This document shows positions 1-64,000 of a stretch of 64,000 nucleotides of DNA, piece after piece (position 1 is the first letter of the stretch; each line of letters opens with the position of its first letter). The position numbers and the translations under genes are program-made. The notes under the pieces are model-generated. The model ran no database searches, was not told where the DNA came from, and saw only the letters and a program-made list of their open reading frames with translations. Source of the stretch: Desulfosediminicola flagellatus (GTDB lineage Bacteria; Desulfobacterota; Desulfobulbia; Desulfobulbales; Desulfocapsaceae); NCBI RefSeq assembly GCF_005116655.2, contig NZ_CP050698.1:1-64000 (forward strand), in the 5' to 3' direction.

Positions 1-1329
1 ATGCTTTGGGAGAAAACACAAGAAGTGCTAAAGGACACGCTTTCGGGTTCAGTGTATCAGCTCTGGATAGAGCCGCTCAGATGCCTTGAAGTTCGGGATG
101 ATTCAATATACCTATTGAGCCCGGACAGATATTTTAGCGCGTATGTAGCCCAAAAGTTTCTGTCGATTATTGAGGCAACTGTAAAGGAAGCCGGATCCGT
201 GCAGCGCAGGGTTGTTATCTGTGAGGATGAGCGTGTCCACACACCAAAGCCGGTCATGCAGCCAAAAGGCCAGCTTCGCCTGCCGACGGTGCCGGAAAAT
301 AACTCCAGCGTCAGAGCACTGCACCCGCGATACACATTCGATCAATATATGGTCGGTGATTGTAACATCCTTGCTGAGTCTGCGTGTAAAGCGATATCTG
401 CAGATGATGATTCGTATGGTCCCTGTATCTATATTAACAGCGAAACAGGGCTTGGGAAAAGTCATCTGACTCATGCCATCGCTCATAAGGTTTTTGCAGA
501 GTCACCAATGACCAGGCTCCATTATGTTACAGCACAGCAGTTTGCTGCTGAGATGGTTCGTAACATTCAGAGTAAAACTATGGATACCTTCAAGCAGAAG
601 TATCACGATCACTGTGACATGCTGCTGGTTGAAGATATTCACTCTCTGACCGGAAAGAAGAAAACCCAGGAAGAGCTGAACGAGGTTCTCGACAGCCTGA
701 TTAAGTCCGGTAAACGTGTTGTCTTGACTGCCAACCAGGCACCGAGGGAGCTGGTCGGAATTGATAGTGAATTTCGTTCACGTATGTCTTCAGGTCTGGT
801 GACAATGATCAAGGCTCCGGATATCAATACACGGTTACGTATTGTTGAGAGAAAAGCAGGTACTCACCAGCTTGGTCTGGCAGAGGAAGGCGTCAATTAC
901 CTTGCTCAGCATATCAGGGGGGATATCAGACAGGTAGAGTCTGCTATTGTAGCCATACGGGCAAAATCACGTCTTATGGGTGGTCATGTCGATATGGATA
1001 TGATCCGTGAAGCTGTGACGAGCGTCGTCGGGGTCGGCCAGCAACTTACCATCCAGATGATCAGTGATCTGATTGCCAAGCAGTTCAAGGTGAGTGTTGA
1101 TGATATGAAATCACGCTCAAGAAAGCGACAACTGACTTTCCCGAGGCAGGTGGCTATGTATCTCTGTCGCAAATATACTGACGATTCACTCGCTGAGATC
1201 GGAAGGGCATTCAACAGGGATCATTCAACTGTAATGCACTCTATTAAGAAGGTAACCAATCTCTCGGTTCGGGATACTTCAGTAGCTGCGCAGATGGAGC
1301 TTTTAACCGGAAAGGTGAAGAGCCTGTAG
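1..1329 (+). CDS. dnaA: Chromosomal replication initiator protein DnaA
   Basis: AAA+ ATPase that binds DnaA boxes and opens the replication origin. The 442-residue protein has an N-terminal interaction domain (about 1-75), a short linker, a AAA+ core with Walker A ETGLGKS (148-154) and Walker B LLVED (208-212), an arginine-rich stretch EFRSRMSSG resembling box VII, and a C-terminal DNA-binding domain ending in the DnaA signature (RDHSTVMHSIKKV). The Walker A lysine-serine and the Walker B glutamate-aspartate differ a little from the usual GKT and DD, so this is a slightly divergent but apparently intact DnaA. The window opens at its ATG, so its ribosome binding site, promoter and any adjoining oriC lie outside. 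A bidirectional hairpin terminator follows. Confidence 0.95.
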   Translation: MLWEKTQEVLKDTLSGSVYQLWIEPLRCLEVRDDSIYLLSPDRYFSAYVAQKFLSIIEATVKEAGSVQRRVVICEDERVHTPKPVMQPKGQLRLPTVPENNSSVRALHPRYTFDQYMVGDCNILAESACKAISADDDSYGPCIYINSETGLGKSHLTHAIAHKVFAESPMTRLHYVTAQQFAAEMVRNIQSKTMDTFKQKYHDHCDMLLVEDIHSLTGKKKTQEELNEVLDSLIKSGKRVVLTANQAPRELVGIDSEFRSRMSSGLVTMIKAPDINTRLRIVERKAGTHQLGLAEEGVNYLAQHIRGDIRQVESAIVAIRAKSRLMGGHVDMDMIREAVTSVVGVGQQLTIQMISDLIAKQFKVSVDDMKSRSRKRQLTFPRQVAMYLCRKYTDDSLAEIGRAFNRDHSTVMHSIKKVTNLSVRDTSVAAQMELLTGKVKSL

Positions 1330-1371
1330 GTGTATTTCCAAGCTATTTTTGAGTAGCTTGAAACAGATTGT

Positions 1372-1409
1372 AAAAAGGGCCATATCCGATTGCGGATATG
1401 GCCCTTTTT
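1372..1409. terminator. Bidirectional rho-independent terminator between dnaA and hemY
   Basis: A perfect inverted repeat with arms AAAAAGGGCCATATCCG and its complement around a 4-base loop (ATTG) ends in T-runs on both strands. It lies between two convergent genes and can serve both. A smaller 7-bp hairpin (CAAGCTA/TAGCTTG) precedes it at about 1338-1359. Confidence 0.9.
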
Positions 1410-1438
1410 ACGTTCTAAAGCACAATGCGTACGGAAAG

Positions 1439-2839
1439 CTAAAAATACACTTTTTTAACTTCAGCTTCACCGCTTGTACTAGTAGTTGATGCGCCAATGG
1501 CCTGAGCCACCCTTGTGGCGCTTTTCATCATGTCGTTTAAGCCGATTCCTTCCCAGCCGAAACCGCATATATGCAAACCGTCAAACTTTTTCACCTGTTC
1601 ATCTCTCCAGGCAAGTAACTCTGTGTAACCTTGTTCCAGTTGCGGGATACCGCCATCTGAACGTAGCACTGTTGTGTATTCCGGCTGTACGTGAATGTCG
1701 AGGATTTCCTGAACATCGGCCAGAGCTTTGGCAACCATTTCATCCTGATCAAGTGCAAGTCTCTCCGGATGACGTCGGCCACCAATGAGGGTTTCAAAAA
1801 CAACATGTCCCTCAGGCGCCCTTCCCGGAAACATGTTTGAAGAAAACAGCGAGCCCAAAGTGAAACGATTCTCACTTTCAGGGGTAAGGTAGCCAAAACC
1901 TGGCGGGAGTGTTACCCCCGGGCCAAATCCAAAGACTACAGTGGAAATCCAGGTCTCAGGAATTCGCGATTGCGGCATATCCGAGCTAATGGATTTCATG
2001 AGTTTTAAACTGACATTTGTGGGCGCGGCAAGCACAAGATTAGTGGAGGTAAATGTGCCTTGGACAGTCTGGACGTTCCATCCTGAATCTATCTTTTCAA
2101 TGTGGGTTGCAGTACAATTAAGGTGGAGGTCGATACCTTCCTGAAGCGGTTCGGTCAATCGTTCGGGCAGTCGTGCCATTCCGTTTGGAAAACTCGTCAT
2201 AGCAGGCATTGCTATTTTTTCGCTTTTCCCCTGTTTTCTTTTAGCCAGCATCTTGGCTATAACACCGCGAATAACTGAACCATGCTCTTTTTCAAGGGCG
2301 CGTACTCCAGGCATAACAGCATCGATGGAGAGCCGGTCGAAATCACCAGCATAGGTGCCGGTAAAAACAGCATCAGCAAATGGCAGCATTGCTTTACCAA
2401 AGCGGTGGTTTACCCATTTTGCAACAGTGGGTTCGCCTTCAAGGGGGCTTTGTGTTATTTCGCCCAGTACCCTGAACTTATCTTTAAAAGACATGATCGG
2501 GGCCATGGAAATTTTTAGTGGTGTCTGCGGAATACACTGGAGTTTTCCACGCAGGTATACGTAGCGGACAAAATCGATAAGCGGTGCTTTTACCCGCTCT
2601 TTGTCGAGTCCGGTTTCGCTGAGAATGTCTTTGCTTTCCTGACAGTTGTCGAGAAAACCATGGGGACCGATCTCTGTAATATAGCCGTTTTCCCGGTGAG
2701 TTTTGATAACTCCGCCGGTGGAAGACTCTTTTTCAAGTATGAGGAAGCGGTGTTCCGGATCCTGAAGACGCAACTTATGCGCTACGGTGAGGCCGGAGAG
2801 CCCTCCACCGATAATTATAGTGTCAAATTGTTTTGTCAT
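1439..2839 (-). CDS. hemY: Protoporphyrinogen/coproporphyrinogen oxidase, HemY (PPO) family
   Basis: FAD-dependent enzyme that aromatises a porphyrinogen late in heme synthesis. The 466-residue protein opens with the dinucleotide-binding motif IIIGGGLSGLTVAHKL followed by an acidic strand end (LILEKE), and ends with the second FAD motif (HICGFGWEGIGLNDMMKSA), as in HemY/PPO enzymes. The start ATG overlaps the stop of the upstream phosphoesterase by 4 bases (ATGA), so the two are probably translated together. HemY-type enzymes normally use O2 as acceptor, which is notable in a genome that carries dissimilatory sulfite reductase. Whether the substrate is protoporphyrinogen or coproporphyrinogen cannot be told by eye. 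Confidence 0.85.
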   Translation of the reverse strand: MTKQFDTIIIGGGLSGLTVAHKLRLQDPEHRFLILEKESSTGGVIKTHRENGYITEIGPHGFLDNCQESKDILSETGLDKERVKAPLIDFVRYVYLRGKLQCIPQTPLKISMAPIMSFKDKFRVLGEITQSPLEGEPTVAKWVNHRFGKAMLPFADAVFTGTYAGDFDRLSIDAVMPGVRALEKEHGSVIRGVIAKMLAKRKQGKSEKIAMPAMTSFPNGMARLPERLTEPLQEGIDLHLNCTATHIEKIDSGWNVQTVQGTFTSTNLVLAAPTNVSLKLMKSISSDMPQSRIPETWISTVVFGFGPGVTLPPGFGYLTPESENRFTLGSLFSSNMFPGRAPEGHVVFETLIGGRRHPERLALDQDEMVAKALADVQEILDIHVQPEYTTVLRSDGGIPQLEQGYTELLAWRDEQVKKFDGLHICGFGWEGIGLNDMMKSATRVAQAIGASTTSTSGEAEVKKVYF

Positions 2840-3519
2840 TTCAATGTAGCGTGGAGGGTGGATTTGTTGAATTCTATGTTTACCCAGCCGCCGTATTGCA
2901 GCATGCCTGGGTTGAGTATTCTGGTTTTGCCGATCATGTCTTCACCTCTGCCTTCATGGATATGGCCGGTGATGCATAAATCAGGCTGGTAGGTTTCAAT
3001 AAACTTTCGAACTGCTACCGAACCGACATGGCGACCATTGGTAAGCCTGTCTACAGCTGTGTTGTGCGGTGGTGCATGAGATATCAGAATGATGGGGATT
3101 TTACTCAGCTTACCAGGTGAGGATAGAGCTATATAGTCCAATCCCTGCTGATAGCCACTCATGAGTATTTCCGTGATCTCCTGCTCTGAAAACTCGGAAG
3201 GCGTGCCAAACGGTGTAATGTTTGAGCCACCTGCACCGATTACACAAACCTGACTCTGGAGCAGTCGTGCCTGTCCGTGTAGATTAAGGTTCAGCTGCTC
3301 AAGATAGTCGTTGATTTCAAATTTATCAAGATTGCCGATAATAGCGAGAAGATTAGGATTAATTTCAAGCAGTTCTTCGAGCACTATTTTGGCATCTTTC
3401 TTTTTTCCGTAGTTTGTGAGATCACCTGTTGCGATAAGCATATCCGCCGTGCTGATGTCTGGAATTTTACGGCACACCTGCACTGCCATATGAAGATCGC
3501 CAAAGGCTATTATTCTCAT
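2836..3519 (-). CDS. Metallophosphoesterase, calcineurin-like
   Basis: Predicted two-metal phosphohydrolase of 227 residues. The metal-ligand blocks are visible in order: FGDLHM near residue 8, ATGDLTNYG near 32, GNLD (IIGNLDKF) near 63, SHAPPHN in the middle, and TGHIHEGRG near 185, which together are the D-x-H / GD / GN-D / H / GH-x-H pattern of the family. The protein resembles the small YfcE-like or 'phosphoesterase ICC' proteins; the substrate is unknown. It is the first gene of a two-gene unit with hemY (4-base overlap). It is transcribed away from htpG, with a 308-base divergent gap between them. Confidence 0.85.
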   Translation of the reverse strand: MRIIAFGDLHMAVQVCRKIPDISTADMLIATGDLTNYGKKKDAKIVLEELLEINPNLLAIIGNLDKFEINDYLEQLNLNLHGQARLLQSQVCVIGAGGSNITPFGTPSEFSEQEITEILMSGYQQGLDYIALSSPGKLSKIPIILISHAPPHNTAVDRLTNGRHVGSVAVRKFIETYQPDLCITGHIHEGRGEDMIGKTRILNPGMLQYGGWVNIEFNKSTLHATLK

Positions 3520-3827
3520 GAGAAACCTCCCTGATGCGGGAATGAAGGAGAGCGGAAACCGCTCTTGACACGCCGAGTTACATGATTAACATTTTCGCCG
3601 ACTTTTATAAAAAATGCAATGGTAAGGACTTATCACTGCTCGTTAGTTTCCATTCGAAAACTCGATTTTTTGCCTGAGATCAAGGTGCACTGAAAATTTT
3701 GCTGCAGGCATATGTCTGATATCCTGAGGTTAAAGAAAACAGTATGACGCTACGGTCGGGTAAAAGTGCGGGGTTCTTAGACGGGAACTAGTTACTCAAC
3801 GTGATTAATACAGTACGAGGTAAATGT
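3520..3827. other. Divergent intergenic region upstream of htpG
   Basis: No open frame with coding character and no RNA gene was recognised. It must hold the promoters for the phosphoesterase-hemY pair and for htpG. No CIRCE repeat (TTAGCACTC inverted) was found, so HrcA control of htpG is not supported from sequence. Confidence 0.4.
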
Positions 3828-5705
3828 ATGACTGCAAAAACAACTACTCATGAATTTCAGGCTGAAACCAAGAAACTTCTCGATATAGTCATTAACTCTC
3901 TCTATACGGAGCGGGATGTGTTCATCAGGGAACTTATCTCAAATGCATCAGATGCTCTAGAGAAGTTCAGGCATGAGAGTCTGACCGTTGATGATGCGTT
4001 TGACGCGCATGTTCCTCTTGAGGTGGCCATTGATCTTGACGAGGAAAAACACACCTTCACAATTACCGATACCGGTATAGGAATGAGCAGAAGTGAGCTT
4101 GAGCATAATCTCGGCACTATTGCGCATTCCGGTTCCAACACTTTTCTGACAGAGCTCGCTGAAGCAGCTCAGAAAGATGTCAGCTTGATTGGTCAGTTCG
4201 GTGTTGGCTTTTATGCTGCATTTATGGCCGGAACTCAGGTACGGGTGCAGAGTCGTTCATGGGATGGTAGTGAAGGGCATGAGTGGACATCAGACGGTTC
4301 CGGATCATTTTCTATAACAGAGATGGAAGGACTTCGCAGAGGAACAAAAATAATTGTAGAATTAAAAGATGATGCTCATGACTATGCTAAAAAATGGAAA
4401 GTTGAGTCGATCATCAAGCAGTATTCCTCTTTTGTACCGTTTCCAATAAAGCTTGAAGGCGAGACCGTAAATACCGTTCAGGCGATCTGGACCAGAAATC
4501 GCTCTGAGATCACTGAGGAAGAATACACTGACTTTTACAAGTTTATTGGTAATGCCGGTGATGAGCCTGTGTACAGACTGCATTTTTCTGCAGATGCACC
4601 ACTCATGATCAACGCGCTTCTTTTTGCACCTAAAGAAAATTTTGAGGTGCTGGGATTCGGCAAGATGGAGCCTGGTGTAAACCTTTATTGCCAGCGAATC
4701 CTTATCGACCAGCATTCAAAAAATATTCTGCCGGAATGGCTTAGATTCTTAAAAGGGGTAGTAGATAGTGAAGATATGCCGCTTAATATCTCACGCCAGT
4801 CTCTGCAGGACAACGCACTTGTCAGTAAACTGCGTAAGGTTGTAACCAAGAGATTCCTGAAATATCTCGATGAAGAAGCTAAAAAGGATGAAGGAAAGTA
4901 TCTCGACTTCTGGAATACCTTTGGAATATTCATTAAAGAAGGTGCCACATCTGATTATGAGTTCCAGAAAGAACTGAGCAAATTGCTTCGTTTTGAATCC
5001 TCTAAATCTGAAGCTGGCAAGCCGATATCTCTGGCCGATTATGTTCTACGCATGTCTGCTGATCAGGATACCATTTATTATATTAATGGTCCGAGCAGGG
5101 CGGCCATTGAGGCAGGCCCATATGTGGAAATGTTCAAAAAGAAAGACATCGAAATTATTTACACCATGGAGCCGATTGATGATTTTGCACTGAGTCATCT
5201 TGGTGAATTTGATGGCAAGAAACTTGTCTCAGCAGACCGTGCCGATCTTGATTTTCCTGATAATGATGCGGACAAGGACAAAGACGATGATAGTGAAGAG
5301 GCTAAGCTTGAGTCTGAAGCGGCCGATTCTCTAGTTACCTGGTTGAAGGAAGCGCTCAAGGAGCAGGTTGCGGATGTTATCGTTTCAAAACGATTGGTTG
5401 ATGCTCCTGCAATGATTGTGAATCCAGACGGTTACATGACATCATCGATGGAACGGGTAATGGCTGCAAGCAGAGCTGAGAAGGGAATGGGATTTGGAGG
5501 AGAATCAAAAAAGAATCTTGAAATTAATCCAAAAAATCCGATAATTAAACGTCTTTCAGATCTGCAGAAAAATGATGCTGATTTTGCCAAGGATGTTGCC
5601 TTACAGATTTACGACAATGCAATGATTCAGGCAGGTTTAGTCATTGATCCTCTTGTAATGGTTGAACGTAATTATAAAATCCTTGGCAGGGCACTTGGAG
5701 AATAA
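3828..5705 (+). CDS. htpG: Molecular chaperone HtpG (Hsp90)
   Basis: ATP-dependent Hsp90-family chaperone in the cytoplasm. The N-terminal GHKL ATP-binding domain shows the classic blocks YTERDVFIRELISNASDA, the DTGIGMS motif and GQFGVGFYAAFM. The middle domain carries the family signature (GVVDSEDMPLNISRQSLQ), and the C-terminal dimerisation domain ends without the eukaryotic MEEVD tail. An in-frame GTG lies at 3801, but the ATG at 3828 has a GAGG ribosome site seven bases upstream and gives a normal 625-residue protein, so I take the ATG. The gene stands alone; an inverted repeat follows it at 5731-5800. Confidence 0.95.
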   Translation: MTAKTTTHEFQAETKKLLDIVINSLYTERDVFIRELISNASDALEKFRHESLTVDDAFDAHVPLEVAIDLDEEKHTFTITDTGIGMSRSELEHNLGTIAHSGSNTFLTELAEAAQKDVSLIGQFGVGFYAAFMAGTQVRVQSRSWDGSEGHEWTSDGSGSFSITEMEGLRRGTKIIVELKDDAHDYAKKWKVESIIKQYSSFVPFPIKLEGETVNTVQAIWTRNRSEITEEEYTDFYKFIGNAGDEPVYRLHFSADAPLMINALLFAPKENFEVLGFGKMEPGVNLYCQRILIDQHSKNILPEWLRFLKGVVDSEDMPLNISRQSLQDNALVSKLRKVVTKRFLKYLDEEAKKDEGKYLDFWNTFGIFIKEGATSDYEFQKELSKLLRFESSKSEAGKPISLADYVLRMSADQDTIYYINGPSRAAIEAGPYVEMFKKKDIEIIYTMEPIDDFALSHLGEFDGKKLVSADRADLDFPDNDADKDKDDDSEEAKLESEAADSLVTWLKEALKEQVADVIVSKRLVDAPAMIVNPDGYMTSSMERVMAASRAEKGMGFGGESKKNLEINPKNPIIKRLSDLQKNDADFAKDVALQIYDNAMIQAGLVIDPLVMVERNYKILGRALGE

Positions 5706-5730
5706 CTCTAATATTGCCTATGTAGGGGTA

Positions 5731-5800
5731 CGGTTAAAAGTTGCATGAACGGCGGCGGTCTGCTTATATAGATTGCTGTCAATTTTGCAGCTTTTAACCG
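5731..5800. repeat. Inverted repeat downstream of htpG
   Basis: The arms CGGTTAAAAGTTGC (5731-5744) and GCAGCTTTTAACCG (5787-5800) are complementary at 13 of 14 positions around a 42-base spacer. There is no adjacent T-run, so it is not a standard terminator. It could be a stable mRNA 3' structure for htpG or an operator upstream of the lipoprotein gene. Confidence 0.55.
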
Positions 5801-5901
5801 CTCGGTTTACCGGCATGACATTTTGTTTGAAAAATGTTGATGGGCAAGCTATAGAGCAGTTGGATAGCGGTTTTTTTCGTGTAATTTAGTGGAGAAATAA
5901 A

Positions 5902-6291
5902 ATGCCCTCAAAGTTCCGATGGTTGATTTGTGTTGTATTTGCAGCCTTTCTGTTGACCGGATGCTATAATAAACCCGTACGTCATCTTGCATCTGATGTT
6001 GCGCTTTTAAAAATTGGGGAATCCGGGAGTGATGATGTTCTCACGTTTCTTGGTGAACCTGATGAACAGGTTATGCTTGGCAATGGTGTTGAAAAATGGG
6101 TTTTTACTGAATATGAAGATTCTGCACTGAAAAACGCACCAGTTGTCGGTAAATATTTTGGAGAGCCCAATTACGGTACAGTCACTGTGATCTTAAAAAA
6201 CAATGTTGTGGTTGATTGCATATATGGAGCCTGGGAACACGATGAAAAGGCATGGTCTGATGACTTTGACTGGCAAGAGAAACAACCGTGA
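5902..6291 (+). CDS. Small BamE/SmpA-like lipoprotein
   Basis: A 129-residue exported lipoprotein. The N-terminus (KFRWLICVVFAAF then LLTGC) is a signal peptide with a lipobox, so Cys21 should be lipidated. The mature part contains an ALLKIGESGSDDVLTFLGEP block, which matches the 'G-x-S-x-x-D-V-x-x-x-L-G-x-P' pattern of the SmpA/BamE (OmlA-like) fold, followed by beta-rich sequence. BamE belongs to the outer-membrane assembly machine, but this protein may be only a fold relative. The preceding base string TGGAGAAATAAA gives a plausible ribosome site. Its TGA overlaps the GTG start of pcm. Confidence 0.7.
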   Translation: MPSKFRWLICVVFAAFLLTGCYNKPVRHLASDVALLKIGESGSDDVLTFLGEPDEQVMLGNGVEKWVFTEYEDSALKNAPVVGKYFGEPNYGTVTVILKNNVVVDCIYGAWEHDEKAWSDDFDWQEKQP

Positions 6292-6935
6292 TTGACAGGT
6301 ACACTACAGCTCGGGAAAGGATGGTTCAGGAGCAGATTATCGCTCGCGGTGTAAGTGATCCGCGGACCCTCTCCGCCATGGCAGAAGTGCCCAGGCATCT
6401 GTTTGTAGATGACGCGATGCGTGTACGCGCCTATGGTGATTATCCTCTGCCTATCGCTTCAGGACAGACTATCTCCCAACCCTATATCGTAGCCTATATG
6501 ACGCAGGCACTCGCACTGAAAGGTGATGAGCGTGTGCTTGAGGTTGGTACCGGGTCTGGTTATCAGGCAGCGGTGTTATCTCGAATCTCTCAGCAGGTGT
6601 TCACTGTTGAACGAATCAATACACTCCTCGCTGCTGCCAGAAGGATATTTGACAGTCTCAGGTACTTCAATATAGTTGCAAAGCTCGATGACGGCACGCT
6701 TGGCTGGCCTGAGAACGGACCGTATGATGCAATTATTGTAACCGCCGGGGGACCGGAAATTCCGGAACCGCTTATCGAGCAACTCGCTGACCCAGGGCGA
6801 CTGATCATCCCAGTGGGTGATCAGAATGTTCAGGAATTGCAGTTGCTGACCAAAATTGACGGAGAAATCCGTGTCGAAAATCTTGCCAGTGTCCGCTTTG
6901 TTGACCTTATTGGTGAGCACGGCTGGCGAGCCTGA
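6288..6935 (+). CDS. pcm: Protein-L-isoaspartate O-methyltransferase
   Basis: Uses S-adenosylmethionine to methylate isoaspartyl residues in aged proteins and start their repair. The 215-residue length is typical. SAM motif I is seen as VLEVGTGSGYQAAVLS, preceded by the PCMT-specific block IASGQTISQPYIVAYM, with YDAIIVTAGGPEIPEPL as motif II/III and the GDQNVQELQLL region near the end. It starts with GTG, and the GTGA overlap with the upstream lipoprotein gene indicates coupled translation. Confidence 0.93.
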   Translation: MIDRYTTARERMVQEQIIARGVSDPRTLSAMAEVPRHLFVDDAMRVRAYGDYPLPIASGQTISQPYIVAYMTQALALKGDERVLEVGTGSGYQAAVLSRISQQVFTVERINTLLAAARRIFDSLRYFNIVAKLDDGTLGWPENGPYDAIIVTAGGPEIPEPLIEQLADPGRLIIPVGDQNVQELQLLTKIDGEIRVENLASVRFVDLIGEHGWRA

Positions 6936-7339
6936 TAATTTCTTTCTCACTTCTATCCTGCCCTGATTAATTCTGTGGTAAGTTTCTACGAGTTTTCATC
7001 TCCTTTCCGAGTTTTTCACACACTGTCGTAATAACCATCCCGTTTTTCTTCTTCTTATACATGCATCTGCTAACGAATTTGTGTAGTTGAGCAGAGGGCC
7101 TTTTTGGTGTCATCGTGGCGTGAACCTGGTTTCTTAGGTATGCGATTGTCTAATTTTATCTTGTATTTGCACGATATAGAAGGTATTTTGCTGTATTTTC
7201 CGAACAAGTGGAGATGCTATAAATATTATACTTTACAGCTATTTGGATAACAGAATTGTCCTGCTGTATTGAAGTTGTGTTAAACGAAACAGAAATTTCT
7301 ACGAATAGAAAAAACATGTGAGATAACAGGGAGAGAGAG
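6936..7339. other. Intergenic region upstream of the hydrogenase locus
   Basis: About 400 bases, AT-rich toward the 3' end, with no convincing gene. It should carry the promoter of the hydrogenase cluster. I could not pick a confident sigma70 or sigma54 promoter; TTGTAT-N17-TATTTT at about 7161-7189 is the best and is weak. Confidence 0.35.
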
Positions 7340-7834
7340 GTGGAGGAGGTAATAAAAAGCAGGCGTACACTACAGGAAACCATGAATTTTATGGCCGCTT
7401 TATCTGCAGGTATTGAGCCGATTCTTGGACGCGGTGCAAACAGTATGACAATGTCTGCCGGGAGGAATCTGGGGAGGAAGTTTTCGGCTGAAGCAACCCC
7501 CACTACTGATCTGCTGGAGGCAATTAATCAGGTGAGAGAAATTCTGGTCTCAAACAGTTGCCTCTGGGAATTCGAGACGTTTAAGCCGAAGGGGCAGGCT
7601 GAGCTTATCACTCGAAATGATCAGGGCGAATTACAGATTCTTCTTGTCTTTCGTGACTGTATGATCCGTCAGGCTCTTTTTCGATTCGGACATCCTCAGC
7701 AAGGCTCGTTGTGTAACATGATGTACGGCTTTTTTGCCGGCGCACTGGAAACCATCATGGGAAAGAAAACGACATTGGAGATCAGGCACGCAGGTGAAAA
7801 TGCCTGCCTTAAGCTGTTGACGGTGCAAGCATAG
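7340..7834 (+). CDS. V4R-like small protein at the head of the hydrogenase locus
   Basis: A soluble 164-residue protein of no assigned function. The C-terminal half has the spacing of the V4R (4-vinyl-reductase-like) small-molecule-binding fold: FRDCMIRQALFR, then LCNMMYGFFAGALETIMGK, then a strand ending at a Cys (HAGENACLKLL). The N-terminal half contains AGRNLGRKFS. It is visibly related to the protein at 10600-11070 on the other side of the hydrogenase subunits, with the same order of AGR-x-(L/M), a Cys strand, a C-x(9)-AG helix and a terminal G-E-x-x-C strand. The GTG-type start region is preceded by GGGAGAGAGAGGTGGAGG. A role in hydrogenase assembly or regulation is inference from position only. 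Confidence 0.6.
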   Translation: MEEVIKSRRTLQETMNFMAALSAGIEPILGRGANSMTMSAGRNLGRKFSAEATPTTDLLEAINQVREILVSNSCLWEFETFKPKGQAELITRNDQGELQILLVFRDCMIRQALFRFGHPQQGSLCNMMYGFFAGALETIMGKKTTLEIRHAGENACLKLLTVQA

Positions 7835-8000
7835 GCGGCTTTCCGGCAATAGGAATTTTGGCCAAAATCGAGACATTTTTAAAAAATAAGCACAGCCATA
7901 TGTATGATATTGCGAGCATTGTTTTTTCGAAATTCCAAAGATTTTGGGCAAAAGGATATTGTCAGACAGCCTCCTGGTTGAAGAACTTGAAAGGAGAGTC

Positions 8001-8933
8001 ATGAGTAGCGATAAAGTACGCCTGAATACGGAATGGTTATGTGACTGTGGTGGATGTCATGTTGCCCTTGTAGATCTTCACGAGAAGATATTAAACGTTC
8101 TCGAATCCGTGGAGATATTAAAGTGTCCGGTTTTGACAGACGAAAAGTCATACCCTGAAGCTGAAATCGGCATCCTGACCGGATCAATCAGGACTGAGCA
8201 TGATCGTCATGCGGCGATGGAAATGCGAAAGCATTGCAAGACTATAATAGCCTTTGGTACCTGTGCGGTGTATGGCGGACTGCATGGAGCAGGTCTGGCT
8301 CATTCCCGCGAGGAAATTATCAATCATGTCTATAGAGATAATCCTACGACTATCACCGATTTTGCTCCGCAGGATGAAATTGACGGTCTCGAAAAACTGG
8401 TAATACCTGTTGATGAGGTTATTGATGTCGACCTCTATATGCCCGGTTGCCCGCCACACGCACACTTTATATTTGAAGCTTTGAGTGCTCTTGTTAACGG
8501 AAAAGAACCGCGGGTAAAGCATGAGAGTGTCTGCGGTGGTTGCGATCGTACAATGAAGAAAACGGATGTGTCTGAAATCAAGGGCAGTAATGAGGGGATT
8601 CCTGATGATGATATCTGTTTTCTGAGTCAGGGGTATATCTGTCTCGGTTCTGTGACTCTGGACAGATGTTTGTCTCCCTGCCCTAATCACGGAATTATGT
8701 GTACAGGTTGTGCTGGACCTATCATGCAGATTCTATCTGAACCAACGCGGGATCTGAGAACTGAGGTGAGTGAAAGGATGTCTCGAATAACTGCCATACC
8801 TGCGGCTACTATCGTGGAGAGTATGGAGAAATCGGCGAAAACTCACTATGCCTATGCAATGGCAACAAAGATGATTGGCAATAAACCCACTTTTCTTATC
8901 AAAAAGTGGATCGCAGATGTGGAGGCGATGTAA
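8001..8933 (+). CDS. [NiFe] hydrogenase small subunit, group 3 (MvhG-like)
   Basis: Electron-transfer subunit of a cytosolic [NiFe] hydrogenase. The frame is open from 7944, but the ATG at 8001 is chosen because AAGGAGAG precedes it and the product (310 residues) then begins directly at the family N-terminus. Residues LCDCGGC (about 13-19), FGTCAVYGG and MPGCPPH supply the proximal [4Fe-4S] ligands. Further cysteines (VCGGCDR; CLSPCPNHG; MCTGCAGP) match the medial and distal clusters of MvhG/FrhG-type subunits. No Tat signal is present, so the enzyme should be cytoplasmic. The stop overlaps the next start (TAATG). Confidence 0.88.
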   Translation: MSSDKVRLNTEWLCDCGGCHVALVDLHEKILNVLESVEILKCPVLTDEKSYPEAEIGILTGSIRTEHDRHAAMEMRKHCKTIIAFGTCAVYGGLHGAGLAHSREEIINHVYRDNPTTITDFAPQDEIDGLEKLVIPVDEVIDVDLYMPGCPPHAHFIFEALSALVNGKEPRVKHESVCGGCDRTMKKTDVSEIKGSNEGIPDDDICFLSQGYICLGSVTLDRCLSPCPNHGIMCTGCAGPIMQILSEPTRDLRTEVSERMSRITAIPAATIVESMEKSAKTHYAYAMATKMIGNKPTFLIKKWIADVEAM

Positions 8934-10348
8934 TGGCTAAGACAGTTAAGATAGACCCGGTAACACGTATTGAAGGCCACGCCCGTATTCTGCTTGAGTG
9001 TGATGATAATGGCAAGGTTGATGAGGCATTTTTCTGTGTGAATGAACTTCGTGGCTTTGAGCGTATCCTTGTAGGTATGGAGGCGTCGACTTTGCCTCAG
9101 GTTACTGCCAGAATATGCGGAGTTTGTCCTACTGCCCATCATCTTGCCGCTGCAAAAGCTCTTGATAATGCTGCTGGTGTTGAGATTCCTGAGGCCGCTA
9201 AACTTTTGAGAGAATTTATGTATATGGGACATGTTATCCATTCCCATGCTCTTTCACTTTTTGTCCTGGCTGGTCCCGATCTGGTGTTCGGGTTGGGGGG
9301 AGAGGCATCGAAACAAAATATCATCGGCATGGTTGAGGCTGAACCAGATCTTGCAAAGAAAGGACTGCGTCTCAGAAGTCTTGGCCAGAAGATCAATGAG
9401 GCTATTGGCGGGAGAGGAATTCACCCTGTTACAGCCGTTGCAGGAGGCATATCGTTTAAGCTGAACGATGGTCAGTTCAGTCGACTCCAGGAGTTGACGG
9501 CTGAAGCAGTAGCACTTTCAAGTGAACTTGCCGGGCGTGTAAAAACGCTGTTGTTGAAATTTCTTGATAATAATCCTCTGCTGCTTGCGCACCTTAATCT
9601 GCCGACCTGGTACATGGGGACTGTTAAAGACGGAAAACTGAACTTTTATGATGGTGATCTTCGGGTAATTGATGAAAGTGGAAAAATCAGGTCGGAATTT
9701 CAGGCGACCGATTATACCGATTACATTGTTGAGCGGGCGGTGGAAAGATCATACGCCAAGGAAGTGTTTCTGAACATTGGCGGAGCAGAACAGCTATACA
9801 GGGTGTCAACACTCGCCAGGCTCAACGTTGCTGACGGCATGGAGACACCGCTTGCCCAGGCTGAGTTTGAGGAGTTTCGAAACAATTTTGGAAAGCCATG
9901 TCATAACGCCGTTCTGCAGATGTACGCCAAGCTTATCGAGCTTATTTATGCTACGGAAAAAGCCAATGTACTCATTAACGATCCTGCTCTTCGCGGTGAT
10001 ACCCGTGTTGCTGCTGATTTCAAGGGAGGTCATGGTATTGGGCATGTTGAAGCTCCACGAGGCACATTGATCCATGAGTATGAGATAGACGAAAAAGGCA
10101 TAGTCCGATCGGCAAATATGATAATTGCCACCCAGCAGAACACTGCAGCGATTAATAAGTCATTAAAGGAAGGGGCAAACTCGTTGTTTGACAGCGCTGA
10201 TGACGAAGCGGTGCTTAACAGTCTTGAATTTGTGGTGCGATGTTATGACCCCTGTCTGGCCTGTTCTACCCATGCAATAGGACAAATGGAACTTGATGTG
10301 GAAGTTCGAAATAGCGGCGGGTTGATTCGCAGAATCCGGAGGAATTAA
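8933..10348 (+). CDS. [NiFe] hydrogenase large (catalytic) subunit, group 3-like
   Basis: Carries the Ni-Fe active site that splits or makes H2. The ATG at 8933 has GGAGG eight bases upstream and overlaps the small-subunit stop; the longer frame from 8906 has no such support. In the 471-residue product the L1 motif RICGVC gives Cys62 and Cys65, and the L2 motif DPCLACSTH gives Cys441 and Cys444. His447 marks the expected cleavage point, so 24 C-terminal residues would be removed by the protease encoded three genes downstream. All four Ni ligands are cysteines; none is a UGA. The motifs resemble MvhA (F420-non-reducing) rather than membrane-bound uptake enzymes. Confidence 0.92.
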   Translation: MAKTVKIDPVTRIEGHARILLECDDNGKVDEAFFCVNELRGFERILVGMEASTLPQVTARICGVCPTAHHLAAAKALDNAAGVEIPEAAKLLREFMYMGHVIHSHALSLFVLAGPDLVFGLGGEASKQNIIGMVEAEPDLAKKGLRLRSLGQKINEAIGGRGIHPVTAVAGGISFKLNDGQFSRLQELTAEAVALSSELAGRVKTLLLKFLDNNPLLLAHLNLPTWYMGTVKDGKLNFYDGDLRVIDESGKIRSEFQATDYTDYIVERAVERSYAKEVFLNIGGAEQLYRVSTLARLNVADGMETPLAQAEFEEFRNNFGKPCHNAVLQMYAKLIELIYATEKANVLINDPALRGDTRVAADFKGGHGIGHVEAPRGTLIHEYEIDEKGIVRSANMIIATQQNTAAINKSLKEGANSLFDSADDEAVLNSLEFVVRCYDPCLACSTHAIGQMELDVEVRNSGGLIRRIRRN

Positions 10349-10351
10349 ACA

Positions 10352-10603
10352 ATGCTCGAAATGACAATTCGTGAAAAGGGGTGCCGCGGTTGCCGGCTGT
10401 GTCTTGATGTCTGCCCGACAGACTGCTTTGTATTTGACGAAGATTCTCAGAAGGCAGTGGTTGAAACTGTGGAAAACTGTATTGCCTGTCTGAGTTGCAC
10501 GTATATCTGTCCATCTCAGGCGATCAGTCACAACAATATTCATGTTGTGAAGAATTTTTACCGTAATATTGAATTCAGCCAGCGGATGGAGAAATTTTTA
10601 TGA
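10352..10603 (+). CDS. 2[4Fe-4S] ferredoxin of the hydrogenase locus
   Basis: An 83-residue electron carrier with two classic cluster motifs, CRGCRLCLDVCP and CIACLSCTYICP, and a C-terminal extension of about 30 residues rich in aromatic and basic residues. A strong GGAGG ribosome site precedes the ATG. It sits 3 bases after the large-subunit stop and overlaps the next gene by 4 bases (ATGA), so it is probably the dedicated partner of this hydrogenase. There is no MvhD or HdrABC gene nearby that would otherwise take the electrons. Confidence 0.88.
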   Translation: MLEMTIREKGCRGCRLCLDVCPTDCFVFDEDSQKAVVETVENCIACLSCTYICPSQAISHNNIHVVKNFYRNIEFSQRMEKFL

Positions 10604-11070
10604 TTGATACAAACGAGCTGACGCTAACCCCTGAAGATTACGATAAGGCATTTACCGAGGTGTCCTTTCTTCTCGATATGTTTGTTGAGACAATTGTAAC
10701 CTTTGTGGGGAAATCAACGCCTTCTCTTGCTGTGGCAGCGGGACGTAAGATGGCAAATAATATGCCTATTCACCTGACCGATTCTTCTACAGCTGATGCC
10801 TTGAACGAATTTATCCGGGTGTTTCGTATTCAGCAGATGGAGATAGATGCACATCTTGAAGGTAAAGAGGCTGTAATTACCATTAATCATTGTCCTATTC
10901 GTAGTGTCTGTCTCAAAAGAGGTATGGAGATGGATGGACAGGCATGCCAGATGTTTCATTACTATATTGCAGGAATTCTGGCAGAGTTGACAGGTAGCCC
11001 GGCCCGGCCGAAAACTGTTGAAACCGGCGAGCAATGTACATTTAACATGATGTTCAGTATGGTGCGTTAG
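10600..11070 (+). CDS. Second V4R-like small protein of the hydrogenase locus
   Basis: A soluble 156-residue protein related to the product of 7340-7834. It shares AAGRKMANNM near residue 45, a Cys-containing strand INHCPIRSVCLKRGM, the C-x(8)-AGILAELTG helix, and a terminal GEQCTFNMMF strand. This arrangement resembles the V4R domain, which binds small hydrophobic molecules or metals in known members. It overlaps the ferredoxin gene by 4 bases and is followed after 5 bases by the hydrogenase protease. Its function is unknown; conserved Cys residues make metal or cluster binding plausible but unproven. Confidence 0.6.
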   Translation: MIDTNELTLTPEDYDKAFTEVSFLLDMFVETIVTFVGKSTPSLAVAAGRKMANNMPIHLTDSSTADALNEFIRVFRIQQMEIDAHLEGKEAVITINHCPIRSVCLKRGMEMDGQACQMFHYYIAGILAELTGSPARPKTVETGEQCTFNMMFSMVR

Positions 11071-11075
11071 CGGCT

Positions 11076-11567
11076 ATGGCGGATTCAATTATCATCTGTA
11101 TAGGTAATGCTCTGGCCGCAGACGACGGGGCTGGATGGAGAGTTTACCAGGAACTCAGTCTGGGAGAATTATCCGAAAAAAGCATAGATCTCAGGTTTCT
11201 TGGTCTTGGCGGGATAGATCTGCTTGAGGAGTTGGGTGGCGAAAAACAGCTCATTGTTGTCGATGCAGTTCAGTTTGGAGCTAATCCGGGAACAGTCCAT
11301 TGTCTGAACTGGGATCAGCTTCCTGAGATGACGTTAAGGCCTGTAAGCGGACACGGTATAGGAGTTCGTGAGGCGATAGAAGTGGGAAGAAGATTATATC
11401 CGCAAAGAGTCCCTGAAAATATTTTCCTGGTGGGTATAGAAGGAAAATGTTTTGACCAGCTGGGAGAGGGACTGACACCTTTGGTGGAGGCTGCAGTCCC
11501 GGTAGCTGTTGCAGAAGTCGTACGGCTAGTTAACGATATAGAGGATGTTCCTACTCATTGTTCCTAA
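11076..11567 (+). CDS. Hydrogenase maturation protease (HyaD/FrcD family)
   Basis: Cleaves the C-terminal tail of the large subunit after Ni insertion. The 163-residue protein has the family start (IICIGNALAADDGAGWRV, matching GN-x-L-x-x-DD-x-G), the second acidic ligand in LIVVDAVQFGANPG, and the His ligand in VSGHGIGVREAI. These three positions bind the Ni used for recognition. It closes the hydrogenase operon. Its last 17 bases overlap the 3' end of yaaA on the opposite strand. Confidence 0.88.
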   Translation: MADSIIICIGNALAADDGAGWRVYQELSLGELSEKSIDLRFLGLGGIDLLEELGGEKQLIVVDAVQFGANPGTVHCLNWDQLPEMTLRPVSGHGIGVREAIEVGRRLYPQRVPENIFLVGIEGKCFDQLGEGLTPLVEAAVPVAVAEVVRLVNDIEDVPTHCS

Positions 11568-12321
11568 TGAAAATCCACTCATTTTCTGTTGATAGCTTTT
11601 CACTAAAGCTATAGCCGCCGGTCGTAAAATCACGGAGTTCCATGGCACGGGTTAGCCCGGTTGTTATCACATAGTGAATCATCATTCCCCGTGCTCTCTT
11701 TGAATGAATGGGGATAGTTTTATAACTATCCCCTTTTTTCTCTTTGAAGGTGATGGTAAGAAAACTCGGGATCAGGATTTGGGGTCGGATTGCTTTAGAA
11801 TATTCTGCAGATGCGAGGTTGACGATTGTCTGATCGGCTAACTGACTGCAGTCCAGGTTGAGTTGCTCAGTAATTGTATTTCCCCAGAATTCATAAAGGT
11901 TTTTCCATTCTCTGGTTGCCAGTCGAGCCCCCATTTCCAGTCGGTACGGAAACATACGGTCAAGTGGTCGTAGAATCCCATAAAGTCCTGAAAGTATGCG
12001 AACATGGCGTTGCGCATGATATAATTCGGTTTCGCTGTAATGATCAGGAGTCAGGTGAGAATATGCATCTCCCTGAAATGTGAAAATTGCCTGACTGCTA
12101 TTGGTCTCTGTGAGAGGCGGTCTGAATTCTAGAATCCTGTTTCTGGTACTTTCCCCAAGCTTTTCACTCATTTTCATAAGGGTACAGAGTTCTTCAACTG
12201 AGTACTCGTTGAGGAGTGTGTTTAATTGGTCCGCCTCGTTAATAAAGACAGGAAGCGTATATGTGGAAAACTTTCTGTCAATTGGTTGCTGTGTTTTAGA
12301 TGGTGCGGTAATAAGCAGCAT
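11551..12321 (-). CDS. yaaA: YaaA family peroxide-stress protein
   Basis: A cytosolic protein of the UPF0246/YaaA family, which in E. coli lowers free intracellular iron during peroxide stress and has a DNA-binding fold. The frame opens at 12339, but the ATG at 12321 fits the family N-terminus (MLLITAPSKTQQ compared with ML-x-L-x-x-PAKT) and gives 256 residues, close to the usual length. An AGGA lies before it. Conserved blocks seen include SGLYGILRPLDRMFPYRLEMG and the terminal GGYSFSEKLSTENEWIFIR. It converges on the hydrogenase operon with a 17-base tail overlap and no terminator. Confidence 0.85.
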   Translation of the reverse strand: MLLITAPSKTQQPIDRKFSTYTLPVFINEADQLNTLLNEYSVEELCTLMKMSEKLGESTRNRILEFRPPLTETNSSQAIFTFQGDAYSHLTPDHYSETELYHAQRHVRILSGLYGILRPLDRMFPYRLEMGARLATREWKNLYEFWGNTITEQLNLDCSQLADQTIVNLASAEYSKAIRPQILIPSFLTITFKEKKGDSYKTIPIHSKRARGMMIHYVITTGLTRAMELRDFTTGGYSFSEKLSTENEWIFIRNNE

Positions 12322-12453
12322 AGGGTGATCCTGGTCCATATGAAAAAAGCGATTGTAGAAAAATGTTTGCCGTCAGAACAATTTATACTATTTTGATCCC
12401 GTAATCAATTATGGGTATTTGCAAACTTTTGCGTTGAGTGCAAGGAGACCACT

Positions 12454-12879
12454 ATGACAGAGAAGGCTGAAGTAATCCGTGATATTGAAGAATTTGTAAG
12501 CCAATGGCAACAGGGCGATGAAGCAATGAAAAGGTGTTTTTGCGAACTGTTTTCGACTGTTCGAGATATTGAAGGCGTATCTTTAAGCTTTATGGCGCGA
12601 CCCGGGGTGAGTTTTTCGATACGGCCAAAACATGTCAATCAGAAAGACAGAGACCTCTTCGCTATTATTGATGTGATTGATGATGAGCCTGAAGAACGCT
12701 GGTTGTCTGTATGTTTTTATGGTGACATGATAACTGATGCTGAGGAGCGGGGTGAGGTTATTCCTGGCGGGCTTGCCGGAAGCGATGGGTATTGTTTTGA
12801 TATTGACAGCCCGGATAATTCGACTATCGAATATGTGAAATTGCGAATCCTTGAGGCATGTAAAAACGCCTCTCTCTAA
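12454..12879 (+). CDS. Unrecognised acidic cytosolic protein
   Basis: A 141-residue protein with no signal peptide or membrane segment. It has an N-terminal amphipathic helix (VIRDIEEFVSQWQQGDEAMKR) and a C-terminal block in which the strand pattern (FSIRPKHVN, LFAIIDVIDDEPEERWLSVCFYG) looks like a compact alpha/beta domain. CAAGGAGACC precedes the ATG at a good distance, and codon use is like its neighbours, so it is probably real. I do not recognise the family. Confidence 0.6.
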   Translation: MTEKAEVIRDIEEFVSQWQQGDEAMKRCFCELFSTVRDIEGVSLSFMARPGVSFSIRPKHVNQKDRDLFAIIDVIDDEPEERWLSVCFYGDMITDAEERGEVIPGGLAGSDGYCFDIDSPDNSTIEYVKLRILEACKNASL

Positions 12880-13388
12880 AAATAATGCCGGTCAACATTT
12901 AATGATACCTATTCAGAATATTGGTGTTGTTGGCTGGCAATATCACAGTGTTTTTCAGACGCTGTTGTTTATAGCATTCAGCGCAGCCTGATCTAAACTG
13001 CTTCAACTTCAATTAAAAAAAGTTACATATCCCCTGCTGTGTATACTAGATATTCTTATCTGATGAAGATAGTTGCGCTTAAGTTTCTTTCAGCGACTTC
13101 TTTTATTTGCCTGACATGCAATACGTGTAAATAGTGCTTCACCTCACCTGCTGCATCAGTTATACTGGATTGAGTATTTAGCTCAAGGCCTACAAAATAC
13201 ATGGTATATCGAAAATATTGTTCATTTCCACCCTATTGTAGAAAACTCAGATAGATAGCTCTACATAGGCCTTACCATGTCTCTTGAGATACGATGATTC
13301 ATCAAATCGCAGGAATGAATTGTTGCCGCTCTGACAAACTGCAGGTGATGGAAATTGCCGTCTGCTCTATTGAAAAGGGAGTTCATCG
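12880..13388. other. 509-base intergenic region
   Basis: AT-rich with no supported gene, tRNA shape or clear terminator. The only feature is AAAAGGGAG near 13374, the ribosome site of the following gene. It probably contains that gene's promoter. Confidence 0.35.
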
Positions 13389-14915
13389 ATGCGCATCTTT
13401 ACACGAATCGTAAAATCCGTGATAGTTTCCAGTGAAATATTGACAGCATATATACTGAGGGTTGGGCTTATTGCAGTGTTTCTAGCAGGTATATCTTTGA
13501 CCGGATGGCAGGAGAAGTTTTTAGGAACATCTGAAATATTTGCTGCAGATGCCGGAGGTGGGGTGGACAGTTCAGGAAGTGACCCTGATGCTGGAGGAAA
13601 CACAGGTGATCCAGCTGATAATGATCCAGCAGATGATGATCCAGCAGATGATGATCCAGCAGATGATGATCCGGCAGATGATGACCCAGCAGATGATGAT
13701 CCTGCCGACGATCCGGTGGATGAAGAACCCGAGGATGACGACGTAGCAGATGAAGATGACCCCGGCGAAGATAGGGATGAGGATGCTGATAACGAAGATA
13801 TCGCAGATGATGGTGATGATGACGATGACAGTGAATCTGAGGAAGCGTTAGCAAAAATTGAAGAACGTATGAAGAAACATCATGTTGAACTCGATGGCTT
13901 GTGTTCTTTACAGGATGCCGGTAAAGGACTTCGTCGATTTGGATATATTGATCAGTTTGTCAAAACACGACCAATCATTACATCTGACAACGTATGGAGT
14001 GTTGCGGCATCACCTGTTTCGCGACAAAGCATGACTGAAAAAATCGAAGAACTCTTACCCCCTATGCAAAATCTTGTTAATGCCAGCAGGCCGCGTTACG
14101 AAAAAGGTGACACATACGTCTATTCTGACGGAACCTGGGAACAGGTTCGGGCTGCAAATCAGGAGAGAGTGGAGTGGGTGAATTATTGTGGCAACCCTTC
14201 TGTGGGAAGTCCCGATTTTACCTACAAGCGATCACAGTGGCGGACAACAAACAGAATGGGCACCAGAACTTTCCAGCAGACTTCATATATCTGGGATAAG
14301 CCCACAGACACCCTCTGGCCGCTGGCGAAAAAAAATAAGACTCGATATGATGAGGAAGGACGATGGGTTAGCCGGGATGGTATTGAACGAAAATATGATT
14401 CATTCTGGCGCTGTGACGTAGATGGTGAAGAACGTGTAACCGTTGCCGCCGGATCGTTTGACACCTGGAGAATCCGTTGCGCGAGGTATCCTGACAGTTT
14501 CTCCTATCCTAAATCCCGAGCACGGGAATACAGAACATGGTATTATGCCCCCTCTGTTGAGCACTGGGTGCTGATGGAAAGGGATAACAGGGGCTATAGA
14601 CCGGATGTACGCAAAGAACTGGTAGCAATTCTCCCTAATTTACAGGGATTATCCGGTAATCCTCAGGATATCGTTCAGGTGCAGCAGCAGTTCCAGGAGG
14701 TGCTTGAAAGTAATGAGAATAACCAGAAAGATTTGTGGATGGCTGCAGCGGGTAACGTTGCTGTAACTATTGAACCTCATGAGACATTCGTAAATGATGA
14801 TGGAGTCTATTGCAGGCAATATAGACAGGAAGTGCAATTGCCGGGAATGTCCCGAACATACGCTGGAGTAGGTTGTCGTACTCCCGACGGGACGTGGTAT
14901 ATTCCACGTCGATAA
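13389..14915 (+). CDS. Exported protein with Asp-Pro-Ala repeats and surface-antigen-like C-terminus
   Basis: A 508-residue protein with a basic N-terminus and a hydrophobic stretch at about residues 22-40 (YILRVGLIAVFLAGISLTGW), probably a signal peptide or anchor. Residues about 74-107 are tandem DPADD pentapeptides and run into an acidic Asp/Glu region up to about 155, a likely disordered calcium-binding spacer. The middle domain (about 230-420) is rich in Trp, Tyr and Arg and unrecognised. The last 60 residues (NDDGVYCRQYRQEVQL, GVGCRTPDGTWYI) match the pattern of the RT0821/Lpp0805-type surface-antigen domain with its paired cysteines. The whole looks like a cell-envelope protein. It stands alone between intergenic gaps. 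Confidence 0.7.
   Translation: MRIFTRIVKSVIVSSEILTAYILRVGLIAVFLAGISLTGWQEKFLGTSEIFAADAGGGVDSSGSDPDAGGNTGDPADNDPADDDPADDDPADDDPADDDPADDDPADDPVDEEPEDDDVADEDDPGEDRDEDADNEDIADDGDDDDDSESEEALAKIEERMKKHHVELDGLCSLQDAGKGLRRFGYIDQFVKTRPIITSDNVWSVAASPVSRQSMTEKIEELLPPMQNLVNASRPRYEKGDTYVYSDGTWEQVRAANQERVEWVNYCGNPSVGSPDFTYKRSQWRTTNRMGTRTFQQTSYIWDKPTDTLWPLAKKNKTRYDEEGRWVSRDGIERKYDSFWRCDVDGEERVTVAAGSFDTWRIRCARYPDSFSYPKSRAREYRTWYYAPSVEHWVLMERDNRGYRPDVRKELVAILPNLQGLSGNPQDIVQVQQQFQEVLESNENNQKDLWMAAAGNVAVTIEPHETFVNDDGVYCRQYRQEVQLPGMSRTYAGVGCRTPDGTWYIPRR
13608..13709 (+). repeat. 15-bp tandem repeat encoding DPADD
   Basis: About seven copies of a 15-base unit (GATCCAGCAGATGAT with synonymous changes such as CCG, CCC and GAC) run head to tail inside the coding sequence. 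The number of copies could vary by slippage without breaking the frame. The first and last units have diverged most (DPADN, DPAD). Confidence 0.9.
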
Positions 14916-15060
14916 TTTAATACAGAGGTAATTACGCTTTTCACTCTTGCACTGCAATGCAATCACGGTGGTCTTACACAACTATAGGCGTATGCAAAAG
15001 GTACGACCATATTGTGATAATCTACGACCATAAAGGTTTTGCCGACTGCATTTTGAGAAT

Positions 15061-16131
15061 GTGTTTGTAACAGATATGAAAAAAAACGTTGCGAAGTTGT
15101 CGCAGACTGCTGTCCTGAAAGCTGTTCCGGTCACCCTCACTTTCGAACAGGTCCTTACTGACGAATATTGCATTATAGATGTTCGCTCCCCTCAAGAGTT
15201 TCTTGATGGTTCCCTGCCCGAGGCCATCAATATTCCTATCTTTGATAACGAAGAGAGAAAGCTGGTCGGTACTGTCTATAAATATGGCGGGCCAGAGAAG
15301 GCGGTTGATACCGGTTTTGATCTGGTTGAATCCCGTATGGCCAAATTTCTTGAAGGTTTTGAACAGTACAGAGGAAAGAACATTGCAATATTCTGTGCCA
15401 GAGGCGGAATGCGATCACGTTCAGTTGTGAATCTTCTCAAGCATCACGGATATACCGTATGGCAAATTGAGGGTGGTTATAAGAAGTATAGAAACCTCCT
15501 CCTGGGGGTCTTTGAAAACTTCAGCCCTAAGTGTATTGTTCTGCATGGCCATACAGGAACCGGAAAGACCAGGATCTTACAACACTTGAGCAATATGATA
15601 GATCTTGAGGGTATAGCCCAGCATCAAAGTTCTCTTTTTGGCGGATTGAACAGGCAACCACGAACTCAGAAAAACTTTGACAGCCATTTTCATCAGGTGA
15701 TCTGCAGGCTCGGGGCTGAACCATATTTTATTGAGGGTGAGAGTCGAAAGCTTGGAGGGATCTATTTGCCTCCGGGATTGGCATCTGCGATGAAGTGTGG
15801 ACATCTTGTTCTGGTGACGGCCTCTATTGAAACGCGTGTATCGAGGATAGTTGAGGATTATCCGATAAAGGATGATGAGACAGTACAAAAGGTTGAGCGA
15901 ATCCTCAAATCCCTTCGTGGAAAACTAGGACAGGCCGTAACAGATAAACTATGCATGTTATTCAAAGAGAATAAACTGCATGAGCTGGTCCATATTCTGC
16001 TGGTTGAGTATTATGACAAGCGATATGCTAACAGCATGAAAAACTACACGTATCACCTTGAAGTCTCTTCAGAGGACATTCCAAAGGTCGCAGAGACCTT
16101 AACTGAGTTTCGTGATGCTCTTTTGCCATAA
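15061..16131 (+). CDS. mnmH: tRNA 2-selenouridine synthase MnmH (SelU)
   Basis: Converts 2-thiouridine at the wobble position of certain tRNAs to 2-selenouridine with selenophosphate, via a geranylated intermediate. The N-terminal rhodanese domain begins with IIDVRSPQEFLDG and carries its active-site loop FCARGGMRSR (Cys112). The C-terminal P-loop domain has Walker A GHTGTGKT (163-170) and the family block DLEGIAQHQSSLFGG. The 356-residue length fits. The start is uncertain: GTG at 15061 or ATG at 15076, with no strong ribosome site for either. The gene implies that the cell makes selenophosphate (SelD), which matters for the UGA-containing SQR gene 6 kb away. Confidence 0.93.
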   Translation: MFVTDMKKNVAKLSQTAVLKAVPVTLTFEQVLTDEYCIIDVRSPQEFLDGSLPEAINIPIFDNEERKLVGTVYKYGGPEKAVDTGFDLVESRMAKFLEGFEQYRGKNIAIFCARGGMRSRSVVNLLKHHGYTVWQIEGGYKKYRNLLLGVFENFSPKCIVLHGHTGTGKTRILQHLSNMIDLEGIAQHQSSLFGGLNRQPRTQKNFDSHFHQVICRLGAEPYFIEGESRKLGGIYLPPGLASAMKCGHLVLVTASIETRVSRIVEDYPIKDDETVQKVERILKSLRGKLGQAVTDKLCMLFKENKLHELVHILLVEYYDKRYANSMKNYTYHLEVSSEDIPKVAETLTEFRDALLP

Positions 16132-16366
16132 CTTCCTTTCTCTCAACGTGCGAATTGTATGAGTGTGAGTTGAGTTCTTCATCTCGTTACCGGTATAACT
16201 GAAAGTCGGGATTTTCTGTTTTTCTTCCAGGCAATTATAAAGAACATAGAGACCGGAATAATTGAATTTGTATATATTACGGTATCTATGCTATACCTGT
16301 GAGTCTGTCATTTATGAAGATGTAACCTGTTTGATCTCAATTAATTAAATATACTGGGGGTTTGAT

Positions 16367-17347
16367 ATGAAAAAAAATATATGGGCGCTTGCAAGACGAT
16401 CTGCAGTGTTTGGTATACTGTCGGTAATGACCTGCCTGATTGTAAGTTCCGCTGTGGCTGAGGAAAAGCAGACTGATACGGAAATTCGCCTGGCTCTTTT
16501 ACCGATACCTGATGTTTTGCCAGTGTATGTTGCTGAAGAAAAGGGGTATTTTGAAGATGCTGGTATAGTAGTTGAGCCGCTGACCGTTGGTAGTGCTGTT
16601 GAGCGTGATCAGCTGATGCAGGCCGGAAGAATCGACGGAATGATTAATGAGGTTGGTGGTGCCGCACTGTTTAACCGTGAGAGTGTGCAAATGCAGATAG
16701 TCTCATATGCTCGAACTCCTCTCGGAGATGCACCACTTTTTAGGGTGTTGGTTGCACCCGGGACTGATTTTAACGATGTAAAAGCACTGTCTGGTATTCC
16801 TGTAGCTGTATCGAAGAATACCGTCATTGAATATATTACTGAGCGATTGTTGCAGGCAGGAGGTGTCGAGGATGAAAATATTTCGTTTAAATCCGTGCCT
16901 GTACTGCCGGAGAGACTGCAACTACTGCTCGCAGGTCAGATCAAGGCGGCCACATTACCTGACCCGTTAGGTTTTGCGGCACTTCAAGCAGGAGCAATCG
17001 AGGTGACAAATGATCTGAGTGCTTCTCATCTCAGTGCCAGTGTTGTGAGTTTCAGCAAAAAATCTCTTATCGAAAAAGAAGAGGCTGTGAGAAAATTTAT
17101 GGCTGCCTGGAACAGGGCGGTTAAAGATCTTAACAGTAACCCTGAAGAGTATCGTGAATTGATGCTTGAAAAAATCAGAGTTCCCAAAAATGTTCAACTG
17201 TCATTTAAGATACCTCAATTTCCTGAAGCTGCAGTTCCCACAGAAGCACAATGGGATGATGTACAGACCTGGCTTATCAAGAAGGAGTTGCTGAAGCAAA
17301 AGGTCTCATATACCGACTCTGTAACAACTGAATTCTTAGCACACTAA
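16367..17347 (+). CDS. ABC transporter substrate-binding protein, NMT1/SsuA-like
   Basis: Periplasmic binding protein of 326 residues. A basic N-terminus (MKKNIWALARR) and hydrophobic core lead to a signal-peptidase site at AVA|EE near residue 31. The mature part has the NMT1/THI5/SsuA pattern: IRLALLPIPDVLPVYVAEEKGYFEDAGIVV written over two segments, a GR-x-DG-x-I motif (AGRIDGMINE), and a second lobe with LSGIPVAVSKNTVIEY. Substrates in this family include nitrate, sulfonates, thiamine precursors and other small organics; none can be assigned here. It heads an ABC operon (18 bases to the ATPase gene) that continues into menA. GGGGG lies before the ATG. Confidence 0.85.
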   Translation: MKKNIWALARRSAVFGILSVMTCLIVSSAVAEEKQTDTEIRLALLPIPDVLPVYVAEEKGYFEDAGIVVEPLTVGSAVERDQLMQAGRIDGMINEVGGAALFNRESVQMQIVSYARTPLGDAPLFRVLVAPGTDFNDVKALSGIPVAVSKNTVIEYITERLLQAGGVEDENISFKSVPVLPERLQLLLAGQIKAATLPDPLGFAALQAGAIEVTNDLSASHLSASVVSFSKKSLIEKEEAVRKFMAAWNRAVKDLNSNPEEYRELMLEKIRVPKNVQLSFKIPQFPEAAVPTEAQWDDVQTWLIKKELLKQKVSYTDSVTTEFLAH

Positions 17348-17365
17348 GTTCAGAGACGTGCTGCT

Positions 17366-18163
17366 ATGATTATTGTCGACACTATCACTTATGGTTATGA
17401 AAGCGGTTCAACCCTGTTTTCCGGATTTTCGTTGGAAATTGCAGGCGGAGAGGCGTGGACCATCATCGGTCCATCAGGTTGTGGTAAAACAACTTTGCTG
17501 TCGTTGATAGCCGGAATGCTGAAGCCAACCACTGGAACAGTTCGGATTTCCGGTGAAGAGATTAAACGTGCACGACCGCGAACAGGACTGGTGCTTCAGG
17601 ACCATGGCCTGCTGCCATGGGCGACTGTACGGGAGAATACTGAGTTGGGGCTGACAATCCGTAAGTATTATGGCCCGGACGGCGTACATAGTCCTTTAGA
17701 TATGGAAACAGATACGGAACGCCTTTCAGAACGTGTGGATTATTGGCTGGATTGGTTGGGCATACACGAATTTCAGCATAAATATCCGGTAGAGTTGTCA
17801 CGGGGGCAGAGACAGCGAGCCGCCATTGCGCGTACGTTGGTTCTGGAACCTGACCTGCTACTGATGGATGAGCCGTTCTCAGCGCTTGATGCACCTATCC
17901 GGGAAGAATTACAAAAGGTTATGAATTCATTTCATGCCGAATCCGGGCTTACTTCAGTAACAGTCACCCACGATATTGAAGAGGCTGTAGTTTTGGGAGA
18001 AAAAATTCTGGTTCTGAGTAATGGGCAAAATAGTGTTCCGGTCATTGTAGACAATCATTTATCCGGGCGGATAGACAAAAGAAATGATCCTGAGTTTCTC
18101 GATAGATGCAGCCATTTGCGAAACACCATCGCTGCACATACCATCCCTACTGCGCTTGCTTGA
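17366..18163 (+). CDS. ABC transporter ATP-binding protein, SsuB/TauB-like
   Basis: The 265-residue ATPase of the importer. Walker A is GPSGCGKTTLLSL near residue 38, the Q-loop is VLQDHGLLPW, the signature is LSRGQRQRAAIARTL (LSRGQ in place of LSGGQ), Walker B with the catalytic glutamate is LLLMDEPFSALD, and the switch His is in VTHDIEEA. The pattern is that of the nitrate/sulfonate/taurine group. It lies between the binding-protein and permease genes. Confidence 0.92.
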   Translation: MIIVDTITYGYESGSTLFSGFSLEIAGGEAWTIIGPSGCGKTTLLSLIAGMLKPTTGTVRISGEEIKRARPRTGLVLQDHGLLPWATVRENTELGLTIRKYYGPDGVHSPLDMETDTERLSERVDYWLDWLGIHEFQHKYPVELSRGQRQRAAIARTLVLEPDLLLMDEPFSALDAPIREELQKVMNSFHAESGLTSVTVTHDIEEAVVLGEKILVLSNGQNSVPVIVDNHLSGRIDKRNDPEFLDRCSHLRNTIAAHTIPTALA

Positions 18164-18184
18164 GATGCTATTCAATAGAATGAT

Positions 18185-18937
18185 ATGAAGAAGCGAGTTA
18201 CAATATTTAGCACGATAGTCGGTGTTGCTATGTTTTTTGGCCTCTGGCAGTTGGCAGCCATGCTGATAGATCGGCCGATTCTGCCTTCACCGTTTATCGT
18301 TGTACCACTATTTCTACAATCATTTTATGGCGATCTGGGTCTACACTTTCTGGCAAGTGCAGGCAGGGTCCTGGCGGCAATCTGCATGGCCACTGCTTTC
18401 GCTGCTCCTCTCGGACTGGCACTGGGGCAAATGCCGAAGCTTGATCGGGTTGTAGGACCACTTATTGCGATCATCTATCCGATCCCGAAGATTATCTTTC
18501 TGCCGGTTATTTATGTATTGATGGGAATCACGGATTTTTCAAAGATAACGCTGATCGCTATCATTATCTTTTTTCAGATTCTGGTTGTAGTGAGGGATGA
18601 GGCTTCATGTCTTAAAAAAGAACTGATCCTTTCAGTTAAATCATTAGGGGCTGGAAGAAGAGCCCTTTTCAGATATGTATATGTGCCAGCCACTCTGCCA
18701 GCTGTCCTGACTGCACTGCGTGTGTCAGTAGGTACAGCGGTTGCTGTTTTGTTTATAGCTGAGCAATCGCTGACGAATTATGGCCTTGGCTATTATATAG
18801 TCATCGAAACCTACCAGGTTCTCATGTATCCGGAGATGTATACAGGAATTCTGGGAATGGGGCTGCTTGGGGTCTTGCTATATTTTCTAATTTATTCAAT
18901 TGAGCTTAAAATAAGCAAGCATCTGTATGTCGGGTAG
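18185..18937 (+). CDS. ABC transporter permease, SsuC/TauC-like
   Basis: Integral membrane subunit of 250 residues with about six predicted helices. The first is near residues 8-28 (IFSTIVGVAMFFGLWQLAAM). The EAA-type coupling loop is seen as SLGAGRRALFRYVYVPATLP, the site that docks with the ATPase. It belongs to the same family as the partner proteins. It sits 21 bases after the ATPase gene, and menA begins 29-47 bases after its stop. Confidence 0.9.
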   Translation: MKKRVTIFSTIVGVAMFFGLWQLAAMLIDRPILPSPFIVVPLFLQSFYGDLGLHFLASAGRVLAAICMATAFAAPLGLALGQMPKLDRVVGPLIAIIYPIPKIIFLPVIYVLMGITDFSKITLIAIIIFFQILVVVRDEASCLKKELILSVKSLGAGRRALFRYVYVPATLPAVLTALRVSVGTAVAVLFIAEQSLTNYGLGYYIVIETYQVLMYPEMYTGILGMGLLGVLLYFLIYSIELKISKHLYVG

Positions 18938-18984
18938 TGTCCAGATCTTACAGGTAATATAAATACTTGCGTAAATATCATAGT

Positions 18985-19875
18985 ATGACAAAAAACATAT
19001 CTACATTCTATCTCTGGTGGCTTGCAGTTCGTCCGAAAACATTACCTGCAGCCGCTGCTCCAGTTGCTGTGGGTATAGCTGTAGCTGTATCTGACTCGCA
19101 GTTTGCTCTATTTCCTGCGCTTGCAGCGTTTGCAGGTGCACTTTTACTGCAGATAGCCGTTAATCTCGCAAATGATTATTTTGACGCTAAAAATAATATC
19201 GATTCAGATAAACGACTTGGCCCTGTTCGAGTAACTCAGAGCGGGCTCATCCCTCCCCGGCAGGTGAAAATGGCGATGATAGGTTGCCTGATACTGGCAG
19301 CGATTGTTTTCGGGTATCTGACACTGGTCGGGGGAATGGTGATACTTCTCGTTGGACTTGCCTCGATTATCGCGGCTCTTGCCTATAGTGGCGGGCCGTA
19401 CCCGCTAGCTTCAAATGGCTTAGGCGAGATATTTGTTTTTATTTTCTTTGGCCTTGTTGCCGTGTGCGGGACGTATTGGGTTCAGGCCAGGGAGCTTTCT
19501 GTATTGGTTATTGTTGCCTCATTTCCTCCCGGTTTGCTTATTACCGCTATAATGGTGGTTAATAACCTGAGGGATATTGCTACAGACAAAGAAGCTGGTA
19601 AAAATACCCTTGCTGTAAGGCTTGGCCGAGAAAGAACGATATTCCTTTACCGAGGTCTGCTTGGTGCGTCCTATCTGGTTCCGGTAGTCCTTTCAGGATT
19701 TCAGCAACTGGGAATGATGGTTGTGGTATTACCATTGCTCAGTGTGATTATGGCGTGGAAACTTTTTGGCGAAATAGCTACAGAGACCGGATCAAATCTT
19801 AATGAAATTCTTGCAAAGACCGCAAAACTCTCATTTATCTTCAGTGTGTTACTAGCTATAGGAATAGTATTGTAA
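18985..19875 (+). CDS. menA: 1,4-dihydroxy-2-naphthoate polyprenyltransferase MenA
   Basis: Membrane UbiA-family prenyltransferase that attaches the isoprenoid tail in menaquinone synthesis. It starts with the MenA block WWLAVRPKTLPAAAAPVAVG. The first aspartate-rich motif is NLANDYFDAKNNIDSD, and the second is NNLRDIATDKEAGKNTLAVRLG; both bind Mg-diphosphate. About eight or nine hydrophobic helices follow. I chose ATG 18985 (296 residues); a TTG at 18967 is an in-frame alternative and neither has a strong ribosome site. It follows the ABC transporter genes closely on the same strand, suggesting co-transcription. Menaquinone is the expected quinone for the SQR in this window. Confidence 0.92.
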   Translation: MTKNISTFYLWWLAVRPKTLPAAAAPVAVGIAVAVSDSQFALFPALAAFAGALLLQIAVNLANDYFDAKNNIDSDKRLGPVRVTQSGLIPPRQVKMAMIGCLILAAIVFGYLTLVGGMVILLVGLASIIAALAYSGGPYPLASNGLGEIFVFIFFGLVAVCGTYWVQARELSVLVIVASFPPGLLITAIMVVNNLRDIATDKEAGKNTLAVRLGRERTIFLYRGLLGASYLVPVVLSGFQQLGMMVVVLPLLSVIMAWKLFGEIATETGSNLNEILAKTAKLSFIFSVLLAIGIVL

Positions 19876-20120
19876 CATCATTATCATGACTTTTCTTAAG
19901 GAGTTGCATCCGAAAATTCTGATTTTTTTCAGGATCAGGGAGCAGAAAAGATTTTTGCCGAAAACATATAGCTGATATCTATGAGTCTCGTTCTTCACTT
20001 ACAGGAAGATAAAAATCTAAGCTGTAGACCGATATTGGACAGGTAAGCAGAGACTCCTGGTAAACGAAACGAAGATATCGAGAAGGTAGTTTTCGGAGTC
20101 TATGCTAAGCAGATAAGCCG

Positions 20121-21224
20121 TTACGGCTTTTCCTGCCTAAGGAAGAAATACATGGTCACCATCCCGGCAATTGCAATTGCAACAGAAATAGACGCTGTCC
20201 TCAAGTCTCCAGGCATGATATTCACGTTTGTATAAACGGTATAGTTGTCTATACGCTGGATAGAATTACCTTCCTTCACAAAGTAGTGAGCAATGATTTC
20301 CGGATGCTTAAACGGCCAGAGCGAATAGAGCGAGCCAAGAATAAGGCCGGTTAAAAAGCTTACCATCGGATCATGAAATTTCTTAAATGCATACTCGATA
20401 AATCTGGCAAAGCTGAGAAGGCCGAATACTATGCCAAGGGCCATTGACCCTAGAAATAGCAGGTCATCCAGAAGCAGGCTACGAATATTAGCAAGTGCTG
20501 AAATCACAGCGAAATACTGGTTCATTAAAATGAGTACCAGAGAACCGCTCACTCCGGGCAGAACCATTGCGGATATGGCAATAATGCCGCAGAAGAAAAT
20601 ATAGATGTATTCCCCACTCGTATATTTACCAATATAGGCAAATTTATCTGTTGTCTGGGGCTTTTCAGGTGTGTTTGTCAGGGTAGATGCGTGCTGGCTC
20701 TGATATTGTTTTTCCAGCATTTCTGATTTACTCAGCGATTTTTCATATGGGTTGACACTGTACGATATGAATATTGTTAGGAAAATTCCGGCAAGTAGTG
20801 GTATGGTGAGTAGTATGCGCCATCGTTTAATCATGCGCCAGGGGATGGCTACCGAGAGAATTATAAGGCCGAAAAAAAATGCATAGGTATAGGAAAAGTG
20901 ATAGAGCAGCAGATATTTCATGAGGGATGACAGGCTGACTATACAAACAATCGCGCCAAGGCCGAGGACTGTCATAAACGGGTAATCGTTGTCTGTCAGA
21001 AATTTTCGTAATTCTTTACCCTGTTGCGTGCTGAAACCGCTTTTGATCCAGTAGAATACGCGTTGTATACCTGTCAGGATATGTGTTGAGTTGATTTCGT
21101 TTAAAAATATGATGAGACGTTCGTAAACCCCAAGTATTAAAGCGAATGTTCCTCCTGAGACGCCGGGGATGAGATTGGCGATACCGATCAGGAATCCAAT
21201 TGTAAATTGTTTGAACCAGTTCAT
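20121..21224 (-). CDS. DUF368 family membrane protein (PopT-type undecaprenyl-phosphate translocase)
   Basis: Polytopic membrane protein. The N-terminal signature FLIGIANLIPGVSGGTFALILGVYERLI is the hallmark of DUF368 (quoted as two segments: GIANLIPGVSGGTFALI and LGVYERLI). A second copy of the motif, VLPGVSGSLVLILMNQY, lies near the middle, as expected for the internal repeat. Members of this family recycle undecaprenyl phosphate across the membrane in other bacteria. The frame opens at 21323, but ATG 21224 puts the signature near the N-terminus and gives a 367-residue protein. A long periplasmic-type insert with charged residues lies between the two repeats. It appears monocistronic. Confidence 0.85.
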   Translation of the reverse strand: MNWFKQFTIGFLIGIANLIPGVSGGTFALILGVYERLIIFLNEINSTHILTGIQRVFYWIKSGFSTQQGKELRKFLTDNDYPFMTVLGLGAIVCIVSLSSLMKYLLLYHFSYTYAFFFGLIILSVAIPWRMIKRWRILLTIPLLAGIFLTIFISYSVNPYEKSLSKSEMLEKQYQSQHASTLTNTPEKPQTTDKFAYIGKYTSGEYIYIFFCGIIAISAMVLPGVSGSLVLILMNQYFAVISALANIRSLLLDDLLFLGSMALGIVFGLLSFARFIEYAFKKFHDPMVSFLTGLILGSLYSLWPFKHPEIIAHYFVKEGNSIQRIDNYTVYTNVNIMPGDLRTASISVAIAIAGMVTMYFFLRQEKP

Positions 21225-21480
21225 TGAGTAGACCCCGGGTAGGTGTTTTGTATGAATGTAATAGTCGGATGAGCATATGCAATCGGTAATGCGAAAATAA
21301 AAATCACGGCTGGAAATATTCAAAAGGCAAATACTATACTCTGTCGACTGAGACAGGGAAAGTGGTTTTTATTTGACTAACTATGGTTCCATGTGGCTCA
21401 AAATATATGAAAAATGGTTTTTTTCAGTATAAAGTGGACAAACCCACATCACTTCAGGATAATACCTTGTGAGTAGATAG

Positions 21481-21496
21481 CCCGCCAGGCGGCGGG
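21481..21496 (+). promoter_or_regulatory. GC-rich leader hairpin upstream of the response regulator
   Basis: CCCGCC and GGCGGG form a perfect 6-bp stem around AGGC. It ends about 40 bases before the GTG start of the downstream gene, in what should be its 5' untranslated region. It might influence translation; it is not a recognised riboswitch. Confidence 0.4.
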
Positions 21497-21535
21497 AGGT
21501 CCCAGGGAATTAACGCCAGAGGAGGTTACACCGCA

Positions 21536-22108
21536 GTGAAGTTATTAATAGCTGAAGATGAATATACTACCAGAATTACAGTTCAGGTTGTCCTTGAGCA
21601 GTGGGGATACAGCGTTGACAGTGTTGAGGATGGTTCAGCAGCATGGAAAATACTTCAGAGACCGGATGGTCCTCAAATTGCCATACTTGATTGGGAAATG
21701 CCTGGAATAGACGGCGTTGAACTCTGTACTAAAGTAAAGATGCTTGAGCGTGAAACACCGATCTATGTCATTTTGCTCACAGGCAGGGACGCACAAAATG
21801 ATATCCTGAAGGGTTTTGATGCAGGAGCAGATGATTATATCACAAAGCCTTTTGATGAGAATGAACTGAGAGCCCGGGTAAGGGTTGCCGAGCGGTTGGT
21901 AAACATACAGGCTGAACTGGCTAAATCTAATGAGGAGTTACGTACGGTCCTCAACCACGTGGAGATGCTTCAGTCAAATATTCCTGTCTGCACACACTGT
22001 AATTGTATTCAGAATGAAGACGGTGCATGGCGTACGATGGAGGAATATGTGCAGGCTGAGGAAGACCAGCGCTTTCAGTACACCAGCTGCCCTCATTGTA
22101 AAAAATAG
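21536..22108 (+). CDS. Response regulator with C-terminal zinc-knuckle-like tail
   Basis: A 190-residue single-domain response regulator. The receiver domain shows the acidic pair in AEDEYTTRI, the phosphoacceptor Asp in IAILDWEMPGIDGVE (about residue 59), the Thr in ILLTGRD and the Lys in YITKPFDENEL. After a short coiled coil (ELAKSNEELRTVLNHVEML), the C-terminus has CTHCNCIQNEDGAWRTMEEYV and CPHCKK. This is the short Cys-pair tail often fused to sensory proteins, which probably binds zinc. There is no DNA-binding domain. It starts with GTG behind AGAGGAGGT. No kinase gene is adjacent, so its partner is elsewhere or unknown. Confidence 0.87.
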   Translation: MKLLIAEDEYTTRITVQVVLEQWGYSVDSVEDGSAAWKILQRPDGPQIAILDWEMPGIDGVELCTKVKMLERETPIYVILLTGRDAQNDILKGFDAGADDYITKPFDENELRARVRVAERLVNIQAELAKSNEELRTVLNHVEMLQSNIPVCTHCNCIQNEDGAWRTMEEYVQAEEDQRFQYTSCPHCKK

Positions 22109-22199
22109 TTACTGATAAACGGCGTGTTGTTACAGCTTTTGCACCGTACGGCCGGTTGACAGTGCGGCGTGATAATTTAATTATCATGTAATTAAAGAT

Positions 22200-22239
22200 A
22201 AAAAAAAGCGGCGAAATCAATACGATTTCGCCGCTTTCT
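22200..22239 (-). terminator. Rho-independent terminator of the SQR transcript
   Basis: On the minus strand a perfect 14-bp stem (AAAGCGGCGAAATC pairing with GATTTCGCCGCTTT, loop of five bases at 22219-22223) is followed by an eight-base T-run. It lies 31 bases after the UAG at 22271-22273, and 262 bases beyond the in-frame UGA. This placement supports the longer SQR reading frame. Confidence 0.92.
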
Positions 22240-22270
22240 CACGTTTGGCGCTAGGCCATTTCAACGGAGT

Positions 22271-23494
22271 CTACTCTACACATTTTCCTCTCATATCAAG
22301 AGCTGGCGGTCCAAGCCAGGTTCCTTTGAGAAGCATGTTGAAGTATACCCATTTAAACATGAGCTTGGAGATATGGTTCATCTCGGTATCCTTCAGCAGT
22401 CCAAGAGGACCTACTGCAGGCAACGGATATAATCCGGTGTATGGCTCAGTGTTGTAGTTGAAATCGATGATGTAGGCTTTCCCGAAGCCTGATTCAATGA
22501 ATCAAACCGCATGCCCGTCGGACCGGGCGTGTTGTTCACCTCCGTCAACGAACGCCATGATGTTCTCTTCAAGGATATCACCCTGGAAGTGAGCAACTGC
22601 GCCTGCTTTGGAAGTCGGGACATCTGTACCGTCACCAAGTACCCATACGTTATCGTAGCCTGCTGGCTGAAGGGTATGCTTGTCAACCGGGATGTAACCC
22701 ATCGGATCAGCAACTTCTGATTCGATCATAGCTTCGTCACCGAAGTTTGGCGGAATGGACACCAGCATGTCGTAATCGACCTGTGTTCCGTCATACGCTT
22801 CGATAATTTTCTTTTCAGGATCAACAGAACCAAGAGCAAAGTTCGGGGTGATCTTGATGTTTTTCTCTTCGCATGCAGAAGTAAGAATTCGGGTCGCAAC
22901 AGGCTTGGTGAACGCACCTGAGAGCGGAGTAACGAACTCAATCTCTGTTTTATCGCGCTTACCCTGCTTGGTAAGCCACCAGTCTGCAAGGAATACGAAC
23001 TCAAGCGGTGCAACAGGACATTTGATCGGCATTTCGGCGATGTTTACAACAAGCTTTCCGCCTTCAAATTTCTTGAGCGCTTTACCGAGTGCGATACAGT
23101 CATCATAACGGTAGAAACCGTGGATGTCGTTGCCCCAACCTTCCTTAAGACCTTCAATCTCGTCCGGTCTGATATCACAACCGGTAGACATGATAAGGAT
23201 GTCGTAGGAGAACTTACCTTCAGTACCAGTGGTAACTTCCTGTTTGTTCCAATCAACGTTTGTGATCTCGGAAACGACAAAGTCGATCCCTGGATTCATA
23301 AACTCTTTTTTGGTTCTTCTAATGTCTTTTGGCTTGTTGATGTCGAACGGTACAAAGAGGTAACCCGGCTGATAGTCGTGGATATTGTTTCTGTCGATGA
23401 TGGTAACAGACCAGTCATCATCCAGGTGCTTCCTCATTTTGTTCGCCATCATGGTACCACCGCAACCGGCACCGAGAATGACTAGCTTCTTCAT
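22271..23494 (-). CDS. sqr: Sulfide:quinone oxidoreductase with in-frame UGA (candidate selenoprotein)
   Basis: Flavoprotein that oxidises sulfide and passes electrons to quinone. The start has AAGGAGG before ATGAAGAAG. N-terminal FAD motif LVILGAGCGGTMMA; Cys106 in MSTGCDIRP and Cys159 in IKCPVAPLE fit the conserved Cys pair; the second FAD motif is VWVLGDGTDVPTSKAGAVA. The frame meets UGA at codon 331 (22502-22504) in the context GHAV-U-FIESGFGKAY, then stays open for 76 codons to a UAG and encodes typical SQR C-terminal sequence (FNYNTEPYTGLYPLPAVGP, KWVYFNMLLKGTWLGPPALD). Position 331 is where SQRs carry the second redox-active Cys, so I read UGA as selenocysteine (407 residues). The alternative, termination at UGA, would yield a 330-residue protein lacking that residue and the membrane-binding tail. 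The DUF1641 gene lies upstream. Confidence 0.85.
22474..22490 (-). promoter_or_regulatory. Candidate bacterial SECIS stem-loop in sqr
   Basis: Read on the mRNA, AGGCUU-CGGGA-AAGCCU forms a perfect 6-bp stem with a 5-base loop containing GGG. Counting the UGA as 1-3, the element spans 15-31 and the loop guanines fall at 22-24. From memory this matches the spacing of the 17-nt upper stem-loop of the E. coli fdhF SECIS, whose loop G23 contacts SelB. The lack of a bulged U and the GG rather than GU in the loop are differences. Confidence 0.6.
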
Positions 23495-23587
23495 GATGTT
23501 GATCGCCTCCTTTAGGCAGGTTTCGAACAGGGGCTTTTACCGCCGGCCCGTTCTATAAATATTTTTGCTTTTGCTTTTAACAAAGTA

Positions 23588-24355
23588 TTATTTTTTCTGG
23601 ATGGCCTGTACGCAGGCGCCCATCGCCTGGAGAACCATGAAGGCGGCTCCAAGAGACTGCTGAACATCCTTGTCCATCAGCTGTTTGACAGCACCGATTG
23701 GAGATACCGGCTTAATATTGCTGAAATCAATTCCTTCGATAATCTTGCCGATTTCTTCGGCCTGGGTATCTGTGAGGGAGATTTTCATGGCACTGTTTGC
23801 AGCGGATCCGGCAACCTTGATGAGACCGTTTGATTTTTCAATCGCCAGCTGTATCTCATTAAGAATGGTGATGACCTTAGGGTAAAGGATCTGCGCTACT
23901 GGCATAAGGTCGTCTGTGAGTTCGATTCCAGCTTTAAGGTATCCGACACTTTCGTTCAAGGCGGGTACTGCGGTAATGACGTTTCTCAAAAGAGCAACAA
24001 CATCATCAACAGTTACCTGTCCTTCAAGTTCGGAACAAAATTTGATTACTTCAGGGTATACCTGGTAAGCGATTGGTTCGATATCACGAGCCAGCTCGTT
24101 ACCCGCTCTCATTTTAAAGAACATGGAGTTTATGTCATTTACGCCCACGAGCAGGTTCTCAACTAAATTATTGAGATCTTTCTCGTTGTACTTACCTTCG
24201 AAAGCGGCGAGCAGCGGAGCAGCGGCAGGCTGGGCTGGTTGTGCGGAAGAGGCCGGCGCTTGCTTCGCTTCTTTCAGAGTTTGTACTTCTGATTTCAGCG
24301 ACTGTATTTCGCTTGAGAGGTTGTCTAACTTTTCCAGAATCAAAGCTTCGTTCAT
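23588..24355 (-). CDS. DUF1641 protein, partner of SQR
   Basis: A 255-residue soluble protein. It begins with a coiled coil (EKLDNLSSEIQSLKSEVQTL), then an Ala/Pro/Gln-rich linker (about 35-48). The rest is helical with two repeated segments (INSMFFKMRAGNELARDIEP-IAYQVYPEVIKF and VGYLKAGIELTDDLMP-VAQILYPKVITI) that identify DUF1641. Such proteins are commonly encoded beside SQR or formate-dehydrogenase-like oxidoreductases. It lies 93 bases upstream of sqr on the same strand, so the two are probably one transcript. The biochemical role of the domain is not known to me. Confidence 0.8.
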   Translation of the reverse strand: MNEALILEKLDNLSSEIQSLKSEVQTLKEAKQAPASSAQPAQPAAAPLLAAFEGKYNEKDLNNLVENLLVGVNDINSMFFKMRAGNELARDIEPIAYQVYPEVIKFCSELEGQVTVDDVVALLRNVITAVPALNESVGYLKAGIELTDDLMPVAQILYPKVITILNEIQLAIEKSNGLIKVAGSAANSAMKISLTDTQAEEIGKIIEGIDFSNIKPVSPIGAVKQLMDKDVQQSLGAAFMVLQAMGACVQAIQKK

Positions 24356-25123
24356 CGTTTCATTCCCGTTCGTGTAATTTCCCTAACTGCTCTCTACCCA
24401 CGTGCCAAAGCTCGTCGGTTGATCAAATTATACTGTGTATCATCACGGGTCGGCGTTTTTTTTAAGCGAATTCTTGGTGGCGACCCTAGTTCATACATCA
24501 TATTTCCAAAACAGAGTTTCTAACGCATATGCTACCACTGGGTAGGATGCGACACTGTCGTGCGCGACAAAGTAGTGCGCGACATGGTGGTACTCAATAG
24601 TGCATATGCTAGCATAAAACTATCTGTTCGTATAGTCGAAAATGCATACCTTTGAAAAAAGTCACCATCGAACGTCGAGTTAACGGTTTAAAGGTAGTAC
24701 CAATGTTGCCTAACATTGACGCAGGTTTTGGCCATATGCACGAATATTGGTAGGTTGTTGATACCGTTGACTCAGGTTGTGCAGAAAATGCCAATTGTGC
24801 GTTGGTGTGCAATGCTACTGTGACTAATCAAAGACAGTAAGCATACAGATTTTTCAGACAAGGGAAGGGAGATTCAAGGAATGGTCAGAATCCGTGGTCA
24901 CTTTCTCTGTTGAAGTGAAATATTGAGGTGTTATAGTCGAACATCTTTTTTATGATCAGGGACGGTCGATTGTGAAATTCGTTTTTAGATTAAAAAAAAG
25001 CATTAGTTGCAGCATAGGTACATCTGATTATTTGCAGGGGAGGATGGCATTTCTTCTGCTCAGATCTGCTTTGTTTAAATACGTTATGGTGTCTTTGTAG
25101 AGTTTTATACGGGAGGCTTGTCA
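24356..25123. other. Divergent intergenic region between the SQR unit and the IscU-like gene
   Basis: A 768-base gap with no supported gene. It carries a dense block of inverted and direct repeats at 24525-24609 (listed separately). On the minus strand a TATAAT lies at 24427-24432, about 70 bases before the DUF1641 start, but no good -35 box accompanies it. Codon-like structure is absent elsewhere. Confidence 0.45.
24525..24609. repeat. Nested palindromic element upstream of the SQR unit
   Basis: The palindrome GCATATGC occurs at both ends (24525-24532 and 24602-24609). Inside, TACCAC (left) is complementary to GTGGTA (right). The centre holds TGTCG-TGCG-CGACA followed by a second GTGCGCGACA copy. 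The whole can fold as an imperfect cruciform or act as paired operator sites. It lies about 170 bases upstream of the DUF1641-sqr start and about 510 bases upstream of the IscU-like gene. Confidence 0.6.
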
Positions 25124-25537
25124 ATGTCGATAGATGGGTATTCTGAGCGTTTTGTCCAGATGGCATCCAGCGTGGATCGATATGGAGCGCTCGATAAACC
25201 TGATGGATATGGGAAAAAAACGGGTGACTGTGGAGATACCATAGAGTTTTTTCTGTCAGCAAGAACTGGTCAGGTGAAGATGCTGACGTTTCAGATTAGC
25301 GGATGCCTAAACACATTTGCCTGCGCCAATACGGTTTCCTATCTTGCTGAAGGGCGAGCGATTGACGATTGTTGGAAAATTACCCCGGAGAATGTTCTCG
25401 ACTTTCTGGAATCACTTCCTGCCGACCATCATCATTGTGCAGAATTGGTTGTTGGCGCATTTTACCTCGCTTTAAATGATTACAACCGGAATGTACGAGA
25501 ACCGTGGCGTAAGGATTATTTTGAACGCAAAGTGTAG
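25124..25537 (+). CDS. IscU/NifU-like iron-sulfur scaffold protein
   Basis: A 137-residue protein of the IscU/NifU N-terminal family, which assembles Fe-S clusters for transfer. The three cluster cysteines are visible in their usual contexts: GDCGDTIEFFL, QISGCLNTFACANTVS and HHHCAELVVGAFYLAL. The conserved Asp after the first Cys is present. ATG 25124 is preceded by GGGAGG at 7 bases, so it is preferred to the TTG at 25118. No IscS or IscA gene is adjacent, and the N- and C-terminal tails differ from housekeeping IscU, so this may be a specialised stand-alone scaffold. Confidence 0.8.
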   Translation: MSIDGYSERFVQMASSVDRYGALDKPDGYGKKTGDCGDTIEFFLSARTGQVKMLTFQISGCLNTFACANTVSYLAEGRAIDDCWKITPENVLDFLESLPADHHHCAELVVGAFYLALNDYNRNVREPWRKDYFERKV

Positions 25538-25562
25538 TTTGGCGGCGTAATAACCTCATGGC

Positions 25563-25612
25563 CCTCCTGCGATTATTTCATCTGGAAATTACGATGTTGT
25601 AATCGCAGGAGG
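25563..25612. terminator. Inverted repeat between convergent genes
   Basis: CCTCCTGCGATTA (25563-25575) and TAATCGCAGGAGG (25600-25612) are perfect 13-bp complements around 24 bases. There is no T-run on the plus strand. It lies between the 3' ends of the IscU-like gene and the PFL gene and probably ends or stabilises both transcripts. Confidence 0.6.
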
Positions 25613-25624
25613 TTACGAAAATAT

Positions 25625-27007
25625 CTAATTCTTGAAGCTATGGATCGGTGCAGGAATACGGCCGCCCCAAGCGATAAAACGTTTGGATTTACCGACGTTT
25701 CGTACTTCCATAATCGGGCTTGCGCCAAATAATCCACCAAAGCTTACATATTCGCCGGCTTCCTTGCCTGGAATAGGAATCAATCGTGCAGCAGTGGTTT
25801 TGTTGTTGATCATACCAAGAGCCATCTCATCGGCAATTATTGCAGAAATAGTATCGGCATCAACTGATCCGGCAATTGGTATCATATCAAGTCCTACCGA
25901 ACATACGCAGGTCATTGCTTCCAGCTTTTCCAGGCAAAGTGCTCCCTCGCCAACGGCATCAGCAAGAACCGAATCTTCCATGACAGGAATAAATGCACCG
26001 CTTAAGCCACCGACATTCTTACTGGCAAAGATACCACCTTTTTTGACGGCATCATTGAGCATGGCAAGTATCGCTGTTGAACCTGGTGCGCCAACGGCAT
26101 CTACACCGAGGATTTTGAATATTTCACCAACACTGTCGCCTATGGTAGGCGTTGGGGCAAGGGACAGGTCAACAACGCCAAATTCAATTCCCAGTGCTTT
26201 TGAGACCTGGCGGCCAATCAATTCGCCACATCTGGTAACTCTGAATGTTGTCTGTTTGATTTCTTCAGCAATCTCATCAAGGCGAAGTTTGCCAGATCCG
26301 TTATGGTCATCGATAAGGCGCTCTAAGGAACGTGCGATAACTCCGGGTCCGCTTACGCCAACGTTCAGAACAACTTCTGCCTCTTCCAGTCCATGAATGG
26401 CACCTGCCATAAACGGATTATCACCAGGCTGGTTGCAGAAGACAACAAACTTCGCTGCTCCAAACCCTGACTGTTCTTTAGTTTTCTCGGCAATTTCCTT
26501 GATGGTATGGCCCATCATTGCAAGGGCATCCATGTTGATGCCTTTCTGGCTTGTGCCGATATTGATCGATGCACAGACTTTCTCTGTCTGGGCAAGTGCT
26601 TCTGGCAGAGATTTAATGTATTCAAGATCAGTTTCTGTCATGCCCTTTTCAACCTGGGCCGAAAAACCTCCAAGAATATCTACACCTACCGCAGTTGCAG
26701 CGCGATCAAGGCTTTTGGCGAGTTCAACAAAACCGTGCTGGTCAAACCCGGACCCTACAAAGGCTATTGGAGTGACAGAGATACGTTTGTTAACAACAGG
26801 AATGCCGAGGTGCTTGCTGATATCATTGCATGTTTCGACAAAGTTACCTGCGTAGCGGATAATTTTTTCTTCTATATTTTTGCATGTCTGTTCAACGCCA
26901 TTGCCTCTACAGTCAAGCAGGCTGATACCCATGGTGACCGTACGTACATCCAGATTTTCTTTCTGGATCATTTCAACTGTGGCGAGAATCTGATCGGATC
27001 GTAGCAT
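25625..27007 (-). CDS. UPF0210 / PFL family protein (DUF711)
   Basis: A 460-residue protein of the UPF0210 family, whose structure resembles the pyruvate formate-lyase barrel but which has no proven activity. It begins DQILATVEMIQKENLDVRTV and contains the conserved Gly-rich blocks VVLNVGVSGPGVIARSLE, LSLAPTPTIGDSVGEIF and GGLSGAFIPVMEDS. The last block, RLIPIPGKEAGEYVSFGGLFG, is typical. It lies 32 bases after the ACT-domain gene on the same strand. This pair (UPF0237 plus UPF0210) is a recurrent neighbourhood, so the ACT protein may regulate it. Confidence 0.88.
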   Translation of the reverse strand: MLRSDQILATVEMIQKENLDVRTVTMGISLLDCRGNGVEQTCKNIEEKIIRYAGNFVETCNDISKHLGIPVVNKRISVTPIAFVGSGFDQHGFVELAKSLDRAATAVGVDILGGFSAQVEKGMTETDLEYIKSLPEALAQTEKVCASINIGTSQKGINMDALAMMGHTIKEIAEKTKEQSGFGAAKFVVFCNQPGDNPFMAGAIHGLEEAEVVLNVGVSGPGVIARSLERLIDDHNGSGKLRLDEIAEEIKQTTFRVTRCGELIGRQVSKALGIEFGVVDLSLAPTPTIGDSVGEIFKILGVDAVGAPGSTAILAMLNDAVKKGGIFASKNVGGLSGAFIPVMEDSVLADAVGEGALCLEKLEAMTCVCSVGLDMIPIAGSVDADTISAIIADEMALGMINNKTTAARLIPIPGKEAGEYVSFGGLFGASPIMEVRNVGKSKRFIAWGGRIPAPIHSFKN

Positions 27008-27039
27008 GATTTAAATAACTCCTGAGCGGGAAGGGCAAT

Positions 27040-27597
27040 TTAATGCAGGGTGACCTCGTGGGTCGCCTGAAAAATATCATTATGTTGCATCATAACTTTC
27101 AGGCCGGTTTCCGCAGAAAAGTCGGTAAGTGCGTTCTGAACTGTTGCGATGGATGAAACGCCTGAAAGGTCGAGCTGCAGTATCATCGTATACTGATCAT
27201 CTCGAAGGGTTGTTGCGAGATCGCGTATATTGATATTGTGGGAGTGGCAAAATTGGCTGACACTGTAGACAAGACCGCTCTTGTTCTGGCCCTTGGCTGT
27301 CATTATGTAGGTTTCCGGAGGTAAGGGATCGTCACTTACATTGATTGGATTATCCATAACCTTTATGGATACCTCGAATTTGACAGGCGTTTTTATATGT
27401 GAAATCTCAGCAACGACATCTTCCGGGGTGACCTCGGAGCTGAAGGTTGCGATCAGTATCATGTTTAGGTAATTGCAGAGTACTGACTGATTCAGATCGG
27501 CCAAGTCACCGTCGAGTTTATAAATTGCTCCAGTAATGTCGGCAATTACGCCGGGTCTGTCTTTGGACATCACAGAGATAATCATCTGCTTTTTCAT
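27040..27597 (-). CDS. Two-ACT-domain regulatory protein (UPF0237/GcvR-like)
   Basis: A 185-residue protein with two ACT domains, the first starting MIISVMSKDRPGVIADITGA and the second YIMTAKGQNKSGLVYSVSQF. ACT domains bind amino acids and control partner enzymes. The layout resembles the glycine-cleavage repressor GcvR and UPF0237 proteins. It is the first gene of a two-gene unit with the PFL-family gene. The ligand is unknown. Confidence 0.85.
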   Translation of the reverse strand: MKKQMIISVMSKDRPGVIADITGAIYKLDGDLADLNQSVLCNYLNMILIATFSSEVTPEDVVAEISHIKTPVKFEVSIKVMDNPINVSDDPLPPETYIMTAKGQNKSGLVYSVSQFCHSHNINIRDLATTLRDDQYTMILQLDLSGVSSIATVQNALTDFSAETGLKVMMQHNDIFQATHEVTLH

Positions 27598-28225
27598 CGA
27601 AGACTGCTCCTATACAGAATGTTGCTTGAAGTAGCGATGGCAGTATGTTGACATCGCATAGTAAGGCGAGGGCCTGCTTATATGGGAAATAGACACTATT
27701 GCACTGTTTCAGGTAATGGGCAACTAAATTCTAGTTGGAGCAGGACAACAATTCCTGATGTGGATAACCTTCATGCAATTCGATCAATTCTAACGAATTA
27801 TTTCCTTAATGAATACAACGAGGGTGAGTTGCTTGGCAGGGAGATTGGCCGGAGGCGACGCGTTGCTGTTTCTTGCTTGGCTGGATTTGCGTTAAAGATA
27901 CATGCTTTTATTATGGGATGACGGAGTCTTACCTTATGTATGCTGTTGTGCTGGTGAGTGTTGCGCGTACCCGACAAAAAAATCATAGGCCAGCCGGCAG
28001 AAGCGCAAGGGGCAATGTGAAATGAGAAAATTTGACAGAATGCTGTCTCTCTGAGAAATCGTTTGTTTGTGGTGGGTCGTTTGACATCAGGCGGCAGTTT
28101 GTGAAACACTTATAGGTGAAGTCAGCATGTGCTTTGTAGCGTGGAGCATTAAGTTTCACGGGGCCTGCCTGTCTTCTGGAAGTGTGCAGGATAGATGGCA
28201 GATATACCATACGGTGGGTGTGTTC
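27598..28225. other. 628-base divergent intergenic region
   Basis: Short frames occur on both strands, but none has a ribosome site, family resemblance or coding-like composition. A small hairpin GACAG-AATG-CTGTC lies at 28034-28047. It should hold promoters for the ACT/PFL unit and for the FIST-kinase unit. Confidence 0.35.
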
Positions 28226-29401
28226 ATGAAGTCAGCAGTCCATTATAGCCAGGAAGCAGATTCGTATCAGGCAGGAAAGCATGCCATATCCGATATCAGG
28301 GAAAAGTTGTCAGGAGTACAACCTGATTTGCTTGTTCTTTTTTCTTCCATAGCACATGATCTCCCAAAAATCATTCAAGGTATTGAATCAATTGCCCGGA
28401 ATGTACCTCTCTGTGGTTGCACCGGTTCCGGGATTATTACTGGTTCCGGAAGTGATGAAGCTACACACTCTATTGCCTTAATGGGAGTTGTCTGCGAGAA
28501 TATGACCATCACTCCGTTTATCTATTCAGGTCTGTCAGCTGATCCAGAAGGAATTGGAGGACGTATCGCATCAACAATTCATGATGCCGGGATAGGTGTA
28601 CAGGAAAAATCTCTGCTTTTTCTTTTCGCTGACGGTTTAACAATCAATGCTGATGCCCTATATCGTGGCTTGCAGCAAAATTTACTGAACCATATTGATG
28701 TGGTCGGCGGTACAGCAGGTAACGACTTTCAGCAGGACATCACCTATCAATTTTGTAATGGGCAGGTGATGAGTGATGCTGTGTGCGGGGTCCTGGTGCA
28801 TGGTGCCTTTAATTATAAGATAGGAGTTACCCATGGTTCTTCGCCGGTAGGGTTATCACGAACTATAACCAGAGCTGAGGGAAACATCATTTATGAGATC
28901 GACCATCTTTCTGCGCTTGATATTTTAAAACAGTATATCGGTGTAGAGCGGGTGCAGGATGTCGGGCAGACACTTAACCTCTTTGAGCTGGGGCAGGAGT
29001 TTCCCGGGCAGGAGTACAGTCAGGATATTCTCAACAGGGCGATAATCGGCATAGAAGAGGAGGGTGGTGGGATACGACTCGCTGTAGAAATTCCCCAAGG
29101 CGCAAGAGTCCGGATTACCAGAAGGGATTCGGCACTCGTGCTTCAGCGGACGCGCGAGATGGCTGAGATTATGTCAAAGGAATTACGGGACTACCAGAAC
29201 GCGACATTTTTCTACTTTAATTGCAGCGGCAGAGGATCCTATCTCTTTGGAGATCCCGAACAGGAGGTGAATGCGCTGCGTGGAGTGTTGGCTCCTGACA
29301 CTACTATGATCGGTTTTTTTACTTTTGGGGAGTTTGCTCCAATCAAGCGATGCAATTACTTTCATAATTACACCGGAGTGCTGGTAGGGGTTGAAGAATG
29401 A
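28226..29401 (+). CDS. FIST-domain sensory protein
   Basis: A 391-residue protein with FIST N and FIST C domains, sensory modules proposed to bind small ligands such as amino acids. Characteristic blocks are [46 protein letters not shown] and the C-terminal [14 protein letters not shown] with [12 protein letters not shown]. The frame is open from 28127, but ATG 28226 starts right before the domain (the upstream 33 residues look non-coding). No transmembrane segment is present. Its TGA overlaps the ATG of the hybrid kinase by 4 bases, so it is probably the input subunit for that kinase. Confidence 0.85.
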
Positions 29402-32400
29402 TCAGCGGTTTCCCAAAGAGTGATGAGGTACATGTGGATACCGGTCAGCAGGGCGTGGAGAGTGAACGTGTGGCATACGAAGAGGAGATTCATCGGCTGA
29501 CTGCCAACATCATCCGCCAGGAAGCTGAGCTTATTGAAACCCGGGTCGAGCTTAATAAACGTGTTCGGAGTCTGCAGTTTTTTCAAATACTTAATAAGCG
29601 TATTCTCGCTGCAAAAACGAATAAAGAGATCTACCACGTGGTTGTTCATTCTCTGGTAGAGATTGGTTTTGATAAGGCACTTATCTTCAAGAGTAATAGT
29701 GATAAGTACGGGGTGGTTGCTCATCATGGCTATACCTCAGATGCAGTGCTGACCCGAGCACCGGTGCATGATTTGTTGAAGTTCGTAGAGGATCATGGCG
29801 AGCTGCTTGTGAATGGCGCAAATCGTGATTCTGTCGATTTCGATTACGAAAAGAACCTGGAGGTGCAATATTTTATTGCAGCCTGTTTTACTCTGAGACA
29901 AAGTGTTGATGTTCCACATATACTTCTTGCCGGGAATACCAGTGAATCCACAGTACGGCGTTCCCGGTTGACGAGTGTCGATCTGCAGGTTCTGCAGACA
30001 CTTACCCAGCAGATTGTTGTAGCAGTGGAAAATTCTTTTTTTTATGAGCAGCTAGAAAAATCGGAAATAAAATACAGATCGCTTTATGAACAATCTGTTG
30101 AAGGGCTCTTTCAGATAGATCTCAATGGCAAAATTATCAGTGCTAATCCGGCGATGGCAAAAATGTTGGGGTTTACGCATGTCGATTTGCTTGTTGGTGG
30201 ACACAGTGATGGTAGATCACAGTCAATACTCTATGAAGATGATTTTGCACGTTTTGCAAAAATAGTCACCGAAGTTGGTGCAGCTATAGGCTACGAAGCG
30301 GAACTGTGTCACAGAGACACACGAAGCATATGGGGAGCGCTGACAGCAAGGTATGTTGAAAGTGACGGTGATGGTCCAGCATATTTTGAGGGGTCGGTGG
30401 TTGACATCACCGAGCGTAAAAGGGCACGCCAGCTAGATATAGAAAAAACAGCTGCTGAAAAGGCAAATAGGACCAAAAGCGAATTCCTGGCGAAAATGAG
30501 TCATGAAATTCGAACTCCTATGAATGGCGTGCTGGGTATGACAACGCTTCTTATGGATACTGGTCTTGATCCTGCCCAGCAGCATTATGTCGGTGCCATC
30601 AGGCAAAGTAGTGAAGCCTTGTTGGCTATAATTAATGATATTCTGGATTTTTCAAAAATTGAGGCGGGTAAAGTTAGCCTTGAGTTGACCACTTTCAGCT
30701 TACGAAAGTTGCTGGACGAAATAATTGATCTGGTTGAGACAAGGGTGAATCCGGATAAGGTGAAACTTATCTGTTATACCGATCCCGAGGTTCATGATCG
30801 TGTTTTCGGCGATCCGATTCGTTTGCGTCAGATACTCATAAATCTTGCCGTTAATGCAACTAAATTTACAACCGAGGGAGAGGTTGTCATATCTCTCAGG
30901 TGTATGGGAAGCGATTTGCGTTTTTCGGTACTGGACAGTGGACCGGGGATTCCATTTGAAAACCAGCGCCTGCTCTTTGAAAGTTTTACACAGGTTGATA
31001 ACTCGTTGACCCGTGAGGTTGAGGGGACGGGGCTCGGGTTATCAATTTCGAAACAGTTGGTCGAGTTGATGGGGGGAGAAATCGGTGTAGAGTCGGAGCC
31101 TGGCAAAGGCGCGGAATTCTGGTTTACCCTCCGGATGCTCCGCAGTGAAGATGTGCAGCAGGCTGACAATGGTATAACTGACTTTGTGGGCAGGCGGGTG
31201 TTGATAGTGGATCAGGAGAGCTGGAATTTGAGGTATCTGAAATCTCAGTTTGAGGCATGGGGGGCCGATGTGGATCTGGCGACGAATGAGAGTCAGCCGG
31301 AACATTGGTGTGTCAATACTCAGGTTATTAGCCCTCGGTACCATTTGCTTGTGGTTGCTGAAAAGATGGCTCAGTTGAGCGTGGCAAACTGGTTTGAAGA
31401 GGCTATTTACGGCAGAATAATTTTACGCGACAGAGCTTCAATGGGCGGGAGTACATTGAGGCTTGAGGGAGAAAAAAACGTCTACGTACCGATGCCGTTA
31501 CGCTATGGCCATCTAAAAAAAGCGTGTCGTTGCCTGCTGTCAAATCAGGACCTGCATGAATGTCTGTTTAGTGACATGAAGCCTGTTTGGGGTAGTAATG
31601 ATCAGCGCAAAAAATCGCGAGTGCTCGTCGTTGAAGATCACAATATTAATAAGCAGGTTGTGATTGGAATGCTGAACCGGTTGGGGTGTGTCCATGTTGA
31701 TTCAGTGGGTGACGGCCGTGAGGCACTGCAGAGCTGGTCGGAATTCGATTATGATCTGATATTTATGGATGTTTCAATGCCCGTGATGGACGGGCTGGAA
31801 GCTACACGCCGAATTCGTAGCGGTAAAGGTAAGGGGAATTGCGACGTGCCGATTATTGCGTTAACTGCTCATGCGATGGTCGGTGATAAGGAAAAATGTT
31901 TGAAGGTCGGTATGAACGATGTTGTTGTGAAGCCTGTTGATCCGCAAGCGCTGGCATCAGTGCTTGACCGGTGGCTGCCTGGCTTACTTGACGGGGAAAA
32001 TGACAAGCAACTTTCAAATCAGAAAGAAGATGCTGAAGTGATAGAAAAAATACACAACCTGCAGTCTGGTCCGGTAAAGGGTGCAGTTGTGTTTGATTTT
32101 CGAAAACTCACCGACCGTCTTCTTGGAAATGAAGCCCAGGCGAGGCACATTGCTGAATACATGTATAACGAGGTGGGTAAGCAGGTGGCTGAGCTTGAAG
32201 ATGCGCTTGAAGCTGGAGACATAGGCGAAGTTTCACGTTTGGCTCACCGCATGAAAGGGGCTGCCGGCAATGTGCAGGCGGAGCTGCTTTATCTGCAGAT
32301 GAAAGAACTTGAGAATGCTCTTGTCAACAGTGATATGGAGACTTCCCGCATGCTGGTGCGGGAAGTACGGTCACATAGTGTTGAGTTGCGGAATGTTATA

Positions 32401-32415
32401 CGCAGTCACCTGTGA
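29398..32415 (+). CDS. Soluble hybrid sensor histidine kinase (GAF-PAS-HisKA-HATPase-REC-REC-Hpt)
   Basis: A 1005-residue multistep phosphorelay kinase without membrane helices. In order: an N-terminal coiled coil (about 20-60), a GAF-like domain (about 70-215), a PAS domain (about 220-345, [16 protein letters not shown]), HisKA with phospho-His369 in [11 protein letters not shown], HATPase (N box [10 protein letters not shown] boxes DSGPGIPF and [12 protein letters not shown]), a degenerate receiver-like segment (about 595-725) that lacks an obvious phospho-Asp loop, a full receiver ([14 protein letters not shown], Asp791 in [11 protein letters not shown], Lys in VVKPVDP), and an Hpt domain with His950 in [10 protein letters not shown]. 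It is translationally coupled to the FIST gene. No output regulator is adjacent. Confidence 0.92.
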
Positions 32416-32423
32416 TACAGAGT

Positions 32424-33935
32424 TTATTTTAGAAACAGTTCGTATGCAGGGTTATCTGTTTCCTCAAAATAGGTGTATCCCAGTTCTGCAAGACGGGCAT
32501 AGAGGTCTCGATTATCTTCCTGCTCACATTCAAGACCGATAAGCACCCTGCCGAAATCGCCCCCCTGTAATCTATAGTGGAATAACGAGATATTTCTATG
32601 TCCTCTGGTCGCGTCAAGAAACCGGACAAGGGCGCCAGGTGTTTCGGGGAACCAGAATCGAAACAGCTTCTCATTTTTTACAAGATTTGATCTTCCACCA
32701 ACCATGTAACGGATATGTGTTTTTGCTAATTCATTGTCAGTGAGGTCACTATTGGCATAGCCGGCCTCGCTGAGATCTCGACTGAATGTTATCCGTTCAT
32801 CGCTACTTGAGATTGAAATACCGACAAATATATGGGCTTTGCCACGATCTGAGAGGCGATAGTTGAATTCGGTGATATTTCTTTCACCAATGAGTTCATG
32901 GCAAAACCTCTTGAGGCTTCCGGGCTGTTCAGGAATCGTGACCGCAAAAAGAGCCTCCTGCTGTTCGCCAATCATTGTTCTCTCGGCTACATACCGTAAC
33001 CGTTCAAAATTCATGTTGGCTCCGGAATTGATCGCAATAAATGTTTTTCCTGTGCAGCCTGTTTCGCGGATATATTTTAACAGACCGGTCATGCCAAGAG
33101 CGCCTGCAGGTTCAACAATAGAACGGGTCGCTTGATAAATGGCTTTAATGCCGCTGCAGAGTTCGTCAGTGTTTATCCGGAGTATTTCATCGACAAACTC
33201 ATCGCATAATTCAAACGTTCGTTTGCCGACCTCCTTAACAGCAACACCATCAGCAAAAATGCCGACAGACTCAAGTGTGACAGGTTTCCCGGCCTCAAGG
33301 GATCGTGCCATGGCATCACTGTCAACAGGTTCAACCCCTATGACTTTTACTTCCGGTCTCAGTGTTTTGATATATGCGGCCATGCCGCTAATCAAACCGC
33401 CTCCGCCAACCGGGATGAAAACTGCATCTAGCCTGCCGGGATTTTGTCTGAGAATTTCGTCTGCAACAGTGCCCTGACCAGCAATAACCAGCTCATCATC
33501 AAAGGGATGGATAAAGGTCATGCCGGTTTCTTTGGCGACAATCTTTACATGGTCAGCTGCTTCAGAGTAATTATTTCCATGTAGAATGACTCTGCCCCCG
33601 AAACGTTTGACAGCTTCAACTTTAATAGCCGGTGTTGTGACAGGCATGACGATGAGTGCATCAATTTTAAGTTTGTTGGCAGCAAAGGCAACTCCTTGGG
33701 CATGGTTACCTGCCGAGGCGGTTATCACTCCCCTGGCCAGTTCCTCTTTACTGAGATTTGCAATTTTATTATAAGCGCCACGGAGTTTGAATGAGAATAC
33801 AGGCTGCTGATCCTCTCGTTTTAACCGGATGGTATTATTGAGTTTTGCTGACAGAGCTATAGCGTCATCAAGCGAGGTCTCTATGGCTGCTTCATATACC
33901 CGGGAAGTGAGTATCTGGCGTAATATCTTTCGCAT
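32424..33935 (-). CDS. ilvA: Threonine ammonia-lyase, biosynthetic
   Basis: PLP enzyme that deaminates threonine to 2-oxobutanoate, the first step to isoleucine. The 503-residue length and two C-terminal ACT-like regulatory domains mark the biosynthetic, isoleucine-inhibited form. The PLP Lys lies in FSFKLRGAYNKI; the glycine-rich phosphate loop is seen as PVGGGGLISGMA; the block SAGNHAQGVAFAA is conserved. The ACT-like repeats begin at ALFAVTIPEQPGSLKRF and RFWFPETPGALVRFLDA. It converges on the hybrid kinase gene with only 8 bases between the stops. Confidence 0.93.
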   Translation of the reverse strand: MRKILRQILTSRVYEAAIETSLDDAIALSAKLNNTIRLKREDQQPVFSFKLRGAYNKIANLSKEELARGVITASAGNHAQGVAFAANKLKIDALIVMPVTTPAIKVEAVKRFGGRVILHGNNYSEAADHVKIVAKETGMTFIHPFDDELVIAGQGTVADEILRQNPGRLDAVFIPVGGGGLISGMAAYIKTLRPEVKVIGVEPVDSDAMARSLEAGKPVTLESVGIFADGVAVKEVGKRTFELCDEFVDEILRINTDELCSGIKAIYQATRSIVEPAGALGMTGLLKYIRETGCTGKTFIAINSGANMNFERLRYVAERTMIGEQQEALFAVTIPEQPGSLKRFCHELIGERNITEFNYRLSDRGKAHIFVGISISSSDERITFSRDLSEAGYANSDLTDNELAKTHIRYMVGGRSNLVKNEKLFRFWFPETPGALVRFLDATRGHRNISLFHYRLQGGDFGRVLIGLECEQEDNRDLYARLAELGYTYFEETDNPAYELFLK

Positions 33936-34132
33936 CGAAATACCTGGTTGTGTTTTATATAATGTTGAAACCTGAGGTTTATTCTCATCGCGAGGGTAAA
34001 TGAGAGAAGCTGATTAAGTAACAGGCTTAAACGGTGGCCTGTATGTTCTGTTATGTTTGTGAATTTTCCCAAATCTCTTTGCGCTCCTTCTCTATTAACC
34101 TGAATGTATCAGGTTGACGTATCGTAGCCATG

Positions 34133-35206
34133 TTACGATTGATGTTCATGTCTGTGGTGAATGTCAGGGTAGTGCGGATGAGAGTGTGTGATTTTTTGGT
34201 GTTGGTGGGCATGTGAGTGCGGCCCGTTAGCTTCAGGATTGTCGTGCTCGTGATCATGGTGATCATCATCATGATTATGCAGATGAGTATGGTTAAGGTC
34301 ACTATGAATGTGGTTGTGCTCATGTTTGACACGGTTAGAGAAGAAGATCGCCCCTGTAAGACAGCAGATGGCACCAATGTGGGTGATATGGATTTGCTCA
34401 CCGAGAAGGATTGCTGCAAGGCCGACACCAAAAAAAGGACTGCTCGAAAAGAGAATCTGGCTGCGTGTTGCGCCAATTTGCTGGGCGGCCATCACGTACA
34501 GTACGATGCTGGCACCGTATGAAACTGCGCCAAGGATGAGAGCTTTTGCAACGAGTAAAAATTCTGCTGAATGTACATCAAGAGAGAGACCGATAGCAAC
34601 ATTTACACTGCCTGCAATGACACCTTTTATGAGGGTAATTTGTGAGGGTGTCATGCAATCAATGAGTGCGGTGAAATGATTGTCAAAGCCCCAGGAAAAA
34701 CAGGCGGCTGTAACCATTAAAGCGGCCAGCAGGCCTCCTGACCCTTCAGAAATTGTCATAACAAGCCCTGCCGCGAGGGCAAGACATACGCCGAACCAGC
34801 CATTGCGGTCCAGATGGTCATCAAATAAAAGCGCACCGATGATTGCTGTGGCCACAAGTTCCATATTCAGCCAGATTGCAACTGATGAAGCATGTGCTGC
34901 TTTGAGTCCGAATAAAAGCAGGGTCGGACCTAAGAATCCTCCACATAATACAGTTCCGGCAATGTAAAGGTATTGTCGTCTACTTACTTTAGGGCGAATC
35001 TGCTGCAGTGTTCTTTCGCGGGCTACCAGAGGAGTGACGCCGATAGCTGCACCGAGATAGAGTAAGCCGGCCAGAAGGAAGGGGTTAAGGTTGCCAAGGA
35101 GTATTTTTGAGGCAGGAGTCGCAAGTCCAAAGAGAAATGCGGAAAGTAGCCCTATGCCTATAGCAAAAATCTGCCATTCTGTGTGTTTACTGGCAGAAGA
35201 CTTCAT
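34133..35206 (-). CDS. EamA/DMT-family transporter with histidine-rich C-terminal tail
   Basis: A 357-residue drug/metabolite-type transporter. About ten hydrophobic helices cover residues 12-290, with two EamA repeats (SAFLFGLATPASKILLG and the later SYGASIVLYVMAAQQIGATR). The last 65 residues or so are a cytosolic or periplasmic tail dominated by His and Asp (NHIHSDLNHTHLHNHDDD, then HHDHEHD and HSHAHQHQ). Such tails usually bind Zn, Ni or Co. The transporter core resembles exporters of small organics, so the tail suggests metal sensing or a metal-related substrate. It stands between ilvA and mtaD on the same strand, with a gap on each side. Confidence 0.82.
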   Translation of the reverse strand: MKSSASKHTEWQIFAIGIGLLSAFLFGLATPASKILLGNLNPFLLAGLLYLGAAIGVTPLVARERTLQQIRPKVSRRQYLYIAGTVLCGGFLGPTLLLFGLKAAHASSVAIWLNMELVATAIIGALLFDDHLDRNGWFGVCLALAAGLVMTISEGSGGLLAALMVTAACFSWGFDNHFTALIDCMTPSQITLIKGVIAGSVNVAIGLSLDVHSAEFLLVAKALILGAVSYGASIVLYVMAAQQIGATRSQILFSSSPFFGVGLAAILLGEQIHITHIGAICCLTGAIFFSNRVKHEHNHIHSDLNHTHLHNHDDDHHDHEHDNPEANGPHSHAHQHQKITHSHPHYPDIHHRHEHQS

Positions 35207-35276
35207 ATTGGTTGTATTTGATGATTTGCAATGAATGTGATTTGTATATGACCATATGAATTTTCAGGAAAAGACA

Positions 35277-36572
35277 TTAATGGTTAATGGTTGATGCGAT
35301 CTCTTTCACTTTTGCCATGGTCTCATTGAGGTCAAAAGAGCAAATTTTTCTATCCTCCATAACTATCTTACCATTAATCATGGAGGTGTGGACATCACTT
35401 CCGCTAGCTGAGTAAACAAGCAGGTCTGCATTGTAGAACGGTGTGAGGTGCGGTGTTTTAAGGTCAAGGAGGATAATATCCGCTTTGCTGCCTACCTCAA
35501 TTGTACCAAGATTGTTGAACCCGAGTAGTTTGGCATTGCCCGTTGTGGCAGCCTTAAAAACTTCTTTGGCTGGTAAAACTGTTGCATCGATTGAATTGAG
35601 CTTATGGAGTTTTGCAAGAATATCCATCTCACGAAAGATATCGAGGCTGTTATTTGATGCGCAGCCATCTGTTCCTATACCTAGGCTGATGTTCCGCGAG
35701 AGTATTTCAGGAATTCTGGCAATCCCTGAGGCTAGCTTAAGATTACTCTGTGGGCAGGTTACTACATGGGCGCCACTCTGTTCTATGGCTTCGAGGTCCT
35801 CGTCTTCAAGCCAGACGGCGTGAATAAGTACTGAATTACTGTCGAGTAGGTCAAGTTTCTTCAGATGTCCTACAGGGGTTTGAGCCTGCATATTAATAAT
35901 CATATCAATTTCTTTCGGGCTTTCTGCGATATGAGTAAAAAAGCGCACATTCGTAGTGTCAGCAAGTTCTTTGGCACGACGTAATGTTGTAGGGGAACAT
36001 GTGTAGGGAGCATGAGCAAAGACTGCAGGGGTGATGAGCGGATCAACACCTTTCCAGCGGTCAATAAACTCGGCGACAGTCGAAATGTTTTTCTTCGGGT
36101 CAGGAACGCTCGGGGCAGGGAAATCTACTATTCCGTGACCAACCACTGCGCGCATACCGCAGTCAGCTAGTGCTCTGGCTGAGTCATTTGAGAAAAAATA
36201 GCCATCAGCAACGCAGGTGGTACCTGACAGGATCATCTCAGCCGCAGCTAATCGTGCACACCAGTATACCATCTCTCTGCTTACATGGGCTTTTTCAGCG
36301 GGAAAGATATGATTGTGTAGCCAGTCAGATAGTTCAAGGTCATCTGCAAGGCCGCGAAAGAGCGTCATTGCACAATGATTATGTCCATTAATCAGGCCGG
36401 GCATGAGTAGTTTTCCCTCACAATCTATGACCCTTGCAGTTGGGTGTTCTTTCAGGTCGGCCATTAATCCGATTGTAGAAATGGTGTCACCCGAAGTGAG
36501 GAGATAACTGTCAGGTACGAGAGACTCGTCGGGGCCCGCAAAGAGTGTGCAATTTTTAAAGAGTGTAGTCAT
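35277..36572 (-). CDS. mtaD: 5-methylthioadenosine / S-adenosylhomocysteine deaminase
   Basis: Amidohydrolase-family deaminase acting on adenosine-type by-products of SAM use. The 431-residue protein has the first metal motif GHNHCAMTLFRGLADD, the central His in FTHIAESPKE, HAVWLEDEDLEAI, the CPQSNLKLASG block, and the metal Asp in LGIGTDGCASNNSLDIFREM. These match MtaD/SsnA-like enzymes. A C residue replaces the more usual Thr or Ala in the HNH-x-AM motif. Other deaminase specificities (for example guanine or chlorohydrolase-like) cannot be excluded. It is read in the same direction as the upstream-lying genes but with gaps, so operon membership is unclear. Confidence 0.85.
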   Translation of the reverse strand: MTTLFKNCTLFAGPDESLVPDSYLLTSGDTISTIGLMADLKEHPTARVIDCEGKLLMPGLINGHNHCAMTLFRGLADDLELSDWLHNHIFPAEKAHVSREMVYWCARLAAAEMILSGTTCVADGYFFSNDSARALADCGMRAVVGHGIVDFPAPSVPDPKKNISTVAEFIDRWKGVDPLITPAVFAHAPYTCSPTTLRRAKELADTTNVRFFTHIAESPKEIDMIINMQAQTPVGHLKKLDLLDSNSVLIHAVWLEDEDLEAIEQSGAHVVTCPQSNLKLASGIARIPEILSRNISLGIGTDGCASNNSLDIFREMDILAKLHKLNSIDATVLPAKEVFKAATTGNAKLLGFNNLGTIEVGSKADIILLDLKTPHLTPFYNADLLVYSASGSDVHTSMINGKIVMEDRKICSFDLNETMAKVKEIASTINH

Positions 36573-36825
36573 TTTTTATGTTTTAGGTGGTTGTGAACCG
36601 GTGCCCGGACGGATGGTTTGAAAAAGTGGGCGTTTTCTACGCAATACGTGTATTATAATCTGTTTTGCAAAGCATGTCTGCAAAAGCTATGGAATCAGAT
36701 TGGATTGTTGCTGTCACTACCTCGTCGGCCGCAAAACGGCTTGAAAAATGCGAGGTTATTATAGATTAAAGAACTACATGCAGGCTATTCAGCCTGGTAT
36801 GATAGAAGTTTCAGGAGTAGTTTTA

Positions 36826-37923
36826 ATGGGTTTTCGTTGTGGTATCGTTGGCTTGCCCAACGTCGGTAAGTCTACGATTTTTAATGCGTTAACTGCCGCA
36901 GGAATAGATGCTGAGAATTATCCGTTTTGCACCATTGAACCAAATGTAGGGGTTGTGCCTGTACCGGACAAACGCCTGGACATCTTGGCAGATATCGCAA
37001 AAACTCGGAAAAAAATCAATACCCAGATGGAGTTCGTCGATATTGCTGGTCTTGTCAAGGGGGCCAGCAAAGGTGAGGGGCTTGGTAACCAGTTCCTTGG
37101 CCATATCCGCCAGGTAGAGGCTATCGTTCATGTTATCCGTTGTTTTGAGGATGACAATATTGTCCATGTTGAAGGTTCGATTGATCCGAACCGTGATCGT
37201 GATGTCATTAACATGGAACTGATTCTGTCCGATCTCGACTCTATTGAGAAGAAATTAAAGAAAGCTCAATCCATGTCGAAGTCGGGTGATAAGGTCTATA
37301 AGGCCCAGGCTGTTTTCCTTGCACGTCTGCAGGAGCATCTCGATGCAGGAGAACCTGCCAGAACAGTACGCGTCGAAAATGAACTTGAGGAAGGTTTCGT
37401 TCGTGAGCTCTCTCTTCTGACCAGTAAGCCGGTACTCTATGTTGCTAATGTTAGTGAAGACGATGTTATCGACGGCAACGAGTATGTTAGAAAGCTCGAA
37501 GAGGCAGCGACCGCTGAAAATGCCAGCATGGTGCTGATTGCCGGATCTATCGAGCAGGAACTGAGTCAGCTTGAGGTTGAAGAACAACAGGAATTCCTGC
37601 AGGATATTGGTATGGAAGAGCCAGGTCTTAACAGGCTGATAAAAGCCGGTTACAGCCTGCTTGATCTCCAGACATTTTTCACTGTAGGCGAGAAGGAAAC
37701 CAGAGCATGGACAGTACCGATTGGTTCTAAAGCTCCTCAGGCAGCCGGTAAAATACATACCGACTTTGAGCACGGTTTTATCCGGGCTGAGGTGATTGCC
37801 TATGACGATTATGTCAGTTGTAACGGCGAATCCAAGGCAAAAGAGAAAGGGCTTATGCGGGTTGAGGGTAAAGAATATGTGGTAGCTGATGGCGATTGCA
37901 TGCATTTCCGTTTTAATGTCTGA
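36826..37923 (+). CDS. ychF: Ribosome-binding ATPase YchF
   Basis: Obg-related P-loop NTPase that prefers ATP and associates with ribosomes. The G1 motif is GLPNVGKSTIFNAL; G3 is DIAGLVKGASKGEGLGN, the extended YchF form; the G4 position reads NVSE instead of NKxD, which accounts for ATP specificity. The C-terminal TGS/ubiquitin-like domain ends in the conserved DYVSCNGESKAKEKGLMRVEGKEY run (given as SKAKEKGLMRVEGKEYVV). The frame opens at 36748, but ATG 36826 (preceded by AGGAG) gives the family N-terminus MGFRCGIVG and a normal 365 residues. Confidence 0.95.
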   Translation: MGFRCGIVGLPNVGKSTIFNALTAAGIDAENYPFCTIEPNVGVVPVPDKRLDILADIAKTRKKINTQMEFVDIAGLVKGASKGEGLGNQFLGHIRQVEAIVHVIRCFEDDNIVHVEGSIDPNRDRDVINMELILSDLDSIEKKLKKAQSMSKSGDKVYKAQAVFLARLQEHLDAGEPARTVRVENELEEGFVRELSLLTSKPVLYVANVSEDDVIDGNEYVRKLEEAATAENASMVLIAGSIEQELSQLEVEEQQEFLQDIGMEEPGLNRLIKAGYSLLDLQTFFTVGEKETRAWTVPIGSKAPQAAGKIHTDFEHGFIRAEVIAYDDYVSCNGESKAKEKGLMRVEGKEYVVADGDCMHFRFNV

Positions 37924-37940
37924 CAGGTGTGGTCTGAGTA

Positions 37941-38963
37941 ATGGGGAAAATATTATTTATTGATCAATTACAGGAAGGAGGCCGGATCGATGACCGGTTT
38001 CTGGTTAAATCAGCCAGGCTCTCTGAAACGCGGGCAGGAAAACCGTATCTTATTCTGACGTTGATGGATAAGAGCGGCGAGCTTGGAGGGCCTGTCTGGG
38101 ATAATGCAGAACAATTTCAGGAAATCTGTAAGCCCGGAGAATTTGTTCATGTACTTGGGGTAGTCCAGTCATACCGTGATAAACTTCAGCTTAAGGTCGA
38201 TTCAATAGCTCCTGTGAGCAAAGATGAAGTCGATCTTGCCGATTTCCTGCCGGCAACGCATCACGATAGAGCCGAGATGGCTGCCGAACTTCAGGTTCTT
38301 GCCCGATCAGTAACAAACCCTTTTGTGAAGAAGCTCCTCCACTTTTTCTTTAAAAAAGATGAGATCTGGAATCGGTTTCAGGAAGCTCCTGCAGCCAAGG
38401 GAATTCATCACGCGTATATCGGTGGGTTGTTAGAGCATTCATTATCCATGGCCAAAGTTGCCAATATGCTTGCAGATCATTACGAAGGTGTCGACAGGTC
38501 GTTGCTTATTGCAGGTGCACTGCTTCACGATCTTGGCAAGGTTGAAGAGCTGTACATGGAGAATGGTGTTATCGACTACACTGATCGCGGACGTCTCAAA
38601 GGGCATCTTGTTATTGGCAGTGAGATGGTTGGAAAGGTAGCCGCCCGCATAAAAGATTTTCCTGAAGATGTTCTTGAACGACTGCAGCATCTTATTCTCA
38701 GCCATCATGGGCGACAGGAGTACGGTTCTCCGGCTGTGCCAATGACTGTAGAGGCGTTTCTGCTTAACTATATTGATGAACTTGACTCGAAGATGAATGT
38801 GCTGGAACAGCTTCGGCGAAAGATGAACAGTACCGAAATGAGTTGGAGTGATTATCAGCGCACTCTTGAGAGGTATCTCTATCTTAATGCGTTGCAGGAA
38901 GAGCAGGCAAATAAAGAAAAGAAGCATGAGCAGATGCCTGCAAAGCAACAGTCACTTTTTTAA
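37941..38963 (+). CDS. HD-domain nuclease/phosphohydrolase with N-terminal OB fold (YhaM-like)
   Basis: A 340-residue protein. The N-terminal 90 residues form an OB-like fold (PYLILTLMDKSGELGGPVW, FVHVLGVVQSYRDKLQLKV), and the remainder is an HD domain with GIHHAYIGGLLEHSLSMA, then the HD pair in GALLHDLGKVEEL and a later LSHHG. This arrangement is that of YhaM-type 3'-to-5' exoribonucleases and CMP-binding factors. It lies between ychF (17 bases upstream) and holB (15 bases downstream), so it is likely part of the same transcription unit. Substrate is inferred from family only. Confidence 0.85.
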   Translation: MGKILFIDQLQEGGRIDDRFLVKSARLSETRAGKPYLILTLMDKSGELGGPVWDNAEQFQEICKPGEFVHVLGVVQSYRDKLQLKVDSIAPVSKDEVDLADFLPATHHDRAEMAAELQVLARSVTNPFVKKLLHFFFKKDEIWNRFQEAPAAKGIHHAYIGGLLEHSLSMAKVANMLADHYEGVDRSLLIAGALLHDLGKVEELYMENGVIDYTDRGRLKGHLVIGSEMVGKVAARIKDFPEDVLERLQHLILSHHGRQEYGSPAVPMTVEAFLLNYIDELDSKMNVLEQLRRKMNSTEMSWSDYQRTLERYLYLNALQEEQANKEKKHEQMPAKQQSLF

Positions 38964-38978
38964 TTTTCAGGCTAGGGT

Positions 38979-39983
38979 ATGCGGGAACTAAACACAACTC
39001 TCTGCTTTACCGGTGTGGTTGGCCAGGAAAAGGCGGCCACTCTGGTTTCAAGAACTATGTTGTCCGGCAAACTACCCCATGCCTATATTTTTAAAGGGCC
39101 CGACGGCGTAGGGAAACAGCTTTTTGGTCGTGGTGTCGCAGCGGCCCTTAACTGCAGGGGGGAGGACGCTGGCCGGGCTTGTGGAGTATGTAGCTCCTGT
39201 AAAAAGTTCATATCCGGCAATCATCCGGATTTCACCGTTGTAAGGCCTGATAAGGGCAGCATCAAAATCGGTCAGGTTCGTGAAATGTGCCGTTCCCTGA
39301 GCTACCCACCGTACGAATCCGACTTACGGGTCGTACTGCTTGAAGATATTCACACCATGCGGCCCGAGGCTGCCAACAGCCTCCTGAAAACTCTTGAAGA
39401 ACCGCCTCCGGGGAATCTGCTTATACTTACAGCGGAGGCATCTCAGGAGGTACTTACCACAATATCTTCACGTTGCCAGGTAATCCCTTTTTATGGGCTT
39501 GGTGGCGCTGAATGTATATCTATTATCCGTCAACATAAGCCTGACCTGGATGTCGAGACAGCAAACGTATTGGCCCGATTAGCTGAAGGCAGCCCCGGGA
39601 AAGCGCTGTTGCTTGAGAAATACCAGATGATAGGGATACTGAAAAACGTTATTGCAGTTCTGAGCAACCCTGAAATTGATCAGAACAGGGATGTCGGGAA
39701 ACTCTTGATCGCGGCTGAGGAAATGGTTGATTTGAAAGAACACCTTATACCTTTTCTTGGTTTACTCCGGTTGTGGCTTCGCGATACGTTACTGGTTGTG
39801 ACGGAATCAACTGAGCATCAAGGGCTTTACGGATTCGGTCTAGAACCTGAAAAACCAATGAAAAGCTGGAGTTCTAAAGACCTTTTTGCTAAACTGCTGG
39901 CTATCGATAAAGCAGAAAAAGAGTTGAAGCGAAACTGTAACCGCTCCCTCGTGTGCGAGGTACTGCTGTTTCATCTGCACTGA
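38979..39983 (+). CDS. holB: DNA polymerase III subunit delta-prime
   Basis: Clamp-loader subunit that helps open the sliding clamp. The 334-residue AAA+ protein starts with the typical VVGQEKAATLVSRTMLSG and has the P-loop FKGPDGVGKQLFG (the terminal Lys-Gln is a known loose form in delta-prime), a zinc-binding run CGVCSSCKKFISGNHPDF, the acidic box ANSLLKTLEEPPPGNLLIL and the Arg-finger ISSRCQVIPF. The DnaX genes are not in the window. It is followed after 10 bases by ricT. Confidence 0.88.
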   Translation: MRELNTTLCFTGVVGQEKAATLVSRTMLSGKLPHAYIFKGPDGVGKQLFGRGVAAALNCRGEDAGRACGVCSSCKKFISGNHPDFTVVRPDKGSIKIGQVREMCRSLSYPPYESDLRVVLLEDIHTMRPEAANSLLKTLEEPPPGNLLILTAEASQEVLTTISSRCQVIPFYGLGGAECISIIRQHKPDLDVETANVLARLAEGSPGKALLLEKYQMIGILKNVIAVLSNPEIDQNRDVGKLLIAAEEMVDLKEHLIPFLGLLRLWLRDTLLVVTESTEHQGLYGFGLEPEKPMKSWSSKDLFAKLLAIDKAEKELKRNCNRSLVCEVLLFHLH

Positions 39984-39993
39984 GAAACTCTAT

Positions 39994-40914
39994 ATGAAGG
40001 AACTACCCCTTATGTCGGAAAACAGTGACCCGCAAGACGTTGAAGTCGCCGGGCAACAAGAATTACAACAATTTTATAGAGCACGTTTTCGTGAAGATGG
40101 TCAGATGATTACCGCCTCATCACAGGCTGCTGGACTGGTACGTGATGATATTGTAATGATTAAGACAGATCATGGTTTGGAACCTGCGATTATTGTGGGA
40201 CCTGCACCGATGTGTGGTTGCAAATCCGAGTCACGCAAGGCAAGTTGTGAAATTGCCAGGGAGGCAAATGAGGAGGAGCTTGAGCGTTTCTCGCAACTTC
40301 CGGAGTTTGAAAATCGTGCCTTCGCAATATGTCTGGAACTTATAGAACGTCACAGCCTGGAGATGCGACTTGTTCGCGTTGAGCGTTTTTTTAACGGCAG
40401 CAAAATCATCTTTTATTTTACCGCTGATAACAGGGTAGATTTTCGGGGCCTGGTAAAGGATCTTGTGCAGGAATTTCGTACCCGGGTTGAGATGCGCCAG
40501 GTCGGCGTCAGGCACGAAACAAAGATGCTAGGCGGAATGGGAACCTGTGGACGAGAACTCTGCTGTTCTTCATTTATTAAAAAATTTGATTCCGTCTCTA
40601 TCAAGATGGCAAAAGAACAGGATCTGCCTCTCAATCCATCAAAAATATCGGGCCTTTGCAATCGTCTTCTTTGCTGCCTTACCTATGAGTATGATACATA
40701 TCGCCAACAGCGAAAAGGGATGCCAAAGCCGGGACGCAGGATAAAAATTGGTGACAAAGCCTATAAGGTAAGGCGCCAGAATCCACTGCAGCAATCCATT
40801 CTTGTGATGACAGATAAAGGCGAAGAAAAGCTCCTGCAGCACGAAGAATGGCAGGGGTACGAATCTATGCGTGTTGACAAAGGTTCGAAAAAAGAGAAAA
40901 AGAATAAGGATTAA
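39994..40914 (+). CDS. ricT: PSP1-domain regulator RicT (YaaT)
   Basis: A 306-residue PSP1 protein. In Bacillus, RicT acts with RicA and RicF around RNA processing and Fe-S cluster carriage. The PSP1 core shows VRVERFFNGSKIIFYFTAD, FRGLVKDLVQEFRTRVEMRQ and the conserved GGMGTCGRELCCS and NRLLCCLTYEYDTY, whose cysteines are typical. An extra Cys cluster (CGCKSESRKASC) lies near residue 70. The start is uncertain: ATG 39994 or ATG 40012, the latter having AAGGA about 10 bases upstream. The holB-ricT-metG order is common in bacteria, which supports the call. Confidence 0.88.
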   Translation: MKELPLMSENSDPQDVEVAGQQELQQFYRARFREDGQMITASSQAAGLVRDDIVMIKTDHGLEPAIIVGPAPMCGCKSESRKASCEIAREANEEELERFSQLPEFENRAFAICLELIERHSLEMRLVRVERFFNGSKIIFYFTADNRVDFRGLVKDLVQEFRTRVEMRQVGVRHETKMLGGMGTCGRELCCSSFIKKFDSVSIKMAKEQDLPLNPSKISGLCNRLLCCLTYEYDTYRQQRKGMPKPGRRIKIGDKAYKVRRQNPLQQSILVMTDKGEEKLLQHEEWQGYESMRVDKGSKKEKKNKD

Positions 40915-40974
40915 CCGAAGATTCCTTCTGAGAGCACGGCGGCGAATTATCTGCTGTGGCGAAAAAAAACTCCC

Positions 40975-42918
40975 ATGACAACATATATCACAACTCCCAT
41001 TTATTACGTCAATGCACAGCCGCATCTCGGTCATGCCTATACTACCATAGTTGCTGACACCTACAGCAGGTTTAACCGAATCTGCGGTGATGATGTGCGT
41101 TTTCAGACTGGAACCGATGAACACGGCGACAAAATTGCTGAAGCGGCTGAAAAGGAAAATGTTGAGCCGAAAGAATATGCGGACAGAATAAGTGGAATGT
41201 TTCGTGATACATGGCCACTTCTTCAGATTACCCCTGATAACTTTATTAGAACGACTGACGAAGAACATATCGCAGTTGTTCAGGCCATTTTGCAGAAAGT
41301 GTACGATAAGGGCGATATTTATTTTGATGAGTATTCAGGCCTTTACTGTAGAGGTTGTGAGCGATTTCTCACTGAAAAGGAGCTTGTTGATGGTAATTGT
41401 CCGGATCATCAGCAGCCTCCGCAGGAAATTGCTGAGCAGAATTATTTTTTCAGAATGTCAAAGTATCAGCAGCAGCTGATCGATCATATCAATGCGAATC
41501 CTGATTTTGTTACGCCTGAGAGATATCGTAACGAGGTGCTCTCTTTTTTAAGTGAGCCACTTGAGGATTTGTGTATTTCACGTCCGAAATCCCGTCTGAC
41601 CTGGGGAATCGAGCTGCCTTTTGACGATACCTTTGTCACTTATGTCTGGTTTGACGCATTAATTAATTATCTTACCGGCCTTGGGTATCCTGATGACGAG
41701 AAATTCAAAAAATACTGGCCGGTAGCTGAGCATGTTATCGCAAAGGATATTCTGAAACCGCACGCAATTTACTGGCCGACCATGCTGCTTTCTATGGAAG
41801 TGCCGTTGTATAAAAAACTCCATGTTCATGGATACTGGAACGTTGATGATACGAAGATGTCAAAAAGTATCGGCAATGTTGTCAGGCCCAAAGAACTGGT
41901 TGCCGAATATGGCGTCGATACTCTGCGTTACTTTACGCTGCGTGAGATGTCATTCGGGTTAGATTCATCATTTAGCAGTGAAGCAATAGTGGCGAGAAAA
42001 AACTCGGATCTGGCAAATGATCTTGGCAATCTTTTCAGTCGCTCACTGGCAATGTTGAAAAAATATTGCGATGGTGTTGTTCCTGAACCCGGTGCTGAAG
42101 AAGAGTCAGATATTTTGTTACGTGAGACAGCTGAAAAGATGCTCCCTGTATATAGAGAGAGTATGTCGGAATTCAAATTTCACACTGGTTTACGCTCAGT
42201 ATGGGAATTGGTGAGCTACGCGAATAAATATATTGTTACCAACGAGCCATGGGCACTTGCCAAGAGCCCTGACTCCAAAAAACGTCTTGAGACGGTGCTG
42301 TATAATCTTACAGAGTGTCTCCGATTGCTCTCACTTGTTGTCAAGCCTGTTATGCCTGAGACGGCTGCCAAGATGGTTACCGCGCTGGGTATTGAAGCAG
42401 ATGATCCTTCTGTTTCTTTGCTGGATATCGGCGGGAAATGGAATGTCTTAAAACCTGGCACTACAATGCGTGCTGTTGAGCCTCTTTTTCCACGTGTTGA
42501 TGTGAAAAAACAAACAGATAAAGAGAGTCAGCAACCGAAAAAACAGAAGAAAAAGAAAGAAAAATCTGTCCCTGTTGATACTGAAGGACTCATTACCTTT
42601 GAACAGTTCAAGGATGTTGAGCTTCGTGTTGCAGAGATTGTTGCGGCTGAGAAGGTGAAAAAATCTGACAGATTGCTCAAGCTTACTGTTAACGCCCCTG
42701 AAGAACGCACTATTGTTGCAGGAATAGCCGAATATTATTCACCCGATGATATTATCGGCATGCAGGTGTTGATTGTGGCCAACCTCAAGCCTGCAAAACT
42801 TATGGGAATCCCTTCGCAGGGGATGGTACTTGCGGCAAAAACTGAAACGGACGGCGAAGAGCGACTGGTTTTGGCAACCGTGAGCGGCAGAGTCAAAACA
42901 GGTAGCAAAGTAGCCTGA
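40975..42918 (+). CDS. metG: Methionyl-tRNA synthetase
   Basis: Charges tRNA-Met with methionine. The 647-residue class I enzyme has the HIGH-equivalent HLGH in NAQPHLGHAYTTIVADTY, a single zinc knuckle (CRGCERFLTEKELVDGNCPDHQ, read as C-x2-C ... C-x2-H in 20-residue parts CRGCERFLTEKELVDG and NCPDH), the catalytic KMSKSIGNVV loop, and an anticodon-binding helical domain. A Lys-rich linker (about residues 520-535) joins a C-terminal EMAP-II-like tRNA-binding domain (FKDVELRVAEIVAAEKVKK ... ILIVANLKPAKLMGIPSQG), so it is the dimeric long form. Confidence 0.95.
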   Translation: MTTYITTPIYYVNAQPHLGHAYTTIVADTYSRFNRICGDDVRFQTGTDEHGDKIAEAAEKENVEPKEYADRISGMFRDTWPLLQITPDNFIRTTDEEHIAVVQAILQKVYDKGDIYFDEYSGLYCRGCERFLTEKELVDGNCPDHQQPPQEIAEQNYFFRMSKYQQQLIDHINANPDFVTPERYRNEVLSFLSEPLEDLCISRPKSRLTWGIELPFDDTFVTYVWFDALINYLTGLGYPDDEKFKKYWPVAEHVIAKDILKPHAIYWPTMLLSMEVPLYKKLHVHGYWNVDDTKMSKSIGNVVRPKELVAEYGVDTLRYFTLREMSFGLDSSFSSEAIVARKNSDLANDLGNLFSRSLAMLKKYCDGVVPEPGAEEESDILLRETAEKMLPVYRESMSEFKFHTGLRSVWELVSYANKYIVTNEPWALAKSPDSKKRLETVLYNLTECLRLLSLVVKPVMPETAAKMVTALGIEADDPSVSLLDIGGKWNVLKPGTTMRAVEPLFPRVDVKKQTDKESQQPKKQKKKKEKSVPVDTEGLITFEQFKDVELRVAEIVAAEKVKKSDRLLKLTVNAPEERTIVAGIAEYYSPDDIIGMQVLIVANLKPAKLMGIPSQGMVLAAKTETDGEERLVLATVSGRVKTGSKVA

Positions 42919-42934
42919 GAAGAAAGGAGCGAGA

Positions 42935-43234
42935 ATGTTTGTTGTGAATAATTTTATGATGGCACTTGCGGGTATTATTGATTTTATCCTTACCGCCTAT
43001 ATGTGGGTTATTATTGGACGAGCCATTATTTCCTGGGTGAATGCTGATCCGTACAATCCTATTGTACGGTTTCTCTATGAAGCAACAGAACCGCTTTTAG
43101 GGCGGATTCGAAGAATGATTCCGATTAGTATGGGCGGGATCGATTTTTCACCAATGATACTGATCATGGTAATTATGTTTCTCCAGAGTTTTCTGGTGCC
43201 TACTATGAAGCAGATAGCTATGAATATGGGATAA
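42935..43234 (+). CDS. yggT: YggT family membrane protein
   Basis: A 99-residue protein with two hydrophobic helices (about 5-35 and 68-95) and the conserved segment WVNADPYNPIVRFLYEATEP between them, the YggT signature. Its role in other bacteria is linked to cell division and osmotic stress, but is not firmly known. GAAAGGAGCGAG lies before the ATG. It sits between metG and the DivIVA-like gene, as in many bacteria (yggT-divIVA-yggU). Confidence 0.9.
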   Translation: MFVVNNFMMALAGIIDFILTAYMWVIIGRAIISWVNADPYNPIVRFLYEATEPLLGRIRRMIPISMGGIDFSPMILIMVIMFLQSFLVPTMKQIAMNMG

Positions 43235-43278
43235 CCTGCAGTACATAACCGCTAACTTTACCAGCACGGAGCATTGTA

Positions 43279-44157
43279 ATGTCTATTACTCCACAGGCCA
43301 TTAAGGATCAGGAATTTCAGGTTAAGTTCAGAGGATACGACTCGATTGAGGTCAAGGCGTATCTCGAACTGCTGGCAGAGGAATTCTTTGAACTGCATGA
43401 ATTACGTAGAAAGCAGGAAGAGGAATACGCTGAACTGTATGAGGAAAATCAGGCTTTAAAGCAGGAAAAAGATTCACTGGTAGAAGAAGGTCGTGAACAG
43501 GTTGAACGCTCTGTCGCCAGTGTCCAGGAATTTCAGGAGAAAGACGAGGCTATCGCTGTTCTTGAAGAAAAGGTTGCCGAGCTGCAGACAAAGATTGAGG
43601 GGTCAGAGCAGGAAAAAACTCTTCAGCAGGAAGCCTGGGAACGTCAGGAATCAGAGTTGCGTGAAGAGATTGATCGCTTGAAGGAAGGGCTTGATGATAA
43701 GCAGACAGCTGTATCCGAAACAAGTAGTGAAGCTGAGAAGCTTCGGGCACAGATAGAGATTCTTGAAGCGCAGATCAATGAACTTAAGCAGGAAGAGATC
43801 GATTTTAAATCGACCATCATTGCCGCTCAGAAGTTTTCTGACGATTTGAGAGCAAAATCCCAGGAAGAGTCTGCACGACTTCTTGAACAGGCCCGTGACG
43901 AAGTTGAGACTTTCCGCCGTGAAGCTGAAGAAGAGTTAGCCAGCCTGCCTGTCCAGATTGAGAAGTTGCAGAAAAAGAAGGCTCAGGTTCGCGAAGACCT
44001 GCGTGCTGTATTGAACTCCTACCTTGAACAGCTGGATGTTGCCACAGACGTTGCAGCAGTTGATAACGATGAGGATCTCTCCGATCTGTTTCAATCCATT
44101 TCACTTAATGGCGATGATATTGATACAGATGCTGCTGAAAAGGTCAGTGTGGATTGA
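43279..44157 (+). CDS. DivIVA-domain coiled-coil protein
   Basis: A 292-residue cytosolic protein. The first 60 residues match the DivIVA N-terminal domain, with a membrane-binding loop (ITPQAIKDQEFQVKFRGYDS then VKAYLELLAEEF). A long Glu-rich coiled coil follows (about 45-235). DivIVA proteins mark curved or polar membranes and recruit partners. Its place between yggT and yggU is the usual one. The acidic C-terminus is variable. Confidence 0.85.
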   Translation: MSITPQAIKDQEFQVKFRGYDSIEVKAYLELLAEEFFELHELRRKQEEEYAELYEENQALKQEKDSLVEEGREQVERSVASVQEFQEKDEAIAVLEEKVAELQTKIEGSEQEKTLQQEAWERQESELREEIDRLKEGLDDKQTAVSETSSEAEKLRAQIEILEAQINELKQEEIDFKSTIIAAQKFSDDLRAKSQEESARLLEQARDEVETFRREAEEELASLPVQIEKLQKKKAQVREDLRAVLNSYLEQLDVATDVAAVDNDEDLSDLFQSISLNGDDIDTDAAEKVSVD

Positions 44158-44253
44158 TTCGTTTTTGAAAGGATTTCCTGCAGGGAAGGCTGTTGTCATT
44201 TCTGCAGGAAGCGTGTGTAGTTTGTTCTGAAAAGTTCTTCTTCAGTAGATACG

Positions 44254-44556
44254 ATGCCATACCTTACGGCCCAGGAAGTAGATTCAGTATTTGTACGTGT
44301 ATATGTGCAACCACGGGCTTCTCGTAATGCTATATGTGGAATTCATGACGGATCTCTCAAGGTTGCGATAACCACCCCGCCAGTGGACGGTAAGGCAAAC
44401 CAGGCTGTTATAAAATTTCTCGCTAAAACTGTAGCTACGCCAAAGCGGGATGTGGCCCTTTACTCAGGCAAAACATCGCGTAGAAAAGTTTTCCTAATTA
44501 CAGGTAGAACACTAGAGGAAATTCGTGGGTATATTGAGCCGATTCTTAAAAGTTGA
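44254..44556 (+). CDS. yggU: DUF167 / YggU family protein
   Basis: A 100-residue protein with the DUF167 core: VYVQPRASRNAICGIHDGSL, ITTPPVDGKANQAVIKFLAK and SGKTSRRKVFLITG. Function is unknown; the fold is a small alpha/beta domain. Its last 32 bases overlap the start of the next gene, which has its own ribosome site inside the yggU frame. Confidence 0.9.
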   Translation: MPYLTAQEVDSVFVRVYVQPRASRNAICGIHDGSLKVAITTPPVDGKANQAVIKFLAKTVATPKRDVALYSGKTSRRKVFLITGRTLEEIRGYIEPILKS

Positions 44557-45277
44557 TGATCAGGTTAAACGTGAGAAGGAAGATGTTGGTTCCCGAACAC
44601 TTGTTGTCGGCAATTGGAAATGTCACAAGTCCTTTGATGAGGCGCGAAGATGGTTTGATACATTTGCTGAAGGTTACAGGCCTGCTGATAATGTGGATAT
44701 CATAGTTGCTCCGTCGTTTATATGTCTTGAAAATATATCTCAACATGTCCGCGATTTACATCTTGAAAATGTCTATCTGGCTGCCCAGGATATTTCTCCA
44801 TTCCCTAAAGGTGGGTACACTGGTGCCGTTGCCGCTGATATGGTGAAGGGACTGGTTGATTTTGTTATTGTCGGTCATTCTGACAGGCGCAGATATTTTC
44901 ATGAAACATCTCTTGATGTTACCAATAAGGTGTCTGAAGCGGTGGATGCTGGTATACGTCCTATCGTTTGTGTCGATCAACCCTACGCAATGTCACAATT
45001 GACTGCTTTGTCAGATATTGAAAATGAGAACATTATCATTGCCTACGGCCCAGTGGACGCTTTGAGTTTTCGAATTCCTGAGTCACCTGAGAAAGTGGCA
45101 GAATCGGTTGATTTTATTAGAAACATTTACCCTGAGCGTGCTGTCATTTATGGTGGTTCGCTCGTGCCTGAAAATGTAGCAGACTACCTGGCACTGCCAA
45201 ATTTGTCGGGAATATTTGTTGGTTCAGCAAGCCTTGACGCATCAAGCTTTCTTGATATCTGCACAAAAGCCCGATAG
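44525..45277 (+). CDS. Triose-phosphate isomerase homologue lacking the catalytic glutamate
   Basis: A 250-residue TIM-barrel protein of the triose-phosphate isomerase family. The start GTG has GAGG seven bases upstream, within the yggU frame. It has an N-terminal extension of about 25 residues, the substrate-binding VVGNWKCHKS, the catalytic His region VIVGHSDRRRYFHET (GHSDRR for GHSERR) and the phosphate-binding YGGSLVPENVADYL and GIFVGSASL. The loop holding the catalytic base, normally AYEPVWAIGTG, reads AYGPVDALSFR: the glutamate is Gly175 and the mobile loop 6 sequence is lost. The protein is therefore probably not an active isomerase, and may bind phosphate compounds for another purpose. 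A working tpiA would be expected elsewhere in the genome. Confidence 0.8.
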   Translation: MGILSRFLKVDDQVKREKEDVGSRTLVVGNWKCHKSFDEARRWFDTFAEGYRPADNVDIIVAPSFICLENISQHVRDLHLENVYLAAQDISPFPKGGYTGAVAADMVKGLVDFVIVGHSDRRRYFHETSLDVTNKVSEAVDAGIRPIVCVDQPYAMSQLTALSDIENENIIIAYGPVDALSFRIPESPEKVAESVDFIRNIYPERAVIYGGSLVPENVADYLALPNLSGIFVGSASLDASSFLDICTKAR

Positions 45278-45580
45278 CAGATTTCCCTAAGTATCCTTCC
45301 TGTTCGGCTTCCTGTTTGTAGCTGCTGCAGTGGCCGAACATGTCCAAACCTTAGCGCAGTTGCAAATGCTCCTACAATGCAGTATGTGCTTAATATCCTT
45401 TAATTATTGGCATATTTAAAAAAGTTAGGAAATTGTAACTGAACCTTCGAAAATCGCTTTCATTTTGTGCATATGCTGGATTATGATGATTGTGCTATCG
45501 TAAGAAATGCATTCGATGAATGTGTAATATAATGAATTAAGATCTTGGATTGGTGTTCATTTATCCACGAAGGAGAAGAT
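45278..45580. other. 303-base intergenic region
   Basis: AT-rich, with no gene seen. TTATCCACG at 45561-45569 resembles a DnaA box in eight of nine positions but is single and lies just before a start codon. The region should carry the promoter of the oxidoreductase-rhodanese gene. Confidence 0.35.
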
Positions 45581-47287
45581 ATGTCAAAGCGGGTCGTTAT
45601 CGTCGGTGCAGTTGCCCTGGGACCCAAGGTGGCCTGCCGTTTACGTCGCCTGGATCCTGAAGCTGTCATTACTGTTCTGGACAGAGATAATCTGATTTCT
45701 TACGGCGGGTGTGGAATTCCTTATTACGTCGGTGGTGATATCAATGACCTCGAAGACCTGTATTCCACAACGTCCAAAGCTGTACGTGATAGAGATTTTT
45801 TTGCAGAGTGCAAAGGGGTCAATATCCGCACAGAGATGGAAGCTGTCTCCATTGATCGTGAAAATTGCAGGTTAAAGGTACGTGATCTCAAAAACGATGA
45901 AGAAGGATTTATTTCGTACGATACTCTGGTTCTGGCTACTGGTGCTTCTCCTGTGAGAATCCCGATTCCAGGAGCAGATCTGCCAAGAGTTGTCACAGTT
46001 TCAGATCTCCATCAGGCAGAGAACGTAAAGAATTTGATGAAGCTGGGTAAGGTCGGTAAAGCGGTGGTGATTGGTGCGGGAGCTATTGGTGTTGAAATTT
46101 CTGAGGCATTGACTGATCTCTGGGGTGTTGAGACAACTCTGGTTGAACAGGCTCCGACAATTTTGCCACTGGTGCTTGATAGTACGATGTCTGTGATGGT
46201 GCAAAGACAGCTCGAAAAAAACGGAGTCGACGTACGGTTAAATGAACGCGTTGTACGAATAGACCAGGAAAGTGACGAAGGTCAGCACGTGGTCCAGTTG
46301 ACTCATGATGCCATTTCATGTGACCTTGTAGTTATGGCTGCAGGAGTACGACCAAATGCTGAACTTGCAGCTGAAGCTGGTCTGTCCATAGGCAGTAAAG
46401 GTGGTATCCTGGTGGATAAACGACTTAGGACCAGTGACCCACGTATATATTCAGGTGGTGATTGTGTTGAAATCACAAACCTTGTGAGCGGTGATAAGAC
46501 ACCAATGCAGCTTGGCTCACTGGCAAACAGGCAGGGGCGGATTATTGCAAGTAACATTTGCGGAAGATCAAGTCATTTCAAAGGAACTGTGGGGACGTTT
46601 TGCATGAAGGTGTTTGAGCTGGGTGTCTCAACTGCCGGCCTTACTACTGAAAAAGCACGAGCTGCTGGTTATGATCCAGTTCACTGTATTGTCGCCCAAC
46701 CGGATCATGCCCATTTTTATCCAAACTCAGAGCTGATCTACATGAGTCTGATTGCCGATAAAAAGAGCAGAAAGGTACTGGGGGTTCAAGCGCTTGGTAA
46801 AAATGGTGACGGGATCAAAGCGCGAGTCGACACCGTAGCAGTATTGCTTGAGCATGGTGTAGACGTGGATGATATCTGCACACTCGAAACAGGTTACGCG
46901 CCCCCTTTTGCATCAGCTATGGATGTGGTGAATAATGCCGGGAATGCTCTGGATAATGTCCTGTGCGGATCAAATCGGCCGATAGACACCTGTGAGTTCC
47001 TGGAAAGTTTCGCTCAAGGGGAAACACAGATACTTGATATCCGTGGACCGGTAGAGTCAGCTGCTGGGGTTGAAAAATATGGAGCCAGATGGCAGCATAT
47101 CCCGCAGTCTGAACTACGCAGTCGTTTGTCTGAACTGCCAGCAGATACAGTGATTTCAATTCTTTGTGATACGGGCCCCCGCGCATATGAAACACAGGTT
47201 GTACTTGATGCTGCAGGAGTCAGGAATACCAGGCTCATACAGGGCGGATATGCAATGATAAAAATCATCGATCCGGATTTTGTATAA
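45581..47287 (+). CDS. CoA-disulfide/persulfide reductase with C-terminal rhodanese domain
   Basis: A 568-residue FAD/NAD(P)H-dependent pyridine nucleotide disulfide oxidoreductase fused to a rhodanese domain. FAD motif VVIVGAVALGPKVACRLRRL, single redox Cys in YGGCGIPYYVGG, NAD motif AVVIGAGAIGVEISEAL, second FAD motif YSGGDCVEITN, then a dimerisation domain. From about residue 475 a rhodanese fold begins (ILDIRGPVESAAG), with Cys in SILCDTGPRAYE. This layout is that of Npsr/CoADR-type enzymes that reduce CoA persulfides, polysulfide or CoA-disulfide. ATG 45581 with AAGGAGAAG is preferred to the open frame from 45545. It probably links sulfane sulfur to NAD(P)H in this sulfur-cycling cell. 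Confidence 0.88.
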   Translation: MSKRVVIVGAVALGPKVACRLRRLDPEAVITVLDRDNLISYGGCGIPYYVGGDINDLEDLYSTTSKAVRDRDFFAECKGVNIRTEMEAVSIDRENCRLKVRDLKNDEEGFISYDTLVLATGASPVRIPIPGADLPRVVTVSDLHQAENVKNLMKLGKVGKAVVIGAGAIGVEISEALTDLWGVETTLVEQAPTILPLVLDSTMSVMVQRQLEKNGVDVRLNERVVRIDQESDEGQHVVQLTHDAISCDLVVMAAGVRPNAELAAEAGLSIGSKGGILVDKRLRTSDPRIYSGGDCVEITNLVSGDKTPMQLGSLANRQGRIIASNICGRSSHFKGTVGTFCMKVFELGVSTAGLTTEKARAAGYDPVHCIVAQPDHAHFYPNSELIYMSLIADKKSRKVLGVQALGKNGDGIKARVDTVAVLLEHGVDVDDICTLETGYAPPFASAMDVVNNAGNALDNVLCGSNRPIDTCEFLESFAQGETQILDIRGPVESAAGVEKYGARWQHIPQSELRSRLSELPADTVISILCDTGPRAYETQVVLDAAGVRNTRLIQGGYAMIKIIDPDFV

Positions 47288-47325
47288 TGGGATAATTGTT
47301 GCCGAAAAAGAAGGTGTGGAAAGAA

Positions 47326-49017
47326 CTATTTTTTCTTTCTCGGCAATAAAAATGAGGCAACGAAACCGGCAGCGTTGATACCAGCAAGAATGAGGCCGAC
47401 AGTTCCAAGAGTGCCGAAAACACCATGTTCTGTTGACATGCTGTCAGCCAGGATAAGAATGGATGAGCCAACGATAAGAGCCGAAATTATCATGGCCATT
47501 CCCATTATACGGCTGGAGAGGTCTATCTTGTCGGCAAGATGTTCAAGGCGTTTAAGCTCAAGGTTGAGCGTGAACCGACTGTGTCGGAAGTATCCGAGAA
47601 ATCGTTGGAAATCGGCAGGAAGATCTTCGAAAAGCTCAAGATAACCCATGACGGTTTTCTGCATCCTGTTTCTAATAGCGTTATACCCGTAGCGACCCAT
47701 CACAACTTCCTGGATTCGCGGTTCTACATGGGAGAGCACATCGAATGTAGGGTCAAACTGTTCTGCGACACCTTCTATGGTGGTGAGCGCCTTGGTCAGC
47801 AGGACAAGATCACCCGGACATTGTATCTTGTACCTTTGAAGCATCCCGAAAAATTCCGAAAGCAAAAACGCAATATCGAGATTTTCCAAATTTGTCTGTT
47901 GAAAATGGCTGATAAGATGCTGCAGGTCTGTCCTGAAATCACGCCTGTCCGTGATGGCCGGGTCGGTTTCTGTCAGCTCAATTACCACTCTACAGAGTTT
48001 GTCGATGTCAGCTTTTATAACACCCGCAACAAGATCTATAAGATGTTCGGTGGTCAGCCTGTCGAGCTGGCCGGTCATACCGCAATCTATAAAACAGATA
48101 CTGTTATCATGCTTAAGTATGATATTTCCAGGGTGGGGATCGGCATGAAAAAAACCGTATTGAAGACATTGCGCAAATACTGCATCTGTTCCGCGTGCAA
48201 CAATAGCTCGACGTTCCAAAGGGGTTAGATCATCAGGAGAAAGGGTCGAGAGCAACCGGCCTTTAATCTCTTCAAGAGTCAGAACGTTCCTGGTTGTGGA
48301 CTGCCAGTATACCTTTGGAAAGTAGACAGTGGTATCCGATTTAAAATACCTGCGTAATCTGTCTGTCGATTGACCTTCGTGAATAAGGTTGATCTCTTTT
48401 AACAACTCCCTGGAAAACTCTTTTGCTACGGCATTGGGACTGTAGCCCAGGTCAGAGAAATATTGCTCAACGAGTTGGGCCAGACCTTTAAGCAACGACA
48501 TGTCTTCTTCGACCATCTTCCGGCTACCCGGTCGCAGCACTTTAATAACGACCTCAGTCCCGTCCTTGAGCTTGGCTCTGTGCACTTGAGCCAGAGATGC
48601 GGCAGCCATAGGTTGCTCGTCAATATGAGCGAAAAGAGTGCCTACACCTTCGGGAAATTCCTGAAGTAAAACAGTTCGAATGTCTTCAAAGGGAACATTT
48701 GAGCATCTGTCCTGTAACTTTTTCAGTTCATCTGCCCAGGCGGGTGGGATCAGGTCGGGACGAGTGGAAAGAACCTGACCTATTTTGATAAACGTAGGTC
48801 CGAGTTCTTCAAGAACAAGCCTGAACCGTACGGCACGCGGCTTGTTTGCAGCAGATGGTGCGATATCAATATCTATCTCTTCTTTAACGATATCAAGAAG
48901 TCGATGGATTCCTGTATCAAGTATAACCTGCTGAAAACCAAATTTTGAGAGAACCTTAATAATCTCAGCAAGTCGTTTGGTGTTGCGAATGGTCTGTTTG
49001 ATATTGCCGATTTTCAT
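47326..49017 (-). CDS. UbiB/AarF (ABC1) family kinase-like protein
   Basis: A 563-residue atypical kinase of the ABC1/UbiB family, associated with quinone biosynthesis. The family motifs are present: the KxGQ block FIKIGQVLSTRPDLIPP, the Ala-rich loop PMAAASLAQVHRA that replaces the P-loop, KVLRPGSRKM with the active Lys, HADPHPGNIIL and ICFIDCGMTGQL (DCG for the metal site). Two transmembrane helices end the chain (MAMIISALIVGSSILILAD and GLILAGINAAGFVASFLL). It is the last of three tightly packed minus-strand genes and its start overlaps the stop of the HDOD gene. Confidence 0.88.
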   Translation of the reverse strand: MKIGNIKQTIRNTKRLAEIIKVLSKFGFQQVILDTGIHRLLDIVKEEIDIDIAPSAANKPRAVRFRLVLEELGPTFIKIGQVLSTRPDLIPPAWADELKKLQDRCSNVPFEDIRTVLLQEFPEGVGTLFAHIDEQPMAAASLAQVHRAKLKDGTEVVIKVLRPGSRKMVEEDMSLLKGLAQLVEQYFSDLGYSPNAVAKEFSRELLKEINLIHEGQSTDRLRRYFKSDTTVYFPKVYWQSTTRNVLTLEEIKGRLLSTLSPDDLTPLERRAIVARGTDAVFAQCLQYGFFHADPHPGNIILKHDNSICFIDCGMTGQLDRLTTEHLIDLVAGVIKADIDKLCRVVIELTETDPAITDRRDFRTDLQHLISHFQQTNLENLDIAFLLSEFFGMLQRYKIQCPGDLVLLTKALTTIEGVAEQFDPTFDVLSHVEPRIQEVVMGRYGYNAIRNRMQKTVMGYLELFEDLPADFQRFLGYFRHSRFTLNLELKRLEHLADKIDLSSRIMGMAMIISALIVGSSILILADSMSTEHGVFGTLGTVGLILAGINAAGFVASFLLPRKKK

Positions 49018-49904
49018 TATGACATCATTATATCAAGTATGGCCTGATCACGTTTGCGCTGTTCCTGTAACTGAGCAAACCACTGACCAAGCATCTCACT
49101 TTCCCATCGAAGATTGTTCTTTAGCCAGAGTTCCTTGCACTCCGGGAGAAAATCATCAAATATAGTTACGATGTCGGAAGGTTCGAGATTGTCGGGGTTG
49201 CAGTGCATGAGGGACAGCATGTCCGCAAGTTGGACGACGAGTGGATAGATAATGTCTGAGGGAGCTTGTTCCGGATTGTGATGGTAGCCGGTAGCCGCAA
49301 TGAGTTGAGTAGGAAAGAGCCATCGTTTTAAAATTTTCATACCAATTTCATCATGACTGGTTGAATATTCTTCGTGTTCATGAATAACTGTGCGGAACTG
49401 GTGTGGTTCAGATATCTCGAAGAGCAAGCTGTAATCCTGTGGAAATGTCATAAGCATGGCAAGTTTACCAATATCGTGGATAAGTCCGGCGATAAACATT
49501 TCACTGGCAGGAAAGCCAAGATGCTCAGCTATGATCTTAGAAGCAAGACCACAGGTGAAACTGTGCTCCCAGAACAAGTCAGTTGTTTGTCTGTCTTGCT
49601 TTTGAAGTTTTTGAAAAGATGTGAAAACAGCTTTGCCCAGGACAATATTACGGATTTCAGCATGACCGAGAACGACAACAGCTCTTTCAATGGTGGAGAC
49701 TTGACGAGGTATCCCAAAAAATGCTGAATTAGCAATTTTAAGAATAGTGGTACACATAGATTGATCCGGTAAAATAGCAAGCATCAGATCTTTGGCAGTG
49801 CTTTCACTACTGCTGGTAATCTCCATAACCTTGTTGACTGTTGCAGGAAGAGCTGGGAAATTATCTATTTGTCGTACTATAGTTGCGAGTTTAGATGATG
49901 TCAT
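49017..49904 (-). CDS. HDOD-domain signalling protein
   Basis: A 295-residue protein with the HDOD domain, a regulatory relative of HD hydrolases that lacks full metal ligation. The typical start is VRQIDNFPALPATVNKVMEI, followed by ANSAFFGIPRQVSTIERAVVVLG, the weakly conserved HD-like pair in AGLIHDIGKLAML, and the later GYHHNPEQ. It lies within a unit of GGDEF/HD protein, HDOD protein and UbiB-like kinase; its start overlaps the upstream stop by 4 bases. A signalling or adaptor role is inferred. Confidence 0.85.
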   Translation of the reverse strand: MTSSKLATIVRQIDNFPALPATVNKVMEITSSSESTAKDLMLAILPDQSMCTTILKIANSAFFGIPRQVSTIERAVVVLGHAEIRNIVLGKAVFTSFQKLQKQDRQTTDLFWEHSFTCGLASKIIAEHLGFPASEMFIAGLIHDIGKLAMLMTFPQDYSLLFEISEPHQFRTVIHEHEEYSTSHDEIGMKILKRWLFPTQLIAATGYHHNPEQAPSDIIYPLVVQLADMLSLMHCNPDNLEPSDIVTIFDDFLPECKELWLKNNLRWESEMLGQWFAQLQEQRKRDQAILDIMMS

Positions 49905-51523
49905 GAGTCTGATTTTTGGTGGCGTTGTTTCAGTTCCGATCGTATTTCAGATAATCGTTCTTTCTCGGTATCAAGTAATTCATTATTTTCAATTATATCC
50001 ATAAAGTTAATAACAAGGAAAGGATCAAATTGCTTTCCAGCCTGATCTTTTAACTCGGTCAGAATTGTCTCAGAATCAAGCTTAGGTCGGTGGGGCCTTT
50101 CACCTTGCATGGCAGCGAAAGAGTCGACGATGTTAAGAATCCGTGCACCCATTGGTATCTCATCACCTTGAAGCCCCTCGGGGAAACCACTTCCGTCGAA
50201 ATTTTCACTTCTGGTCATGAGCAAAGAGCGTTCCTGAGCAAAATAATCAAATATATCTGTCATCTCAGATAATTTGTAGGGAAAATCCTGCATGAGCAGC
50301 TGTTCCTTTTCAGTAAATTCTATATCTTTCATTACCAGATCACGATGAATAAGATACCGTATGGTTGAGTGTAACATTATAGAATTCTGAAGAGTTTGGA
50401 TAATAGTGGGAGTAAGACCCAGATGATCCCCGAGTAATTCGGTATAGCGAACTACTCTATTTAAGTGTTCGCTATGTTGTGGGCCGGCAATATCTCTTGC
50501 AAGCAACTGAAGGGATGAAATTGCGGAGTTTCTGGTTTTATCGAGTATGCGGTTGATTGTAGCTTTTATATAATTGAAGTCATACGAGAGACTGCCTGTA
50601 TGGAGAGTATCGCTTGTGTCATAAATATGGACCCTGTCGCGCCCATCAGCTTTAGCCTGAAAGAGAGCAGTTCCGCCCATGTTCATAAACTCATCAATAT
50701 CAGCTGGTCCATGTGAAACACGGGAGGCGATACCTATTGAGATGGTTACACTCCGTTGAAGATTGCTTTGTGAATAACTTTTTTCAGTACACGATTTCAG
50801 AATTTCGGTTGCTCTCTTTTCGGCATCTATTATATCTGTCTCAGGCATGAGTACAACAAAACTGCCTCCAGATATTCTAAAACAGGTGTCGCACTCTTTT
50901 ACACTGCTTGTGAGGCGAGCTGACATTTCGTTAAGGATAAAATCCCCAAAGCTTTGCCCGCATGTGGCATTTATCTCGTTGAAGTGATCAATATCCATGT
51001 AAAGGATAGAAAGTTCTGTCGAGTTGTTTACAGCCTTAAGATATTCTTTTTGTAGTGATTTGGTGAAATGGTGCCTGTTGTATAAACCGGTCAGGCCATC
51101 ACGTGATGAGAACCAGTCCAGCAGAGTGTTATGATTTTTTTGATAGTTGAAATGTTCCTGGCTTATTTTGCTGACCTTTTTCAGGAAAGCGAGTCGTGTC
51201 ATGAGAGCAGATGTGTCCGGCTCAAACCCATAATAGTCAATAAGACGTTTTGATTCAGAGAGTAGCAAGGGGGCCGGGGGTGCTTGTTGGTCGTTCAGAA
51301 CGAGGGCCGGGATGTGCTCCGGGAGTTGTAGATAGTCTAAAAGAGAAATAGTTGCAGGGACGTAGTTCGCAACTATTATAGCAAAAACCTGATCAATAAC
51401 ATGCTGTTCAATAAGACGAATCGGGTTTGTTACGATTATGTCATACGTTGTCTGGCATAGCAGATTTCGAATCTCTTCTGACCAAGCACTATCATCTGAG
51501 ACAATAATAAGTGAATTATTCAT
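49901..51523 (-). CDS. Degenerate GGDEF/HD composite protein
   Basis: A 540-residue soluble protein with three parts. An N-terminal receiver-like domain (about 1-115) lacks clear phosphoacceptor motifs (IIVSDDSAWSEEIRNLL begins it). A diguanylate-cyclase-type domain follows (DGLTGLYNRHHFTKSL, YMDIDHFNEINATCG) whose GGDEF signature has become SGGSF (FRISGGSFVVLMPETD). A C-terminal HD-GYP-like domain has the HD pair as LHST and the later metal-ligand His replaced in SENFDGSGFPEGLQGDEIP. It overlaps the HDOD gene by 4 bases. Active synthesis or hydrolysis of c-di-GMP is unlikely; a sensing or scaffold role is more plausible. Confidence 0.8.
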   Translation of the reverse strand: MNNSLIIVSDDSAWSEEIRNLLCQTTYDIIVTNPIRLIEQHVIDQVFAIIVANYVPATISLLDYLQLPEHIPALVLNDQQAPPAPLLLSESKRLIDYYGFEPDTSALMTRLAFLKKVSKISQEHFNYQKNHNTLLDWFSSRDGLTGLYNRHHFTKSLQKEYLKAVNNSTELSILYMDIDHFNEINATCGQSFGDFILNEMSARLTSSVKECDTCFRISGGSFVVLMPETDIIDAEKRATEILKSCTEKSYSQSNLQRSVTISIGIASRVSHGPADIDEFMNMGGTALFQAKADGRDRVHIYDTSDTLHTGSLSYDFNYIKATINRILDKTRNSAISSLQLLARDIAGPQHSEHLNRVVRYTELLGDHLGLTPTIIQTLQNSIMLHSTIRYLIHRDLVMKDIEFTEKEQLLMQDFPYKLSEMTDIFDYFAQERSLLMTRSENFDGSGFPEGLQGDEIPMGARILNIVDSFAAMQGERPHRPKLDSETILTELKDQAGKQFDPFLVINFMDIIENNELLDTEKERLSEIRSELKQRHQKSDS

Positions 51524-51838
51524 TCGTCTGGCAAGGCTGAATTATATATCTGAAAATTGCTGGGGAAGTCATCGAGTAAATCAACCAATCCTATGGCATG
51601 CATTATATCTACTAATTATTTGCAAATGCAAATTAAACGGTCGAAAAAATACGTATATAAAGAAGTACTGTAAATCTGAATAGTTGATGGTTTGATATGT
51701 GCAACTGATATCGTAATGTTCTTCTGATTCAATCAACGTTCCTACGAATCCACACCCAGGAAAACATGCTCACAGAACAGTGGTGCATGTTGTATGTATT
51801 GTCAATGTAACCGGATCTGAGAGGTGATCGCGGTTGTT
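51524..51838. other. 315-base intergenic region
   Basis: AT-rich with no gene, RNA shape or terminator that I can support. It lies upstream of the GGDEF/HD gene and downstream of the orphan minus-strand gene. Confidence 0.35.
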
Positions 51839-52570
51839 TCAGGATGTTCTGGTGAGTTCTTTCAAATCGAGATCTTTGTTGATTTCAAATGCTGAATCAG
51901 CAAGTTTTTTTAGTTCACGCCTGATCGTATGCAACGGTGGGAGCGCTGGAATTAATGGAAGTATTTCATTTGCCGGGCGTGGTGGATACATGCGCATTTG
52001 GCATGACAGCCCTTGGTCTGGGCCGCCGTTGCCAGCTGGTTGCATGGTGCTTATTACGCTTGCGTCCGGGCTGTCAAATCGTCTGATCAACTGCATTATA
52101 GAGTCGATGTCGTTATTTCGATAAAAAATATTGATCTCTTCGCGAATTGTTTCCTGCTCTTCAGTGAGTTCCTGAAGGGTCGTTCTGTATGAATCTATAT
52201 GATCAGAGAGTTGGGTGTATGTGTCGAAAAACATATTTCTAAACCTGCGCTTTCGGGTGAGGCCGTAATACTGCTGGTTTGCAAAAATGTGTTTATAGCT
52301 GGTGGGCGATTCTACACTATTTTTATCATAAAAGAGATCGTGCGGGAGATGGGTGAGATCGGTAAAAGCTCTAATCAATTGTTTTGAACGAAGGAGTATG
52401 TATATACGCAAAAGAGTTGTGCCAATATCGTTTTCCAGTTCAAGTACGGATTGATCCAGCCGTTTTGTGTAGGCTACAGTATCATCTTCAATTCTTTTCC
52501 GGAAACCAAAGTACCGATCTGCCATCTCTTTTTTTACCTCAAATGCAAGGAGCTGAGTGATGTCTTCCAT
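51839..52570 (-). CDS. Unrecognised helical cytosolic protein
   Basis: A 243-residue protein with no signal peptide or membrane helix. The first 150 residues are mostly helical with heptad-like stretches (YTKRLDQSVLELENDI; LSDHIDSYRTTLQELTEEQET). A Pro/Gly-rich segment (TMQPAGNGGPDQGLSCQM, MYPPRPANEILPLIPALPP) interrupts them before a last helix. I do not recognise the family. The gene is read away from dnaG, with about 245 bases between the two starts. Confidence 0.55.
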   Translation of the reverse strand: MEDITQLLAFEVKKEMADRYFGFRKRIEDDTVAYTKRLDQSVLELENDIGTTLLRIYILLRSKQLIRAFTDLTHLPHDLFYDKNSVESPTSYKHIFANQQYYGLTRKRRFRNMFFDTYTQLSDHIDSYRTTLQELTEEQETIREEINIFYRNNDIDSIMQLIRRFDSPDASVISTMQPAGNGGPDQGLSCQMRMYPPRPANEILPLIPALPPLHTIRRELKKLADSAFEINKDLDLKELTRTS

Positions 52571-52815
52571 GGACTTTTACCAGAATGATGTGAGAGGTTG
52601 AATGCGTGGCTGTTACTAAACACAGCGATTTGCGTAGATTGTTCTCTGCTGACTTATTATAGTATGGTGGTATCCATACAACCCAGCTGAGTTGGTTGTA
52701 TGTTTTGGTGCTATATGGCTGATATTAGAAAAACGATGTATTGATTCTCTGTTTTTTTCAAATAGTATCAAGTAATGAAGCACTCATCTCCCTCTTCCCC
52801 TAATAAGATAATCTA

Positions 52816-54633
52816 ATGACCGTACAGGAATCACGAGAAGAAATAGTTGCACGGGTTAAAGAGCGTGCAGACATAGTACAAATCATTGGTGAAACTGTCG
52901 ATCTGAAAAAGAGTGGTGCACGCTATCTTGGTCTGTGTCCGTTTCATGGTGAGAAAACACCATCTTTTTCAGTACACTCCGGGCAGCAATTTTTTCACTG
53001 TTTTGGATGTGGTGAATCAGGAGATGTGCTCTCCTATATGATGAAGTATCACAATCTGGATTTTCCTTCAGCCCTAAAAGAACTGGCTGCCAGATATTCA
53101 ATAACTCTGCCTGAAAAGTCCCGCTCTCCTGAACAGGAGAAGCAGGAAAAGGCACGAAAACAGATGTTTGATGTCAGTAAGAAGGTTTCGGAAATATATA
53201 GTCGTTACCTGCACAGTTCATCACATGCCAGTGCCGCAAGACAATATCTTGCACGAAGAAACATACCTGAGTCCATCCAGAAAACTTTCGGTCTTGGTTA
53301 TGCACCTTCCACTGATTCCGAAGGCTGGGACTATCTCTCTGGCCAGCTGTCAACCTACGATCGGGAGGCAGCACTGGAGGCTGGACTGCTGGTAAAGAAA
53401 GAGAATGGCGGGACGTACGACAGGTTCCGCGACAGGGTGCTTTTCCCTATATCTGAGCTAAGCGGACGTGTGTGCGGATTTGGCGGTCGAATAATTGGTG
53501 AAGGTCAGCCGAAATATCTTAACTCGCCGGAAAGCCCTATCTACAATAAAAGTCGATTATTGCTTGGTCTTTATCAGCAAAAGGATGCTATCAGGCATAA
53601 AAATCAGGCAATTATTGTTGAAGGGAATTTTGATCTGATTTCCCTTGTCAGTAATGGGTGTGAGAATGTTGTTGCCCCGCTGGGTACAGCCCTGACGCGT
53701 GAGCAACTCAGATTGTTGAAACGGTTTGCAGATGAAGTTGTATTACTTTTTGACGGTGATGTCGCAGGCGTAAAAGCAGCCATTCGATCAGTGCCGTTTT
53801 TTCTTGCTGAACAGATATCTGGCAGAGTCGCGTTACTACCTTCGGGACATGACCCTGACACGTTTATTCAGGAAAAAGGTCTCGGTGCAATAGAACAACT
53901 TGTTGCAGATGCAGAGAACCTTCCTGAGTTTGTATTTAACCAGCTGGTTGAAGAGTTTGGCTTAACCTTGAATGGTAAGAGTAAAATCGTTGAAGAACTA
54001 CGACCTTTAGTAAAGGCTGCTGCTTCTCCTTTGCAGCGTAGTGTGGTTGTGTCGCATTTTGCCGAGCAGTTGGGACTATCATCACAGCAGCTTGATGACA
54101 TGCTTGATAAGCCAGATGCTCCACCTTTGCCTGAAGAGCCGCCATTTGAAAGACCAGAGCCGCCAATAAGGATTGAAGATAGAGTCGTTCCCCTGACTGC
54201 CCAACAGAAACGGTTGGTGAATTTCATGGTGCTGAATCCCGAGTGTTTGCCTAAGCTGGAAAGTGGAGGGATTCGCGAATGTCTGGGAGGAAGTATTGGA
54301 GAAATCCTGTTTTTACAACTCAAAGCTTTGCGGCAACACAATGATGAAATGGAGCCAGAAGAACTACTCTCAGTCCTGCCGGAAGGTGCAGAACGAAAAT
54401 ACGTGGCAGATTTACTCTTTGACGCTCCGGATGTCGCGAGTGATACCGAAGCCACTGTAGCTGAAGTTGAAGAACTCGTTGAATGGATGAGTATAAACAC
54501 GTTGAAAATAGCGTCCAGGAAATTGTTAGGAGAAATTAATAAAATCGCGACAACGAGTGATTTTGCAAAGTTACAGGAATTGCTTCAGGAAAAGCAAAAG
54601 ATTGATAGGAAACTGCAGGGGCTGGAAATTTGA
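52816..54633 (+). CDS. dnaG: DNA primase DnaG
   Basis: Makes RNA primers at the replication fork. The N-terminal CHC2 zinc domain is seen as CPFHGEKTPSFSVHSGQQFFHCFGCGESGD (parts CPFHGEKTPSF and FHCFGCGESGD). The catalytic TOPRIM core includes RVLFPISELSGRVCGFGGR, the acidic VEGNFDLISLVSNG and VLLFDGDVAGVKAA, and PSGHDPDTF. The C-terminal helicase-binding domain follows a Pro/Glu linker near residues 435-455. Length (605) is normal. It precedes rpoD by about 180 bases, the remaining part of the usual rpsU-dnaG-rpoD operon; rpsU is absent here. Confidence 0.95.
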   Translation: MTVQESREEIVARVKERADIVQIIGETVDLKKSGARYLGLCPFHGEKTPSFSVHSGQQFFHCFGCGESGDVLSYMMKYHNLDFPSALKELAARYSITLPEKSRSPEQEKQEKARKQMFDVSKKVSEIYSRYLHSSSHASAARQYLARRNIPESIQKTFGLGYAPSTDSEGWDYLSGQLSTYDREAALEAGLLVKKENGGTYDRFRDRVLFPISELSGRVCGFGGRIIGEGQPKYLNSPESPIYNKSRLLLGLYQQKDAIRHKNQAIIVEGNFDLISLVSNGCENVVAPLGTALTREQLRLLKRFADEVVLLFDGDVAGVKAAIRSVPFFLAEQISGRVALLPSGHDPDTFIQEKGLGAIEQLVADAENLPEFVFNQLVEEFGLTLNGKSKIVEELRPLVKAAASPLQRSVVVSHFAEQLGLSSQQLDDMLDKPDAPPLPEEPPFERPEPPIRIEDRVVPLTAQQKRLVNFMVLNPECLPKLESGGIRECLGGSIGEILFLQLKALRQHNDEMEPEELLSVLPEGAERKYVADLLFDAPDVASDTEATVAEVEELVEWMSINTLKIASRKLLGEINKIATTSDFAKLQELLQEKQKIDRKLQGLEI

Positions 54634-54815
54634 TAAATATTGTACTGTTATGTGAATAACATCTGTTTTTTTAGGACGTTTATGGAATTTAATGAAGAAA
54701 TTATGCTTGACTTTTTGGTCGGGTAATGCGCATTGTTAGGATGCGTGCCGATGTAGTCAAAGTAGTGTTAAATTCCCATATCAGCTAAAAAAATGGGATC
54801 AAGGAGTTATTTTCC

Positions 54816-56519
54816 ATGGGCACGTTACTCATATCAGGTAATCGTGCGGAAAGGGAGATGTTCATGGGATATGATGACCAGTATAGTGAGAGTGAATACG
54901 AGCAGGAAGAAGAATCGTTAGATAATGACGAGCCTGCTGTATATGATTTAACCGGAATATTCAGTTCCGAAGATAAAATTCCCCCTGTCGATTTTTCAGA
55001 ACACGGTTCGGAGGATGAGCAAAGAGGTAAATCAAACAAGGACCGTAGAGCTGGAATATTGAGTGATCGCAGGAAAAATGACAGAAGACGTGCTGCAAGA
55101 TCTTCAAAGTCTAGCAAAAACGGGAGTCATTCTATCGATCCAATGAATATTTACCTTCGTGAGATGGGGACACTTACCCTTCTTAGCCACGAGGAAGAAC
55201 TCAAGCTCGCTAAAATGATGGAGGAAGGCAAACAACGGGTGCAGAACAGTGTCTTTCAGACCATACTCGCAATACCATCTCTCCTTGAAGTAGCAGGGGA
55301 GTTGCAAAAGAACAAGGGGAAAATCTGCCAGACAGTTATGGGGGTGCCAGATAACAATCCTGAGTTGATTATTTCTGAAAGCAAAGCCTTCCTTGATAAT
55401 GTTGATAAGGCAATTGTTCTTGATGGAAAACGAGCTACCTTGTTGAAAACGTTGCAAGATTCAAAATTATCAGATAAAAAGGCATCAGCTGTTTATTCTG
55501 AAGTTCTTGAAATTGGTGAACGTATTGCCGCGCTGTTCAGCGATAAGGTTGTCTGTGCTGAGTGTGTGAATGCTGTCGCAGTTGGCCTGGACGAGCTTTC
55601 TAAAAAGTTCCGCAAAGTTTTCGTTGAGGTTATCGGAGCGCATAAGCTTGCAGCAGCCAAGGGTGGTAAAGAGCCATCTCCTGCTCGTATAGAAAAGCAG
55701 GTAAGCTCTCAATTTGTTGTTGAAGCCGGGATTGACGGTAGGAAATTACAGGATCTGCTCCATGAGATAGACTCAGGCAAGGAGATGACAAAGCATGCTA
55801 AAGAGGCTTTGGTCCGTGCTAATCTTCGTCTGGTTATTTCTGTTTCTAAAAAATTTGTTAATCGTGGGTTGCAGTTCTCCGACCTTATACAGGAAGGGAA
55901 TATCGGCCTGATGAAAGCGGTGGAAAAATTTGATTATCACCGTGGATATAAATTCAGTACATACGCTACCTGGTGGATCAGGCAATCCATCACCCGTGGA
56001 ATTGCTGATCAGGGGCGGACTATTCGCCTGCCTGTTCATATGATTGAGACTATCAATCGATTGCTGCGAGTCTCTAAAGATTTTTTGCTTGAAGAACATC
56101 GGGAGCCTAGTCCGGAAGAGATGGCGGATTTACTCGGGTCTGATGTGAATAAGGTTAAATCAGCATTAAAGATCGCCAAAGATGCAATATCTCTTGATAC
56201 ACCGGTAGGTGACGATGGTGAAACATTTCTAGGCGACTTTATCGAAGATGGTGATCGGATTGGCCCCCATGAACAATCAATGATCAACAGTCTGCGTGAA
56301 TGTCTAAGTCAGGTTATGTCATCTTTGTCGCCACGAGAGGCTAAGGTGTTGCGTATGCGGTATGGTATTAATGTCGATTATGACCATACTCTTGAAGAAG
56401 TCGGGCGGTGTTTTGCGGTTACGAGAGAGCGAATTCGTCAGATTGAGGCACAGGCGATCTCCAAACTCAAACACCCATCCAGAATTGAAGAGTTGCGAGT
56501 GTTTATGACTGAAAGGTAA
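54816..56519 (+). CDS. rpoD: RNA polymerase sigma-70 factor RpoD
   Basis: Primary sigma factor, 567 residues. The N-terminus is acidic and disordered (about 1-100). Region 1.2 begins [21 protein letters not shown]. Region 2 is complete ([57 protein letters not shown]), region 3 has [18 protein letters not shown], and region 4 has VLRMRYGI and the helix-turn-helix [28 protein letters not shown] precedes the ATG at a good distance. A strong terminator follows at 56595. Confidence 0.95.
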
Positions 56520-56594
56520 GTAGACTGCAGCATTGTGCCGCGGTTTATATTCAGCGGTGAGTCATCGCCTGCAGGCAGGGTGAAGACGATTGAG

Positions 56595-56632
56595 ATGGCA
56601 CCGATCCTTTTGGGATCGGTGCCATTTTTTTT
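56595..56632 (+). terminator. Rho-independent terminator after rpoD
   Basis: GGCACCGATCC pairs with GGATCGGTGCC around TTTTG (an 11-bp stem, extendable by AT pairs), followed by eight T. It ends the dnaG-rpoD transcription unit 75 bases after the rpoD stop. Confidence 0.93.
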
Positions 56633-56656
56633 ATTTTTACTTCAGAATTGTGAACT

Positions 56657-57769
56657 ATGGAAAATTCAACATTGTCTGACTGGGTTTGTCTGAGTCTTCT
56701 TCCGGGTATCGGGCCCGCGGGACTGAAAAAACTCCTCGCGAAATTTAAGAGTCCTCGGGCTATATTTGAAGCTTCGCGAACTGAGCTTGAATCAACATCA
56801 GGGATACGCGTCAGTCAGCTTGGGGGATTTGAATCGCTGGATTCATGCATGCAACTCGCTACAGACCAGATAGGTGCTGTAAATAAAATGGGTGGATCGA
56901 TACTCTGTCCTGATAGTGACATGTATCCTGATATCCTGGCTGAAATTCATGATCCTCCTGTTGTGCTTTACGCTTTGGGCGATCTATCTTTAATAAACAA
57001 CATCAACGTGGCAATCGTTGGATCGCGTTCAGCCACAACCTATGGCAGACGTGTTGCCTTTTCTTTTGCAAAACGTCTTAGCGAAAACGGAGTCACTGTG
57101 GTGTCGGGAATGGCTCTCGGTATAGACTCTGAATCACATGCCGGGGCATTACAATTTGATGGTGGCACTATAGCGGTTCTTGGATGCGGGATTGATGTCG
57201 TCTATCCGCGACAGAATTCATCACTCTATAAAGATATTAAGCGAAATGGTCTTATTCTAAGTGAATATCCTCTTGGTACGAGGCCTGAGGGGTTTCGATT
57301 CCCCGCGCGTAACAGGATAATTGCCGGCATTAGCAGGGGTATTGTAGTGGTTGAAGCAGCACGTAAATCCGGCTCACTGATCACTGCGCAAATGGGACTG
57401 GATTTTGGCAGGGACATTTTCGCAGTTCCAGGTCAGATTGATTCATGTAAAAGTGAAGGGACTCATTGGTTATTACAGCAGGGTGCTCAACTGGTTGCAA
57501 GTGCAGACGATATATTGCGTGAAATGAATGGATTCAGTTTCCACGGTTGCAGTCAGGTGGGAGAAACTGAACAAAATGTGTTTACCGGATTGGACCCCGA
57601 TGCTATAGCTTTGATGAAGCATCTCGAGCCGTATGCTATGCTGCGTGATGAGGTGACAGAGCGGGCGGGTCTTTCTCCCGCGAGGATCAGTGAACTTTTT
57701 CTGTTCCTCGAACTTGAAGGGCACATAGAAATATTGCCTGGTGATCAGGTGAGAAAAGTGACAATGTAG
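56657..57769 (+). CDS. dprA: DNA-processing protein DprA
   Basis: Binds incoming single-stranded DNA and loads RecA in natural transformation. The 370-residue protein has an N-terminal helix-hairpin-helix (LPGIGPAGLKKLLAKFKS), then the DprA Rossmann core with VAIVGSRSATTYGRRVAFSF, VVSGMALGIDSESHAGAL, GGTIAVLGCGIDVVYPRQN, FPARNRIIAGISRGIVVVEA and GRDIFAVPGQID. A short winged-helix-like C-terminal domain begins near residue 315. These are the standard family blocks. Confidence 0.92.
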   Translation: MENSTLSDWVCLSLLPGIGPAGLKKLLAKFKSPRAIFEASRTELESTSGIRVSQLGGFESLDSCMQLATDQIGAVNKMGGSILCPDSDMYPDILAEIHDPPVVLYALGDLSLINNINVAIVGSRSATTYGRRVAFSFAKRLSENGVTVVSGMALGIDSESHAGALQFDGGTIAVLGCGIDVVYPRQNSSLYKDIKRNGLILSEYPLGTRPEGFRFPARNRIIAGISRGIVVVEAARKSGSLITAQMGLDFGRDIFAVPGQIDSCKSEGTHWLLQQGAQLVASADDILREMNGFSFHGCSQVGETEQNVFTGLDPDAIALMKHLEPYAMLRDEVTERAGLSPARISELFLFLELEGHIEILPGDQVRKVTM

Positions 57770-57836
57770 GTCTTGCAGTAGTCTGTCGGGCTCCTGCGTC
57801 CTGTACATATAGAGATTTATCAATTTTGGAGAAACT

Positions 57837-58520
57837 ATGCGGGATATTCAGATAGCACCATCAATTCTATCAGCAGATTTCAGTCAACTTGGCAATGAGA
57901 TACGGGCAGTGGACAATGGTGGAGCCGATGTTATACATATTGATGTAATGGATGGACATTTCGTCCCGAACATCACCATTGGACCTCTGGTAGTAGAGGC
58001 AGCCAGGAGAGTAACTGAGAAGCCCCTTGATGTGCATCTAATGATCACCGACCCAGGTGCATATATTGATGCTTTTGCAGATGCTGGCGCAGATTGGATT
58101 ACGGTTCACGTCGAAGCCTGTACCCATCTACATAGGGTGATAGCCCAGATCAAACAAAGAGGGCTTAAAGCGGGTGTCGTGCTTAACCCTTCGACATCTC
58201 TGGCTACGCTCGATTATATTCTTGAAGATCTTGATGTTGTCATGGTGATGTCAGTTAATCCAGGGTTTGGGGGGCAATCATTCATACCCTCAACTCTTGA
58301 AAAGATCTGGCAACTGCGTGAGCGTATAGATTCGCTTGGTCTTGACATTGATATCGAGATTGATGGTGGGGTGAGTAGTAAGACAATTGAGGATATTGCA
58401 GCTGCCGGAGCTAACGTATTTGTGGCCGGATCAGCTGTATATAACAGTGAGAACTATGGTGCGACCATTGCAGAGCTGCATGCCCTGGCAAAAAAAGGTG
58501 CAGCATCTGCACAAAAATAA
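57837..58520 (+). CDS. rpe: Ribulose-phosphate 3-epimerase
   Basis: TIM-barrel enzyme interconverting ribulose 5-phosphate and xylulose 5-phosphate. The conserved blocks are IAPSILSADFSQLGNEI, DVIHIDVMDGHFVPNITIGP (metal His and Asp ligands), LDVHLMI, VMSVNPGFGGQSFIP and IEIDGGVSSKTI, with FVAGSAVY as the phosphate site. The 227-residue length is normal. GGAGAAAC lies before the ATG. It is followed after 26 bases by pgi, forming a sugar-phosphate pair. Confidence 0.95.
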   Translation: MRDIQIAPSILSADFSQLGNEIRAVDNGGADVIHIDVMDGHFVPNITIGPLVVEAARRVTEKPLDVHLMITDPGAYIDAFADAGADWITVHVEACTHLHRVIAQIKQRGLKAGVVLNPSTSLATLDYILEDLDVVMVMSVNPGFGGQSFIPSTLEKIWQLRERIDSLGLDIDIEIDGGVSSKTIEDIAAAGANVFVAGSAVYNSENYGATIAELHALAKKGAASAQK

Positions 58521-58546
58521 AAACGTCGTGGTGTTCCGGAGGATAT

Positions 58547-60169
58547 ATGACACATTCTTATCATGATATTACAACAGCGCCGGTACGTGTGAAGTTGGAG
58601 AAGTCTGCTGAGAACCCATATAACCTGACGAGAGAAGGCGCGCTTACTGATGATAAACGGGTTGAGAGGTATGTTGCACATACTGCTTCCTTCAAACTCA
58701 TGTATTCTACCCAGCGTATTAATGATTCTGTACTGAATTCTTTACAGCAGCTGGCAGACGAGTGTGGACTGATTAAGCAGTTTGCGGAAATGCGCAGAGG
58801 AGCGGTGCTGAACAAAATTCACAATTATGATAGTGAGTGCAGGCAGGTCCTGCACACCTCCTGCAGGGATATTTTTTCAGATAGCCCTAAAGAAGCAAAT
58901 GCTACAGGCCAGGCCCGGGTTGAAATTGAAAAACTTCGGGCTTTCCTGGATGATCTCGATAGTGGTAAAATTGTCAATGAAAAGGGCAAGACATTCACTA
59001 CAATGGTTACAATTGGCATTGGTGGTTCTGATCTTGGACCTCGCTCTATTTATGAAGCCTTAAAAGCGTACAGTAAAGACAGTAGAGTTGTTCATTTCAT
59101 TGCAAATGTTGATCCAGATGATGCGGCACGTGTACTTGAGGAAGTAGACCTTAGCAGGGCTTTAGTGAATATCGTATCAAAGAGTGGAACGACACTGGAG
59201 ACCCTGACAAACGAGAGTATTGTTGTGGAGAGGTTACTGGCGGCAGGACTAAATCCAGCCAAACATTGTCTTGCTGTAACAGGGCAGGGCAGTCCGATGG
59301 ATAATCCTCAGAAGTATTTGCGTTCCTTTTATATGTTTGATTATATAGGGGGGCGCTACAGTTCCACCTCTATGGTTGGGGCGGTAATGCTCGGCTTTTC
59401 TCTGGGTGTTGAGAATCTTGATCGATTTTTACACGGCGCGTCAACTATAGATGACCTGGCAGAAAATGCAGCGATTCAGCAGAATATACCATTGTTGCTC
59501 GCGCTTCTTGGTGTATGGAATCACAATTTTCTGGGGATGGATACTGTTGCAATTCTGCCGTACAGCCAGGCTTTACATCGGTTTCCTGCGCACCTTCAAC
59601 AATGTGATATGGAAAGTAACGGCAAGTCGATTAATCGGCAGGGTCAAAAGCTTTCTTATAAAACAGGACCAGTGGTATGGGGGGAGCCGGGCACAAACGG
59701 ACAACATGCATTTTACCAGTTGTTGCATCAGGGGACTGAGATTGTCCCTGCAGAATTTATTGGTTTCCGGAACTGCCAATATCAAAAAGACCTTCAGGTC
59801 TCTGGGACAACATCTCAGCAAAAACTCATGGCCAATATGCTGGCACAGTCTATTGCTATGGCTACAGGTCAGAAACATGAAAATCCGAATAAGGTGTTTT
59901 CTGGCAATCGTCCTACGTCTATTTTATTGGCTGATAAGCTCACCCCTGAGACAATGGGGGAGCTTTTAGCGATCTATGAAGCAAAAATAATTTTTCAGGG
60001 ATTTCTCTGGAATATTAATTCATTTGACCAGGAGGGCGTTCAGTTGGGAAAAATTCTTGCTGGTCGAATACTGGAGCAAATGCAGGCTAGGCGTGGGAAT
60101 GGTGACGGTATTGAAACGCAGTTTCTGGATGTTGCTGAAAATACCGCAAACACCACAGTTGAGCGGTGA
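58547..60169 (+). CDS. pgi: Glucose-6-phosphate isomerase
   Basis: Interconverts glucose 6-phosphate and fructose 6-phosphate. The 540-residue protein shows TIGIGGSDLGPRSIYEAL, the phosphate-binding SKSGTTLETLTNES, the catalytic region GGRYSSTSMVGAVML with the family Glu and His residues in the usual places (SNGKSIN and GEPGTNGQHAFYQLLHQG), and the C-terminal signature FDQEGVQLGK. It follows rpe on the same strand. The next gene is dsrA, after a 283-base promoter region. Confidence 0.95.
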   Translation: MTHSYHDITTAPVRVKLEKSAENPYNLTREGALTDDKRVERYVAHTASFKLMYSTQRINDSVLNSLQQLADECGLIKQFAEMRRGAVLNKIHNYDSECRQVLHTSCRDIFSDSPKEANATGQARVEIEKLRAFLDDLDSGKIVNEKGKTFTTMVTIGIGGSDLGPRSIYEALKAYSKDSRVVHFIANVDPDDAARVLEEVDLSRALVNIVSKSGTTLETLTNESIVVERLLAAGLNPAKHCLAVTGQGSPMDNPQKYLRSFYMFDYIGGRYSSTSMVGAVMLGFSLGVENLDRFLHGASTIDDLAENAAIQQNIPLLLALLGVWNHNFLGMDTVAILPYSQALHRFPAHLQQCDMESNGKSINRQGQKLSYKTGPVVWGEPGTNGQHAFYQLLHQGTEIVPAEFIGFRNCQYQKDLQVSGTTSQQKLMANMLAQSIAMATGQKHENPNKVFSGNRPTSILLADKLTPETMGELLAIYEAKIIFQGFLWNINSFDQEGVQLGKILAGRILEQMQARRGNGDGIETQFLDVAENTANTTVER

Positions 60170-60210
60170 ATCAGCGTTCATTTTGTGTCTGATAAAATAG
60201 GCGTTTTTTG

Positions 60211-60239
60211 TTGACAAATTGGTTCGCGGGAGATATTCT
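60211..60239 (+). promoter_or_regulatory. Sigma-70 promoter for dsrABD
   Basis: TTGACA at 60211-60216 is followed after exactly 17 bases by TATTCT at 60234-60239. The -35 box is perfect and the -10 box is moderate. It lies about 210 bases before dsrA, leaving a long leader with no gene in it. It is the most plausible promoter in the region. Confidence 0.7.
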
Positions 60240-60452
60240 CAGCCGCTGAATCATTATTCATAGTAGTAGTGTTTCATATTGTCCTGTGATCGCTAAGTGT
60301 TCAGGATAAGGTTCGAAAGTTGAACAAAACTATTAGGGCTGGCAGTAAAGCCTTCTGGGTCTGGAAACGGCCTGTTCAGAAAAGAACTTTAAGATTCGCT
60401 ATATTTTTTTGGTAGAGGTTGCAGTTTAAACAGTAATTCAAAGGAGGAAATC

Positions 60453-61733
60453 ATGGCAAAACATGAGACGCCCTTGTTGGACCAATTGGAGACTGGCCCG
60501 TGGCCAAGCTTCGTTACCGACTTGAAGCAGCAGGCAGAAACCAAGCCTGAGTGCTGGGATATTCTTGGTATCCTGGAACTGTCCTTCAAGGACAGAATCA
60601 CCCATTGGAAGCACGGCGGAATCGTTGGTGTTTTCGGTTACGGTGGTGGTATCGTTGGACGTTATGCTGACGTTCCGAAGCAGTTCCCAGGTGTTGAGCA
60701 CTTTCACACAGTACGTGTAGCTCAGCCTTCGTCTAAGTACTATTCTTCAGAGAACCTGCGTCAGCTGTGTGATCTTTGGGAGAAGCATGGTTCTGGTGTT
60801 ACCAACATGCACGGTTCTACAGGCGATATCATTCTTCTTGGTACCCGTACTGAGAACCTTGAGCCTTTCTTCTGGGATCTTACTCACGAAATGGGTCAGG
60901 ATCTTGGTGGTTCCGGTTCAAACCTTCGTACACCTGCTAACTGTATTGGTCAGTCCCGTTGTGAGTGGTCTTGCTACGATACAGAAGAAGCATGTTACAA
61001 GCTTACCATGATGTATCAGGATGAGATTCATCGTCCTGCTTTCCCGTACAAATTCAAATTTAAATTCTCCGGTTGTCCGAACGACTGTGTTGCTTCTATC
61101 GCGCGTTCTGATATCTCCGTTATCGGTACCTGGAGAGATAATATTCGTATCGATCAGGCAGCTGTTAAAGAGTATGTTGCCGGAAATATCCCTTCAAACG
61201 GTGGTGCGCATGCAGGCCGTGATTGGGGTAAGTTTGACATCGAGAAAGAAGTTATCGGTCTTTGTCCTACCGCTTGTATGTGGATGGAAGGTGATGAGCT
61301 GAAAATTGATGATGCAGAGTGTACCCGCTGTATGCATTGTATCAATGTAATGCCACGTGCACTTCGTCCAGGCGCTCATCAGGGTGCTTCCGTTCTCGTT
61401 GGTGCGAAAGCTCCAATCCTTGATGGTGCACAGTTCTCTACCCTCGTTCTTCCTTTCATTGAGATGAAAGCTGAGGATGATTTCCAGGAACTCGTAGACT
61501 TCATTGAGAAGGTATGGGACTGGTGGATGGAAGTTGGTAAGAACCGTGAGCGTATTGGTGAGACCATGCAGCGTATCGGCCTTCCAACCTTTATTAAGGT
61601 TATGGAACTTGAGCCAATTCCTCAGATGGTTAAAGAGCCTCGCTCTAACCCATATGTTTTCTGGAAAGAGGAAGAAGTTGAGGGTGGTTTCGAACGTGAC
61701 GTTGATGAGTTCCGTAAGAAGCACGCAGCCTAA
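60453..61733 (+). CDS. dsrA: Dissimilatory sulfite reductase alpha subunit DsrA
   Basis: Reduces sulfite to sulfide (with DsrC as carrier) in the cytoplasm. The siroheme-[4Fe-4S] ligands are visible in CIGQSRCEWSCYDTEEAC and FKFSGCPNDCVASIARSD, and the ferredoxin-type insert in LCPTACMWMEG and CTRCMHCINVMPRAL. The 426-residue length is typical. AAGGAGG precedes the ATG. Codon use is strongly biased (for example GTT, CTT, GGT), consistent with high expression. It heads dsrABD; the presence of dsrD marks the reductive rather than the reverse type. Confidence 0.96.
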   Translation: MAKHETPLLDQLETGPWPSFVTDLKQQAETKPECWDILGILELSFKDRITHWKHGGIVGVFGYGGGIVGRYADVPKQFPGVEHFHTVRVAQPSSKYYSSENLRQLCDLWEKHGSGVTNMHGSTGDIILLGTRTENLEPFFWDLTHEMGQDLGGSGSNLRTPANCIGQSRCEWSCYDTEEACYKLTMMYQDEIHRPAFPYKFKFKFSGCPNDCVASIARSDISVIGTWRDNIRIDQAAVKEYVAGNIPSNGGAHAGRDWGKFDIEKEVIGLCPTACMWMEGDELKIDDAECTRCMHCINVMPRALRPGAHQGASVLVGAKAPILDGAQFSTLVLPFIEMKAEDDFQELVDFIEKVWDWWMEVGKNRERIGETMQRIGLPTFIKVMELEPIPQMVKEPRSNPYVFWKEEEVEGGFERDVDEFRKKHAA

Positions 61734-61788
61734 ATTCGTTTTAATTTGAGCTAACAATTCATCTTAAAAATATATAAGGAGATTTATC

Positions 61789-62916
61789 ATGGGCTACAAT
61801 CCAGATAAACCGATGGACGGACGAATTTCCGATCTTGGTCCACCACATTACGAGAAGTTCTTCCCTGCAGTGATCAAAGCTAATAAAGGCAAGTGGCTTT
61901 GGCACGAAATTACTCAGCCTGGCGTTCTGATGCATAAATCAGAGACCGGTGATGAGGTATACACAGTACGTGTAGGTTGTGCTCGTTTGATCACCATCAA
62001 CTTGATTCGCGAAATCTGCGATATCGCTGATGCACATTGCGACGGTTACATGCGTTGGACTACCCGTAACAACGTTGAGTTCATGGTTGACTCAAAAGAT
62101 AAGGTTCAGCCACTGCTGGACGATCTTGCAAGCCGATCTAACAGATTCCCTGTTGGTGGTACCGGTGCTGGTGTAACAAACATCGTTCACACCCAGGGTT
62201 GGGTACATTGTCACACCCCTGCTACCGATGCTTCAGGTGTTGTTAAAGCTGTAATGGATGAGTTGTTCGATTATTTCACATCCATGAAGCTTCCTGCACA
62301 GGTTCGTATCGCTCTTGCATGTTGTCTGAATATGTGTGGTGCTGTACATGCTTCCGATATCGCTATTCTCGGCGTTCATCGTAAGCCACCTATGATTGAT
62401 CACAAGCGTATTACCGGTGTATGTGAGCTTCCGCTTGCTATCGCTTCTTGTCCGCTTGGTGCTGTTAAGCCTGCTAAAGCAGAGGTTGACGGTAAAGAGA
62501 TCAAGACTGTTAAGGTTACTGTTGAGCGCTGTATGTTCTGTGGTAACTGTTACACCATGTGTCCTGCAATGCCACTTGCTGATCCTGAGGGTGACGGTAT
62601 TGCAATTCTTGTTGGTGGTAAGGTATCTAACGCGAAGAGTGCTCCTAAGTTCTCTAAGATGGTTATTCCTTTCCTTCCAAACACCACTCCTCGCTGGCCT
62701 GAGACTGTAGAAGCTATCAAGAAAATTCTTGTAGCCTACGAGAACGATGCTCAGAAATACGAGCGTGTTGGTGAATGGGCTGAAAGAATTGGCTGGGAAA
62801 AATTCTTCGAAAAATGTGATATTCCATTTACCGATAAGAGCATTGATGACTATCGTCTTGCTTATGACACCTGGCGTACAACCACACAGTTCAAGTACAC
62901 CAGTCACATTAAGTAA
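61789..62916 (+). CDS. dsrB: Dissimilatory sulfite reductase beta subunit DsrB
   Basis: Partner of DsrA in the A2B2 enzyme. The 375-residue protein has the siroheme-region motif [19 protein letters not shown], the ferredoxin domain [19 protein letters not shown] and the basic N-terminal run [19 protein letters not shown] precedes its ATG after a 55-base gap. Codon bias matches dsrA. A strong hairpin separates it from dsrD. Confidence 0.96.
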
Positions 62917-62940
62917 TTGAAGCCTGGTTGCTGATGTAAT

Positions 62941-62972
62941 CATCTTCCGTTTTTTTGTTGAAACGGAAGATG
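62941..62972 (+). promoter_or_regulatory. Intercistronic hairpin between dsrB and dsrD
   Basis: CATCTTCCGTTT and AAACGGAAGATG form a perfect 12-bp stem around an 8-base loop. There is no downstream T-run, so it is not a standard terminator. It could protect the dsrAB mRNA 3' end or serve as a processing site and so set the ratio of DsrAB to DsrD. Confidence 0.75.
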
Positions 62973-63013
62973 AACATTGCCAGACTTCCCACCTTTTCAA
63001 AAGGAGGGTCATC

Positions 63014-63259
63014 ATGCCCTTAAGTATAGACGAAATCAAAGCAGCAATTATTGAGAAGGCTACGAAGTCTCCTAAGCCTCAGCTTTATATCAAGGATTTC
63101 TACAAGTGTGATCCTGATACAAAGCCACGTCAGATGAAGAACATCGCCAACGAACTTGTTCGTGAAGGCAAGCTTATGTTCTGGTCATCCGGTTCGACCA
63201 CCATGTACGGTATTCCGAGCCGCATTAAGGATGAAGAAGGTGAAGAAGGTATCAACTAA
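63014..63259 (+). CDS. dsrD: DsrD, activator of dissimilatory sulfite reductase
   Basis: An 81-residue protein with the conserved DsrD core (KPQLYIKDFYKCDPDTKPRQ, then ANELVREGKLMFWSSGSTTM). The fold is a winged helix, but recent work assigns it a role as an allosteric activator of DsrAB. AAGGAGGG precedes the ATG. Codon bias is like dsrAB. Its presence is a marker of sulfate/sulfite reducers and related disproportionators. Confidence 0.94.
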   Translation: MPLSIDEIKAAIIEKATKSPKPQLYIKDFYKCDPDTKPRQMKNIANELVREGKLMFWSSGSTTMYGIPSRIKDEEGEEGIN

Positions 63260-63290
63260 TTACCTGACTTCATTTTTTTACCTGATGTTA

Positions 63291-63326
63291 AAAGCGCAGA
63301 GTATTTATACTCTGCGCTTTTTTTTT
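63291..63326 (+). terminator. Rho-independent terminator of dsrABD
   Basis: AAAGCGCAGAGTA pairs perfectly with TACTCTGCGCTTT around TTTA (13 bp) and is followed by a nine-base T-run. It lies 31 bases after the dsrD stop and ends the operon; the following biotin ligase begins only 17 bases later. Confidence 0.95.
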
Positions 63327-63342
63327 GCCTTTTTGAAATGAT

Positions 63343-64000
63343 ATGAAAAACGTAATCTATCTTGAAACTACAACATCAACTAACAGAGATGCCTTTGAAT
63401 ATGCAGTTCAAGGTGCGGAACATGGTACAGCAGTTATAGCTGATACTCAGTTGAATGGCAGGGGAAGGCTAGGGAAAACGTGGAGATCACCTGCCGGTAA
63501 AGGGATGTATTGCTCTATCATTTTACGCCCCAAAGTTGAACCGCAGAATTATCCCCTGTTAACTTTTGTTGCAGGACTAGCTGTTGCTGATGCTATAGAA
63601 AAGCTTTATGGACTGTCTGCAGGTTTAAAATGGCCTAATGATATCTACTTCAAGGGCAGAAAGTGTGGTGGAATACTTACCGAATCATCTGATCTTAATG
63701 GGATTGAGGAGAGTCGCTTTGCTATCGTAGGCATTGGGCTCAATGTTAATACTGAGTTGAATGATTTTCACCCTGAACTCCATGAAACAGCAACGTCTCT
63801 CTATCTTGAATCTGATGTGATTCTCGATGTTAAGACGGTGTTTTTGGAAATTAGACAAGAATTAATTAAGCAGGTTAAATCGTTTGAGAAAACCGGTTTT
63901 CTGCCGGTAATCAATCGATGGCGAACTCGGGATTTTCTCTATGGGAGTCGCCTTGCATGGGTATCTGTGGGTGGCAGAAAGGTAGAAGGAGTGTCGCTTG
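63343..64000 (+). CDS. birA: Biotin-[acetyl-CoA-carboxylase] ligase, 3' end outside window
   Basis: Attaches biotin to carboxyl carrier proteins. The visible part, 219 codons, starts at ATG 63343 and reads MKNVIYLETTTSTNRDAF, then the biotin/ATP loop NGRGRLGKTWRSPAGKGM and the downstream LKWPNDIYFKGRKCGGILTE, all typical of the catalytic domain, with VGIGLNVN after that. There is no N-terminal winged-helix domain, so it is the short, non-repressor form. The frame stays open to the last base, so the C-terminal domain continues beyond the window. It has no strong ribosome site. Confidence 0.9.
   Translation, partial: MKNVIYLETTTSTNRDAFEYAVQGAEHGTAVIADTQLNGRGRLGKTWRSPAGKGMYCSIILRPKVEPQNYPLLTFVAGLAVADAIEKLYGLSAGLKWPNDIYFKGRKCGGILTESSDLNGIEESRFAIVGIGLNVNTELNDFHPELHETATSLYLESDVILDVKTVFLEIRQELIKQVKSFEKTGFLPVINRWRTRDFLYGSRLAWVSVGGRKVEGVSL

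Follow-up and report, generated by a model that had tools for sequence, protein, structure and literature searches.

The window analysed here, a 64,000-nucleotide stretch of the Desulfosediminicola flagellatus genome, contains a gene for a predicted type III sulfide:quinone oxidoreductase (SQR) in which codon 331, the position of the conserved outer redox cysteine, is UGA. Judged from the sequences, this UGA is very probably read as selenocysteine (Sec) by way of SelB, tRNA-Sec and a hairpin just downstream of the codon. The selenocysteine SQR family, very likely including the gene of this window itself, is already catalogued as a predicted selenoprotein, and the observation is correct but not new. 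The present analysis adds that, in the sequences compared, the UGA form occupies three or more distinct groups of the tree, which differ in their hairpins.

A UGA codon within a type III SQR gene

The SQR frame, the UGA at a cysteine position, the conserved hairpin, the family match, the predicted fold, selB, tRNA-Sec and selD were all obtained by direct computation. The features in the window are as follows.

22271..23494, minus strand: type III SQR frame, 407 codons with the UGA read through, from ATG at 23494 to UAG at 22273-22271
22502..22504, minus strand: in-frame UGA, codon 331, predicted selenocysteine; Sec/Cys pair across 101 distinct proteins
23018..23020, minus strand: codon of Cys159, the other redox cysteine; Cys in 101/101, aligned to the first active-site Cys of human SQOR
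23456..23473, minus strand: GxGxxG nucleotide-binding motif, residues 8-13 (GAGCGG); G8, G10 and G13 invariant in 35 rows
23506..23513, minus strand: Shine-Dalgarno-like AAAGGAGG 5' of the ATG, read from the sequence
22474..22490, minus strand: predicted SECIS hairpin at nt 15-31 (U of UGA as nt 1), six pairs closing a CGGGA loop (comparison and folding)
22475..22495, minus strand: codons 334-340, synonymous positions frozen in the UGA clade; rank 1 of 352 windows in 25 UGA rows
22202..22240, minus strand: intrinsic-terminator-like hairpin, 18 pairs, 3' of the UAG (terminator scan)
23588..24355, minus strand: gene for a DUF1641 protein, 255 aa (PF07849, 31 bits, cut-off 21)

The original prediction had described a minus-strand SQR frame at 22271..23494 with a UGA at 22502-22504, 76 more codons and a UAG, all of which are present; translation of the frame gives 76 codons between UGA 331 and the UAG, while the standard code table ends the frame at 330 aa. 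The terminator that it had placed 3' of the UAG corresponds to the 18-pair terminator-like hairpin at 22240-22202, although the terminator scan is by itself weak because it returned four terminator-like sites in the region against 3.2 expected from shuffles. The translated protein matches NF049943 (NCBIfam, 'type III SQR, selenoprotein subtype') over residues 2-404 at 653.8 bits against a cut-off of 525, and its predicted fold is the two-dinucleotide-binding flavoprotein fold of SQR. The window was also scanned for further frames, 120 codons or longer, that continue for more than 35 codons past a TGA, which gave five more places. Three of them (26394, 34677 and 53870) lie inside a longer opposite-strand frame and two (61196 and 62235) mostly so.

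Position 331 in related SQRs

Relatives were compared in an alignment of the window gene, the best 80 of 136 relative loci and 23 of the 28 loci L122-L149, the latter taken from a sample of 146 genomes within the order, 21 of which had a match at E <= 1e-60. The split-frame pieces L140, L141, L146 and L147 and the distant paralogue L149 were left out, and removal of three identical rows from 104 gave 101 distinct proteins. The split pieces (L140/L147 and L141/L146) come from two draft genomes, G031 and G052, in which the SQR frames are spread over two reading frames, either by assembly error or by decay.

In this set, which includes the best 80 of 136 loci, position 331 is UGA in 27 of the 101 proteins (the window protein among them) and Cys in the other 74, with no other state and never UAA or UAG. 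A search of related genomes for the same UGA or a Cys codon had been proposed in the original prediction and has found both. Over the same 101 rows, again with the best 80 of 136 loci included, position 159 is Cys in 101 and position 106 in 49. The conserved redox cysteine pair is present in every row as Cys at 159 with Cys or UGA at 331. Cys106 is placed outside this pair because it is Cys in just 49/101, and it was dropped from the redox set; of the two cysteines that had been described as intact redox residues, Cys159 stands and Cys106 does not. The placement of the UGA at the C-terminal redox cysteine was borne out, both by the Cys in 74/101 rows and by an alignment with human SQOR, in which UGA 331 falls on the second active-site Cys, given as Cys379 in the accessible text of PMC11039317.

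Of three genomes from the same genus, two share the UGA: G001 and G003 carry the gene at 90-91%, together with the same hairpin. The sole G002 match at E <= 1e-60 is a 51% relative whose residue 331 is Cys. The G003 locus (L179) is probably from the same organism as L023, because both match the neighbouring gene alike.

The downstream hairpin

The predicted SECIS hairpin sets in 11 nt behind the UGA, with AGGCUU and AAGCCU pairing around a CGGGA loop. Folding of the 55 nt from the UGA onward gives -10.3 kcal/mol (z -2.21), a value matched by 6 of 200 shuffled sequences. Most of the hairpin is formed by codons 334-340, which in 25 members of the main UGA clade read GAA TCA GGC TTC GGG AAA GCC, the exceptions being two TCG for TCA and an Ala at 335 in one row. 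Across these 25 UGA rows, no other seven-codon window of the gene is as strongly frozen in its codons as this one (mean 0.988, rank 1 of 352). Its rank is 69 of 351 among 17 deltaproteobacterial Cys rows and 203 of 288 among 55 other Cys rows; the comparison covers 97 of the 101 rows, with L084, L089, gL142 and L085 left out.

All six pairs are found in 27/27 UGA rows and in 0/74 Cys rows of the alignment that includes the best 80 of 136 loci. When the partner strand is slid by 1 to 3 bases, paired positions drop from 162/162 to at most 106, a comparison that favours the six-pair register because the register was taken from one of the tested UGA rows. In L084 and L089, both distant from the main clade, the six pairs also form, although some of the bases involved differ. 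A looser hairpin rule (at least six pairs, and G in the first two bases of the loop) is also satisfied by 19/74 Cys rows, and in the phylum set discussed below the exact six-pair register occurs in 5/21 Cys rows and 0/7 UGA rows; because of such similar hairpins in Cys rows, the hairpin alone is not diagnostic of Sec. Folding energy over nt 13-45 gives a modest separation, with a mean of -6.8 kcal/mol in UGA rows vs -4.4 kcal/mol in Cys rows. A SECIS-like hairpin directly 3' of the UGA, with a G early in its loop, is recognized on comparative grounds only.

Selenocysteine machinery

The genes selB, selC and selD, which the original prediction proposed to look for, are all present in the genome. 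The match to selB scores 368 bits (cut-off 242) and that to tRNA-Sec (selC), with anticodon TCA, 75.9 bits (gathering score 47), and there are two selD genes (L018 and L019). One in-frame TGA occurs in each selD gene, and both encoded selenophosphate synthetases are therefore likely selenoproteins themselves, in duplicate.

Neither selA (PF03841, TIGR00474) nor SepSecS (PF05889) had a match in the genome sequence searched, part of which reads N. The gene that lies 3' of selA in the sister genome G002 has a relative in the D. flagellatus genome, and the sequence there reads N. The missing selA match is uninformative either way because the region indicated by the G002 gene order reads N, and the idea of a Sec system without a known Sec synthase was dropped for the same reason. 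PF03841 was matched at E <= 0.001 in 33 of the 38 genomes of the relatives draw (own genome included), 32 of them over the cut-off; the same-genus genomes G002 and G003 belong to the 33, and G000 and G001 do not.

Alternative readings of the UGA

The strongest competitor, itself very unlikely, is that the UGA is read mostly as Cys, by a tRNA-Sec carrying Cys, or as Trp by near-cognate decoding, and that the working enzyme is a cysteine SQR. A Cys product would probably be functional, since Cys stands in all 74 non-UGA rows, but such an enzyme would make a frozen SelB-type hairpin, a dedicated selB, tRNA-Sec and selD needless, and TGC, only one base off, stands at position 331 in a single row among the 26 of the main UGA clade. 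A shade less credible still is a real stop, which would end the enzyme after 330 residues, short of its C-terminal redox residue and helix, and leave the frame behind the UGA as a decaying remnant. Purifying selection 3' of the UGA in 6/6 pairs tested (pN 0.006-0.067 vs pS 0.17-0.61) and invariant residues beyond 331 (D344, F345, Y347, P351 and others) speak against this, as does the lack of UAA or UAG in all 101 rows, even though the standard table ends the frame at this codon and selA is unseen in the genome sequence, part of which reads N. A pseudogene was likewise rejected, the codons 3' of the UGA being under purifying selection. A sequencing error or a private nonsense mutation in one genome has a negligible probability despite the single base that turns UGC or UGU into UGA, as UGA stands at the aligned position in 26 other distinct proteins and in 7/28 phylum rows, and the nonsense mutation that had been named as the main alternative is excluded by the conservation of position 331 (UGA in 27 and Cys in 74 of 101).

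The Cys-to-Sec reading that had been put forward is supported by the Sec/Cys alignment, the frozen hairpin, selB, tRNA-Sec, selD and the UGA in two of three same-genus genomes.

Genomic neighbourhood

The DUF1641 gene lies 93 bases upstream of the SQR gene on the same strand and is likely part of the same transcript. All 17 loci L023-L039 likewise have a DUF1641 relative upstream of the SQR gene and in the same orientation. Weaker DUF1641 matches occur near some Cys SQRs, which suggests that DUF1641 goes with the enzyme and not with selenium. The length of the DUF1641 protein varies, from 255 aa in the window to a match spanning 313 codons in L023. Elsewhere in the window, a menA-like prenyltransferase is encoded at 18967-19875 (NF004751, 313 bits, cut-off 264), with which menaquinone as the electron acceptor of the SQR would fit. 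At 28127-32415, a gene for a FIST-domain protein is followed by one for a hybrid histidine kinase; the two are weakly NosP/NahK-like, below cut-offs, and possibly form a sensing pair.

Probable multiple origins of the UGA form

Among 395 genomes drawn more widely from the phylum, 29 had a match, with 34 match rows in all, of which 28 were examined; the own gene and L132, both already counted, and four rows without a locus were left out, three of these four having one TGA. Position 331 is UGA in 7 and Cys in 21 of the 28 rows. This set overlaps the first: at least four of its Cys rows (L150, L151, L153 and L154) have a distance of zero to rows already counted there. All seven UGA rows (L164, L165, L166, L168, L169, L177 and L178) belong to one family, f21, and show a different hairpin, further downstream, of the form CGAGAAGG-GGUC-CCUUCUCG; none has the six pairs of the main clade (0/7). 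The energy of the f21 hairpin is unexceptional (z -0.99; 35 of 200 shuffles as good). Three f21 genomes (G387, G427 and G483) each contain a Cys copy and a one-TGA copy.

A tree was built from 92 rows (33 of them UGA): 65 from the set of 101, plus all of the 28 phylum rows except the partial L177, which makes 27. The UGA/Cys label requires five changes on this tree, and the placement of all UGA rows in one clade was rejected (p-AU 2.35e-05). The simplest reading of the sequences would be three gains (the main clade, L084/L089 and f21) and two returns to Cys (gL142 and L157-L159). L157-L159 are Cys rows inside the f21 UGA group; one of them, L158, has TGC, yet nearly the whole f21 hairpin is still spelled out, and it looks like a relic of a return from Sec to Cys. 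In the other case, a contig of G136 (C9) carries L124 (UGA) and L142 (Cys) as tandem copies, with 75% and 74% identity, respectively, to the window protein. The Cys copy, gL142, has TGC and has lost the hairpin, with three of six pairs left. A single early gain of the UGA followed by many losses is compatible with the label counts, but the different hairpins among the UGA groups speak against it.

It is fairly likely that the persulfide-carrying Cys of SQR was replaced by Sec at least three times in sulfate-reducing lineages, each time with its own SECIS within the coding sequence and with later returns to Cys, which would point to repeatedly selected selenium chemistry at the sulfide-loading residue. 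The accessible passages of the literature on the family mention no repeated, independent gains.

Predicted mechanism and significance

In human SQOR, the C-terminal Cys takes the outgoing sulfur and the middle Cys engages FAD, as described in the available text of PMC11039317. By analogy, the redox pair of the window protein would consist of Cys159, beside FAD, and Sec331. Sulfide would attack this pair, and its sulfur would be held on Sec331 as a selenenyl-sulfide type intermediate before passing to an acceptor or to a growing polysulfide, with electrons moving from FAD to the quinone pool. Sec331 is the putative carrier of the sulfane sulfur because the C-terminal residue takes the outgoing sulfur in the human enzyme. 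Sulfide would in this way be removed or recycled as zero-valent sulfur in a sulfate reducer, as proposed for the Cys331 enzyme of Oceanidesulfovibrio marinus (PMC10989961, accessible part). Sulfide oxidation and quinone reduction are predicted for the window protein by the same analogy; selenium insertion, mechanism and role are what we infer from the computed features.

If the prediction is true, a sulfide-handling enzyme carries selenium at its sulfur-accepting residue in a relative of sulfate reducers. A clean Sec-vs-Cys comparison would then be offered by at least one genome, G136, where predicted Sec and Cys copies (L124/L142) adjoin. Annotation with the standard code would shorten the enzyme to 330 residues, with loss of the second redox residue.

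Comparison with known systems

The HxxU motif given for the NF049943 family in the accessible part of PMC13188914 fits H328-A-V-U331 of the window gene, and no difference of the window gene from this family was found. The original prediction knew of no described selenocysteine SQR, which is out of date, since one had already been described as a prediction (NF049943; PMC12013277; PMC13188914). The deep-Sep study, as far as its available text goes, screened D. flagellatus IMCC35005 and D. ganghwensis IMCC35004, and reported a new 'NAD(P)/FAD-dependent oxidoreductase' selenoprotein, named by COG only, in the former; its new selenoproteins were reported with SECIS-like structures and Cys homologues (PMC12013277). 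The window gene is presumably the gene of that selenoprotein, because its own genome has no other match at E <= 1e-60. In the accessible part of a 2026 review, the NAD(P)/FAD-dependent oxidoreductase family is equated with NF049943, whose table row stands after the heading 'Predicted with high confidence' (PMC13188914). A literature search that covered few subscription papers, most lying outside it, found no selenium or activity measurement on the UGA form.

Human SQOR, a type II enzyme, is mitochondrial and has Cys, not Sec, and its structures (PDB 6oi5, 8dhk) are 27-28% identical to the window protein. A class III SQR subtype of cable bacteria, from Desulfobulbales like the window gene, forms a subclade with two Desulfopila sequences; in the available text it is described with Cys, and no word beginning selenoc- occurs in the main text of that paper (PMC13047784). 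The type III SQR of O. marinus CS1, a sulfate reducer, has Cys159 and Cys331 and lowered sulfide toxicity in Escherichia coli, according to the accessible part of PMC10989961. Likened by that description, it is of the same type as the window gene and has the same conserved residues, 159 and 331, but carries Cys at 331 where the window gene has UGA.
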